In this document: piece by piece, positions 1 to 43,986 of the stretch
Layout of the letters: every line of letters begins with the position of its first letter
Position numbering within the stretch: position 1 is the first letter of the stretch
NCBI GenBank assembly: GCA_017405965.1
Contig: JAFQZK010000028.1
Span: 1 to 43,986 of the forward strand
DNA: 43,986 nt
Origin: Muribaculaceae bacterium
Lineage (GTDB): Bacteria; Bacteroidota; Bacteroidia; Bacteroidales; Muribaculaceae
Reading direction: 5' to 3'
The notes under the pieces: generated by a model
Databases searched by the model: none
Told to the model about the DNA's origin: nothing
Seen by the model: the letters and a program-made list of their open reading frames with translations, nothing else
Program-made: the position numbers and the translations under genes

Positions 1-57
1 CTTCCACCTTCCACCTCTCCACCATCCACCCTCCACCATCCACTCTCCACCATCCAC
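1..57. repeat. Degenerate heptamer tandem repeat
   Basis: About eight units of 7 nt (one of 8), of the form CATCCAC, CCTCCAC, TCTCCAC or CTTCCAC, run from the window edge up to the mdh terminator. The tract has no good ORF. It resembles in period, but not in sequence, the heptamer tracts at 11609, 36814 and 37909. Confidence 0.8.
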
Positions 58-84
58 AGCGTTTGCTGTAGGTGTTTCACGGAT

Positions 85-122
85 AAAAAACAAGCCTGGG
101 CACCGTCGATGGGCCCAGGCTT
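85..122 (-). terminator. Rho-independent terminator of mdh
   Basis: AAGCCTGGGC (92-101) pairs perfectly with GCCCAGGCTT (113-122). Read on the minus strand, the stem is followed by CTTGT and then six T (the A run at 85-90). It lies about 25 nt past the mdh stop. Confidence 0.85.
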
Positions 123-146
123 GATGTTCTGCGAAACCCTGTGTTT

Positions 147-1139
147 TTACAGGTTGGGATTGATCTTGTTCCACTCGCTGATGGGGGGCACGATGCCCAG
201 GTCAACCAGCTCGTCGCGCATCTTGCACAGGTGCTCGTAGCTGGCATCGAGGCGCTCGTTCTCGCTGGGCAGGCCCTGCGGAACCTTGTAGCTGGCACCG
301 TTCTCGTCGAGCGTAGTGTCCATCGCCATCATGATGTGGTTGTACTTGTCGTTGCACACATAGGTACCCACGGGGAAGCGGAACTTCTCACCGCCCATGA
401 CCGAACGGATCATCTCTACCGACAGGTAAGCCGGGCTCTGGAACGAGCTGCGGCCGCGCAGCTTGATGATGTTGGCGCCGCCCTTGGTCACGTCTTCCTT
501 CATCTGCTCCCATTTCTCCTCGGGGAATTCGGGAGTGCCGATGATGTCGGTCAACTTGCGGCCGTCGATTTCAACATGGCTGCCGAATACGGCCATCTGC
601 TCACCGTGACCGCCGTAGGTGGCGCAACCGGTGATTTCACTCTGCATCACACCAAACTTCTTGGCCAGCGCGCTCTGCAGACGGGTGGTGTCAAGAGCGG
701 CGAGGGTGGTCACCTGGCAGGGCTTCAAGCCGCTGTACAGCAGGGTTACCAGACCCGTCAAGTCGGCGGGGTTGAAGATGATGGTGACGTGCTTCACGTC
801 GGGGCAGTAGGTCTTGATGTCCTTGCCCAGGCCTTCGGCGATCTCGCAGTTGCCCTTGAGCAGGTCTTCGCGCGTCATGCCCTCTTTGCGGGGAGCACCG
901 CCGCTCGAGATGATATACTTGGCGTTGGTGAAAGCCTCTTTAGGATCGGTGGTGGCGGTGATCTTCACGTCGCCGAAGCCACTCTGGCGCATTTCCTCGG
1001 CCACGCCCTCGGGCGAGAACACGTCATACAGGCAGATGTCATTCGTCAAGCCCATCATCAGGGCGGTTTGTACCATGTTGGAACCGATCATGCCGGCAGC
1101 GCCGACGATGACCAATTTGTCATTTGTTAAAAATCCCAT
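147..1139 (-). CDS. mdh: Malate dehydrogenase
   Basis: NAD-dependent oxidation of malate to oxaloacetate (TCA cycle or reductive succinate branch), cytoplasmic. At 330 aa it has the LDH/MDH fold: a Rossmann motif GAAGMIG at about residues 13-19, the mobile loop GAPRKEGMTR near 81-90 with the arginines that mark malate rather than lactate specificity, FNPADLTG in the middle and the catalytic-histidine segment YGGHGEQM. It is slightly longer than the classical ~313-aa bacterial MDH, as seen in some Bacteroidales. The start is the ATG giving MGFLTNDKL, about 60 nt downstream of a Bacteroidota -7 box. It is monocistronic, with a strong terminator after the stop. The reaction is assigned from family motifs only. 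Confidence 0.9.
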   Translation of the reverse strand: MGFLTNDKLVIVGAAGMIGSNMVQTALMMGLTNDICLYDVFSPEGVAEEMRQSGFGDVKITATTDPKEAFTNAKYIISSGGAPRKEGMTREDLLKGNCEIAEGLGKDIKTYCPDVKHVTIIFNPADLTGLVTLLYSGLKPCQVTTLAALDTTRLQSALAKKFGVMQSEITGCATYGGHGEQMAVFGSHVEIDGRKLTDIIGTPEFPEEKWEQMKEDVTKGGANIIKLRGRSSFQSPAYLSVEMIRSVMGGEKFRFPVGTYVCNDKYNHIMMAMDTTLDENGASYKVPQGLPSENERLDASYEHLCKMRDELVDLGIVPPISEWNKINPNL

Positions 1140-1198
1140 GATTCGTATCTGTTATTAAAATTGTTAGTGCAAATTGTTACTTTGAAATTTTACCACTG

Positions 1199-1229
1199 CA
1201 AAAGTAGGCATTTTTAACCATAGTAACAA
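1199..1229 (-). promoter_or_regulatory. Promoter of mdh
   Basis: On the minus strand, TACTTTTG (complement of 1199-1206) fits the Bacteroidota -7 box TAnnTTTG. TTG (1227-1229) lies 20 nt upstream as a partial -33 box. Confidence 0.6.
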
Positions 1230-1297
1230 GCAAAATGAAAGTATTAATGATTAAATATTGTGAAATGAGCCTTGCACGGTAGCATTTTGACTCTTGA

Positions 1298-1329
1298 TTT
1301 GGCCGATTGACCGAAATGCATTACCTTTG
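1298..1329 (+). promoter_or_regulatory. Promoter of thiamin uptake genes
   Basis: TTTG (1298-1301), 20 nt, then TACCTTTG (1322-1329): a full Bacteroidota primary-sigma promoter placed just before the TPP riboswitch, so the transcript would begin near 1335. Confidence 0.75.
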
Positions 1330-1343
1330 CACCGCGATTCAAT

Positions 1344-1422
1344 GAGTTTGGGGTGCCCCAATAGGAGCTGAGAACATACCCATCGGATCTGATCCGGACA
1401 ATACCGGCGTAGAGAACAACTT
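1344..1422 (+). promoter_or_regulatory. TPP riboswitch (THI element)
   Basis: The segment carries the conserved thiamin-pyrophosphate aptamer blocks in order: GGGGTGCCCC (1350-1359), GCTGAGA (1367-1373), ATACCC (1377-1382), CTGATCCGG (1389-1397), then AATACCGGCGTAGAGA (1400-1415). The closing P1 pairing is AGTT with AACT. It lies between the promoter and the TonB receptor start, as expected for TPP-repressed thiamin transport genes in Bacteroidota. No clear terminator follows, so control is probably translational: the aptamer ends only about 15-20 nt before the start codon (inference). Confidence 0.9.
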
Positions 1423-1435
1423 ATTAATTAAAAAA

Positions 1436-3691
1436 ATGAAGAAGATCTTACTTGCGGTTGCCGTTTCGATGGCAGCCATTGCTGCGGCAGCACAGCCCGC
1501 AGCAACCGACACGGTGCCTACTGTCGCCTTGAGTGAACTGGAGGTGCTTGGTACCCGTGCCAGCGAAAACACTCCTGTTGCGTTTACTAACATTACCAGC
1601 AAGCAACTGGCTGCCGAGAACCACGGCCTGGACATTCCGTTCCTGCTGACGATGACTCCCAGTGTCATCACTACCAGCGACGCGGGTGCCGGCGTGGGCT
1701 ACACGTCGATGCGTGTGCGCGGCACGGATGCGACTCGCATCAATATCACGGTGAATGACATCCCGCTGAATGATGCCGAGAGCCATAGCATCTATTGGGT
1801 GAACACGCCTGACTTCGCTTCGTCGGTGCGCGACATCCAGGTGCAGCGTGGCGCGGGCACTTCGACCAACGGTTCGGGTGCATTCGGCGGCAGCGTGAAC
1901 ATGAGGACGCAGAGCTTTTCTCGTGACGCCTATGCCGAGGTGTCGGGCAGCTACGGCTCATTCAATACCAACAAGGAGACCCTGCGCGTGGGTACCGGTA
2001 TGTTGGGCGACCATTGGTCCATCGAGGCCCGCTTGTCTCACATCGGCAGCGACGGCTACCGTGACCGTGCCAGCAGTGAACTGGTGAGTTACTTTGGCCA
2101 GCTAGGTTACTTCAACGATAAGACGTCACTGCGCTTCATCACCTTTGGCGGCAAGGAAGACACCTACCACGCTTGGGACGGCATCAGCCGCGACGACCTG
2201 AAGGAAAACCGCACCTACAACCCCAACGGCGAGATTAAGCATGACGGCGAGGTAACGGGCTTCTATAAGGACCAGAAGGACATCTACCGTCAGACCCACT
2301 ACCAACTCATCTGGAACCAGTCTTTCAACCCCCTGTGGAAACTCAACGTGGCCCTGCACTACACCGATGGCTTCGGCTACTACCAGGAATACAAGAACGC
2401 CCGCACCCTCAAGGAATATGCCCTGGAGCCCGTGGTGACGGCCGACGGTACCAGCAAGAAGGCCAGCCTCGTGCGCAAGAAATGTGTGGACAGTGGCTTC
2501 GGCGGTGGCGTGTTCTCGTTGCAGTATAGCAATGACCGCTTGGCAGCCACCCTGGGCGGCGGCATCAACCGTTACAGCAACGACCACTATGGCCAGGTGA
2601 TCTGGGTGGAGAACTATACCGCCCCGCTGGACCCCGACCACGAGTATTACCGCAATAACGGCCGCAAGACCGACTTCAATATCTACATCAAGGCTAATTA
2701 CGTCATCACTGGCGGCCTGAGCGCCTATGCCGACTTGCAGTACCGCCATATCGGTTACCGCATCACAGGCAACAACGACAAGTGGGACTGGACCGCCGAT
2801 CCCGAACGTCTGCAGGCCCTTGACATCGACGAGCCCTTCAACTTCTTTAACCCCAAGACCGGTCTGAACTGGCAGATTGCCCCCAAGCATCGCGCCTATG
2901 TCTCGTTTGCCGTGGCCCAGAAGGAGCCCACACGCAACAACTATACCGACGGCCTGTTCCTGGAGCATCCCACGAGCGAGAAACTCTATGACACTGAGGC
3001 CGGTTACGAGTTCCGTTCGGGCCGTTACCTGTTCAGCGCCAACCTTTATTACATGAACTACAAGGACCAGCTCGTGCTCAACGGCAAGATTAACGAGATA
3101 GGCGAACTCATGGCCGAGAACGTGGACAAGAGCTACCGCATGGGCATCGAGTTGCTGGCAGGAATGCAGTTCACCGACTGGCTGCGCTGGGATGTGAACG
3201 CCACGCTGAGCCGCAACCGCATCAAGGACTATGTGGGCTATGTGAGCGACTATGACGCCGACACCTGGGACGACATGTGGACCCAGACCGCCGTCGAGAA
3301 GGGCTCTACCACTATCGCTTTCTCGCCCAGCATGACCTTGGGCAGCATGATCGCCCTGGACTACAAGGGCTTCACAGCCTCGCTGCACTCGCAATACGTG
3401 TCGCGCCAGTATCTTGACAATTTCGAGCGCAAAGAAGACTCCCTGGATCCCTATTTCGTGAACAATCTGGACTTGGCCTACACCTTCAAGCTGCCGAGCA
3501 TCCGCAGCATCACGGCGGGTGTGACCATCTACAACCTGTTCGACGAGAAGTACGAGACCAACGGCTACTCGCAGACGTGTGCCCTTTATCCCGGCGGCAG
3601 CAAGTCCAGCGGCTACAGCCTCTACAGCGACCCCCGTTTCTATCCCATGGCAGGCATCAACCTGCTTGGCCACATCACCCTCCGCTTCTAA
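1436..3691 (+). CDS. TonB-dependent outer-membrane receptor, probably for thiamin
   Basis: Outer-membrane active transporter of 751 aa. A signal peptide (MKKILLAVAVSMAAIAAAAQ) precedes a TonB-box-like start (VALSELEVLG), a plug domain (about 45-160, with RVRGTDATRINITVNDIPLND and RGAGTSTNGSGAFGGSVNM) and a long beta-barrel ending in a terminal phenylalanine (HITLRF). There is no N-terminal carboxypeptidase-like domain, so it is a vitamin/siderophore-type receptor rather than SusC. The substrate is assigned from the upstream TPP riboswitch and the downstream PnuC-family permease, the usual OMthi-PnuT pair of Bacteroidota. TPP should repress it. The thiamin pyrophosphokinase gene often found third in this operon is absent here. 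Confidence 0.9.
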   Translation: MKKILLAVAVSMAAIAAAAQPAATDTVPTVALSELEVLGTRASENTPVAFTNITSKQLAAENHGLDIPFLLTMTPSVITTSDAGAGVGYTSMRVRGTDATRINITVNDIPLNDAESHSIYWVNTPDFASSVRDIQVQRGAGTSTNGSGAFGGSVNMRTQSFSRDAYAEVSGSYGSFNTNKETLRVGTGMLGDHWSIEARLSHIGSDGYRDRASSELVSYFGQLGYFNDKTSLRFITFGGKEDTYHAWDGISRDDLKENRTYNPNGEIKHDGEVTGFYKDQKDIYRQTHYQLIWNQSFNPLWKLNVALHYTDGFGYYQEYKNARTLKEYALEPVVTADGTSKKASLVRKKCVDSGFGGGVFSLQYSNDRLAATLGGGINRYSNDHYGQVIWVENYTAPLDPDHEYYRNNGRKTDFNIYIKANYVITGGLSAYADLQYRHIGYRITGNNDKWDWTADPERLQALDIDEPFNFFNPKTGLNWQIAPKHRAYVSFAVAQKEPTRNNYTDGLFLEHPTSEKLYDTEAGYEFRSGRYLFSANLYYMNYKDQLVLNGKINEIGELMAENVDKSYRMGIELLAGMQFTDWLRWDVNATLSRNRIKDYVGYVSDYDADTWDDMWTQTAVEKGSTTIAFSPSMTLGSMIALDYKGFTASLHSQYVSRQYLDNFERKEDSLDPYFVNNLDLAYTFKLPSIRSITAGVTIYNLFDEKYETNGYSQTCALYPGGSKSSGYSLYSDPRFYPMAGINLLGHITLRF

Positions 3692-3711
3692 AGACTATCA
3701 CTTGAAACAAT

Positions 3712-3823
3712 GACCGCCTGCTTGCAGGCGGGAAATTAATCAAATTACATTTTTAAAATTGACGATACGATTGCTAAAATTTTTATTTATAATTTTGTTT
3801 AATTTCCCGTGCGTAGCACGGTC
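3712..3823. repeat. Small MITE/REP-like inverted-repeat element
   Basis: GACCG...CGGGAAATTAA (3712-3739) is mirrored by TTAATTTCCCG...CGGTC (3799-3823). Each end folds by itself: CCGCCTGC/GCAGGCGG on the left and CCGTGC/GCACGG on the right, around an AT-rich core. The 112-bp unit fills the gap between the receptor and the permease gene. The left hairpin lies just past the receptor stop. It could be a nonautonomous element or a processing/attenuation structure. Confidence 0.55.
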
Positions 3824-3837
3824 AAAAACGCAGGGAT

Positions 3838-4488
3838 ATGATGGATGTGATTACACAGTATTTCAGTGATTTCACTTGGGTCAAAGCCATCGACATGGCG
3901 GGCCTGGTGCTGGGGCTCATCTATTTGTGGCTTGAGTTCAAAGCAAGCATCTGGCTATGGCTGGTGAGCATCATCATGCCCATCGTGCACGGCTATCTGT
4001 ATTGGGCACGCGGCCTGTATGCCGACTTCGGCATGGAGGTCTATTACGTCCTTGCTGCCGTCTATGGCTATGCCATGTGGCGCTGGGCACGCCGAAGTTC
4101 CCGAAATAAAGATGTAGAGACGCAAAATTTTGCGTCTCCCACCGAAGGCGAGCTTCCCATCACCCGCTTCCCCTTGCGGCAGGTGCTGCCTGTGGCAATC
4201 GTGGGTTTAGCCTTGTGGGGCATCATCTATTGGATATTAATCACGTGGACCGACAGTAGCGTCCCCGTGTGCGACAGCTTCACCACGGCGCTGAGCATGG
4301 TCGCCCTGTGGGCACTGGCTCAGAAGTATGCCGAGCAGTGGCTCTTGTGGCTCGTCGTTGACCTGGTATGCACCGTCCTTTACATCTACAAGCAGATTCC
4401 ATTCACTGCGGCCCTCTATGGCTTCTACACCGTCATGGCAGTGCTGGGCTACCGGTCATGGTTAAGGAAGATGACCGCGAGCCATTAG
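3838..4488 (+). CDS. pnuT: PnuC-family vitamin transporter, probable thiamin permease PnuT
   Basis: Inner-membrane permease of 216 aa with about seven hydrophobic helices and the Trp-rich PnuC character (LIYLWLEFKASIWLWLVSIIMP, AAVYGYAMWRW, KQIPFTAALYGFYTVMAVLGYRSW). PnuC proteins move unphosphorylated vitamins by facilitated diffusion coupled to intracellular phosphorylation. Thiamin rather than nicotinamide riboside is inferred from the TPP riboswitch upstream. The start is ATG at 3838 (a second ATG follows at 3841). A 22-bp perfect palindrome lies in frame in the loop after helix 3 and adds about ten polar residues (KDVETQNFAS). Confidence 0.85.
   Translation: MMDVITQYFSDFTWVKAIDMAGLVLGLIYLWLEFKASIWLWLVSIIMPIVHGYLYWARGLYADFGMEVYYVLAAVYGYAMWRWARRSSRNKDVETQNFASPTEGELPITRFPLRQVLPVAIVGLALWGIIYWILITWTDSSVPVCDSFTTALSMVALWALAQKYAEQWLLWLVVDLVCTVLYIYKQIPFTAALYGFYTVMAVLGYRSWLRKMTASH
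4117..4138. repeat. Perfect 22-bp palindrome inside pnuT
   Basis: GAGACGCAAAATTTTGCGTCTC is fully self-complementary and preceded by GATGTA. It keeps the permease frame open. Its form is that of a dispersed palindromic repeat rather than transporter coding sequence. Confidence 0.75.
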
Positions 4489-4538
4489 TCTGTAACTGCG
4501 TGGTTAGGTTCTCAATACCGATTTTCCAAAAGAATTAC

Positions 4539-4569
4539 TTGGTGGTAAAGAAGAAAAACTGTAATTTTG
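4539..4569 (+). promoter_or_regulatory. Promoter of the BspA-like gene
   Basis: TTGG (4539-4542), 19 nt, TAATTTTG (4562-4569). It gives a 5' leader of about 95 nt before the ATG at 4670. Confidence 0.6.
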
Positions 4570-4669
4570 CGATGTGATAATTCAGAAGCCATCACAAACC
4601 GTTGAATGATACCAATCAACCACGCATAGATTAAAATAAATCAAATACTAACCAATAAATAATGAAGAG

Positions 4670-5821
4670 ATGAAAAAGTTTTTAATGTTATTCGTGTCAA
4701 TTGCGGCAATGCTGCCAGCCAGCATGTCGGCCTACGACTTTAAGGAAGGCGACATCTACTATAATGTGGATGGCAATGAAGCCGCGGTGACCTTTGAGAT
4801 CGAAGGGGTGGGCAGCTACAGTGGCGACGTTGTGATTCCCGAGACCGTAGTCCACAATGGTGTGGAGTATGCCGTTACGGCCATTGGTTATAAAGCTTTC
4901 TTAAATTGCTATAATTTGACCAGCATCGAGATTCCCAACTCGATTGACAGCATTAGCTCTCACGCATTCAGGAGTTGCGAGAAATTGCAGAGTGTCGTTA
5001 TTCCCAATTCTGTCGTCACCTTGTACCCATGCGCTTTCCACTCGTGTACTGGCCTGAAATCGGTAGTGATAGGAAATTCGGTTCGCGTGATTGACGAGTA
5101 TTGTTTCCAGTATTGCTATCAGTTGACCGACGTGGTGATCGGTTCATCAGTGGAATATTTGGAAATCAAGGCTTTCTATGATTGCTATTCATTGCGGGAT
5201 GTTACCTGCCTGGCTATGACACCTCCTGCAATGTATGAATGGTACAGTTTTTATGATTACAATTATGAGAATGTTACAGTACACGTGCCGGCCAGTGCGA
5301 TGGATGCCTATAAGGCGGATCAGTACTGGGGCATGTTTAATCAATATGTTAGTCTGACCATGGCTACGGGGTTGACCCTTGACAAGTCGTTGGTTTCTCT
5401 GAATGGCGGTGAGCAGGTGCAGCTAACGGCTACTATAGAACCCGCCGATGCCATTAGCGCAGTGGAATGGACTACCAGCAACAGCAACGTGGCTATCGTC
5501 AATTCCAATGGCATGGTGACGGCTGTGGGTGCCGGGGAAGCTGTGATTACAGCTGCAACTCTTGACGGCTCGGGCCTGACGGCACAATGCGTCGTGCTCG
5601 TTGGCCTAACTAGTATTAAGGAGATGAACGCTGCTGTGCGTATCTATGCCCAAGGCGAGGACATCGTGGTGGTGACCCCTGTCGAGATGCCTGTTGAGTT
5701 CATCATGACTAACGGCATGAGCCGCACTGTCACTGCCAAAGCTGGCGTGAACGTTTATCCTGCAGGGCACGGTATCCACATCGTGCGTGCTGCCGGTCAA
5801 GTGGCAAAACTCAAAATCTGA
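4670..5821 (+). CDS. Secreted BspA-type leucine-rich repeat protein with Big_2 domain
   Basis: Cell-surface or secreted protein of 383 aa. A signal peptide (MKKFLMLFVSIAAMLPASMSA) is followed by BspA/LRR_5 repeats at about residues 60-200 (recurring FxxCxxLTSIEIPNSIxSI units), a bacterial Ig-like Big_2 domain at about 225-310 (LDKSLVSLNGGEQVQLTATI ... WTTSNSNVAIVNSNGMVTAVGAGEAVITA) and a C-terminal module ending in HIVRAAGQVAKLKI, which resembles a T9SS sorting tail. No enzymatic residues are seen; LRR_5 proteins typically act in adhesion. Both ends are closely similar to those of the 732-aa protein at 18824, which has about 350 extra residues before the tail. Confidence 0.85.
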   Translation: MKKFLMLFVSIAAMLPASMSAYDFKEGDIYYNVDGNEAAVTFEIEGVGSYSGDVVIPETVVHNGVEYAVTAIGYKAFLNCYNLTSIEIPNSIDSISSHAFRSCEKLQSVVIPNSVVTLYPCAFHSCTGLKSVVIGNSVRVIDEYCFQYCYQLTDVVIGSSVEYLEIKAFYDCYSLRDVTCLAMTPPAMYEWYSFYDYNYENVTVHVPASAMDAYKADQYWGMFNQYVSLTMATGLTLDKSLVSLNGGEQVQLTATIEPADAISAVEWTTSNSNVAIVNSNGMVTAVGAGEAVITAATLDGSGLTAQCVVLVGLTSIKEMNAAVRIYAQGEDIVVVTPVEMPVEFIMTNGMSRTVTAKAGVNVYPAGHGIHIVRAAGQVAKLKI

Positions 5822-5846
5822 AAATACTGATTCATAATGAAACCCG

Positions 5847-5881
5847 TGGCGGAATTTGGCAAGTGCATGCTGATTCCGCCA
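5847..5881. terminator. Hairpin between converging genes
   Basis: TGGCGGAAT (5847-5855) pairs with ATTCCGCCA (5873-5881): a 9-bp stem with a 17-nt loop, just past the LRR gene and before the end of the converging helicase gene. There is no T tract, so terminator function is uncertain. Confidence 0.4.
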
Positions 5882-5950
5882 TCGGCATTTCAAGCGACTA
5901 ATATTCTTTGAGATTTAGGCAATACTGGCAACTCTGATGCAACAAACGTG

Positions 5951-7876
5951 TCAGAGTTGTCGTTGTTGTTTGATGGCTTGGATGTAGTCGTAGAGGCGCT
6001 TGTAGAACGGGTGGCGCGTCATCGTGGGGGCGTCGCCCAGGATGAAGAGTTTCATGCGGGCGCGCGTCATGGCCACATTCATGCGGCGCAGGTCGCGCAG
6101 GAAGCCGATTTGCCCCTTGTCGTTGGCGCGTACCAGCGAGATGATGATGACGTCGCGCTCCTGGCCTTGAAAACCGTCCACGGTGTTGATGGATATCAGG
6201 TGGCGGAAAGGTTTGAAAAAGGCGCGTTTCTTGATCAGGCGCTTGAGGTATTGCACCTGGGCACGGTAGGGCGAGATGATGCCCACGTCGATGCGGTCAT
6301 CGAGGATGCGCTGCTTGCCGATGCGCTGGAAATAAATCTGCAGCAGACTCAGGGTAAGGCTGGCCTCACCCTTGTTGACGCGTCCGAACGTCTCCCCGAT
6401 GAACTGTTCCCTGAAGTTGTCCTTCTCATCCTCGCCCAACTCGATCTCCGAGGTGTCGAACCACAGGATGGGCGCATCGCCCTCGTGGATGAGCCGATGG
6501 GCGACCTCGGGTGCCGACTTCATCTGGCCATGATAGAAATAGTCGCTGCTGAACTGCATGATTTCGTCGTTCATGCGGTATTGCACCTGCAGCAGCGAGA
6601 CACACTCGGGCTTGTTCTCCACGATGCGTTCCATCAGCGTTTTGCCCAGGCCGCCTTTCAGGGCCTCGAGGCTCTTGACCGTTGGCGGCAGTTGGCAGTG
6701 GTCTCCGGCCAAGATCACACGGCTGGCACGCCTGATGGGAATCCAGCAGGCCGCCTCGAGCGCCTGGGCGGCCTCGTCGATGAAGACGGTGCCGAACTTA
6801 TGGCCGTCGAGCAGTTTGTTGCCCGCCCCCACGAGGGTTGAGGCGATGACGCGCGCCTGACCGAAGATGTCGGCATTGATGCGCACCTCAAACTCGATGG
6901 CCTGCTCCTTGAGGCGCTCGATCTTCTGGTGGAAGCGCTCGCCGCTCTCGCGACGACGCCGCATCTCGCGTATGGTGCGCCGCAGCTGCCACAACTTGGG
7001 ATAGTCGGGGTGGTCGGCAAAGCGGTGCTCGTAGGTGAAACCGAGCATCTTGTCGTTGACGCGCGTGGGGTTGCCCAGTCGCAGGACCGGGATGCCGCAG
7101 TCCACCAGCTTCTCGCTGATCCAGTCCACGGCAGTATTGCTTTGGGCGCACACGAGCACCTGAGTTTCGCGCATGAGCGTCTCGTTGATGGCATCGACCA
7201 GTGTCGTTGTCTTGCCCGTACCGGGAGGGCCGTGCAGCACACGCACGTCCTTGGACCGCAGCACATCGTTGACGGCGCGCTCCTGGCTCGTGTTCAGCCA
7301 CGGGAACCGCATGGCGTCGAAGCTGAATGTCGCTGCCGGTTGGTGAGAGTAGAACAGGTCGCGCAGGTAGGCCAGGCGCGTGCCCTTGGCATTCATCACC
7401 CGGTCCATGGCATCGAACATGATGCGGAAGCTCGTCTCGTCGAAAAACAGCTGTACTCCCACGGGCGACGGGGCATTCTGCAACTCCAGCGTGTGCCCCT
7501 CGGGAATGGCGACGACCATGCGGTCGCCGTCAACATAGGAAATCGTCCCTGTAAAGTTGAAATAACGGATATGGCTTGCCTGCTTCAAGTCACCCTCGGC
7601 GGCATCGACGCTGAAGAACACCACCGGCTTGCCATACTCGAAGTTGTGGTCAATCTCCTCGTCGGCCTTGCGCGTCACCTCGATGCAGTACTGGTTGATC
7701 GAGTTGTAGTAGGTGCGGCCCATGTGCAGCGGGTACCAAGCGTCGCCACGTGTCACCTTGCGTGCCAGGCCCATAGTCTCGGTGTGAAGACGATAGGCCT
7801 CCTTCTCCTCCTGGTATTCCAGTTGGAGCAGGTGTCGTTGCTGTTGCAACTGCGCTATGGCCGACGTATTACTCAT
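5951..7876 (-). CDS. UPF1/IGHMBP2-like superfamily 1B helicase
   Basis: Cytoplasmic ATP-dependent DNA/RNA helicase of 641 aa. Motif I is GPPGTGKTTT (about 216-225), preceded by a Q-motif-like LNTSQERAV. Motif II is FIDEAAQ, motif III GDHCQLPPTV, motif IV VQYRMND, motif V VDGFQGQERDVII and motif VI VAMTRAR. The N-terminal ~190 residues hold a coiled stretch and a beta-barrel-like insert as in IGHMBP2/SMUBP-2 proteins. All catalytic motifs are intact. The gene stands alone; a TACCTTTG -7 box on the minus strand (complement of 7900-7907) lies just before the start. The cellular role of these helicases in Bacteroidota is not established. Confidence 0.9.
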   Translation of the reverse strand: MSNTSAIAQLQQQRHLLQLEYQEEKEAYRLHTETMGLARKVTRGDAWYPLHMGRTYYNSINQYCIEVTRKADEEIDHNFEYGKPVVFFSVDAAEGDLKQASHIRYFNFTGTISYVDGDRMVVAIPEGHTLELQNAPSPVGVQLFFDETSFRIMFDAMDRVMNAKGTRLAYLRDLFYSHQPAATFSFDAMRFPWLNTSQERAVNDVLRSKDVRVLHGPPGTGKTTTLVDAINETLMRETQVLVCAQSNTAVDWISEKLVDCGIPVLRLGNPTRVNDKMLGFTYEHRFADHPDYPKLWQLRRTIREMRRRRESGERFHQKIERLKEQAIEFEVRINADIFGQARVIASTLVGAGNKLLDGHKFGTVFIDEAAQALEAACWIPIRRASRVILAGDHCQLPPTVKSLEALKGGLGKTLMERIVENKPECVSLLQVQYRMNDEIMQFSSDYFYHGQMKSAPEVAHRLIHEGDAPILWFDTSEIELGEDEKDNFREQFIGETFGRVNKGEASLTLSLLQIYFQRIGKQRILDDRIDVGIISPYRAQVQYLKRLIKKRAFFKPFRHLISINTVDGFQGQERDVIIISLVRANDKGQIGFLRDLRRMNVAMTRARMKLFILGDAPTMTRHPFYKRLYDYIQAIKQQRQL

Positions 7877-7940
7877 CTACACATGATATTTTTCACCCAC
7901 AAAGGTACACATTTTTCTCACACCGAGGTTGAATAGTCGA

Positions 7941-8018
7941 TGTGTCGCCCCTGCGGGGCTAATTGTTATTGGTAATGCTCGTTGTTCACAGGGGTTCCGC
8001 TACGCTTCACCCCTGCCT
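7941..8018 (+). repeat. REP-like element, left copy
   Basis: Two hairpins in order: GCCCCTGCGGGGC, then AGGGG-ttccgctacgcttca-CCCCT, separated by a TAATTGTTATTGG-type spacer. The same architecture recurs at 8929-9007 (direct) and 8380-8463 (inverted), flanking the RAYT gene. Confidence 0.75.
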
Positions 8019-8020
8019 AT

Positions 8021-8386
8021 ACCCTTGTCGTCCCTTCGGGACTCTGGCCATGGTGTAGTTCGCCCGCTGGGGTGAAGCCCGTTAGGGCTGGTAAGGGTAT
8101 AGGCAGGGGGTGTACCCTTGTCGTCCCTTCGGGACTCTGGCCATGGCGTAGTCTTCCTGCTGGGGTGAAGCCCGTTAGGGCTGGTAAGGGTATAGGCAGG
8201 GTGCACCCTTGTCGTCCCTTCGGGACTCTGGCCATGGTGTAGTTCGCCCGCTGGGGTGAAGCCTGTTAGGGCTGGTAAGGGTATAGGCAGGGTGCACCCT
8301 TGTCGTCCCTACGGGACTCTGGCCATGGTGTAGTTCGCCCGCTGGGGTGAAGCCCGTTAGGGCTGGTAAGGGTATAGGCAGGGGTG
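8021..8386. repeat. Four tandem 91-93 bp palindromic repeats
   Basis: Near-identical units begin at 8021, 8114, 8205 and 8296, each starting ACCCTTGTCGTCCC and ending GTAAGGGTATAGGCAGGG. Each unit can fold: CCTGCCTATACCCTT pairs with AAGGGTATAGGCAGG, enclosing the smaller hairpins GTCCCTTCGGGAC and AGCCCGTTAGGGCT. Unit lengths of 91 and 93 are not a constant multiple of three, so the array is not a repeated protein. There are no unique spacers, so it is not CRISPR. Confidence 0.9.
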
Positions 8387-8463
8387 TAGTGAGGCGAAGC
8401 CGAACGAAACCCCTGTGATGTGTCATCACCCCACCCAATATTTAGCCCCGTAGGGGCGACAGT
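8380..8463 (-). repeat. REP-like element, inverted copy
   Basis: The reverse complement reads GTCGCCCCTACGGGGCTAA, a spacer, then AGGGG-tttcgttcggcttcgcctcactaca-CCCCT. This is the same two-hairpin layout as at 7941 and 8929. It ends one base before the RAYT stop codon. Confidence 0.7.
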
Positions 8464-8464
8464 A

Positions 8465-8914
8465 TTACAAATAACGTTCATCAAAATCTATTCCGTTAGC
8501 TATGAGAAAGGCTTTGTACTCATCCATAAATGTTCTTACTTTATGATGTTCCTCTTGATTGCGTATGTATTGAATCACCTTGGGCAAAACCGATGTACTT
8601 ACCGAGTAAGCGGCATATCCCTCTTGCCAAGCGAATGCTCCATAATAGTGAGGATTGATGGTTTTTATCCATCGGCTACTTTCACTTTTGACAGTTCTTA
8701 TAAAATCGGCAAGTGCCATGGTTTTAGGTAACGAACACAAGAGATGAACATGGTCGGACATTCCGCCAACTTCTATGAGTACAGATCCCATTCCCTTGAC
8801 TATACCTCCGATATATTTGTGGAGACGTGCAAGATCGTTGTCCAAAATGTCTGTAGTTTTGGCTTTGGTGTGGAAAATGATATGTAGGTCGTTCTTGACG
8901 TATGTGTTTGCCAT
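8465..8914 (-). CDS. REP-associated tyrosine transposase (RAYT, IS200/TnpA-REP family)
   Basis: Y1-HUH single-strand DNA transposase of 149 aa, the usual size for IS200-like TnpA. The HUH metal motif is HVH in GGMSDHVHLLCSLP. The catalytic tyrosine is expected in QYIRNQEEHHK. The conserved YGAFAWQEGYAAYSVS block is intact. RAYTs recognise and cleave REP palindromes; here REP-like hairpin pairs flank the gene in inverted orientation and a palindromic tandem array lies on its 3' side. The gene is full length and probably functional. No second ORF (TnpB) is present. Confidence 0.9.
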   Translation of the reverse strand: MANTYVKNDLHIIFHTKAKTTDILDNDLARLHKYIGGIVKGMGSVLIEVGGMSDHVHLLCSLPKTMALADFIRTVKSESSRWIKTINPHYYGAFAWQEGYAAYSVSTSVLPKVIQYIRNQEEHHKVRTFMDEYKAFLIANGIDFDERYL

Positions 8915-8928
8915 ATTTTTTGTTGTTG

Positions 8929-9007
8929 TGACGCCCCTATGGGGCTAATTGTTACTGAAAATGTTCGTTGTTACAGGGGTTCTGCTGCGCTTTACCCCTG
9001 CCTATGC
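8929..9007 (+). repeat. REP-like element, right copy
   Basis: GCCCCTATGGGGC, spacer, AGGGG-ttctgctgcgcttta-CCCCT, then a further GCCCCGATGGGGC hairpin to about 9007. It closely matches the copy at 7941 and lies just upstream of the RAYT start. Confidence 0.7.
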
Positions 9008-9037
9008 TCAGGTCGCCCCGATGGGGCTTTCTTTTGT

Positions 9038-10186
9038 CTATTCGTGAAAGCGGTGGTTGAGGAACCAGTGCATGAGGTCGAGGCTCATGGCCACGTCGCC
9101 CTGGTGGATGTATTTGTGGCGCTCGGCCTCCAGCTTGCCGAGGATGTTTTCGGCTTTGGGGCGGTCACCCTCCAGGGCGAGGGCCACGGCCATCGTTGTC
9201 ATCTGCTTGTCGCTCATCGTCGGGGCATGACGGGTGACATATTTGGCCACCTCATCGGTGTAGTGCTGGCGTGCCTCATCGTCGCGACCCGTGGCGATGC
9301 AAGCCAGTGTCATCATGTTTTCCAACTCCAATTGGTACAGCGCCAAGATCTCGCTCTTGTGGCGACAAGCCTCGGATAGCTGCTGGTAAGACTCTTCCCA
9401 TTGATGCTGGGCCTGCTTGCGCGTGGCCGAGGCCAGCACGGCAGCAGCGTGCATAGGATTCTTCCAGTCGATGGGGTCAGGGATGTTGAACAGGCGCTCA
9501 GGCATCTGGCCGTACGTCTCGCCGTCCTGGTTGCGGGCGTTGAGCTCAAGCACGTTGCAGAAGGTCCGTTTCGCGGCCTGGTCTTTCTCCAGTTGCAGTA
9601 GGTTGTAGCCGTCGTTGGCGACGCCACCCAGTTTCATGGGAATGCCGTTGGTCAAGGCACCCCAAACGCCGAATAACGCCATTAATCCCAACAGGATATT
9701 CAGCCAATCGGGCAAGTCACAGGCCCAAATCAACACGATTGCGAGTAGGGTGGTGATGACATTGGCGAGCACGCCCCCTGCATTGTACCAGCGCGTATCG
9801 ATCTCCTCCAGCGGCTTGTCGGGCGGGGCCATCAGGCATTGTCCGCCAGTCCCCTCCAACTCAAAGTTGCGCCACTGCAGACGTCCGTCCTTGCGGATAA
9901 GCGTCCAGTTAAAGAAACGGAACGAGACGAACTTGTAGCCCGTCAGCAGCCCTGCCACCAGATGACCTCCCTCATGGATGATAATGCTCAGGACAGCGGC
10001 TAGCAGGACGGCAACCAGTATCCAGACGATACCCAGAACCTTCTGCAGTGTGAATTTCTCGAAGACGGTTCTCGCTACTGTCGTGACCGATTCGCCGTCA
10101 ATGATTGCCATGACGGGTATAATGATAATCAGGCCGATGCAGGCCCCGGCAATTAACCCTCCGATAAGTTTCAATATCGTTTTCAT
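9038..10186 (-). CDS. Membrane metalloprotease of the M50 (site-2 protease) type with C-terminal soluble domain
   Basis: Predicted intramembrane zinc protease, 382 aa. There are N-terminal hydrophobic helices at about 5-28 and 50-80, the second carrying the zinc motif HEGGH (71-75). A GGVLAN segment (about 137-142), further helices (145-180) and GVANDGYN follow; its NDG (191-193) matches the third zinc ligand (D) of M50 enzymes. The last ~180 residues look alpha-helical and TPR-like. No PDZ domain is visible. The substrate is unknown; no sigma/anti-sigma pair is adjacent. A TACCTTTG box on the minus strand (complement of 10218-10225) is a likely -7 element. Confidence 0.75.
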   Translation of the reverse strand: MKTILKLIGGLIAGACIGLIIIIPVMAIIDGESVTTVARTVFEKFTLQKVLGIVWILVAVLLAAVLSIIIHEGGHLVAGLLTGYKFVSFRFFNWTLIRKDGRLQWRNFELEGTGGQCLMAPPDKPLEEIDTRWYNAGGVLANVITTLLAIVLIWACDLPDWLNILLGLMALFGVWGALTNGIPMKLGGVANDGYNLLQLEKDQAAKRTFCNVLELNARNQDGETYGQMPERLFNIPDPIDWKNPMHAAAVLASATRKQAQHQWEESYQQLSEACRHKSEILALYQLELENMMTLACIATGRDDEARQHYTDEVAKYVTRHAPTMSDKQMTTMAVALALEGDRPKAENILGKLEAERHKYIHQGDVAMSLDLMHWFLNHRFHE

Positions 10187-10498
10187 AAAGCAGATGTCCT
10201 ATTGTGATAACTGCCAGCAAAGGTAATCATTTTTCTCACTTCACCATCTCAGACAACTTGACAGACAACAATAACAACACTTTTTTTTTGTCATCCTGTA
10301 GGGCCTCGCCTTGGCGTGGCCACACTCCCCTCGACGAAAACCCCACGCTAAGGCGCGAAGACGCAAAGATTAATTGGCATCCGCGCTCTTTTAATCATTG
10401 CTACGCACCAAATTTGTTTGAGAAATAATGTGTCCTGTGATAAAATGTGCTATATTTGCGGTTGTAAATGAATTGACTCAAGCAAAATCTTCACAATC
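10187..10498. other. Intergenic region with an inverted repeat
   Basis: 312 nt between divergent genes. CGCCTTGGCGTGG (10307-10319) can pair with CCACGCTAAGGCG (10343-10355) with one mismatch across a 23-nt loop. A T run is at 10281-10289. TATATTTG (10451-10458) is a probable -7 box for the radical SAM gene, without a good -33 box. No gene is seen. Confidence 0.5.
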
Positions 10499-11590
10499 AT
10501 GAATGTGCACCAACAGCAACAACTGGAGTTGACTCGCGACTACGTCGAGCGCCTGAAGCATGAACACCCCTTGCGGGATCTGTTTTGGGAATGCACGTTG
10601 CGCTGCAACATGGCCTGCCGGCACTGCGGCAGCGACTGCCTCAAGGAGTCGATGGTGCCCGATATGCCCTTTGCCGACTTCCTGCCTGTGCTGGACGAGG
10701 TGGCGGCCCATTGCGACCCCAGGCAGGTGATGGTGCAGACGGTGGGCGGTGAACCGCTGGTTCGGCCCGACCTGATGGACTGCGGGCGAGTCATTCGCGA
10801 GCGGGGCTTCATGTGGGGATTGGTTACCAATGGACTCATCCTGGACCGCTCTGTCGCCCGCGAGATGGCTCAAGCCGGGATCACCTCGCTGTCCATCGAC
10901 GTGGACGGCTTGCGTGAAGAGCACAACTGGCTCCGCAATTCCAAGGTCAGCTTTGATGCCGCCATGCTGGCCATAGAGGCCGTGCAGACTATCCCGGGCC
11001 TCACTTGGGACGTGATTACCTGTGTCAACGGCCGTAATTTGTCCCAGTTGCCTGAGATCAAGAAACTGCTCATCGAGGCGGGCGTCACCCACTGGCGCTG
11101 CTTCACCATCGACCCGATGGGACGTGCTGCTCAAGACAAGAGCCTGCTGCTCACCGATGAGCAATTCCGCGACTTGCTCAACTTCATCGTCGCCACCCGC
11201 ATCGAGGGAAAAATCAACCTGAGTTATGCCTGTGACGGATTCATGGGTGCCTACGAGGGGCTCGTTCGCGATCATTTCTTCAATTGCCAGGCGGGGCTTA
11301 CTGTCGCCAGCGTGCGTGCCGACGGCGCCATCTCGGGTTGTCTGAGCATCCGCAGCGACTACAGCCAGGGCAACATTTACCAGGACAGCTTCTGGGACGT
11401 GTGGGAGAACCGCTTTGAGCAATACCGCAACCGCGAGTGGATGAAACGCGGCGCGTGCAAGGATTGTGAGGTCTTCCGCTACTGTCAGGGCGACGGTTTC
11501 CACCTGCGTGACGGCAATGGCGACCTGATGATGACTTGCCACTACAATCAACTCAAGAATGTCAAGATTCATGATTCTAAAGCTGAATAA
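10499..11590 (+). CDS. Radical SAM/SPASM-like enzyme, TIGR04133-type
   Basis: Probable peptide- or protein-modifying radical SAM enzyme, 363 aa. The [4Fe-4S] motif CX3CX2C is C36-C40-C43 in RCNMACRHCGSDC. GGEPL binds SAM. The C-terminal half has SPASM-like cysteines for auxiliary clusters (FFNCQAG, SGCLSI, GACKDCEVFRYCQGDG, MTCHYN). The pattern FWECTLRCNMACRHCGSDC with the tail NIYQDSFWDVWENRFEQYR is typical of TIGR04133, known from memory as the enzyme of the Bacteroidales 'rSAM/lipoprotein' system. No TIGR04134 lipoprotein partner is adjacent. Instead three tandem genes with a shared leader follow on the same strand. A 16-bp perfect stem overlaps the stop codon. Confidence 0.85.
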   Translation: MNVHQQQQLELTRDYVERLKHEHPLRDLFWECTLRCNMACRHCGSDCLKESMVPDMPFADFLPVLDEVAAHCDPRQVMVQTVGGEPLVRPDLMDCGRVIRERGFMWGLVTNGLILDRSVAREMAQAGITSLSIDVDGLREEHNWLRNSKVSFDAAMLAIEAVQTIPGLTWDVITCVNGRNLSQLPEIKKLLIEAGVTHWRCFTIDPMGRAAQDKSLLLTDEQFRDLLNFIVATRIEGKINLSYACDGFMGAYEGLVRDHFFNCQAGLTVASVRADGAISGCLSIRSDYSQGNIYQDSFWDVWENRFEQYRNREWMKRGACKDCEVFRYCQGDGFHLRDGNGDLMMTCHYNQLKNVKIHDSKAE

Positions 11591-11608
11591 CCGCTTTAGA
11601 ATCATGAA
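11568..11608 (+). promoter_or_regulatory. 16-bp perfect stem-loop over the radical SAM stop codon
   Basis: TTCATGATTCTAAAGC (11568-11583) pairs perfectly with GCTTTAGAATCATGAA (11593-11608) around a 9-nt loop that contains the TAA. There is no T tract. It may partly terminate transcription or block 3' decay, setting different levels for the enzyme and the downstream proteins (inference). Confidence 0.65.
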
Positions 11609-11643
11609 GTTTAGGGTTTAGGGTTTAGAGTTAGGAGTTCTAG
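11609..11643. repeat. Heptamer tandem repeat
   Basis: GTTTAGG, GTTTAGG, GTTTAGA, GTTAGGA, GTTCTAG: five degenerate 7-nt units directly after the stem-loop. Confidence 0.7.
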
Positions 11644-11696
11644 ATATTCTAGAAAAACTTGAAACTAGGGACTAGAAATTAAATAACAAAAAAGTT

Positions 11697-12383
11697 ATGA
11701 TGAAAGAAAAAAATAAAGGGAAAAAGACGCTCGCCGCGGTGGGTGCCGTGGTCGCTGCTGGGCTTACGCCAGGTATCATAGCCGCCAGCGCCGCAGGTAC
11801 GGCTCTCCAGGGCTCCAATGCTGGAATCACCGCTGCCGATGTGGTCGCTATTGACGGCACAACTTACAGTTTTGACGAATTATACGCCATGCAACGTGGA
11901 GAACCTATCGACACAATAGAGATGAACATCGTACTTGAACCAGATACAAGCATAGACTTAAAAGAGTTTACCGTCGTCGTAAAGTATGGTGTGCAACGGT
12001 TTGAACACAATGCAGCTAAGGCTGTTGGGAATGACGAGACTGTCTATATTAGTACTGATGTTGAGCAGATGCCCCAGTTCCCTGGTGGCGAGGTTGCCCT
12101 GATGAAGTACATCGACTCGCATATCAATTATCCTCCCGAGGCAGCCAAGAACAATGTTAAGGGTAAAGTCGTTGTGCAGTTTGTTGTGAAAAAAGACGGT
12201 AGTATAGGTGAGGTAAAGGTCCTGCGTTCGGTGGATAAGGACCTCGACAAGGAGGCCATCCGCGTTGTCAAGTCGCTACCCAAGTTCACTCCTGGCCGTC
12301 AACCCAAGTTCACTCATTGCAGTCAGAAAGGTCAAGCGGTGAACGTTTGGTACACGCTGCCTGTCACATTCAAATTGAAATAA
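11697..12383 (+). CDS. Leader-sharing secreted protein 1, TonB C-terminal-like domain
   Basis: 228 aa. The N-terminus (KNKGKK plus a hydrophobic run to about residue 31) is a signal peptide. It is followed by the segment AADVVAIDGTTYSFDELYAM, shared with the next two genes. A KYG motif lies at 96-98. The C-terminal ~100 residues (from VEQMPQFPGG) match the TonB C-terminal fold: INYPPEAAKNNVKGKVVVQF, then VVKKDGSIGEVKVLRSVDKDL, then EAIRVVKSLPKFTPGR. There is no transmembrane-anchored Pro-rich TonB N-terminus, so it is not a normal energy transducer. Its position behind the radical SAM gene suggests it is a modification substrate (inference). An alternative start is the second ATG at 11700. 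Confidence 0.8.
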   Translation: MMKEKNKGKKTLAAVGAVVAAGLTPGIIAASAAGTALQGSNAGITAADVVAIDGTTYSFDELYAMQRGEPIDTIEMNIVLEPDTSIDLKEFTVVVKYGVQRFEHNAAKAVGNDETVYISTDVEQMPQFPGGEVALMKYIDSHINYPPEAAKNNVKGKVVVQFVVKKDGSIGEVKVLRSVDKDLDKEAIRVVKSLPKFTPGRQPKFTHCSQKGQAVNVWYTLPVTFKLK

Positions 12384-12421
12384 GGGAAAACAGGAACGGC
12401 AAAAGGGCTTTAAACCCAGAT

Positions 12422-12454
12422 AGCGTATTTAGGTCTAAAAGCGTATAATACGCT
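12422..12454 (+). promoter_or_regulatory. Hairpin in the spacer between leader-sharing genes 1 and 2
   Basis: AGCGTATT (12422-12429) pairs with AATACGCT (12447-12454). The right arm also belongs to the palindrome AGCGTATAATACGCT (12440-12454). The next spacer has an equivalent hairpin and related sequence, TAAACCCA followed by GCGTATT and GTCTAAA. Confidence 0.55.
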
Positions 12455-12462
12455 ACAACATC

Positions 12463-13095
12463 ATGATGAAAGACAAAAATAAAGGAAAAAAGGCGCTCGC
12501 TGTTGTGGGCGCTGTGGTTGCTGCCGGGCTTACGTCGGGTATCGTTAATGCCTCGCCTGTTCAGGGCTCCAGTGTGGGAATCACCGCTGCCGACGTGGTG
12601 GCCATGGACGGCACGGCTTACAGTTTTGACGAGTTATACGCCATGCAACGAGGTGACACTGTGGATATGCAAGTTGAGCTGCCTGAAGTCCAGATTGATG
12701 CAATGCCGCAGGCTACAAAGTATGGTGCCCGAATACAATATTATCCGAGCAATGATAAGCCTACGGCACCAGAAAGTAAAACTGTCTATCGTTCCGTTGA
12801 ACAGATGCCCCAGTTCCCGGGTGGCGAGGCTGCACTGATGAAGTACCTCAAATCTCACATCAATTATCCTCCCATGGCTGCCATGAACGATATTCAGGGT
12901 AATGTCATTGTGCAGTTCGTTGTGAATGAGGACGGTAGTGTGGGGGAGGTGAAGGTTGTACGCTCGGTGGATAAGGACCTTGACCGGGAGGCCATCCGCG
13001 TCATCAAGTCGTTGCCCAAGTTCACGCCCGGCCGTCACAAAGGCAAAGCCGCGAGCGTATGGTACACGCTGCCTGTGCCTTTTAAACTAAATTAG
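12463..13095 (+). CDS. Leader-sharing secreted protein 2, TonB C-terminal-like domain
   Basis: 210 aa, a tandem paralogue of the preceding gene. It has the same KNKGKK signal peptide, the same AADVVAMDGTAYSFDELYAM block (about 42-61) and a KYGAR motif at 86-90 in a variable linker. A TonB C-terminal-like domain runs from about 112 (VEQMPQFPGGEAALMKYL) to the end. The linker between the shared block and the domain differs strongly from protein 1, while the leader and domain are conserved, so the linker is diversifying. The protein is probably periplasmic or surface located after cleavage near NA/SP (about 30). No lipobox is present. Confidence 0.8.
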   Translation: MMKDKNKGKKALAVVGAVVAAGLTSGIVNASPVQGSSVGITAADVVAMDGTAYSFDELYAMQRGDTVDMQVELPEVQIDAMPQATKYGARIQYYPSNDKPTAPESKTVYRSVEQMPQFPGGEAALMKYLKSHINYPPMAAMNDIQGNVIVQFVVNEDGSVGEVKVVRSVDKDLDREAIRVIKSLPKFTPGRHKGKAASVWYTLPVPFKLN

Positions 13096-13129
13096 GAAAT
13101 AATGGGGTAGAGTGTTAAACCCAAATGGC

Positions 13130-13155
13130 GTATTATAGTCTAAAGAGTATAATAC
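13130..13155 (+). promoter_or_regulatory. Hairpin in the spacer between leader-sharing genes 2 and 3
   Basis: GTATTATA (13130-13137) pairs perfectly with TATAATAC (13148-13155). It is the counterpart of the hairpin at 12422, which suggests gene and spacer were duplicated together and the pairing kept. Confidence 0.55.
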
Positions 13156-13170
13156 ACTAAAGCCATTATC

Positions 13171-13806
13171 ATGAAGAAAGACAAAAATAAAGGAAAAAAG
13201 TCGCTCGCTGTGGTGGGTGTAGTGGTCGCTGCAGGACTTTCATCGGGCATCCTTAACGCCACTCCACAATGTGCACCTGTTCAGAACCCCAATGCTGCAC
13301 TCACTGCTGCCGACGTGGTCGCCATCGGCGGCACAGCTTATAGTTTTGACGAATTATACGCCATGCAGCAACGGGCCGACGGTATGAAGCAGGCACGAGA
13401 CCGACGACAAGGACCACAAGCTTCAAGGTATGGTGCACCAAGCCAATATAGTCAGCCTGCCGCAAAGTATGGTTCACCACACTCTCAACCCTATGTGATT
13501 GTCACTCCTGATATGGCCTTAGACACGATCCAAGAGGGCCTCAAAGATTTCTGTGCCCAACTGCTTGATGCCGACCCTTATACCAAGGGTGCCGTTTTCA
13601 CGCTTGACAGCGACTTGACTCGTGAACTGGAAATGAGTGAATCCCAATTGAAGGAACTTAAGGCATTCATCGAGGAATACTATGGTGTAGAAGTGTCACA
13701 CCATCGTTTCCGCCTTAAGGGCCAGCTCAACACCCTGCGTCTCATTTCAGAGTACATCTACAAGTTGAAATCCGTTTGGGACCGACCCGAAATAGAACCT
13801 TACTGA
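13171..13806 (+). CDS. Leader-sharing secreted protein 3 with a different C-terminal domain
   Basis: 211 aa. Residues 1-66 repeat the leader of the two preceding proteins, including AADVVAIGGTAYSFDELYAM. The linker carries two YG motifs, SRYGAPSQY (86-93) and AKYGSPHSQ (99-106), and is rich in Gln, Ser and Pro. The C-terminal ~95 residues are not TonB-like: they form a helical segment with TLDSDLTRELEMSESQLKEL, then KAFIEEYYGVEV and a final helix. The spacing recalls acyl-carrier proteins (acidic DL, a Ser before helix II, EE-FGVEI), but this is weak and a secreted ACP would be odd. The function is unknown. It is last in the presumed operon. Confidence 0.7.
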   Translation: MKKDKNKGKKSLAVVGVVVAAGLSSGILNATPQCAPVQNPNAALTAADVVAIGGTAYSFDELYAMQQRADGMKQARDRRQGPQASRYGAPSQYSQPAAKYGSPHSQPYVIVTPDMALDTIQEGLKDFCAQLLDADPYTKGAVFTLDSDLTRELEMSESQLKELKAFIEEYYGVEVSHHRFRLKGQLNTLRLISEYIYKLKSVWDRPEIEPY

Positions 13807-13831
13807 TCACCTGTTAGACTAGGGCAGCACC

Positions 13832-15601
13832 TCAGTGGTATCTAGCAACAAACTCATCGAGGTTTTGGACGCCTAATTTGCGGGCAATCTGAATTTTCTT
13901 GTTTGAGATGGTCGTCAGGCTCTTGTATTTCATGCATATCATGATCACTGTCCTCGAGAAACCGCAGCAATACAGCGCCAAGTAGTTGATTTCGTCCTCG
14001 CGAAGTGTGCCGCCAGCCATTTGTTGTGCGTCAAGCAGTACATTGTTATGCAAGTCGTTGACCAGTGTTTGCAGGTTGGCCCAATAGGAGTCGTTGTCGC
14101 CACCCGCCTCGGGCATGGTCATCAACTCCATGAACTTGCGGGCAAAAGTGTTACTGTCATATTGATAGGACTGCTCCATCAGCTGGTGTACAATCCTGAT
14201 TTGTCCATCCACGATGGTGCGCATTTCGTCACTTTGCCGCTGCTTGGCCTTGAGCGCATCGAGTTGCGTCTGATTGCTCTGCATCTCATCCTGTGCTTTC
14301 TTCAATTTCTGTTCATAGGCATCTATAGATACCTGCATCTTCTCCAAGCCCAACAATGACCCGTCAAGGTCGGCCCTAAGCATCTCGGCCTCGTTCTCTT
14401 TCATCTTCAGCCTGTTGCGGTACCGCCATGCCAGGAAAGTCACGCCCAGTGCCGCAAGGGCCAGCAACGCAGCCAGCAGGATGGCACCCCTCGTGCGGGA
14501 CTCGCTTTTCACCTTCTTGAGTTCCTCCAACTGGATGTCATATTTCTTCTCAATGGCCAGGTAGTTCTTGTTGACATTGGTCACCAGTATAGAGTCGGCC
14601 ATCTCGTTGGCACGGTCATAATATGTGGTGTATTGGTTCCAGTCTTTGTTGGCTTTGGCGATTTCACTCATGAGCCGACAATACATGACCGTGTCACTGG
14701 TGTGGTTGGCCATCATGCCGCTGGCGGGCACATGATTCAGATAGTAGAGGGCCGAATCGGGCCGCCCCAGGTTCAGATAGGTCTCGGCAGCGACATAGTG
14801 AGCACGAGGATGGTCAATCTCATCTTTGCCGGCTTCTATGGCTTTCAGGATATCTACTTTAGCTTTGTCATACTCTTTGGAGATCAGGCAGTACATCTCG
14901 GCTCGTTGATACAGATTCTGGAACAGGAACCAGTTCTCGTGCTCGGCCTCAGACAGCTGGATGGCTTGATTGATGTAATAAAGGGCGCTGTCGCGTTTAT
15001 CGGGCAAGCTGCGGTAATAACCGCCCATGTCGGTCAGACACACAATCTGGTAGTGCTTGTCGCCCAGCTGGTTGTACAGGTCAAGGGCCTCCTTGTATTT
15101 CCTGATTTTCAGGTCGGCATAGTTTGAATTGTCGGCATAGAGGGTCGCCAACCGCAGCTTGGCGAAGGCTTTGTTTTCCAGGTCACCATTTTCGGCCGCG
15201 TTCTCGGCATCCTTATAGGACACTATCGCCTTTTCGGCATCGCCCATCATCTGATAGACACAGCCCCGATAGAGCAGGGCGCGGGTGTATTTCTCGCGGT
15301 CGCCGTGGTGCTCATAGTAGTCCACCGCCTCGTTGATCACGGCATCGGTTGTGTCGTCGATATAGTTCTTGTAGTGCGATTGGGTGAGCAGCAGGCTATA
15401 GTAGGCCCGTTCGCCCTGGTTGAAGTCGTCCGGATGGAGAGAATCCAAACGTTGCTGCGCTAATTCATACTGGCGGGCCTTGGACAACAGCGAGTCGATG
15501 GCTGATAACTCACGCATAGTGGCGGTATCTGAGCCGCCGTGGCAGCAGGTCAGAGCAAGGCAAAACAGCAATAAAGGAATAATAAGATTTTGTGACCTCA
15601 T
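13832..15601 (-). CDS. Membrane-anchored TPR/coiled-coil regulator with C-terminal HTH
   Basis: 589 aa. The N-terminus has a lipoprotein-like signal (LLFCLALTCC), then about 300 residues of tetratricopeptide repeats, which would lie outside the inner membrane. One transmembrane helix is at about 366-388 (AILLAALLALAALGVTFLAW), a coiled coil runs from 395 to 455, and the cytoplasmic end (LREDEINYLALYCCGFSRTVIMICM, then SNKKIQIARKLGVQNLDEFVARY) resembles a LuxR-like helix-turn-helix. This layout is common in Bacteroidales one-component regulators. It converges with the leader-sharing operon, with about 25 nt between the stops. Regulation of that operon is possible but not shown. Confidence 0.75.
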   Translation of the reverse strand: MRSQNLIIPLLLFCLALTCCHGGSDTATMRELSAIDSLLSKARQYELAQQRLDSLHPDDFNQGERAYYSLLLTQSHYKNYIDDTTDAVINEAVDYYEHHGDREKYTRALLYRGCVYQMMGDAEKAIVSYKDAENAAENGDLENKAFAKLRLATLYADNSNYADLKIRKYKEALDLYNQLGDKHYQIVCLTDMGGYYRSLPDKRDSALYYINQAIQLSEAEHENWFLFQNLYQRAEMYCLISKEYDKAKVDILKAIEAGKDEIDHPRAHYVAAETYLNLGRPDSALYYLNHVPASGMMANHTSDTVMYCRLMSEIAKANKDWNQYTTYYDRANEMADSILVTNVNKNYLAIEKKYDIQLEELKKVKSESRTRGAILLAALLALAALGVTFLAWRYRNRLKMKENEAEMLRADLDGSLLGLEKMQVSIDAYEQKLKKAQDEMQSNQTQLDALKAKQRQSDEMRTIVDGQIRIVHQLMEQSYQYDSNTFARKFMELMTMPEAGGDNDSYWANLQTLVNDLHNNVLLDAQQMAGGTLREDEINYLALYCCGFSRTVIMICMKYKSLTTISNKKIQIARKLGVQNLDEFVARYH

Positions 15602-15764
15602 TGTTTGTTGAGTTGGTTTTCTATGGCAAAATTAATTCATTTTTCATCAATACTTTCGGCCTGAATTGGCCAAATTATCCCCAAATGAACTTTTTATTTT
15701 TTAATAATTTGATAATCAGGTATCTAAATTTGTCCAAATGAAGTCAGAATGAAGCCATTTTTAG

Positions 15765-15795
15765 GTTGAAAAACCAATTATTTACAGTAACTTTG
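15765..15795 (+). promoter_or_regulatory. Promoter of the LRR/dockerin gene
   Basis: GTTG (15765-15768), 19 nt, TAACTTTG (15788-15795), 28 nt before the ATG. The preceding AT-rich stretch (15640-15760) shows nothing else. Confidence 0.65.
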
Positions 15796-15823
15796 CAACT
15801 GAACAAGCTAACCTCTTATCTTT

Positions 15824-16747
15824 ATGAAAAAGACATTGCTTCATACAACCCTGTTTGGCCTTCTCCTCTTGTTGCCGACAGCGGCGGGTGCTTTCGACTT
15901 CGAGGTCGATGGGATTTTCTACAACATCAATAGCGATAATGCCTCGGTATCGGTAACCTACGAAACCACCGCTTTCAGAACCTATACTGGGAATGTGGTC
16001 ATCCCCGACACTGTGACACACAATGGTGTTGACTATCCTGTTACAGCTATCGGCAACAGTACCTTCTTTTACTGCTATGACATGACCAGTGTGACAATCC
16101 CTAACACGGTCACCTCGATAGGGTATTATGCCTTCTCGGGTTGTGCCCAATTGACCGAAATCATTCTCCCCGAAACGCTCGTCAGCATCGGGAACTGTGC
16201 GTTTGAGAATTGCCATGGCTTGACCGAGGTCGTGATTCCGGATGCTGTTACCACCCTTGGGCAGGACCCCTTCTTCAACTGCCGTCAACTGGAACGTGTT
16301 GTTATCGGTCGTTCAGTCAGTTCCGTCGGAAGCTTTCTTTTCAGCGGCTGCACTAAGTTGTCAAGTGTGACCTGCTGGCCAACAACCCCTCCCGCTTGCC
16401 ATGCTGCGTTATTTATTCACTACGACGTGTATGCCAATGCTACGCTGCATGTTCCGCCCGAATCGCTTGATGCCTACCAAGCGGCTATGTTCTGGAAGGA
16501 ATTCTCCCAGATCGTTGGAGATGCAACAGTTGGCATACCTGGCGATGTGAATGGTGATGGCGAGGTAACCGTTGCCGATGCCAACAACACCATTCACATT
16601 ATTATTAATGGAGGTGGCAGTGGCGGCCATTCCCGCGTGCCTGGCGATGGAGATGAGCGCCCCGTTATTGGTGACGTCAACGGCGACGGCGAGGTCAACA
16701 TCGCCGACATCAACGCCATCATCGATTACATCCTCGGGAATGCGTAA
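15824..16747 (+). CDS. Secreted BspA-type LRR protein with dockerin-like tail
   Basis: 307 aa. It has a signal peptide (LLHTTLFGLLLLLPTAAGAF), LRR_5/BspA repeats at about 55-190 (MTSVTIPNTVTSIGYYAFSGCAQL-type units) and two EF-hand-like dockerin repeats near the end: GDVNGDGEVTVADANN (about 241-256) and GDVNGDGEVNIADINA. They are split by a glycine-rich insert of about 20 residues (GGGSGGHSRVPGDGDERP). The repeats have the D-x-N-x-D-G Ca2+-loop pattern of type I dockerins, which bind cohesins. No catalytic domain is present. The next gene has the same design and an almost identical 3' end. Confidence 0.85.
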   Translation: MKKTLLHTTLFGLLLLLPTAAGAFDFEVDGIFYNINSDNASVSVTYETTAFRTYTGNVVIPDTVTHNGVDYPVTAIGNSTFFYCYDMTSVTIPNTVTSIGYYAFSGCAQLTEIILPETLVSIGNCAFENCHGLTEVVIPDAVTTLGQDPFFNCRQLERVVIGRSVSSVGSFLFSGCTKLSSVTCWPTTPPACHAALFIHYDVYANATLHVPPESLDAYQAAMFWKEFSQIVGDATVGIPGDVNGDGEVTVADANNTIHIIINGGGSGGHSRVPGDGDERPVIGDVNGDGEVNIADINAIIDYILGNA

Positions 16748-16823
16748 TGACTGAGTTTTTGATATTATCGGCAATCGGAATAATTGCAAATGAGTATAAT
16801 GATATACTGATAATGGCAACATC

Positions 16824-17954
16824 ATGAAGAGATTACTGTTTATCACCCTATTAATAACATATGCCTCACTGGCAGGACATGCCGTCATCGAGGTTGACGG
16901 TGTGTTCTATAATACCTATTGGGCCGGTTCGCACCAAGAGGCTATGGTCGTTGTGGGCGACACCTATGATCAAGACAAGGAGATCAACTATACAGGCTTG
17001 GTTCACGCCAACATCCGCGACAGTGTCTCTTTTGATGGAACCACCATGCTGCCTGTCTCCAAAATTGGCTGGGTTGCCTTTCAATGGGCTACCGACCTTG
17101 AAGAGGTCACTATCCCCAATACGGTTAAAATCATCGACGAGGCGGCATTCAACCTGTGTCCCAAATTGCGCAGCATCACTATCCCCAACAGCGTTGTCAC
17201 CATCGAGGAATGGGGCATTGCCCACAACGAGTCACTCAGGGAACTGCATCTGGGCAGCGGAGCGGTCAATTTGGACAACTGCGCCATTGTGGGCAATACA
17301 GCCCTCGAAGTCATTACCGTTGACGAGAACAACCCCGTCTATGACTCGAGAAATAATTGTAATGGCATCATCACAACGGTGAACAACAGCATGGTCCATG
17401 ACCGGCACATATTGTTCACGGCCTGCTCACGCACAGTCTTGCCTCGGGAGGTGACATGGATTGCACGCGGTGCTTATCAACATCAAGGTATCACCATGGT
17501 CATTCTGCCTGCCCAGATTACCAATCTTGAGTATACCTGCTTTGAAGGATGTGAATATCTGACCGAGATTTACAACTTCAGCCATGATCCACAGGGCTGC
17601 ATGAGTACCACTTTTGAAGACTACCATTACGAGAACTGCACATTGTATGTTCCGCGTGGCACTAAAGAAATCTACGAGCAAGTTCCCGTCTGGGGGTCTT
17701 TCAGGCATATTGAGGAGTTTGATGCCACCACGATTATCCCTGGTGACGTCAACGGCGACGGCGAGATTACCGTTGCCGATGCTAACAACACCATTCACAT
17801 TATTATAAATGGTGGTAGCAGTGGCGGCCATTCCCGAGTACCCAACCCTGATGGTGGCGGATGGATCAACATTAACGACGTGAATGGCGACGGCGAGGTC
17901 AACATCGCCGACATCAACGCCATCATCGATTACATCCTCGGGAATGCGCATTAA
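16824..17954 (+). CDS. Secreted LRR protein with dockerin-like tail
   Basis: 376 aa, paralogue of the preceding gene and 76 nt behind it. It has a short signal peptide (LLFITLLITYASLAGHA), about four LRR_5 units (LEEVTIPNTVKIIDEAAFNLCPKL, LRSITIPNSVVTIEEWGIAH), a longer middle part with ENNPVYDSRNNCNGII typical of BspA proteins, and a dockerin-like tail with two GDVNGDGE/NDVNGDGE loops separated by a GGSSGGHSRVP linker. The final 57 nt before the stop region are identical to those of the preceding gene, while the rest is diverged, so the tail is exchanged or conserved as a module. It is probably cotranscribed. Confidence 0.85.
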   Translation: MKRLLFITLLITYASLAGHAVIEVDGVFYNTYWAGSHQEAMVVVGDTYDQDKEINYTGLVHANIRDSVSFDGTTMLPVSKIGWVAFQWATDLEEVTIPNTVKIIDEAAFNLCPKLRSITIPNSVVTIEEWGIAHNESLRELHLGSGAVNLDNCAIVGNTALEVITVDENNPVYDSRNNCNGIITTVNNSMVHDRHILFTACSRTVLPREVTWIARGAYQHQGITMVILPAQITNLEYTCFEGCEYLTEIYNFSHDPQGCMSTTFEDYHYENCTLYVPRGTKEIYEQVPVWGSFRHIEEFDATTIIPGDVNGDGEITVADANNTIHIIINGGSSGGHSRVPNPDGGGWININDVNGDGEVNIADINAIIDYILGNAH

Positions 17955-18276
17955 TCATTTCATCCGTCTGTACAATGGCAAAATTGCAGGATTTTTCAGC
18001 CCGAAAAAAGTGAAATGAAGTTCATTTCACACCAAGTGAATTAATTGTTTAATAGATACTTGTAAATCAGCGCTTTATGATGTGTAAAGTGAAGTCAAAA
18101 ACCTACCGAAATCCTTGGTTGTAACCATCTGTTTGCTATAACTTTGCAATCGACAAATGATGTCAATCCAGCGCCCGAAAAAACACCCAAATGGGTATTG
18201 CGGAACAACCTGGCAAGATCGATCTTTGCATGAGAGTAAACAGTGATTATTATAAACCAATTAAAAATATTTTGAA
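17955..18276. promoter_or_regulatory. Intergenic region: palindrome and promoter of the beta-barrel gene
   Basis: 322 nt. GTGAAATGAA (18010-18019) and TTCATTTCAC (18021-18030) form a perfect palindrome with one central base, operator-like. The promoter is TTGG (18115-18118), 20 nt, TAACTTTG (18139-18146). The remaining ~130-nt 5' leader has a small ACCCAAATGGGT hairpin and no ORF. Confidence 0.6.
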
Positions 18277-18783
18277 ATGAGAAAAAAGATTCTTTTGTTC
18301 TTTGTGATGGCAACGGCTATGTTGATGGCCAATGCCGAGAGTGGCGAATGGGCTGTAGGCGGCCAGGTGGTCTATGGCACTAAGGCCGAGACGGCGGGTC
18401 TTGGGCTGCATGTGAAGCACTGCTTCACCGAAGCCTTGAGGGCCAATTTGTCGAGCAACTACTACTTCAAGCACCATGGGGTGAATGCCTTTGACGTGAA
18501 TCTCGAGGCCAATTACCTATTCAACGTGGGCGAGAAGGTGCGTCTTTATCCCTTGGCTGGTGTGGTCTTGGGCATTTGGCATGCCGATGGCGTGAACGTG
18601 AGCTACGGCGGCATGAATTTTGGTGTTGACGGCAAGACCGAGTCGAAATTCGGCGGCAATGTGGGCGGCGGTTTTGAATATCTTGTGAGCGACCATTTAG
18701 GCTTGAATGCCGAGGTCAAGTACCAGATCATCAGCCATGCCAGCCAGGTGGTGTTCGGCATCGGTGCCTCCTATAGGTTTTAA
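18277..18783 (+). CDS. Small outer-membrane beta-barrel protein
   Basis: 168 aa. A signal peptide (ILLFFVMATAMLMANA) precedes alternating amphipathic strands (EWAVGGQVVYG, LRANLSSNYYF, VNLEANYLF, KFGGNVGGGFEYLV, LNAEVKYQI) and a terminal strand ending GIGASYRF with the barrel-type final Phe. It fits the OMP_b-brl family of 8-stranded porin-like proteins. No ligand can be inferred. It has its own promoter and a long leader; a gap of 40 nt separates it from the large surface protein downstream. Confidence 0.8.
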   Translation: MRKKILLFFVMATAMLMANAESGEWAVGGQVVYGTKAETAGLGLHVKHCFTEALRANLSSNYYFKHHGVNAFDVNLEANYLFNVGEKVRLYPLAGVVLGIWHADGVNVSYGGMNFGVDGKTESKFGGNVGGGFEYLVSDHLGLNAEVKYQIISHASQVVFGIGASYRF

Positions 18784-18823
18784 ACTGTAAATGTGAGTGT
18801 AACTTTTTAAAACAAATACGATT

Positions 18824-21022
18824 ATGAACACAAAACAATTCTTCAGGACTGCTGCATTGATGCTTGTTGCACTTGCAGCGATGATGCCAGCCACGATGGC
18901 AGCCTACGATTTTCAGGAAGGCGGCATCTACTATCTTGTGAGCGGTAATGAGGTGGCGGTGACCTATGAGACCTCGAACGGCGGTAGCTACAGCGGCGAC
19001 GTGGTGATTCCCGAGACTGTGACACACGCCGGAGTGGAATATGCTGTGACCGCTATTGCTAACAGCGCTTTTTGTCATTGCTATGGCCTGACCAGTATCG
19101 AAATCCCCAACTCAATCCGCAGCATCGGCCACCATGCGTTCCTGCATTGCGAGAAATTGCAGCAGGTCGTTGTCCCCAACTCGGTCATCAGCATGGGCCG
19201 TTGCGCCTTCCACTGGTGTACGGGGCTGAAGTCGGCTGTGATAGGCAACTCTGTGCCCGTGATTGACGAGTATGCCTTCCAGTACTGCTATCAGTTGACC
19301 GACGTGGTAATCGGCTCATCGGTGACTCGTCTCGAGACCAAGCCGTTCTTTGATTGCTACGCGTTGCGCAATGTAACCTGCCTGGCTCCCACGCCTCCCC
19401 AAATGATTGAGTGGTATAGTTTTGACGGCTCTAATTACAGCAATGTCACTGTTCACGTTCCTGGCGGTTCGTTGGCCGCCTACAAGGCAGATCCCTATTG
19501 GGGTTTGTTCAAGAGTTATGTGAGCCTGACCAAGGCCACCTCAATCACCTTGGACCAGGCGCTGGTGACCCTGAACGGTGGCGAAGAGGTGCAGCTCACG
19601 GCTACCGTCCTGCCTGCCGATGCCAGCGGTGCACTGCAGTGGGCTTCGAACAACACCAATGTAGCGACTGTTGACGCGAGTGGCGTCGTGAGGGGTGTGG
19701 GCTCTGGCGAGGCCATTATCACCGCCACCACGCTCGACGGCACTGAACTGTCGGCACAATGTGTCGTGCGCGTTCGCTCAACAGGAGTGCAGCGCGACAA
19801 CGTGCTCACCTTGCCCCCAGTGGTTATGGTGGAGTCAGGCATGAATTATGAACTGCCCGTGGCGATGCGCAATCTGGCCGGAATCAGTGCCCTGCAGTGT
19901 GACCTCGTGTTGCCCGAGGGTATTGAACTGGCACAGGAAGACGGCCACTATCTGATTGACGTGAACAGCGAGCGCCTTGCTTCGAGCCACACCTTGAGCA
20001 TCAGGCAACTCCCGTCGGGTGACTTGAGGATACTCATCACCTCGTTGGTGGCCGACCCCTTCAATGGTAACGACGGTGACTTGTTTGTATTGCACCTGAA
20101 TGTAGCTTCTGATGCACAAGAGGGCCTTTACCCCGTGCAAATCAACAACGTCGTGATGGCCGACGTCAACGCGTTGACCTATCATGCGCCCGATGTCGCT
20201 GCCAACTTTGTCGTGAAGAATACCCTGAAGGGTGATGCCAACGGTGACGGTATGGTCGATGTGGGTGACTATGTGACCACTGCCAATTACATCATGGAAC
20301 TGAACCCCGAACCGTTCATGTTCAAGGGAGCCGATGTCGATGAGAACGGAACCATCGACGTGGGCGACCTCGTGGGCATCACCAACATCATCATGGGCGA
20401 CTATGAGCCTAATGCCGAGCCTGAATCTGAGGGTGGGGTTGAGATGGTAGGCACATGCGCCAACAGTGGGAATACCTGCACCATGACCCTCGAACTCACC
20501 AATGACATGACCCTGACCGCTTGGCAGATGGACATCTCCCTGCCCGAGGGCATGACGCTGCAACAGGCCGCCCTCACCTCGCGTGCCGCTGGCCACTACC
20601 TGGTGATGGCAGGTCAGGAGAATGGCCGTGTAAAGTTGTTGGGCTCCTCACCCCTTAATGCCGAGGTGCTGGGCAACGAGGGTGCTTTGCTCACGCTTAC
20701 GCTCGACAACAATTGTGGCGACGGTGAAGTGACGTTTGACAACATCGTGCTGGCCGAGCCCGACATGACCACCCACAGGGTAGGAGCCTTCAAGGTGAAT
20801 GCCAATGGCAGCAGTGTCAAGGAAATCAAGAGCGATGTGCGCATCTATGCCCAGGGCGACAACATCATCGTCGAGACGCCTGTCGAGACCACGGTTGAGT
20901 TGATGACCCCCAATGGCATGACGCGAGTCGAGAAGGCCGAAGCCGGTATCAACACCTACCGTGCCGACCGCGGCATCATCATCGTGCGCGCTGCTGGTCA
21001 AGTGGCAAAATTCAGAATCTAA
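18824..21022 (+). CDS. Modular surface protein: LRR, Big_2, two cohesin-like domains, dockerin-like repeats, sorting tail
   Basis: 732 aa. It has a signal peptide, BspA/LRR_5 repeats (about 60-200) and a Big_2 Ig-like domain (about 232-315). A cohesin-like beta domain follows (about 325-465; NLAGISALQCDLVLPEGI, then LRILITSLVADPFNGNDGDLFVL), then dockerin-like repeats (GDANGDGMVDVGDYVTTANY and ADVDENGTIDVGDLVGITNI, about 468-525), a second cohesin-like domain (about 535-665; LTAWQMDISLPEGM) and a C-terminal module ending IIIVRAAGQVAKFRI, like a T9SS sorting tail. The first ~315 and last ~65 residues align with the 383-aa protein at 4670, and the 3' flank (ATACTGATTCATAA) is also shared. It has both binding partners of a cohesin/dockerin pair in one chain. 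Confidence 0.8.
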   Translation: MNTKQFFRTAALMLVALAAMMPATMAAYDFQEGGIYYLVSGNEVAVTYETSNGGSYSGDVVIPETVTHAGVEYAVTAIANSAFCHCYGLTSIEIPNSIRSIGHHAFLHCEKLQQVVVPNSVISMGRCAFHWCTGLKSAVIGNSVPVIDEYAFQYCYQLTDVVIGSSVTRLETKPFFDCYALRNVTCLAPTPPQMIEWYSFDGSNYSNVTVHVPGGSLAAYKADPYWGLFKSYVSLTKATSITLDQALVTLNGGEEVQLTATVLPADASGALQWASNNTNVATVDASGVVRGVGSGEAIITATTLDGTELSAQCVVRVRSTGVQRDNVLTLPPVVMVESGMNYELPVAMRNLAGISALQCDLVLPEGIELAQEDGHYLIDVNSERLASSHTLSIRQLPSGDLRILITSLVADPFNGNDGDLFVLHLNVASDAQEGLYPVQINNVVMADVNALTYHAPDVAANFVVKNTLKGDANGDGMVDVGDYVTTANYIMELNPEPFMFKGADVDENGTIDVGDLVGITNIIMGDYEPNAEPESEGGVEMVGTCANSGNTCTMTLELTNDMTLTAWQMDISLPEGMTLQQAALTSRAAGHYLVMAGQENGRVKLLGSSPLNAEVLGNEGALLTLTLDNNCGDGEVTFDNIVLAEPDMTTHRVGAFKVNANGSSVKEIKSDVRIYAQGDNIIVETPVETTVELMTPNGMTRVEKAEAGINTYRADRGIIIVRAAGQVAKFRI

Positions 21023-21058
21023 GCAGCTATACTGATTCATAAACGTTCAATAGTTAAC

Positions 21059-21093
21059 GGGCGTGGCACCAGCAATAGTGCCGCGCTCTTTTT
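21059..21093 (+). terminator. Rho-independent terminator
   Basis: GGGCGTGGCAC (21059-21069) pairs with GTGCCGCGCTC (21078-21088), followed by TTTTT. It ends the surface-protein transcript. The next ~80 nt hold only a small TCGGCC/GGCCGA hairpin (21140-21155). Confidence 0.8.
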
Positions 21094-21177
21094 ATCTTGA
21101 ATTGAGGGTGTTGCAAAACATCAGTTGACTAAGTTTTAATCGGCCTAACGGCCGAGAAATCAAAATAAAATGTATTT

Positions 21178-21401
21178 AACGTGAGTTCGACGAAAATAAA
21201 TTACTGATAATCAATACCTCCCTTAGGGGAGGTGCCCGTTAGGGCGGAGGAGGGGGAGGGCGGAGGAGGAGTATGATTTGTCCTTAATTTATTCTCAGGT
21301 AGTATCAACGCCCCCGCCGCTCACGCGGCACCCCCTCTTATCAAAGAGGGGGAGTTGCTGACGCACTGAATTACAGTGAACTTTTTCGTAGAACTCACGT
21401 T
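21178..21401. mobile_element. MITE-like element with 19-bp terminal inverted repeats
   Basis: AACGTGAGTTCGACGAAAA (21178-21196) is repeated inverted as TTTTCGTAGAACTCACGTT (21383-21401) with one mismatch. The 224-bp interior has no ORF but several hairpins: CCTCCCTTAGGGGAGG, GCCCGTTAGGGC, GCCGCTCACGCGGC and CCCCCTCTTATCAAAGAGGGGG. It sits upstream of the thrS promoter. No transposase or clear target duplication is seen. Confidence 0.65.
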
Positions 21402-21475
21402 GATTTTGATGATTTTGGCTGCGGCGAAGTTAGGCGGCGTCGAGACATAAAAAATGAAAAAATCGGTTTTTTCAT

Positions 21476-21506
21476 TTTGTTCTGTCCTCGACTTGCACTA
21501 CCTTTG
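21476..21506 (+). promoter_or_regulatory. Promoter of thrS
   Basis: TTTG (21476-21479), 19 nt, TACCTTTG (21499-21506). The leader contains a GTTGTGC/GCACAAC hairpin (21520-21542) 28 nt before the ATG. No T-box features are visible. Confidence 0.8.
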
Positions 21507-21570
21507 CAAGTTAAAATATGTTGTGCTGTTGTAGGGCACAACGCAAACATTTAATTATCAACATCTTATT

Positions 21571-23505
21571 ATGATTAACATCAAGTTTCCTGACGGCAAT
21601 GTACGTCAATACGAGAGCGGAGTGACGCCTCTGGACATTGCCAAGAGTATTAGCGAAGGCTTTGCACGCAACGTGCTGGCCGCATCATTAAACGACGAGG
21701 AATGGGATATCTCACGCCCCATTTGTATGGATGGCGATATCAAGTTCTTCAAGTGGGAGGACGCCGAGGGCAAGCACGCCTTCTGGCACACATCGGCACA
21801 CTTGTTGGCCGAGGCCCTGCAGGAGCTGTACCCCAAGGTGCAGTTCGGTATCGGTCCGGCTATCGAGAACGGTTTCTACTATGACATCGATACCGGTGGC
21901 ACCCCCTTGACCGACGCCGACTTCGCCAAGATTGAAAAGAAGATGATGGAACTCGTGCAGAAGAACGAGGACGTTGTCCGTGCCGACATCAGCAAGGCCG
22001 ATGCCTTGAAGTTCTTCGGCGACAAGGGCCAAACCCTCAAATGCGAGCTCATCAATGACCTGGAAGACGGTCACATCACTACATATACCCAGGGCAACTT
22101 CACCGACCTGTGCCGTGGCCCGCACATCCCCTCGACCGGCGTGATCAAGGCCGTGAAGGTGATGTCGCTCGCCGGCGCCTACTGGCGCGGTGACGAGAAC
22201 CGTCCCCAGCTCACCCGCGTCTATGGTATCTCCTTCCCCAAGAAGAAGATGCTCGACGAGTACCTCGTGCTGCTCGAGGAGGCCAAGAAACGCGACCACC
22301 GCAAGATCGGTAAGGAGATGGAGCTGTTCGCCTTCTCGCCCAACGTGGGCCAGGGTCTGCCCCTGTGGCTCCCGAAGGGTGCCGCCCTGCGCAACCGTCT
22401 GCAGGACATGCTGGCCAAGATTCAGAAGCGCTACGGCTACCAGCAGGTGATCACGCCGCACATCGGCAACAAGTTGCTGTATGTGACCAGTGGCCACTAT
22501 GCCAAGTACGGCAAGGACTCGTTCCGTCCCATCACCACGCCCGAGGAGGGTGAGGAGTACATGCTCAAGCCCATGAACTGCCCCCACCACTGCGAGATCT
22601 ACAAGACTTCGCCCCGCAGCTACCGTGACCTGCCCATCCGCTATGCCGAGTTCGGTACCGTTTACCGCTACGAGCAGAGTGGTGAGCTGCACGGCCTGAC
22701 CCGCGTGCGCAGCTTCACTCAGGACGATGCCCACCTGTTCTGCACCCCCGACCAGCTCAAGCAGGAGTTCCTGGGTGTGATGGACATCATCTCGTTTATC
22801 TTCAAGGTGTTCGGCTTCAACTACGAGGCTCAGATCTCGCTGCGTGACCCCAACAACAAGGAGAAGTATGTGGGTAGCGACGAGGTTTGGGAGAAGGCCG
22901 AGCGTGCCATCGTCGAGGCCTGTGAGGAGAAAGGTCTTGTGGCCAAGCAGGTGACCGGTGAGGCCGCCTTCTACGGTCCCAAGCTCGACTTCATGGTCAA
23001 GGACGCCTTGGGCCGCCGCTGGCAGCTGGGTACCATCCAGGTGGACTACAACCTGCCCGAGCGCTTCCAGCTCGAGTACACCGGTGCCGACAACCAGAAG
23101 CATCGTCCCGTGATGATTCACCGCGCCCCCTTCGGCTCGCTGGAGCGTTTCGTGGCCGTGCTGCTCGAGCACACCGCCGGCAAGCTGCCGCTGTGGCTCG
23201 TGCCCGACCAGTGCGTCGTGCTTCCCATCAGCGAGAAGTTCAACGACTATGCCCACCATGTAGCCGACGAGTTGAACAAGCTCGACGTGCGTGCCATCGT
23301 CGATGACCGCAACGAGAAAATCGGTCGCAAGATCCGTGACAACGAGCTCAAACGCATCCCTTACCTGCTCATTGTTGGTGAAAAAGAAGCCAGCTGTGAA
23401 GAAATTTCTATAAGAAAACAGGGCGAAGGTGATCAAGGTTCGAAAAAAATTACTACCTTTGCGGCCGATATTAATCGCGAAGTGGCAGAAATGACCAACT
23501 TTTAA
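21571..23505 (+). CDS. thrS: Threonyl-tRNA synthetase
   Basis: Charges tRNA-Thr with threonine and edits Ser-tRNA-Thr; cytoplasmic. At 644 aa it is full length and has the standard domain order: N-terminal TGS domain (1-60), the editing/SAD domain with [11 protein letters not shown] and the zinc-type [10 protein letters not shown], and the class II catalytic core. The core shows [36 protein letters not shown] and the motif 3 region [15 protein letters not shown]. The C-terminal anticodon-binding domain contains [11 protein letters not shown]. The start at 21571 is supported by the promoter and the conserved N-terminus. It leads the thrS-infC-rpmI-rplT order that is widely conserved in bacteria. 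Confidence 0.97.
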
Positions 23506-23507
23506 GC

Positions 23508-23539
23508 CACTTCCGTGCGGCGTGTGCCGTGTGGAAGTG
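23508..23539 (+). promoter_or_regulatory. Hairpin between thrS and infC
   Basis: CACTTCC (23508-23514) pairs with GGAAGTG (23533-23539), with an inner CGGC/GCCG stem. No strong T tract follows, so it may be a partial terminator or an RNA processing site. Confidence 0.5.
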
Positions 23540-23580
23540 CTTGATTGTCACGATAATACTAACAATTGTAAAACTGCTGA

Positions 23581-24258
23581 ATGAACAAAAAACCGTATCG
23601 TCCCGGGCCTAAGCGCCCGAGCAATGCCACGAGGCCCCGAGGCCGTAATCGCCAGATGGGCGGCAAAAAAGAAGACACCAACCCGATAAACGATGAAATT
23701 CGTGCGAGTGAGGTGCGCCTGGTGGGTGACAACGTGGAGCAGGGCATCTATCCCATCGATGAGGCCCTTAAAATCGCCGAGGGTTTGGAGCTGGATTTGA
23801 TCCTGATCGCCCCTCAAGCCGAGCCCCCCGTGTGCCGCGTGATGGACTACCAGAAGTTCAAGTTCCAACAGCGCAAGCACGCCAAGGAACAGAAGGCCAA
23901 GTCCACCAAACTCGTGGTCAAGGAAATTCGTTTCGGACCACAGACCGACGAGCATGACTACAACTTCAAGTTGAAACATGCCATCGGGTTCCTCAAGGAA
24001 GGTGCCAAGGTGAAGAGCTATGTCTTCTTCAAGGGACGTTCCATCCTGTTCAAGGAACAGGGCGAGGTACTGCTCCTCAGGTTCGCCAATGACCTGGAGG
24101 AATATGGTAAGCTGGATCAGATGCCAGTGCTCGAGGGAAAGCGCATGACCATCATGCTCTCGCCCAAGAAGCCCGGCAGCGGCAAGAAGAAGGATGCCCC
24201 CGCACCCGACAACAGAGCCGATCAGCAGGACAATGACAACACTCCCGTTGAGGAGTAA
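23581..24258 (+). CDS. infC: Translation initiation factor IF-3
   Basis: Binds the 30S subunit, prevents 50S association and checks start-codon pairing. 225 aa, including a basic N-terminal extension of about 35 residues ([19 protein letters not shown]) and an acidic/disordered C-terminal tail. The core is standard: [38 protein letters not shown], then [13 protein letters not shown] and the C-terminal domain [20 protein letters not shown] ... [10 protein letters not shown]. The start here is an ordinary ATG, without the rare AUU-type codon used for autoregulation in enterobacteria. Confidence 0.95.
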
Positions 24259-24293
24259 GACGTTGTTTTGAAGGCGTTCAACAACAGCGTCTT
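24257..24293 (+). promoter_or_regulatory. Hairpin between infC and rpmI
   Basis: AAGACG (24257-24262) pairs with CGTCTT (24288-24293), with an inner TTGTT/AACAA stem. It overlaps the infC stop; possibly a processing or attenuation site in the ribosomal-protein operon. Confidence 0.45.
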
Positions 24294-24376
24294 TACACGT
24301 GAGAAAGAAGAGCATCAGGCTTGGTAAGTGCCTGGTCTCGATTAATTAATAATTACATTTTTTAAACTAAAACAAA

Positions 24377-24571
24377 ATGCCAAAAGTTAAGACGAATTCC
24401 GCTGCGAAGAAAAGGTTCACCTTTACCGGCACCGGAAAGATTAAAAGAAGACATGCTTACAAGAGTCACATCCTGACCAAGAAGAGCAAGAAGCGTAAAC
24501 GTAACCTGGGTAAGATGAGCATCGTGGACAAGGCCAACTTGAACATCGTGCGTCAGCTCCTGGTGAAGTAA
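24377..24571 (+). CDS. rpmI: 50S ribosomal protein L35
   Basis: Large-subunit protein, 64 aa, the normal length. It is strongly basic, with the signature [38 protein letters not shown]. It sits between infC and rplT as in most bacteria. The ATG follows an AT-rich stretch without a Shine-Dalgarno, usual for this phylum. Confidence 0.97.
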
Positions 24572-24679
24572 TCAATTCAACATTCTTTTAATCACAAGAT
24601 TTTTATCTTTTATTTATTAACCGAATGTCTAGCTCAAAGTGCCGGAAACGGCCGCTAGCAATCAAAACAATTTAAAAAA

Positions 24680-25033
24680 ATGCCAAGATCAGTTAATCAC
24701 GTGGCTTCAAGAGCCAAACGCAAGAAAATCTTAAAACTTACAAGGGGTTACTTTGGCGCTCGCAAGAACGTCTGGACCGTTGCTAAGAACACCTGGGAGA
24801 AGGGTTTGACCTACGCTTACGCCGATCGTAAGAAGAAAAAACGCAACTTCCGCGCGCTGTGGATCCAGCGTATCAACGCTGCCGCTCGCATGGAGGACCT
24901 CTCCTACAGCAAGCTGATGGGCCTGATTCACAAGGCTGGTATCGAGATCAACCGCAAGGTGCTCGCCGACCTGGCTATGAACAATCCCGCCGCTTTCAAG
25001 GCTATCGTTGACGAGGCTAAGAAGCACGCCTAA
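24680..25033 (+). CDS. rplT: 50S ribosomal protein L20
   Basis: Early-assembly 23S rRNA-binding protein of 117 aa with the standard sequence ([24 protein letters not shown], then [24 protein letters not shown] and [15 protein letters not shown]). It is last in the operon. A strong terminator follows. Whether L20 represses the operon here, as in E. coli and Bacillus, cannot be told from sequence. Confidence 0.97.
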
Positions 25034-25075
25034 TCAACAGGTTCATTCCAAAGATTTAATTCCGCAAAATGCTAC

Positions 25076-25117
25076 CAGGCTCCAAGAGGGTAACCCCTCA
25101 AGGAGCCTGTTTTTTTT
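25076..25117 (+). terminator. Terminator of the thrS-rplT operon
   Basis: CAGGCTCC (25076-25083) pairs with GGAGCCTG (25102-25109), extended by an inner GAGGG/CCCTC stem, followed directly by eight T. Confidence 0.93.
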
Positions 25118-25204
25118 GTTCATTACGGCAATCTGCCTGATATCTTCGTGGCTTTTCCCTCAGGTCAGCCAGTCGGTGTATTGCGGGCCTGTGGCCCGCA
25201 TCTG

Positions 25205-25822
25205 CTAGTACTCGTTGTACAGGTTGATGTACTCCATGATGTTGTCGATGGCCTCCTGGCGCATGTCGAGGTGGAGCGATCCGTCGTGCAGCACGTTGGC
25301 CACAATCTTGTGAATCTTGCTCCAGTCGCTGTCGAGATAGACCTGGGCATCGATGAGCGCCGAGATGAGCGCGACACTGAAGCTCTTCTTCTTGTTTTTC
25401 TTCACGGCCAAGTGGCCCATTTCACTTGCAGCAGTGACGTCAAAGTAATTGCTCATCGCCTTGGCATAGGCATACACGGCCAGCGTGCCGGCGTCAAGTT
25501 TCTTGACCAGTTTCTTCTCGGTCTTGACGTTATAGCGGCCCATCAGGTATTGCTCCAGTTGTGCACCCACGGTAGTGCCGTCAAAGTTCCAACCTATCTT
25601 GTTGATGACCGCGAGGCGCACATCCACCGGCTCGTTCTTGTTGGTCAGGAAACTGAGCAGTGTCGTCGGGATGTCATACTGCATCTCCTCAGATGCCATC
25701 TGCACCATGGGGTGGTCTGAGTAGGCGTTGGCAAAGTGCGTTGAAGTCAACGGCGAATCGGCCCACGCGGCGGTAAAAGCCATCAGTAATGCAATTGCAG
25801 TCAGTAATCGTTTCATAGTCAT
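25205..25822 (-). CDS. Secreted protein of unknown function
   Basis: 205 aa with a clear signal peptide (MKRLLTAIALLMAFTAAWA) when started at the internal ATG at 25816; the annotated longest start adds Met-Thr. The mature part is alpha-helical, with a possible HEAT-like pattern (VDVRLAVINKIGW, LDMRQEAIDNIMEYINLY). No cysteines or catalytic motifs are visible. It probably acts in the periplasm. A TATCTTTG -7 box on the minus strand (complement of 25853-25860) precedes it, so it is likely transcribed alone. A GCGGGCC/GGCCCGC hairpin (25183-25199) lies past its stop. I do not recognise the family. Confidence 0.75.
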   Translation of the reverse strand: MTMKRLLTAIALLMAFTAAWADSPLTSTHFANAYSDHPMVQMASEEMQYDIPTTLLSFLTNKNEPVDVRLAVINKIGWNFDGTTVGAQLEQYLMGRYNVKTEKKLVKKLDAGTLAVYAYAKAMSNYFDVTAASEMGHLAVKKNKKKSFSVALISALIDAQVYLDSDWSKIHKIVANVLHDGSLHLDMRQEAIDNIMEYINLYNEY

Positions 25823-25886
25823 TTGTCGTTTTAAAGGTTGTTATTCTATCGGCAAAGATAATACAATTACTTAAATTGATGACGTT

Positions 25887-26972
25887 TTATGAGTTTTTCT
25901 TGTAACTCAGGACGGCCCAGGCGGCCATCACCGAGCCGATGCCCAGCAAGGCCAGCAGCTGGTGCCAGATGCTGGACAGCCCGCCGCCGCGAATAAAGAC
26001 CGTGCGCACCGCGTCGATGAAGTAGGACATCGGGTTGACGTAGGTCGTGGCATAGGCCCACGACGGCATCGAGCGGGTGGGGGTGAACAGGCCCGACAGC
26101 AACAGCATCATCACCACAAAGAACCACATCACGAAGATGGCCTGCTGCATCGTGTCGCTATAGTTGCTGATCATCAGCCCGAATGAACTCCAGAACAAGG
26201 CCAGCAGCAGCACGAGAAGGTAGATCAACGCCAAGGGCCCCACACAGGTGATGCCATATACCGCCCAAGCCAGCAGCAGACACACGGTGATGACAAACAG
26301 GGCGATGATCCAGTAAGGGATGAGTTTGGCAAGGATAAACGACCACTTGCTCACGGGGGTGACGTTGATCTGCTCGATGGTGCCCGCCTCTTTCTCGCCC
26401 ACGATGTTGAGCGCCGGCAGGAACCCCGTCATCAGCATCATCACGATGGCGAACAGGGCGGGAATCATGAACAGTTTGAAATTCAGGTTTTTGTTGTACA
26501 GGAACAGGGTGGACACGCGCGACTGCAAGGACGCGACGTCGGGATTGACATGGGCCGTGACAATCTGCGTCAGGTAGGCGCTGCCCATGGCCCCCTTGGT
26601 GCCGTTGACGGCGTTGGCTGCGATGAGCACCTGGGGCTGCTTGCCCAGCGTCATGTCGCGACTGTAGTCTTGTGGAATGACCATCACGACATCGGCACGC
26701 GATTTCTCGACCTCCTGCAGCGCATCGCGGTAGGTGGGTTGCTGGCCCTTGAAGATGAAGTAGTTGCTGGCCTCGATGCTGTGCACCAGTTGCTGCGACA
26801 GGGTTGAGCGGTCGTTGTCCACCACAGTGACCTTGATGTTCTTCACCTCCATGTTCATCACCCACGGCATGACACACATGATCATGATGGGGAACACGAC
26901 GATGAGTTTGGGCAGGAACGCGTTGCGGCGAATCTGCGTGAACTCTTTCTGTATGAGATACTTCAGTGTCAT
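25887..26972 (-). CDS. ABC-2 type efflux permease, second subunit (YbhR-like)
   Basis: Inner-membrane permease of 361 aa. One N-terminal helix (KLIVVFPIMIMCVMPWVMNM) is followed by a large periplasmic domain of about 140 residues, then five C-terminal helices, including the conserved amphipathic segment LPALNIVGEKEAGTIEQINVTPVSKWSFILAK. This is the ABC2_membrane_3 arrangement. It is the last gene of the minus-strand export operon, 12 nt behind its paralogous partner. Together they probably form a heterodimeric channel powered by the double-ATPase gene upstream. The substrate is unknown; drug-like compounds or lipids are typical for this family. Confidence 0.88.
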   Translation of the reverse strand: MTLKYLIQKEFTQIRRNAFLPKLIVVFPIMIMCVMPWVMNMEVKNIKVTVVDNDRSTLSQQLVHSIEASNYFIFKGQQPTYRDALQEVEKSRADVVMVIPQDYSRDMTLGKQPQVLIAANAVNGTKGAMGSAYLTQIVTAHVNPDVASLQSRVSTLFLYNKNLNFKLFMIPALFAIVMMLMTGFLPALNIVGEKEAGTIEQINVTPVSKWSFILAKLIPYWIIALFVITVCLLLAWAVYGITCVGPLALIYLLVLLLALFWSSFGLMISNYSDTMQQAIFVMWFFVVMMLLLSGLFTPTRSMPSWAYATTYVNPMSYFIDAVRTVFIRGGGLSSIWHQLLALLGIGSVMAAWAVLSYKKNS

Positions 26973-26984
26973 GGCTGTGAGGTG

Positions 26985-28043
26985 CTATTCGAGTCGTTTG
27001 TTGAACTTGGCCAGGGCGAGCGTCATCAGCAGGATGAGCATGCCCACGAGAATCAGAGCCTCACGGGCAACCTCCTTGATGCCCACACCCATAATCATGA
27101 GTTTGCGCATCGCCTCGATGTAGTAGCGGGGCGGGATGACAACCGATATCCACTGCAATACGCGAGGCATCGATTCCACCGGGAACAGCATGCCGCTAAG
27201 CATCACGATGGGCAACAGCAGCACCATGGCCGACAGCAGCAGCGCCACCAGCTGCGTCTTGGCGACATTGCTGATGAGCAGGCCCAGTGAGAGGGCCAGC
27301 AGGATGTAGATGATGGAAATGGCGATGATCCAGAAGAGCGAACCCACAAGCGGCACGCCCAGCACGAACCGCGCCATCAACAGGATGATAATCAGAATGA
27401 TAATAGCGAGCACAAGATAGGGTATCGCCTTGGCGATGATGATCATCAACGGCTTGACGGGCGAAACCAGCAGCACCTCCATCGTGCCCTTCTCCTTCTC
27501 GCGCACAATCGAGATGGAGGTCATCATCGCGCACACCAGCATCAGCAGCATACCCATGATGGCTGGCACGAAGTTGTAGGCCGACTTTAGCTGGGGATTA
27601 TAAAGCATTTTGGTGTTGACGGCGCCGCCGTCGGCGTTAAGCAGCACTGCGGTGGCATAGTTGGTCCACTGCTGCGCCATGTTGGGGTCGGCCCCATCGA
27701 CGATAAACTGGACGCCGCTGCGTTTGGAGGCAAAGTCCTGACCGAAGACGATGGCCATGTCGGCCTTCTGCCCGCGGATGACGCGCTCGGCGTCGCGGGG
27801 TGTGGCGACCACCTGGGTGATAGTGAAGTATTCTGATGCCGCTAACCGGTCCACCGCCTGCTGCGTGAGGTGGTCCATCGAGCTGGTTACCACCACGGTG
27901 CGCACGTTCTTCACGTCGGTGGTGATGGCAAAGCCGAAAATCAGCATCAGCACCAGCGGCATGCCGAAGAGGATGAGCATCGTGCGCTTGTCGCGCAGGA
28001 TGTGCTTCCCTTCCTTGATGACAAATGAAATGAACTGTTTCAT
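26985..28043 (-). CDS. ABC-2 type efflux permease, first subunit (YbhS-like)
   Basis: 352 aa with the same topology as the next gene: helix 1 at about 20-40 (MLILFGMPLVLMLIFGFAI), a periplasmic domain, then helices from about 165 on. The coupling motif VREKEKGTMEVLLVSPVKPLMIIIAK contacts the ATPase. The C-terminus has LSGMLFPVESMPRVLQWISVVIPPRYYIEA, typical of ABC2_membrane_3. It starts 12 nt after the ATPase stop, so it is translationally close-coupled. Confidence 0.9.
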   Translation of the reverse strand: MKQFISFVIKEGKHILRDKRTMLILFGMPLVLMLIFGFAITTDVKNVRTVVVTSSMDHLTQQAVDRLAASEYFTITQVVATPRDAERVIRGQKADMAIVFGQDFASKRSGVQFIVDGADPNMAQQWTNYATAVLLNADGGAVNTKMLYNPQLKSAYNFVPAIMGMLLMLVCAMMTSISIVREKEKGTMEVLLVSPVKPLMIIIAKAIPYLVLAIIILIIILLMARFVLGVPLVGSLFWIIAISIIYILLALSLGLLISNVAKTQLVALLLSAMVLLLPIVMLSGMLFPVESMPRVLQWISVVIPPRYYIEAMRKLMIMGVGIKEVAREALILVGMLILLMTLALAKFNKRLE

Positions 28044-28055
28044 GCCTCTAGAGTT

Positions 28056-29528
28056 TTAATCGCTACTGCGGGTGGCTTGCCGTGCCAGATAGGTGAACAC
28101 GTGGTCCATATCGGGCTGGTTAAACTTCTGTTTCAGCTCACCGGGGCTGCCGATGGCCTTGATCTTGCCATCCACCATGATGGAGATGCGGTCGCAGTAC
28201 TCGGCCTCGTCCATGTAGTGGGTGGTGACAAATACGGTGATGCCTCTGCCCGCAGCCTCATAGATGAGTTCCCAGAACTGGCGCCGTGTGGCGGGATCAA
28301 CACCGCCCGTGGGCTCGTCGAGGAAGACCACGCCCGGCTCGTGGAAGATGCTCACAGAGAAGGCCAGTTTCTGCTTCCAGCCCAGCGGCAAGGAGGCCAC
28401 GAGCGCGTCCTTGTGGTCGGAAAACTGCAGGCGGGCAAGCAGTTCGTCGGTCTTGCGGACGATTTCCTTGTCGTCCATGCCGTAGATGCCGGCGAACAGG
28501 CGGATGTTCTCGGCCACCGTCAGATCCTCGTAGAGCGAGAAACGCTGACTCATGTAGCCGATATGCTTCTTGATCTGCTCGTGCTCGGAGCGGATGTCGT
28601 AGCCTACCACGCGGCCCGTGCCGCTCGTGGGTTGGTTGAGGCCAGTTAGCATATGCATGGCCGTGGTTTTTCCCGCGCCGTTGGCACCGAGGAAACCGAA
28701 AATCTCGCCTCGCTTGACCGTGAAGCTGATGTCGTCAACGGCATGAAAAGAGCCGAAGGCCTTGACCAGGTGCTCCACCTCGATGACGTTCTCGGGTTCA
28801 TCGTGCTGCGACTGTGCCGTGGCATTGCCGTGTTCGATTCCTGGCGGGTTGAACACGTCGGCAAAGCGCGTCAGGATTTCGTCAGGGGTGCCGATACCGC
28901 GAATCCGCCCCTTGTCAAGGAAGGCCACGCGCTCGCAGCGGCGCACCTCGTCGAGGTACGGCGTCGATGCCACGATGGTGATATTGCGTTCCTTAAGGTT
29001 GCCGAGCATCTCCCAGAACTCTTTGCGCGACACGGGATCTACACCCGTGGTGGGCTCATCCAGGAAGAGCACGCTCGGCTGGTGCACCAGAGCGCACGAG
29101 AGGGCCAGTTTTTGTTTCATGCCTCCCGACAGCGCTCCCGCACGGCGGTTCTTGAAGCGCTCAATCTGGCTGTAGATGGCCTTGATGCTGTCGTAGCCTT
29201 CCTCGACCGTCGTGCCGAATAGGGTAGCAAAGAACTGCAGATTCTCCTCCACCGTCAGGTCCTCGTACAGCGAGAACTTGCCGGGCATGTAACCCACCCG
29301 TCGGCGGATGTCGGTCATCTGCCGCACCGCGTCAAAGCCCTCGACCGTCACCGTGCCCGAATCGGGCAACAGCAGGGTGCACAGGATGCGGTACAGCGAC
29401 GTTTTGCCGGCACCGTCGGGCCCGATGAGGCCGAAGACCTCACCCTTGCCCACGGTGAACGACACGTCGTCAAGCGCTTTGACAGCCCCATAGGACTTGG
29501 ACACGTTGTTAACCTCAATCGCGTTCAT
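28056..29528 (-). CDS. Tandem-domain ABC transporter ATPase (YbhF-like)
   Basis: 490 aa with two nucleotide-binding domains in one chain. NBD1 has Walker A GPDGAGKTS, signature LSGGMKQKL and Walker B VLFLDEPTTGVDP. NBD2 (from about 245) has Walker A GANGAGKTT, the variant signature SLPLGWKQKL in place of LSGGQ, and Walker B VVFLDEPTGGVDP, followed by the H-loop FVTTHYMDE. The degenerate LPLGW signature in the second half is characteristic of YbhF-type exporters. It powers the two ABC-2 permeases downstream. A 52-nt gap with TCTAGA-rich sequence separates it from the adaptor gene. Confidence 0.93.
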   Translation of the reverse strand: MNAIEVNNVSKSYGAVKALDDVSFTVGKGEVFGLIGPDGAGKTSLYRILCTLLLPDSGTVTVEGFDAVRQMTDIRRRVGYMPGKFSLYEDLTVEENLQFFATLFGTTVEEGYDSIKAIYSQIERFKNRRAGALSGGMKQKLALSCALVHQPSVLFLDEPTTGVDPVSRKEFWEMLGNLKERNITIVASTPYLDEVRRCERVAFLDKGRIRGIGTPDEILTRFADVFNPPGIEHGNATAQSQHDEPENVIEVEHLVKAFGSFHAVDDISFTVKRGEIFGFLGANGAGKTTAMHMLTGLNQPTSGTGRVVGYDIRSEHEQIKKHIGYMSQRFSLYEDLTVAENIRLFAGIYGMDDKEIVRKTDELLARLQFSDHKDALVASLPLGWKQKLAFSVSIFHEPGVVFLDEPTGGVDPATRRQFWELIYEAAGRGITVFVTTHYMDEAEYCDRISIMVDGKIKAIGSPGELKQKFNQPDMDHVFTYLARQATRSSD

Positions 29529-29580
29529 TGCCTGTGTTGTTTATCTAGACAATTTAGAGATTCTAGATAATCTGGAGTTT

Positions 29581-30558
29581 CTAGAACTTCACTTCCCCGT
29601 ACATGCCGATTTTCACATAGCCGTCGTTCTGGATGGCAATCTTGACGGCATAGACCAGGTCGGCCCGCTCGTCATCGGTCAGGATGGTCTTGGGGGTGAA
29701 TTCCGAGCGGCTGGAAATCCAGGTGATGGTGCCGGGATACTCCTTCTTCTTGCCGTCGCCGTAATCGGCAAACACCTTGCACGTCTGGCCCACCTTGATG
29801 TTCTGCAGTTGGGCCGAGGTGACATAGGCACGGATAAACATCTGCTCCACATCAGCCATCTTGAACAGCGGCTTGCCCGTTGAGACGAACTCACCCTGCT
29901 CGACATACTTCTCCAGCACGGTGCCTCTATAGGGTGCCACGATATCGGCATTGGCGATCTGGTCATCGAGTTGGCGCTGCTGGGCATCGATACCGGCCAC
30001 TTGAGCGTCGATACCGTCCATCTGGGCACCGATGCCCTTGCCCTGTTCGGCGAGGGCGGCATTGGCACTGCGTATCTGGTCACGGGTGGCCTCCAGTTGG
30101 CGGTTCAACACCTTAATCTGGTTGTCGATGTCGTCGAGCTGTTTGCGCGGCACGGCACCGTCCTTGACCAGCTCGGCATAGCGCTGGCGTTCCCGTTGGG
30201 CATTGGCAATCTGCTGCTGGATGGACGAGAGTTGCTTGTTCAGGTCCAGTTGCTGGCTGCTGGCTGCCGACCGGTTGGACGACAGTTGCCGTTTGCTGGC
30301 AGCGAGTTGCCCGCGCTGGGTCTCGAGCTGTTGTTTCTGGAGTACCAGTTGATAGGTGTCGATGCGTCCCACCTGGGTGCCGCCCTCGATGGTTTGGCCC
30401 TCGGTGACGTCAAAGGACTTCAACTCACCCGTCGCCTTAGCCGAAATGGTCACCTCGGTGGCCTCGAATGTCCCCGTGGCGTCAAATGCCTTCTCCTTCT
30501 TGCCGCAAGCGGTCATCACCATCAATGCCACGCTTGCCATGATTATTGACTTTTTCAT
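29581..30558 (-). CDS. HlyD-family periplasmic adaptor (YbhG-like lipoprotein)
   Basis: Membrane-fusion protein of 325 aa linking the ABC-2 pump to TolC. The N-terminus is a lipoprotein signal (ASVALMVMTACGKK; Cys18 would be lipidated). A lipoyl-like half (VTISAKATGELKSFDVTEGQTI) is followed by a long Gln-rich coiled-coil hairpin (about 75-195) and the second lipoyl half (DADIVAPYRGTVLEKYVEQGEFV-like region), then a beta-barrel domain. Size and order fit YbhG. It is second in the operon, 15 nt behind the TolC gene. Confidence 0.92.
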   Translation of the reverse strand: MKKSIIMASVALMVMTACGKKEKAFDATGTFEATEVTISAKATGELKSFDVTEGQTIEGGTQVGRIDTYQLVLQKQQLETQRGQLAASKRQLSSNRSAASSQQLDLNKQLSSIQQQIANAQRERQRYAELVKDGAVPRKQLDDIDNQIKVLNRQLEATRDQIRSANAALAEQGKGIGAQMDGIDAQVAGIDAQQRQLDDQIANADIVAPYRGTVLEKYVEQGEFVSTGKPLFKMADVEQMFIRAYVTSAQLQNIKVGQTCKVFADYGDGKKKEYPGTITWISSRSEFTPKTILTDDERADLVYAVKIAIQNDGYVKIGMYGEVKF

Positions 30559-30573
30559 CGTTATGCTGTTTGG

Positions 30574-31839
30574 TTAGTTGTTCGTTGTGTATTTCAGATC
30601 ATACATCTGCTTGAGCATTTCTATCTCGTGGATGGACTGCTGAACGCGGGCGGCATTCTCGCTGTAGATGTCGCGCACCAGGTCGATCACGTCGATGATG
30701 CCGTGCGAGAGTTTGGACTCGGCAGCCTTGCGCACTTGCTGTCGCAGGGCGATGATCTCCTCGTCCTGGGCCATAAGCTTGCGGTAGCGGTCGATGGCTT
30801 CGTTCTGCTGCATCTGCTCCAGACGGTTGTTGAACAGGAAGACCTCGCGCTGGTTCTCGGCCGTCTCTCGCTGCAGCTGCACCTTGGCCTTGTCGTTGTG
30901 GTGGGTGTATAGGGCGCCGATGTTCCAGGTCAGGCGGGCTCCCACCATACCGTTCCATGACCAGTTGTGTCTCATCATGTCCTTGAACATGTTGTAGCCG
31001 GGGTAGCCGTAGAAGCCCTGGGCGAATACACCCAAGCGGGGTAACAGGGCGCTCTTGAGGGCGCGGTCCTGGGCATCGGCGAGCCGCAGTTGGCTGTCGA
31101 TGAGCCGCAACTCGGGACGGTTATTGCCACCGGTGGCATCCACCGCTGCAGGCTTGACCACATGGTCCATCTCAATGCCGCAGAAGGTGCCCAGCATGGC
31201 CATCAGCACGCGGCGCTGCGACTCCAGCGTTGTCATCTGCTGGGCAACGTTCAGGCGCTCGGCGGTGACGTTGTTCAGGTCACACTCGGCGGCAGTGCCG
31301 TGCTTGACCATCGATGTGAGTTTCTTCTCGCTGGCAGCGAGTTGCTCCTGCAGGTCGTTGTTGAGGCGTATCTGGTCATCGAGCAGCAATAGCCCGAAGT
31401 ACATCTCGTTGACACGCTGGCGCACGCGGTACAGGTCCACGTCGAGCTGTGCCTGCTGCACGGCACCCTGTTCACGGGCCACTTGCTTCTGGGCACTGAT
31501 GGCACCGCCGTCGAAAACCGTCTGCTGCAGGTCAAGCCCCACGCGGTATTGGTCCTTGGACAGGCCCTTCATCTCGATGCCCATCTGCTGCAACATTCCC
31601 GTCATTTCGTCGGGCCATGCCGCCACGGCGCTCTGGTAGGTCGCCTGGGCGGTCGCCGACAGTTGAGGCAACCATCCTTTCTGAATGTTGGCGACGGTGA
31701 GGTCGGTCGTGCGGGCAATGAGGTCGTGTTGGGCGATGAGCGGATAATTGCGCTCGGCGGCCTGCTGACACTCGTCGAGCGTCTGTGCTGCGGCACTGAG
31801 TGTTATGAATGCGATAATGGTGAATATTAATCGTTTCAT
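30574..31839 (-). CDS. TolC-family outer-membrane efflux protein
   Basis: 421 aa. A signal peptide (LIFTIIAFITLSAAA) precedes two OEP repeats with long helices: LDECQQAAERNYPLIAQHDL, then LQQTVFDGGAISAQKQVARE, and in the second repeat RLTWNIGALYTHHNDKAKVQLQRE. It forms the trimeric outer-membrane channel for the ABC pump encoded downstream. First gene of the operon; its promoter carries a palindrome and is divergent from an AraC-type regulator, the likely controller. Confidence 0.92.
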   Translation of the reverse strand: MKRLIFTIIAFITLSAAAQTLDECQQAAERNYPLIAQHDLIARTTDLTVANIQKGWLPQLSATAQATYQSAVAAWPDEMTGMLQQMGIEMKGLSKDQYRVGLDLQQTVFDGGAISAQKQVAREQGAVQQAQLDVDLYRVRQRVNEMYFGLLLLDDQIRLNNDLQEQLAASEKKLTSMVKHGTAAECDLNNVTAERLNVAQQMTTLESQRRVLMAMLGTFCGIEMDHVVKPAAVDATGGNNRPELRLIDSQLRLADAQDRALKSALLPRLGVFAQGFYGYPGYNMFKDMMRHNWSWNGMVGARLTWNIGALYTHHNDKAKVQLQRETAENQREVFLFNNRLEQMQQNEAIDRYRKLMAQDEEIIALRQQVRKAAESKLSHGIIDVIDLVRDIYSENAARVQQSIHEIEMLKQMYDLKYTTNN

Positions 31840-31857
31840 ATCCTTGTAGTTTGGTTT

Positions 31858-31895
31858 GATATCGCAAAATTAATGCGATATCGTATAGCAGCAAA
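31858..31895 (-). promoter_or_regulatory. Promoter and operator-like palindrome of the export operon
   Basis: On the minus strand, TTTG (complement of 31892-31895), 19 nt, TAATTTTG (complement of 31865-31872). The -7 box is embedded in a perfect inverted repeat, GATATCGCA (31858-31866), 7 nt, TGCGATATC (31874-31882). A protein bound there would cover the promoter. Confidence 0.7.
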
Positions 31896-31946
31896 TATCT
31901 AAAGCAGGGAAATAATGTCCTATTTGTACAAAAAATGCGAGAATTC

Positions 31947-31976
31947 TTGTTGTTTGGTGGTATTTGATTATCTTTG
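31947..31976 (+). promoter_or_regulatory. Promoter of the AraC-type regulator
   Basis: TTG (31947-31949), 19 nt, TATCTTTG (31969-31976). Transcription would start near 31982, so the ATG at 31964 cannot be the start and the ATG at 31997 is chosen. Confidence 0.65.
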
Positions 31977-31996
31977 CGTTCAAAAAGCATGGATTT

Positions 31997-32887
31997 ATGG
32001 CAGAAATGAGACAATTAAATCTTACCCAACTCAAACAACTCATCGAGGGTAAAGATGAAGATTTGGCCAACAACTACATCTCGCGCAACCTGGCTGTTGC
32101 GCGCAACGTGCGCCTGAGTCTGATTGTGGAGCAGATTAGAGACCAGCCCACGCTCATGCCCGAGATGCGAATTCTCATTATCAAGAACGGCTGGGCAGAG
32201 CCCGTCATCAACATGATGGAACGGCATTTCGAGACTGGTGACCTCGTGTTTCTGGGCACCAACGGCATTCTCCAGTACAAGGACGCTTCGAGCGATGTCC
32301 AAGGCATCGGCTTGTCGATCAGCGACGAGTTGTTCTCGTTGGCTATCGGCAATCGCATCCCGCAGGCGTTCGACGGCCACTTGCGCCATTTCCAGCTTCA
32401 CTTGCAACCCGAGGAGCAGGAATACCTGGACCAGCTGCACCTGATGCTTTACCGACACTTGCGCCAGCAGGATGGCAGCAGCCAGGTCACGCTCCACCTG
32501 GTGAGCGCCTTCCTGTGGTATGTGGACCACCTGTGGAGCCGGCATGAGCAGACCTACCGCCAGAGCCAGTCACGCGAACAGCGCCTGTTCACCGACTTCA
32601 TTCAATTGGTTAGCGAGTTTGCTCCTGAGCATCACACCATCGATTTCTATGCCTCACGCCTGTGCCTTACTCCACGTTATATGAGCACTATCGTTCGGCA
32701 AGTGAGTGGCAAAAGTGCCAAGCAGTGGATCGACGATGCGCTGGTCACTCGCATCATAATTGCGCTCAAGCACACCGACAAGTCGGTCGCCCGCATCTGT
32801 GATGAAATGAATTTCCCCAATCCTTCCTTCCTCACCAAATTCTTCAAACGCATGACTGGCCAAACCCCGAGCCAGTTCCGCCAATAA
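31997..32887 (+). CDS. AraC-family transcriptional regulator
   Basis: 296 aa from the chosen start (MAEMRQLN); an upstream in-frame ATG at 31964 overlaps the -7 box. The N-terminal ~190 residues are an effector/dimerisation region with an AraC-like beta-rich part. The C-terminal ~100 residues carry the two AraC helix-turn-helices: TIDFYASRLCLTPRYMSTIVRQVSG, then SVARICDEMNFPNPSFLTKFFKRMTGQTPSQFR. It is divergent from the TolC/HlyD/ABC operon with a 157-nt shared control region, so it probably regulates that operon in response to the exported compound (inference). Confidence 0.92.
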   Translation: MAEMRQLNLTQLKQLIEGKDEDLANNYISRNLAVARNVRLSLIVEQIRDQPTLMPEMRILIIKNGWAEPVINMMERHFETGDLVFLGTNGILQYKDASSDVQGIGLSISDELFSLAIGNRIPQAFDGHLRHFQLHLQPEEQEYLDQLHLMLYRHLRQQDGSSQVTLHLVSAFLWYVDHLWSRHEQTYRQSQSREQRLFTDFIQLVSEFAPEHHTIDFYASRLCLTPRYMSTIVRQVSGKSAKQWIDDALVTRIIIALKHTDKSVARICDEMNFPNPSFLTKFFKRMTGQTPSQFRQ

Positions 32888-33045
32888 TTCTGCGCCTACG
32901 ACGCCTGATTGGTGCAATATTGTGCTTACTTGTATTCCTTCATACCATTTGCAATAGTCCTCTAAGTACTACTGATTTTATTAGAAATTGGCCCATCATC
33001 ATTGATTTGTGAATATAAATATGGAACAACAGCATGGAAAATCAT

Positions 33046-33053
33046 TATATTTG
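33046..33053 (+). promoter_or_regulatory. -7 promoter box
   Basis: TATATTTG fits TAnnTTTG; no clear -33 box was found. It lies about 70 nt before the likely original ATG (33124) of the following gene. The rest of the 32888-33123 gap shows no gene. Confidence 0.5.
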
Positions 33054-33150
33054 CAGAAATTCAAAATATAACTCCAACTTTTTATCATTTGTTTTAACTG
33101 TTATCTCTAAAAACCTTACTATTATGATCAAATAAACATTTTTCAAGATT

Positions 33151-34008
33151 GTGTTTATTGTGTGCCTGATGACAATGCCTTTCATGGCTATGGCTGATGA
33201 CTATCCACGCGGTGATTGCAGCCAAGATGGTCAGGTGAATGTCACCGATGTGACCATGCTGATCAATTACCTGATGAGTAACACCTGGCCGGGTGAATCA
33301 AATTACAGTATCTATACCGTCAATGGTGTTTCATTCAAGATGGTGAAAGTATATGGCGGCTCATTCATGATGGGCGCTATGGAAGGTGACAATGCTGCTT
33401 ACAACGACGAAAAACCGGCTCATCAGGTTTATGTTAAAGACTTCTCTATCTGTGAGACCGAAGTAACTCAAGCCCTGTGGGAGGCTGTGATGGGCACAAA
33501 TCCGAGTCCGTACAATGACGACCCGAATTGCCCTGTAGAGAGTGTTTCATGGTTTGATGCTCAAACTTTTATCGCTAAGCTGAACTTAATGACCGGCAAA
33601 TCATTCCGCTTGCCCACCGAGGCCGAGTGGGAATTTGCTGCCCGTGGAGGTGTCTATAGCCAAGGCTATCTGTATTCAGGCAGCAATAATCTTGCCGAGG
33701 TGGGATGGTACTCGAGCAATTGCTCTGTCAACGGCGTTCGCAGGACACATCCCGTTGGCACCTTGGCTCCTAACAAATTAGGACTCTACGACATGTGCGG
33801 TAACGTGTGGGAGGTTTGTGTTGACCGATATGATGCAAGTTATTATAGCATTTCCCCCGTGGATAATCCTTCGGGACCGTCAACAGGAAGCGAAGTAGTC
33901 TTTCATGGAGGAAGCTGGTACAATGATGTCACGAGATGTCGCAGCACCTACCGTGACCATGGCGGCTTCTCTGAAAAGTCCCACGCTGGCCTGCGCCTCG
34001 CCATGTAA
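33151..34008 (+). CDS. Secreted SUMF1/FGE-like domain protein with one dockerin-like repeat; stop codon in signal peptide
   Basis: The open frame starts only at a GTG (285 aa). The natural ATG is at 33124, but its fourth codon is TAA (33133-33135); read through, the frame gives a normal signal peptide (MIK-stop-TFFKIVFIVC... MAMA). A single dockerin-like loop follows (GDCSQDGQVNVTDVTML), then a formylglycine-generating-enzyme-like domain (FKMVKVYGGSFMMGAMEGD, ETEVTQALWEAVMG, FRLPTEAEWEFAARGG, LGLYDMCGNVWEV, GLRLAM). The two copper-binding cysteines of true FGEs are not both present; only CRS remains. It may be a fresh pseudogene or be translated from GTG without the basic n-region. A terminator follows. 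Confidence 0.7.
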   Translation: MFIVCLMTMPFMAMADDYPRGDCSQDGQVNVTDVTMLINYLMSNTWPGESNYSIYTVNGVSFKMVKVYGGSFMMGAMEGDNAAYNDEKPAHQVYVKDFSICETEVTQALWEAVMGTNPSPYNDDPNCPVESVSWFDAQTFIAKLNLMTGKSFRLPTEAEWEFAARGGVYSQGYLYSGSNNLAEVGWYSSNCSVNGVRRTHPVGTLAPNKLGLYDMCGNVWEVCVDRYDASYYSISPVDNPSGPSTGSEVVFHGGSWYNDVTRCRSTYRDHGGFSEKSHAGLRLAM

Positions 34009-34046
34009 TGCTTATTGGCATTCAGTTGACAATTAATCCAAAAAAG

Positions 34047-34080
34047 AAAGGTTGAAGGCCTAGCGCCTCCAACCTTTTTT
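34047..34080 (+). terminator. Rho-independent terminator
   Basis: AAAGGTTGAAGGC (34047-34059) pairs with GCCTCCAACCTTT (34065-34077) with one mismatch, ending in a six-T run. The A-rich left flank makes it able to work in both directions. Confidence 0.88.
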
Positions 34081-34100
34081 AATGTGAATCTCGCTTAAGA

Positions 34101-34240
34101 TTACTTCACCAGCAGGGTGCCGGTCTTGCCCTGGAGGGCCTCACGGGCCTTGTCGAGCGAGGTGATCAGGGCGGTGCCGCCAGTGGTGTTCTCCACGAAG
34201 CTGATGCAGCTCTCCACCTTGGGCAGCATGCTGCCGGGGG
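34101..34240 (-). pseudogene. 3' fragment of a second carbamate kinase gene (arcC remnant)
   Basis: The 140 bp match the last 140 bp of the intact arcC at 35800-35939 with six differences, all synonymous: both encode the same C-terminal peptide from PGSMLPKVES to TGTLLVK. One serine is AGC here and TCG there. Homology stops abruptly at 34240 (GCCGGGGG then TTAGCG). No start or upstream part of the enzyme is present, so it is a remnant, not a gene. Confidence 0.9.
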
Positions 34241-34410
34241 TTAGCGACCTCCAATAAATTGTGACTTTTTTAATACGATAAATGGTAGTTTTTGTTAAAT
34301 TTGATGAAATAATAATCAAAAATAACAATTTTTGTCGGTTTTTATATACTTTTGTGCTGTGACAGTGTCTTTACCTGTCATTTTGCAGGTTTGTGACATC
34401 GGTGTCATTT

Positions 34411-34441
34411 TTTGAGAAATAACGGCGTTACCGACGCTTTG
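34411..34441 (+). promoter_or_regulatory. Putative promoter of the 6S-like RNA
   Basis: TTTG (34411-34414), 19 nt, ACGCTTTG (34434-34441): the -7 box keeps TTTG but lacks the TA. The predicted start near 34447 coincides with the first paired base of the RNA rod. A stronger -7 match TACTTTTG (34347-34354) lies further upstream and is followed by two small hairpins, the second (TGACA/TGTCA, 34394-34407) ending in six T. Confidence 0.5.
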
Positions 34442-34446
34442 TGTTT

Positions 34447-34650
34447 GACGAACAGGAATCTGGCAGTTCCAAAACTAATTGTCAAAACAGAGCAACAGTT
34501 GACGCCCAACGATTGTGTATAGTGTGCCAGCGTGAGTTGGCCTATATATGCATTTCGGCGTGGGCTTTGGCGTTGCTCGTTCAGACAATTAGGGCATGCC
34601 AGAGCCTCTGTTCGTGGGACGAGTGACAGAACTCCCCACGTCGTTTTTTT
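34447..34650 (+). ncRNA. Rod-shaped structured RNA, 6S RNA-like
   Basis: About 204 nt that fold by hand into one interrupted rod: ACGAACAG/CTGTTCGT, CTGGCA/TGCCAG, CTAATTGTC/GACAATTAG, GAGCAAC/GTTGCTC, GCCCAACG/CGTGGGC (one bulge), TATAG/CTATA and a GCCAG/TTGGC tip. All pairs nest in the right order. The 3' end can instead form a terminator, CGTGGG-GAGT with ACTCCCCACG (34613-34640), followed by TCG and seven T (34644-34650). Length, rod shape with internal bulges and own terminator recall 6S RNA, which sequesters RNA polymerase. The identity is inferred from shape only. The 61-codon ORF inside it is not credible. Confidence 0.65.
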
Positions 34651-34706
34651 ATACTAGCCTGAATTATGGGGAGTTATAAGGCATGACCTAATAATCAAAT
34701 ACGATA

Positions 34707-35708
34707 ATGAGAAAAATACATGTTTTAGTACTGTTGCTCTTGATGGCGTTGCCACTAGGGGCTCGTGCCGATCTGCTCAAGGGGGATGTTAATAGTGATG
34801 GCATTGTAGGTCCTGATGATGTGGCAACGCTTATTTCTTATCTGCTGTATGATGACGACTCCGGTATCAATCTCATGAATGCCGATCTCGATCAGGACTC
34901 TAGAATCAACATCAGTGACGCGACACAATTGATAAGTTTGGTGAAAAGCATACAAGAAGACCCGATGCCTGATCCTCAAACACGGGTGTTCTCGGTCAAT
35001 GGAGTCGAGTTCACTATGGTCTTTGTCGAGGGTGGAACGTTCACCATGGGCGCCACACCCGAGCAGGGCGACGATGTGTGGGACAATGAGATGCCCGCCC
35101 ATGAGGTGACGCTTCGGGCTTATGGCATCGGGCAGACCGAAGTGACCCAGGAACTGTGGCTGGCAGTGATGGGAGATAATCCAAGTTATTATTCCAGTGC
35201 GCTGGGTTATGATGAAAACCTGTTGCGCCCGGTCGAGTGGGTGTCATGGGATGACTGCCAAGCGTTTATCGCGCATCTGAACCAATTGACTGGGCAGACG
35301 TTCCGTTTGCCCACCGAAGCCGAGTGGGAGTTTGCGGCGCGGGGTGGCAACAGGAGCCAGGGCTATAAGTACGCCGGCAGTGACTCGATCGGCGAGGTCG
35401 CCTGGTACTGGATTGGCCAAGCGTTTGCCGAGGCATGTATAGGTACCAAAACGGTGGCGGCCAAATTGCCTAACGAACTGGGCCTCTATGACATGAGCGG
35501 TAATGTGTGGGAGTGGTGCCAAGATGATTACTGCAGCTATGACACTCAATCACAGATTACACCGACTGATCCAAGTGGAGAAAACACCTTCAAGGTTTAT
35601 CGTGGTGGCGGTTGGGGGCACGAAGCGCGCTATTGCCGTGTGTCAGCCCGCAATTACGGCATCCCTGATTACACGATTTTCTCTCTTGGCCTGCGCTTGG
35701 CCATGTGA
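34707..35708 (+). CDS. Secreted SUMF1/FGE-like domain protein with dockerin-like pair
   Basis: 333 aa. A signal peptide (MRKIHVLVLLLLMALPLGARA) precedes two dockerin-like EF-hand loops (GDVNSDGIVGPDDVATLISY and ADLDQDSRINISDATQLISL) and an FGE-sulfatase-type domain: FTMVFVEGGTFTMGATPEQGD, QTEVTQELWLAVMG, FRLPTEAEWEFAARGG, LGLYDMSGNVWEWCQDDY, RGGGWGHEARYCRVSARN, LGLRLAM. As in the paralogue at 33151, the first of the two FGE copper cysteines is replaced (GGGW), so sulfatase maturation is unlikely. It is probably a secreted binding or structural protein attached through its dockerin. It lacks the nonsense codon of the paralogue. Confidence 0.85.
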   Translation: MRKIHVLVLLLLMALPLGARADLLKGDVNSDGIVGPDDVATLISYLLYDDDSGINLMNADLDQDSRINISDATQLISLVKSIQEDPMPDPQTRVFSVNGVEFTMVFVEGGTFTMGATPEQGDDVWDNEMPAHEVTLRAYGIGQTEVTQELWLAVMGDNPSYYSSALGYDENLLRPVEWVSWDDCQAFIAHLNQLTGQTFRLPTEAEWEFAARGGNRSQGYKYAGSDSIGEVAWYWIGQAFAEACIGTKTVAAKLPNELGLYDMSGNVWEWCQDDYCSYDTQSQITPTDPSGENTFKVYRGGGWGHEARYCRVSARNYGIPDYTIFSLGLRLAM

Positions 35709-35738
35709 TGATAGAGGCAGGATAACCATATGCAAGAA

Positions 35739-35779
35739 ATAGAAATGGTTGGACGCACGACGTGTCCAACCATTTCTAT
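35739..35779. terminator. Bidirectional hairpin terminator
   Basis: ATAGAAATGGTTGGAC (35739-35754) pairs perfectly with GTCCAACCATTTCTAT (35764-35779), a 16-bp stem with a 9-nt loop between the converging SUMF1-like gene and arcC. The T content lies in the stem arms (ATTTCTAT). Confidence 0.8.
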
Positions 35780-35799
35780 GATATGCGGGTGTTGTGTTC

Positions 35800-36738
35800 T
35801 TACTTCACCAGCAGGGTGCCGGTCTTGCCCTGGAGGGCCTCACGGGCCTTGTCGAGCGAGGTGATCAGGGCGGTGCCGCCTGTGGTGTTCTCCACGAAAC
35901 TGATGCACGATTCCACCTTGGGCAGCATGCTGCCGGGGGCGAAGTGACCCTGCTTGATGTACTCGCGGGCCTCGGCGATGGTCATGCTGTCGAGATCCTT
36001 CTGGTCAGGCTTGTTGAAGTTGATGGACACCTTCTCCACGGCGGTGAGGATCACCAGCATGTCGGCGTTCAGGTCGAGGGCCAACTTGGCGCTGGCGCGG
36101 TCCTTGTCGATGACGGCTGCTACACCCTCGTAGTCGCCGGGGCCGTTCTCCACAACGGGGATGCCACCACCACCCACGGTGATGACAACGCTGTGCAGGC
36201 CCACGAGTTGCTCGACGATGGGCAACTCAACGATCTTGACGGGGATGGGCGAGGGTACGACGCGGCGATAGCCACGGCCGGCATCCTCGACAAAGGTATA
36301 ACCGGTCTCGGCCACGATGCGGTCGGCGTCCTCCTTGCTGTAGAACATGCCCACGGGCTTGGTGGGCTTCTGGAAAGCGTCATCGTTCTTGTCAACAACC
36401 ACCTGCGTCACCACGGCGGCACAGGGCTTGTTGATGCCACGGCGAGCCAGCTCACGCTCGACGGCCTGCTGCAGGTGATAACCGATGTAACCCTGCGTCA
36501 TGGCGCCGCACTCGGGGAAAGGCATGGCGGGAGTGCCGCCGCCGTTGTTGGCCGAGTATTCAAAGGCCAGGTTCACCATGCCCACTTGCGGGCCGTTGCC
36601 GTGACCGATGACAACATCGTAACCCTCCTCAACGAGGTCGACGATGGTCGATGCCGTACCTTTTACCAGATCCAGTTGTTCTTGGGGTGTCTTGCCCAGG
36701 GCGTTGCCGCCCAGAGCGATAACAAGACGTTTACTCAT
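35800..36738 (-). CDS. arcC: Carbamate kinase
   Basis: Transfers phosphate from carbamoyl phosphate to ADP, giving ATP, CO2 and NH3: the energy-yielding last step of the arginine deiminase pathway. 312 aa, standard length of the amino-acid-kinase fold family. Motifs: LVIALGGNALGK at the start, GHGNGPQVGMVNL, VVTQVVVDKNDDAF, GRGYRRVVPSPIPVKIVE, GGGGIPVVENG, AVIDKDRASAKLA, then FAPGSMLPKVES and NTTGGTALIT. It is intact. Its last 140 bp occur again as a fragment at 34101. The gap to the upstream carbamoyltransferase gene holds a heptamer repeat. Confidence 0.96.
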   Translation of the reverse strand: MSKRLVIALGGNALGKTPQEQLDLVKGTASTIVDLVEEGYDVVIGHGNGPQVGMVNLAFEYSANNGGGTPAMPFPECGAMTQGYIGYHLQQAVERELARRGINKPCAAVVTQVVVDKNDDAFQKPTKPVGMFYSKEDADRIVAETGYTFVEDAGRGYRRVVPSPIPVKIVELPIVEQLVGLHSVVITVGGGGIPVVENGPGDYEGVAAVIDKDRASAKLALDLNADMLVILTAVEKVSINFNKPDQKDLDSMTIAEAREYIKQGHFAPGSMLPKVESCISFVENTTGGTALITSLDKAREALQGKTGTLLVK

Positions 36739-36813
36739 AATATCGTGTTGTCTTTTTCTTTAATTGAATGATGTTGTAGAAAGATTAATGATTAAAGTCA
36801 ATGAGCTATCACT

Positions 36814-36848
36814 CACTAATCTCTAATCACTAATCTTTAATCCTCAAT
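36814..36848. repeat. Heptamer tandem repeat between argF and arcC
   Basis: CACTAAT, CTCTAAT, CACTAAT, CTTTAAT, CCTCAAT: five consecutive 7-nt units, followed by a TTTCACACCGTGAAA hairpin (36849-36863) close to the argF stop. Confidence 0.85.
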
Positions 36849-36866
36849 TTCACACCGTGAAATTGA

Positions 36867-37859
36867 TTATTTCAAGGTGGCGTACATCACGGCCTTGATG
36901 GTGTGCATGCGGTTCTCGGCCTCGTCAAACACCTTGGATTGCGGGCTGCGGAACACCTTGTCGGTAACCTCCATCTCGGGCAGACCGAACTTCTTGTGGA
37001 TGTCGGCGCCGATGGTGGTCTCCAGGTCGTGGAACGAGGGCAGGCAGTGCAGGAAGATGGCGCCGGGGTTGGCGTTGGCCATCACTGCATCGTTCACCTG
37101 ATAGGGGCTCAGCAACTTGATGCGCTCGGCCCAGATCTCGTCGGGCTCACCCATCGATACCCAGATGTCGGTATAGATGACGTCAGCATTCTTGGTGCCC
37201 TTCTTCACGTCGGGAGTCAAGGTGATGGTGCAACCGTTCTCCTTGGCAATCTTCTTGCAGATGTCAACGAGTTTCTTGTCAGGCATGTTGTCCTTGGGAC
37301 CGCAGGCAACGAAGTTGATACCCAACTTAGCCGATACGACCATCAGCGAGTTGGCCACATTGTTGCGGGCGTCGCCCATGAAGACCATCGTCAAGCCCTT
37401 GTAGTAGCCAAAGTGCTCCTCGATGGTGAGAACGTCGGCCAGCATCTGAGTGGGGTGGAAGTCGGTGGTCAGACCGTTCCAAACGGGTACACCAGCGTGC
37501 TTGGCGAGGTCCTCTACAATCTGCTGGTCGAAGCCGCGGTACTCGATACCGTCGAACATGCGGCCCAGCACCTTTGCGGTGTCCTCAAGAGACTCCTTCT
37601 TGCCCATCTGCGATGAACCGGGATCGAGGTAGGTAACGCCCATACCCAGGTCATTGCCTGCTACCTCAAACGAGCAGCGGGTGCGAGTGGAGGTCTTCTC
37701 GAACAAGAGCACGATGTTCTTGCCGGCAAGATACTTGTGAGGAGTTCCGGCGCGTTTCATGCGCTTGAAATCCTTAGCAAGTTCGAGTAAATACTGAATC
37801 TCCTCGGTGGAGAAATCGAGTAACTTCAGGAAACTTCTTCCAGATAAACTTCTTGGCAT
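36867..37859 (-). CDS. argF: Ornithine carbamoyltransferase (catabolic, arginine deiminase pathway)
   Basis: Interconverts citrulline plus phosphate and ornithine plus carbamoyl phosphate. 330 aa with the carbamoyl-phosphate motif STRTR (57-61), HPTQ (135-138), the ornithine-binding DIWVSMGE (231-238) and HCLP (271-274) with its active-site cysteine. Position between arcA and arcC argues for the catabolic role (arcB function); sequence alone cannot separate it from an anabolic ArgF. The start MPRSLSGRSFLKLLDFS fits the family. The gaps on both sides (150 and 128 nt) carry heptamer repeats, so the three genes may not form one tight operon. Confidence 0.95.
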   Translation of the reverse strand: MPRSLSGRSFLKLLDFSTEEIQYLLELAKDFKRMKRAGTPHKYLAGKNIVLLFEKTSTRTRCSFEVAGNDLGMGVTYLDPGSSQMGKKESLEDTAKVLGRMFDGIEYRGFDQQIVEDLAKHAGVPVWNGLTTDFHPTQMLADVLTIEEHFGYYKGLTMVFMGDARNNVANSLMVVSAKLGINFVACGPKDNMPDKKLVDICKKIAKENGCTITLTPDVKKGTKNADVIYTDIWVSMGEPDEIWAERIKLLSPYQVNDAVMANANPGAIFLHCLPSFHDLETTIGADIHKKFGLPEMEVTDKVFRSPQSKVFDEAENRMHTIKAVMYATLK

Positions 37860-37908
37860 AATTCTAAAATGTATTAAAAGATTAAATAAATATGATTGTT
37901 TGTAGTTG

Positions 37909-37994
37909 TTAGTCCTTAGTCCTTAGTCCTTAGTCCTTAGTTTTTAGTCCTTAGATAGAATCGAATCTCTAAACTCTAAACACTAAACTCTAAA
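37909..37994. repeat. Two heptamer tandem repeats between arcA and argF
   Basis: First tract, 37909-37957: TTAGTCC four times, then TTAGTTT, TTAGTCC, TTAGATA. Second tract, 37967-37994: CTCTAAA, CTCTAAA, CACTAAA, CTCTAAA. They fill most of the 150-nt gap. Confidence 0.9.
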
Positions 37995-38009
37995 CAGCGC
38001 CTTAGGCGC

Positions 38010-39239
38010 TTAATCCCTCCACAGAGGCATGCTCATGCAGCGGGGCCCTCCACGACCGCGTGACAACTCGCTGCTGGGGATTTCCAGCACGGTGATGCCC
38101 TCGTCGCGCAGGATGGCGTTGGTCACATTGTTGCGTTCATACACAATCACCTTGCCCGGTGCGATGCACAGCGTGTTGGAACCGTCGTTCCACTGCTCGC
38201 GCTCGGCAGTGATCAGGTCGCCGCCGCCACACTTGATGAGCTTGACGTGCTCCAGACCAAGCGACTCGGCGAGGATCTCCTCGAGGGTCTCCTCTTTGCG
38301 CTCCAACTTGATCTCGTCCTCGCCCTCGCCGCGAGTGAGCTTGAACACTTCCAGCGGTCCCAGGATGCCCGGATGCACGGTGAACTTGTCGTGGTCGATT
38401 TGGGTGAACACAGTGTCCAGGTGCATGAAGGCGCGTGTCTCGGGGATGTGGATGGCCAGCACGGTGTCGATGGCCGCGTTGCCGTTCTTGAAGATGTTCT
38501 TAGCGATCAGCTCGATGCCGTCGGGCTCGGTGCGCTGACTGATGCCGATGGCCAGCGTGTGCTCGTTCAGGTTGAGGATGTCACCGCCCTCGATGCGATA
38601 GGGCAGGGTGCGGTCGTAGTAGTGATCCACCTCCTTGAAATCGGGGTGATACCTGAAGATGTAGTCGCCGTAAATCGTCTCGCGGCAACGTGTCACCGAG
38701 AACATGCGGTTGATGCTCACGCCCGTGCCGATGCAGGCAAACGGGTCGCGCGTGAAGTACAGGTTAGGCATCGGCTTGACCACGAAGCGGCTGTCGCCCC
38801 TCACCTGGTCAACCAGCGAGTTCTCCACCTCGCGAGGGTCGCGAGGCAGGTCCTGCAGGTAGATGCCTTCCATCGTCTTCAGCACCAGCTCCTTGCTCGA
38901 CTGGATGCCATTCAGGTAGTTGTAGATGATATCGTGGTATTTTGTCGCACAGATGCCTGCCTCCTCGATGAACTGGCGCAGGAAACGCTCCCTGATGTCG
39001 GCACTGATGTCCAGAACCTCGGCCATCAGGTCCTCCAGGTAAACCACTTCCACACCATTGTCACGCAACACCTGAGAGAAGGCGTCATGCTCCTCCTCGG
39101 CAACTTTCAGATAAGGAATATCGTCAAAAAGCAGTTCTTCCAGGGTGTTGGGCGTCAGGTTGAGCAGTTCACGTCCGGGACGGTGCAACAAAACCTTCTT
39201 CAGCGGTTTTATCTCACTTGTAACATGAATACCTCTCAT
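38010..39239 (-). CDS. arcA: Arginine deiminase
   Basis: Hydrolyses arginine to citrulline and ammonia, the first step of the ADI pathway (ATP generation and acid resistance). 409 aa, standard size, pentein fold. Motifs: HVTSEIKPLKKVLLHRPGREL at the start, LYFTRDPFACIGTGVSINRM, EGGDIL, HLDTVFTQID and the C-terminal RGRGGPRCMSMPL with catalytic Cys401. All catalytic blocks are present. A TACCTTTG -7 box on the minus strand (complement of 39293-39300) lies about 55 nt upstream. The genes are transcribed in the order arcA, argF, arcC. Confidence 0.96.
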   Translation of the reverse strand: MRGIHVTSEIKPLKKVLLHRPGRELLNLTPNTLEELLFDDIPYLKVAEEEHDAFSQVLRDNGVEVVYLEDLMAEVLDISADIRERFLRQFIEEAGICATKYHDIIYNYLNGIQSSKELVLKTMEGIYLQDLPRDPREVENSLVDQVRGDSRFVVKPMPNLYFTRDPFACIGTGVSINRMFSVTRCRETIYGDYIFRYHPDFKEVDHYYDRTLPYRIEGGDILNLNEHTLAIGISQRTEPDGIELIAKNIFKNGNAAIDTVLAIHIPETRAFMHLDTVFTQIDHDKFTVHPGILGPLEVFKLTRGEGEDEIKLERKEETLEEILAESLGLEHVKLIKCGGGDLITAEREQWNDGSNTLCIAPGKVIVYERNNVTNAILRDEGITVLEIPSSELSRGRGGPRCMSMPLWRD

Positions 39240-39292
39240 GACTTAGGATTGTCTCTTTTTCGTTAATGATATATAGTTGACTAATTTGGGTG

Positions 39293-39300
39293 CAAAGGTA
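39293..39300 (-). promoter_or_regulatory. -7 box of the arcA promoter
   Basis: TACCTTTG on the minus strand; the -33 region has only partial TTG matches at 22-24 nt. The rest of 39301-39415 shows nothing recognisable. Confidence 0.55.
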
Positions 39301-39418
39301 ATAAAATTCCCTCAACAACACACAATTTTTCACATCTTTTTATTAACACGGGCACGGATATTGGCAGTTAACCGGCGAGCGCGGGGGTGATTCGTTACTA
39401 TGGCGCTGGAGATTAAAG

Positions 39419-39449
39419 AAATCGCAAGCCCCGACTGGGGCCTGCGATT
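39419..39449 (-). terminator. Terminator of the large surface-protein gene
   Basis: AAATCGCAAGCCCC (39419-39432) pairs with GGGGCCTGCGATT (39437-39449) with one mismatch and a GACT loop. Minus-strand readout continues TTCTTTAAT. It lies 27 nt past the stop at 39477. Confidence 0.8.
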
Positions 39450-39476
39450 CCTTTTAGATTCGGGATGTGTCAAGGA

Positions 39477-42400
39477 TTACTTCTTGAGCACCTTGAAACT
39501 GCGCTGCGAGCCGTCGGTGTAGCGAACCACCTTGACATAGATGCCATTGGCGGGATCGCTCACCCTGCGGCCGGTGAGGTCGTAGTAGAGGGTCGAGGCA
39601 ATCTCCTTGTTGTCGGCGCCAATCTCATTCACAGCGGCATCTCCGACCTTACCCTTGGCAGCGTTGAGTACCTTGCCGGTAGCCTTTTCTACGACGATGG
39701 CTACGACATGGAGCTTGTCCTTGTCTTGGATAATCGGCTCATAGCTCGTGTTGTAGATGTAGTCAACGTAGAACGAGTACTCACTGTTGTTAGGCGTGTT
39801 GGCGACAATCGACTCGGGCAGGCTCTCCTCAATGACACCAGAGGTGGCCACGAGCACATCGTTGAAGTGATAATCCGAGATGACATCAGGCAGCTCGCAC
39901 AACGGACCCAGGTCGGGGTCGCTGCTATAATCGTCGTCCATGTCGGCATAGTAGTTGTGCTGGTCCCAATTGGTGCCGGCGGGGCCGTACATGTCGTCCT
40001 CGACAAGCATGACCTCAATACCGTAGTCATTGCCATCTGCATCCATGACGAAGGTGCTCTCGACAGTAGCCTTGAGTTCGCTCTTGGCCTCGTCAACCCA
40101 TTCGGCCTTGACGTTGATGTCAGCAACAGCCAGCTGGCTCATGACATAGTCGATAACGTCCTTGATGCCGAATCCGTTGGATTCATAGCCATAATAGGGA
40201 TCGACATCATAGTACCTCTCAATAAATGCGCTGGGGAAGCCTTGAACATCGCTCGGGAACTCGGTCATGATCTCCATGGGGTCGCTGTTGTGGTAAGCCA
40301 CACCGATGAAGTCATCGCCATAGGTCTCGGCCAACTTCTTCATGGCCACGAGTCCGCGAGTACACCATCCGCACCAGGTGCCGGTGTATTCCTCGACGAG
40401 CGCACGGTGAACGGGCACAAAGTCCATGATGTGAACCATACCCGTGCGGGTGGGTGCTGCATCCATGTTCTCACTGGTATTGACGCCAGTAACGGTGACA
40501 GTCAGGGGATAACTGCCGGCCTCATCGATGGGATCCAAAGTGAAGCCAACTTTGCTGCTGCGGCCCCAGTGGTCAGCACGGATGGAGGCTTTCAGGTTCA
40601 CTGATTGGGTCACACCATTGATTTCGTAAGTGAAACTGTACGAGCTGATCGGGGTCGTTCCGTGGTTGTAGATTCTGCCCTCAATCATGATGGGCTCGCC
40701 CTTCTTGGCATAAGTGTGGGCGGGAACAACGAAGGCGGCTGCATTCTGAGGCTGACCTTCGAGGATGAGCTCGATACAGGGACTGCCTTGGCCGGACAGG
40801 TCGGTCCAGCTGCGCAAGGCGCTCGTGGTGTGCATCCACAGGCCACCACCCAGCTTGTCGCTGGTGATCATCAGCGGTTCCTCTTCGTCGGTGACGGGAA
40901 TGGTGTAACCGGCAAAGAAGCCCTCATCGCCAATCTCGTAGGGCTCGTCAAACATGACTTCGGCGTGACCGTCAGCCACATCACCCACCTTGCTGGCAAT
41001 GTCGGCAACGGCAACCTTCACGCCGTCAACCATGGCCAGTGATAGACCGTTGGACAGCCAGCCCGTGTACTGGGTAATTGCAGTGCCCTGGGGGGCAGTG
41101 ATGCGCAGACCCTTTACCTTCAGGCCCTTGAGACTGGGATCATAGATGTAGGTAGCCAGATCATAGCCCTGTGCACGGCCTGCCGAGAGGCCAACCTTGG
41201 TAGCATGGTCGTCGCAGTAAGCGGCATACATTTCGGCCGAACCTACAGGAGCGCTGCCGTCGGTCAGTTCCATATAGACGATATCGCTCACGTGCTCTTC
41301 ACCACCGCCACGGAAGACGCTCTGGATGCCCACGCGCTGGAAACCGGTTTCGTAGAAGTAAACGGTGGCACCGCCCACGCCAAAGTCGTAGCCGTCGGTG
41401 TAGTTGTAGGGCACGTCGGTCATGAAATCTTCGACATAGGGGTACTCATCGGGACCGAACGTGAACAACTCATCGTCATCAAAGTAGATGCGGTAGTACA
41501 GATCGTTGGGGTTGATGAAGTTGCCCTCGGTGTCAACGGTAGGCACATTGAACGAGCCATAGTTATAGCCGCCCAACGCGCCCTCGTCAACAAAGTCAAT
41601 CACCTCGGGATTGGCGGGCGTTGCAGCACGATCGACATAGGGGGCAATGACAGGCTTGTCATATTCCTCTTGGATGTTCATGCCGGCAACAACAGCAAGG
41701 ATGTCATTGGCCCTCATGGTGCGGGTCTCTTCATCGTAGTTAAACGCCAGATTGTCGAGGATAGTTAACTCGGCATCAAGGCCCATCATGTTCAGGAACA
41801 GGCTGTTGCCCACGCCCAGATACTGGTCGCTCGGGAAAAATACCATGTCGCCGCCCTTGTTCATGGAGCCCTTCATGACACCATCAGACACTAAGGACGA
41901 GAAGCCCTGTACATAGACGTCATTATCCATCATGCCCACTTTGACCATCTTGCCGTTTGCGTTGCCATAGCTGTCAACATAGGACATCGAGAAGTCTTCC
42001 ATCACGATGCCGTCGGGCAGTTCTACAGGCGTGCCATCAAACGGGGTGTAAACCGACGCCCAGTCAACATAGCCTGCCCATGACAAGTCGTCGTCATAGA
42101 TCAGGCCAATGCCGCTACCCTCAAAGGACTCAACGTCGCCGCTCGAGCCGTTGAGCGTGATAGTGCCGTCGTCACCTATGGTGAACGTCACTTCATGAAT
42201 GTCGGGGTTAACGGTGGTAGATAAATAGCCATCCTCGTCTATCGTCACATCAATCCAAGCCGTGATCAGGCCATATTCCACTTCATCATAGTAGATAATG
42301 AACTGGTTCAGCGGCATCGTCAGGGTCTTGCCGTCGTCGCTCAACTCGGCTCTTACCCATGTGCCTGCAGTAGCCTGTGAGACGGGATCCTTGAGATAGA

Positions 42401-42740
42401 CCGTCTTGCCGTCGTCGGCAAACACCATCTGCATGGCGCCGCCATCCTGATAAGTGGAGAATATGTAACCCCACATGTTGTAAATGGCACCGCCGCTGCG
42501 CAGATAGGTCTTCAGCTCGCCCTCGGGCTGCTCGGTAATCACGTCAACACGGGCCGGCGCTTTGCGGCTTTGGGCCATCGATAGCTGACCGCCACGCTCA
42601 GCACTCTTGTGCGTGGTCTTGAACTCATATTTGCTTTTGACCGGTTGGTTTGCCAGTTTTGGGCTCTTCGTGAGCTGTTGGCCGCTGGCCGCCATGGTCA
42701 AAGCAAATACCATGAGAAGAAGTAATGCTTTTTTCATCAT
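39477..42740 (-). CDS. Large secreted Omp28-like protein with thioredoxin-type domain and T9SS-like tail
   Basis: 1087 aa from the ATG at 42740 (ATGATGAAAAAA); a longer frame to 42794 puts the signal peptide inside the protein, so it is rejected. A signal peptide (ALLLLMVFALTMAASG) is followed by a long beta-rich region of about 650 residues of unknown function and an Ig-like segment (MIEGRIYNHGTTPISSYSFTYEI). An Omp28/thioredoxin-like domain has the redox-type motif TGTWCGWCTRG near residue 790 and GFPSAFIERY. The C-terminal sorting-like module is YYDLTGRRVSDPANGIYVK ... SFKVLKK. It is likely exported by the type IX system and attached to or released from the surface. No enzymatic activity can be assigned. 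Confidence 0.82.
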   Translation of the reverse strand: MMKKALLLLMVFALTMAASGQQLTKSPKLANQPVKSKYEFKTTHKSAERGGQLSMAQSRKAPARVDVITEQPEGELKTYLRSGGAIYNMWGYIFSTYQDGGAMQMVFADDGKTVYLKDPVSQATAGTWVRAELSDDGKTLTMPLNQFIIYYDEVEYGLITAWIDVTIDEDGYLSTTVNPDIHEVTFTIGDDGTITLNGSSGDVESFEGSGIGLIYDDDLSWAGYVDWASVYTPFDGTPVELPDGIVMEDFSMSYVDSYGNANGKMVKVGMMDNDVYVQGFSSLVSDGVMKGSMNKGGDMVFFPSDQYLGVGNSLFLNMMGLDAELTILDNLAFNYDEETRTMRANDILAVVAGMNIQEEYDKPVIAPYVDRAATPANPEVIDFVDEGALGGYNYGSFNVPTVDTEGNFINPNDLYYRIYFDDDELFTFGPDEYPYVEDFMTDVPYNYTDGYDFGVGGATVYFYETGFQRVGIQSVFRGGGEEHVSDIVYMELTDGSAPVGSAEMYAAYCDDHATKVGLSAGRAQGYDLATYIYDPSLKGLKVKGLRITAPQGTAITQYTGWLSNGLSLAMVDGVKVAVADIASKVGDVADGHAEVMFDEPYEIGDEGFFAGYTIPVTDEEEPLMITSDKLGGGLWMHTTSALRSWTDLSGQGSPCIELILEGQPQNAAAFVVPAHTYAKKGEPIMIEGRIYNHGTTPISSYSFTYEINGVTQSVNLKASIRADHWGRSSKVGFTLDPIDEAGSYPLTVTVTGVNTSENMDAAPTRTGMVHIMDFVPVHRALVEEYTGTWCGWCTRGLVAMKKLAETYGDDFIGVAYHNSDPMEIMTEFPSDVQGFPSAFIERYYDVDPYYGYESNGFGIKDVIDYVMSQLAVADINVKAEWVDEAKSELKATVESTFVMDADGNDYGIEVMLVEDDMYGPAGTNWDQHNYYADMDDDYSSDPDLGPLCELPDVISDYHFNDVLVATSGVIEESLPESIVANTPNNSEYSFYVDYIYNTSYEPIIQDKDKLHVVAIVVEKATGKVLNAAKGKVGDAAVNEIGADNKEIASTLYYDLTGRRVSDPANGIYVKVVRYTDGSQRSFKVLKK

Positions 42741-43061
42741 GCTAATTTGTTTTAAGATGTTGATAATTATGAATTTAAACTGAATGGTCGGCAATTAAAC
42801 AATACCTTGTATAATTAAGGTGGATGAGATTTAACACGCAAATATACACTTTATTTTAAGATGTAGCAAATTATAATTCTTTTTTATTATAAATTCAATA
42901 TGCTTTCCTTGCTCGTCCCGCAGAGCCTGTTCACCGCATGGCCAATGATTTCACTCTGTCAATCATCGGCTTGCTCGACAAAGTTGTGCTCATTATTTCC
43001 GTTCGCTGGAATCAATAGGTCCTCCAGATGTTAAAAAGTAGTGTTAAAATCACCGCTGCGC
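42741..43061. promoter_or_regulatory. AT-rich intergenic region with the promoter of the large surface-protein gene
   Basis: On the minus strand, TTTG (complement of 42867-42870), 20 nt, TATATTTG (complement of 42839-42846), about 95 nt before the ATG. The rest up to 43061 is AT-rich, without an ORF or repeat that I can support. Confidence 0.65.
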
Positions 43062-43092
43062 TTGCATTTCTCCAATAAACGTGCTATCTTTG
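43062..43092 (+). promoter_or_regulatory. Promoter of a small transcript
   Basis: CTTG (43062-43065), 19 nt, TATCTTTG (43085-43092), with transcription expected from about 43098. Confidence 0.6.
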
Positions 43093-43172
43093 CAAAGTCA
43101 TTCAGACAACACGTTCATTGAAAAATTGTCCACATCAAAGTTGATTGGGATACTCTTCAAATTTTTTATGAA

Positions 43173-43313
43173 ATGCCGAGTAAAGCGCTGCTTGCAATGG
43201 CGGGCCTCGACCGCAAGGTGCTTAACAGCCGGAGGATTACAAAGCTTGTGGCGCCCTCAAATCCTGTATTTAGTCGGAGTTTCATCACATCCCTTTGGTG
43301 TGGATTCTTATAA
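43173..43313 (+). CDS. Possible 46-aa basic small protein, or part of a noncoding RNA
   Basis: The ATG at 43173 opens MPSKALLAMAGLDRKVL, continues through NSRRITKLVAPSNPVF and ends FITSLWCGFL before TAA. The peptide is basic with a hydrophobic end. It lies inside a unit with its own promoter (43062-43092) and terminator (43317-43355), about 260 nt in all. Other frames on both strands are also open here (93 codons plus, 81 codons minus), so coding is not proven and a small RNA is an equal alternative. I do not recognise a family. Confidence 0.35.
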   Translation: MPSKALLAMAGLDRKVLNSRRITKLVAPSNPVFSRSFITSLWCGFL

Positions 43314-43316
43314 CAA

Positions 43317-43355
43317 GGAGCAGGACGCTGTTGCACCAGCATCCCGCTCCTTTTT
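43317..43355 (+). terminator. Rho-independent terminator of the small transcript
   Basis: GGAGCAGGACGCTG (43317-43330) pairs with CAGCATCCCGCTCC (43337-43350) with two mismatches, followed by TTTTT. Confidence 0.85.
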
Positions 43356-43376
43356 CGTCTAAAAAATCCCATACAG

Positions 43377-43408
43377 TTTGGTCGTTTGATGGAAATGCTG
43401 TACATTTG
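43377..43408 (+). promoter_or_regulatory. Promoter of the 68-aa membrane protein
   Basis: TTTG (43377-43380), 20 nt, TACATTTG (43401-43408), 30 nt before the ATG at 43439. It excludes any start further upstream in this frame. Confidence 0.75.
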
Positions 43409-43438
43409 CATCGCAAAACCAACAAAACATTAAAGAAA

Positions 43439-43645
43439 ATGAAGGCATATTTATATAAGGAAGAGGCTCAGCCCATCGAGCCCATCGATGAGCACAAGTT
43501 GGCGATCGCCGAAGACAAGCCCGAGAAGGCCGATGTGCCCAAGCTGTCCCTCTACGTGGTGAAATACAAACCCCTGTGGACCGCTACGATCATCGCTCTG
43601 GTGATTTTCATCATCTGGGCCCTCGCAACCTGGTTGCTGAACTAA
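43439..43645 (+). CDS. Small single-helix membrane protein, unknown function
   Basis: 68 aa from ATG 43439 (MKAYLYKEEAQPIEPIDEHK). The first ~45 residues are charged and Pro/Glu/Lys-rich and probably cytoplasmic. One transmembrane helix closes the protein (WTATIIALVIFIIWALATWLL), making it a tail-anchored-like small protein. A longer frame open from 43295 is rejected because the promoter lies at 43377-43408 and the conserved-looking sequence starts at MKAYLYKEE. No partner gene is adjacent; the family is not recognised. Confidence 0.7.
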   Translation: MKAYLYKEEAQPIEPIDEHKLAIAEDKPEKADVPKLSLYVVKYKPLWTATIIALVIFIIWALATWLLN

Positions 43646-43740
43646 AAAAATATGCTGTGCCTAATTCGTTGGCGTTGTGGTAGATAGCGCCAAATGTTTT
43701 TTGCGCTCAAAATTTTTTTGAAAAAAAGTTGCTAAAAACG

Positions 43741-43771
43741 CTTGCCAGTTCAAAAATTAGCAGTACCTTTG
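43741..43771 (+). promoter_or_regulatory. Promoter of tRNA-Arg
   Basis: CTTG (43741-43744), 19 nt, TACCTTTG (43764-43771), 20 nt before the mature tRNA 5' end. Confidence 0.7.
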
Positions 43772-43791
43772 CAACGCAAAAACGGAAAAAT

Positions 43792-43865
43792 GGTCCCTTA
43801 GCTCAACTGAATAGAGCGTTTGACTACGGATCAAAAGGTTACAGGTTTGAATCCTGTAGGGATCA
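43792..43865 (+). tRNA. tRNA-Arg (anticodon ACG)
   Basis: Cloverleaf by hand: acceptor GGTCCCT/AGGGATC (one G-U), D arm GCTC...GAGC, anticodon stem TTTGA/TCAAA with loop CTACGGA (anticodon ACG, reads CGN Arg codons after A34 deamination), T arm ACAGG-TTTGAAT-CCTGT. 74 nt. CCA is not encoded (ACAA follows), as is common in this phylum. Confidence 0.95.
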
Positions 43866-43870
43866 CAACA

Positions 43871-43914
43871 AGAAAGCGCAATCGCTGAGAAATCAGTCGG
43901 TTGCGTTTCTTTTT
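43871..43914 (+). terminator. Terminator after tRNA-Arg
   Basis: AGAAAGCGCAATCGCTGA (43871-43888) pairs with TCAGTCGGTTGCGTTTCT (43893-43910) with small bulges, followed by a five-T run. Beyond it (to 43986) nothing is recognisable. Confidence 0.85.
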
Positions 43915-43986
43915 GTGTTTGGTGGCTTTTTAGAGGTAGATGTCATTTGTGTTTTGATTTTTGTGCGTTCTTTTTGTTTCTTGGTA

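Follow-up and report, generated by a model that had tools for sequence, protein, structure and literature searches.

A TIGR04133 radical SAM enzyme and three leader-sharing partner proteins as a candidate splicease system

Among the closest described counterparts of the locus analysed here are the spliceases, PlpXY in particular; TIGR04103 is presumably the enzyme class of PlpX. As given in PMC10533398, PlpXY acts on X-Tyr-Gly with MYG and LYG as natural sites, a ten-residue core of PlpA2 (tag PIRPGYGLPI) is enough without a leader, and only two of 16 FtsZ tag constructs were accepted. The same paper credits Scott et al. 2022 with a further 27 characterized splicease systems and 939 predicted ones. 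Since those 939 predictions come from the group behind PlpXY, an earlier description of the TIGR04133 system is possible. The title of the 2022 paper by Scott et al. in Chem already mentions both peptides and proteins. For the splicease class, PMC11002830 provides IPR026482 and a gene set, to which a Nostoc locus is similar; there, a TIGR04103 enzyme adjoins a Nif11 precursor ending in ALYGLPPELF. In the same order as our locus, L164 has a TIGR04103-like enzyme, and the protein after it contains six KYGYP sites; no xYGxP neighbour was found at five further TIGR04103-like loci (L161, L163, L165–L167). TIGR04133 itself has a family name but no function assigned to it; none of the full texts searched mentions it, and the system appears in none of the titles and abstract openings searched.

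The enzyme and its three partner genes

The window, the whole stretch of 43,986 nucleotides that was analysed, carries at 10499..11590 a radical SAM/SPASM gene whose product scores 503.6 bits against TIGR04133 (curated cut-off 425) and 68.3 and 33.6 bits against the Pfam families Radical_SAM and SPASM. As originally predicted, three tandem genes follow on the same, forward strand, which holds all features described here: partner 1 (11697..12383), partner 2 (12463..13095), and partner 3 (13171..13806). Each encodes a signal-like segment, a putative recognition block, a linker with YG sites, and an end domain. The first ~65 residues, described beforehand as nearly the same, are 80% identical to partner 1 in partner 2 and 64% in partner 3 over a 69-column alignment. 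A promoter scan gave four sites against 2.9 expected, and a terminator scan one against 4.0.

The top-scoring other family for the enzyme is TIGR04103, at 136.2 bits against a cut-off of 725, which leaves it outside that class. In TIGR04133 members from Parabacteroides and Treponema, TIGR04053, AhbD, and NirJ2 outscore TIGR04103, so the reaction is not deducible from homology alone. In a tree, TIGR04133 clusters with TIGR04103/TIGR03913-like rows and apart from four other types with support of 93/89, a value below the starred mark, with TIGR04133 on a long branch, most TIGR04103-like rows chosen by their TIGR04103 score, and two radical SAM rows from the window's own genome (L003, L004) left out. 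A PDB sequence search returned ten radical SAM entries, the top one at 52 bits, with no high-similarity whole-length match among them. Sampling 295 genomes across the order turned up TIGR04133 in 69, with 61 of these scoring over the cut-off.

The shared leader and its tie to the enzyme

The leader consensus common to the three partners is a signal-like segment followed by TAADVVAxxGTxYSFDELYAM. The recognition block within it reads TAADVVAIDGTTYSFDELYAMQ in partner 1 (11829..11894), where it is kept in relatives, TAADVVAMDGTAYSFDELYAMQ in partner 2 (12583..12648), and TAADVVAIGGTAYSFDELYAMQ in partner 3 (13303..13368). Among the three copies of this 22-residue block, 36–42% of synonymous sites differ, against 4% of non-synonymous sites (pS 0.36–0.42, pN 0.04). 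The likeness therefore goes beyond chance or recent copying, and selection maintains the block at the protein level. At locus L109, TAADEVQID and CLYGPP are kept while the usual signal segment is missing, so the block can stand apart from that segment. We set aside the leader as a mere signal peptide on three grounds: the block comes after the signal-like segment, purifying selection acts on it, and L109 keeps it without the usual segment.

A search of 397 genomes of the family with a leader model recovered 58 copies in 38 genomes, all of one genus, and 54 of the 58 lie on the same strand as a TIGR04133 gene, 0–1845 bases downstream of it. Two of the remaining copies adjoin a TIGR04133 gene cut by a contig end, and two lie in a single genome, G232, in which the TIGR04133 gene was not found and both partners still keep the block and YG. 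A leader spread widely with no radical SAM gene nearby, the outcome that would have counted against the original prediction, was therefore not what these genomes contain, and G232 is a real exception. Overall, the original interpretation is supported. We consider it quite improbable that the N-terminal segment is only a signal or anchor unit spread by duplication, with the enzyme acting elsewhere. The tandem repetition of the segment and the persistence of the G232 partners where no enzyme was detected speak for such a unit, but the position of 54 of 58 copies just downstream of the enzyme, the purifying selection on the block, and the occurrence of xYGxP next to the enzyme on unrelated scaffolds all speak against it.

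YG sites and the candidate chemistry

One or two [KR]YG motifs per linker had been noted from the sequence, and all four are present. Partner 1 has KYGVQ (11982..11990) and partner 2 has KYGAR (12718..12726), both without the following Pro, and partner 3 has RYGAP (13426..13434) and KYGSP (13465..13473), so that Pro stands at the fourth place in two of the four window motifs. All four have the X-Tyr-Gly of splicease substrates. Of the 59 partners, 56 have a YG in the linker, whereas shuffling leads one to expect 12.3 (54 found by script, and two regex misses, window partner 2 and L111, both KYGAR, added by eye); the other three are truncated ORFs.

Of the 319 ORFs that lie on the enzyme's strand and no more than 1.2 kb from it, 115 contain the pattern YG.{1,2}P, compared with 52 of 735 other ORFs and 10 of 319 shuffled ones. 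This count was drawn from 114 loci (enzyme present in 112; L014–L043 only ~4 kb, with short flanks) and leaves out the short loci L001–L013 and L044–L052, the named repeats L133–L135, and also L136 and L140–L142. No such partner lies within 1.2 kb at 27 of the 112 loci; the window is one of these, as one of six from its clade. The window's own YGxP partner, partner 3, is more than 1.2 kb from the enzyme. Among 20 loci across the order, chosen by hand and read by eye, 16 have an xYG partner within 200 bases of the enzyme (YGxP in 15), and 13 have Cys-Tyr-Gly at the apparent lipobox cysteine. The xYGxP motif also occurs in two other partner types, TIGR04134 lipoproteins and short VYGPP lipoproteins; the YGxP motif that the original prediction named for the former is real.

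Pro often follows YG, and the sites lie in Pro-rich stretches, as would be expected if they were structural parts of extended linkers, for example an unmodified docking motif. The enrichment of the motif beside the enzyme (115/319 near ORFs vs. 52/735 others) and its position right at the apparent lipobox Cys of short lipoproteins make this account very improbable. We regard xYG as the site of enzyme action as well supported.

On balance, and with moderate confidence, we favor the reading that all three partners serve as substrates for the TIGR04133 enzyme, which would act at xYG before export, most likely as a tyramine-excising splicease that leaves an alpha-ketoamide. In the cytoplasm, recognition would be through the TAADxVxxDG... 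block that follows the signal-like segment, and the enzyme would act on the xYG(xP) sites within the partner linker; the tyrosine part (tyramine) would be excised and the alpha-ketoamide left. Export of the modified partner, or its anchoring in the membrane, would come next and would put the TonB or ACP-like domain on the other side, where the ketoamide might act as an exposed electrophile or as the warhead of a protease inhibitor. The motif I[RHNK]L[LMV]YG, a pattern picked after the likeness had been noticed, occurs in 12 of the 59 partners in register with IRP[GL]YG of PlpA2; none of the four window sites has the I[RHNK]L context.

SPASM enzymes catalyze many reactions, TIGR04133 forms a separate, long-branched clade, and three aligned TIGR04133 rows lack one SPASM cysteine of the Nostoc enzyme. 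The enzyme could accordingly act on YG by other chemistry, such as a Tyr-centered cyclophane or another change to Tyr or the backbone, and the evidence on the sites serves this explanation equally. The motif of a three-residue cyclophane (triceptide) is aromatic-X-X, with a beta-carbon needed on the second residue after Tyr. While YGV, YGA, and YGS in the window fit this rule, relatives have YGGP, seen 12 times among the YG contexts tallied, in which Gly takes that place. Together with the likeness of the xYGxP context to splicease substrates, this makes other chemistry rather unlikely, although less so than either of the alternatives above.

If tyramine excision is correct, it would explain the TIGR04133 family and predicts a tyramine loss of −135.0757 Da per YG. 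It would also place ketoamide electrophiles in the envelope proteins of many bacteria of the order, offer a candidate portable recognition block, and supply natural cases of folded, apparently exported splicease substrates. A wider proposition, which we hold to be evenly balanced, is that TIGR04133 is an order-wide envelope-protein splicease that excises tyramine at xYGxP of exported proteins and lipoproteins. It would have become modular in the window's Prevotellaceae-like genus: a single recognition block would be fused to interchangeable end domains (ACP, dead ACP, or TonB), and the linkers spanning the periplasm would display Lys/Arg ketoamides. Were this so, the mature start of the CYG lipoproteins would be a lipidated beta-cysteine ketoamide.

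End domains and comparison with known systems

The original prediction read the C-terminal domains as TonB-like in the first two partners and unrelated in the third. The first part stands, with matches to PF03544 (TonB_C, cut-off 24.6 bits) of 74.9 bits in partner 1 (12120..12377) and 77.2 bits in partner 2 (12856..13089), and the second does not. The end domain of partner 3 (13531..13773) has no Pfam match to PF00550, and a Glu is aligned to the phosphopantetheine Ser of the DSL motif. A profile-profile comparison (hhalign) of eight partner-3-like domains with eight ACP-type partner domains gave a probability of 94.9 and an E value of 4.7e-8. Four tested relatives match PF00550 at the place of this domain (45.3, 42.8, 38.8, and 38.0 bits), and a fifth, degenerate one (L070) gave no match. 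By sequence comparison, then, the domain is a degenerate ACP domain, and an unrelated fold was rejected. An AlphaFold model of partner 3 had a mean pLDDT of 37.8 and was set aside. This sequence-based identity of the third cargo and the probable chemistry, tyramine excision, are what is new beyond the original prediction.

Like the PlpXY spliceotides, the window places a radical SAM/SPASM enzyme beside xYG(xP) precursors, and 12 of the 59 partners share a similar upstream context. Unlike PlpXY, TIGR04133 is by score a different enzyme family. No PlpY-like protein was found beside it (phmmer with one Nostoc query against 12,208 segments from 112 loci gave no match at E 10), and no Nif11/NHLP leader is among the family matches of the three window partners. 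Its substrates also seem to be exported or membrane-bound, with folded end domains, and because PlpXY needs no leader, the recognition block is without a direct counterpart there.

The TIGR04133/TIGR04134 lipoprotein system shares the enzyme family and the YGxP motif; the window partners instead carry a recognition block together with either a TonB_C or an ACP-like domain, and TIGR04134 reaches at most 15.5 bits in the window's own genome against a cut-off of 39.8. In the second TIGR04133 type of the genus, that of the short VYGPP lipoproteins, xYGPP sites likewise occur in a gene adjoining the enzyme, but, as read by eye, the partner lies upstream, usually with two or three sites in ~80–140 amino acids, and has neither the block nor an end domain. 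Finally, partners 1 and 2 resemble TonB energy transducers in their TonB_C domain, and differ from them in carrying a shared leader and a YG linker.

The enzyme, its three partner genes and their cargo

A TIGR04133 radical SAM/SPASM gene (10499–11590, + strand; 503.6 bits, cut-off 425) is followed on the same strand by three partner genes (11697–12383, 12463–13095 and 13171–13806), with gaps of 106, 79 and 75 bases between these successive open reading frames (ORFs). The N-terminus of each partner is hydrophobic and rich in Lys (hydropathy of the best 15-residue stretch 1.94–2.26); a common block, TAADVVAxxGTxYSFDELYAMQ, follows, then a divergent linker with K/R-Y-G and a C-terminal domain. 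The original prediction of a TIGR04133-type gene followed by three genes with one leader (hydrophobic segment plus block) agrees with the ORFs, the score and the common block, and the [KR]YG that it placed in every linker is present in all three. Upstream of partner 2 and of partner 3, the intergenic gap holds one copy of a 30-base repeat (12410–12439 and 13115–13144), the two being 83% identical, and a partner gene and its upstream region were therefore probably duplicated as one unit. The window also holds an IS200-like transposase (8465–8914; PF01797, 85 bits), ORFs with repetitive translations by eye (~7980–8440), a BspA-type leucine-rich-repeat protein with dockerin repeats (15824–16747) and an ORF resembling the latter, by eye only (16824–17954).

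The C-terminal domains had been described as TonB-like, TonB-like and unrelated, and this holds for the first two, with TonB_C at the C-terminus of partner 1 (74.9 bits) and partner 2 (77.2 bits). Partner 3 has no Pfam match above any cut-off, but an hhalign comparison of eight partner-3-type domains with eight acyl carrier protein (ACP)-type partner domains of relatives gave a probability of 94.9 (E 4.7e-8), with Glu where the ACP DSL motif has Ser, and PF00550 ACP was recognised at the corresponding place in the four relatives' proteins tested (45.3, 42.8, 38.8 and 38.0 bits). Because of this profile alignment and the ACP at the same place in relatives, we read the partner 3 C-terminal domain as a decayed ACP. 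One leader fronts ACP, decayed ACP and TonB_C in separate genes. At one related locus (L089), two partner genes (5115–5387 and 5672–5854) are apparently broken just after the block, and the TonB_C-like parts lie in separate open ORFs.

Leader and enzyme across the family

TIGR04133 occurs in 95 of the 397 family genomes (94 above cut-off) and in 10 of 30 genera. The leader model matches in 38 of the 397, every one in the window's genus; because only the window's three copies went into the model, it could overlook distant versions elsewhere in the family's genera. The tie that had been predicted between leader and radical SAM enzyme was borne out when leaders were sought without such a gene nearby in these genomes: 54 of 58 copies have a TIGR04133 gene within 2 kb upstream on the same strand (1845 bases at most). 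Two copies in genome G242 follow a contig edge that retains an enzyme-end remnant of 33 residues (query 325–357; 85% identical). The single real exception is G232, where no TIGR04133 gene was detected in the genome and an unrelated 214-aa ORF (4363–5007 of locus L111, which overlaps L135) precedes two copies in a window-like neighbourhood; its partners retain both block and YG, and natural loss of the enzyme is likely.

Among the three window copies of the 22-residue block, the difference is 36–42% at synonymous sites and 4% at non-synonymous ones; across 33 FDEL-type blocks the mean differences are 51% and 15%, with the non-synonymous share below the synonymous in 524 of 528 pairs. One relative (L109) keeps the block (EITAADEVQID) without the usual signal segment, and CLYGPP comes after. 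The block's protein sequence is held by selection, and this pattern fits a candidate recognition element distinct from export.

The YG site in partners and on other scaffolds

An N-terminal profile picks up 59 partner ORFs (window and loci L053–L132). A YG lies within 110 residues past the block in 54 by script, or in 56 once two partners overlooked by the regex are added by eye, where shuffled sequences would give 12.3; the count is biased by the requirement that the profile's training proteins contain YG. The three partners without YG are truncated ORFs. Over 112 enzyme loci, 319 ORFs lie on the same strand no more than 1.2 kb away, and YG.{1,2}P occurs in 115 of them; the figure is 52 among the 735 remaining ORFs and 10 when the 319 are shuffled, some matches being chance ones in housekeeping genes (e.g. 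the 734–735-aa ORFs of L059, L104 and L117). At least one such same-strand ORF lies within 1.2 kb in 85 of these loci, and none in 27.

The YGxP-type motif named in the original prediction for TIGR04134 lipoproteins, a known partner type, was found as CYGMP (L137) and EYGSP (L138), and by eye a protein similar to them has EYGTP (L139). The genus's second TIGR04133 type has short lipoproteins upstream, usually with two or three VYGPP-like sites (by eye). Twenty further loci, selected by us from the TIGR04133 list and read by eye, have an xYG partner within 200 bases of the enzyme in 16 cases, 15 of them YGxP and 13 with Cys-Tyr-Gly at an apparent lipobox; none was seen within that distance at L173, L184, L186 and L187, the last two with enzymes scoring under the TIGR04133 cut-off. 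The xYGxP motif accompanies the TIGR04133 enzyme over several scaffolds. At L129, the usual partner position is taken by a 615-aa ORF, kinase-like by eye, whose start lies 54 bases past the enzyme gene and which has MYGGP ahead of a hydrophobic segment.

Our literature search, which did not cover Scott et al. 2022, returned no description of the TIGR04133–xYGxP tie on several scaffolds, or of a leader with swapped TonB/ACP cargo. Since PMC10533398 attributes 939 predicted splicease systems to Scott et al. 2022, it is quite possible that the TIGR04133 system is already described.

Proposed mechanism and comparison with spliceases

The gene anatomy, the association of leader and enzyme, selection on the block and the YG motif are observed; the modification that we infer from them, with its recognition, chemistry, order of events and role, would probably run as follows. 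The enzyme would bind the block and, in the cytoplasm, act on one or two YG sites in the adjacent linker, after which the partner would be exported or anchored. Spliceotide products are termed protease inhibitors in PMC11117315 and PMC10373908, so one guess at a role is a displayed trypsin-like protease inhibitor; another is covalent attachment to another envelope component.

The splicease PlpXY, as described in PMC10533398, excises tyramine at X-Tyr-Gly (−135.0757 Da), naturally at MYG and LYG, and needs no RiPP leader, a ten-residue PlpA2 core being enough. According to the same paper, it takes the GYG-site tag GGPIRPGYGLPI at an affibody C-terminus, and on FtsZ accepts 2 of 16 listed tag constructs, refusing both LYG versions. 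If the TIGR04133 enzyme excised tyramine, the window products would bear Lys- and Arg-derived ketoamides. Counting against splicease chemistry, several families score higher than TIGR04103 (the class taken as PlpX's) with other TIGR04133 members, no PlpY-like protein was found with one Nostoc query over 12,208 segments from 112 loci, and the aligned TIGR04133 rows lack one SPASM cysteine.

When 31 radical SAM proteins were placed in one tree, the 12 TIGR04133 rows (support 100/100) joined the TIGR04103/TIGR03913-like rows with support 93/89, which falls short of the starred mark, apart from AhbD-like, TIGR04053, MftC, TIGR04347 and one own-genome row. Twelve of the 59 window-type partners, all outside the window and related to one another, carry I[RHNK]L[LMV]YG aligned to the PlpA2 tag; this pattern was picked after the likeness was noticed. 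Beside enzymes of the joining classes, no xYGxP neighbour was seen at L161, L163, L165, L166 and L167. A TIGR04103-like enzyme at L162 adjoins a 165-aa protein (4119–4616) with near-C-terminal LLYGTPPV, a single LYGTP; a similar 158-aa neighbour at L161 is without the LYGTP-type end. A TIGR03913-like enzyme (L160) is followed by small DUF1843-resembling peptides with PYGVAVR and LYGVGIR. At L164, from a different family within the order, a TIGR04103-like enzyme precedes a protein (4455–5099) with six KYGYP sites, possibly a multi-site spliceotide precursor. In Nostoc, a TIGR04103 enzyme adjoins a precursor that scores 68.4 bits as Nif11 (cut-off 32.3) and has the C-terminal end ALYGLPPELF; the enzyme's locus has a Nif11/NHLP gene set resembling the one given for plp in PMC11002830.
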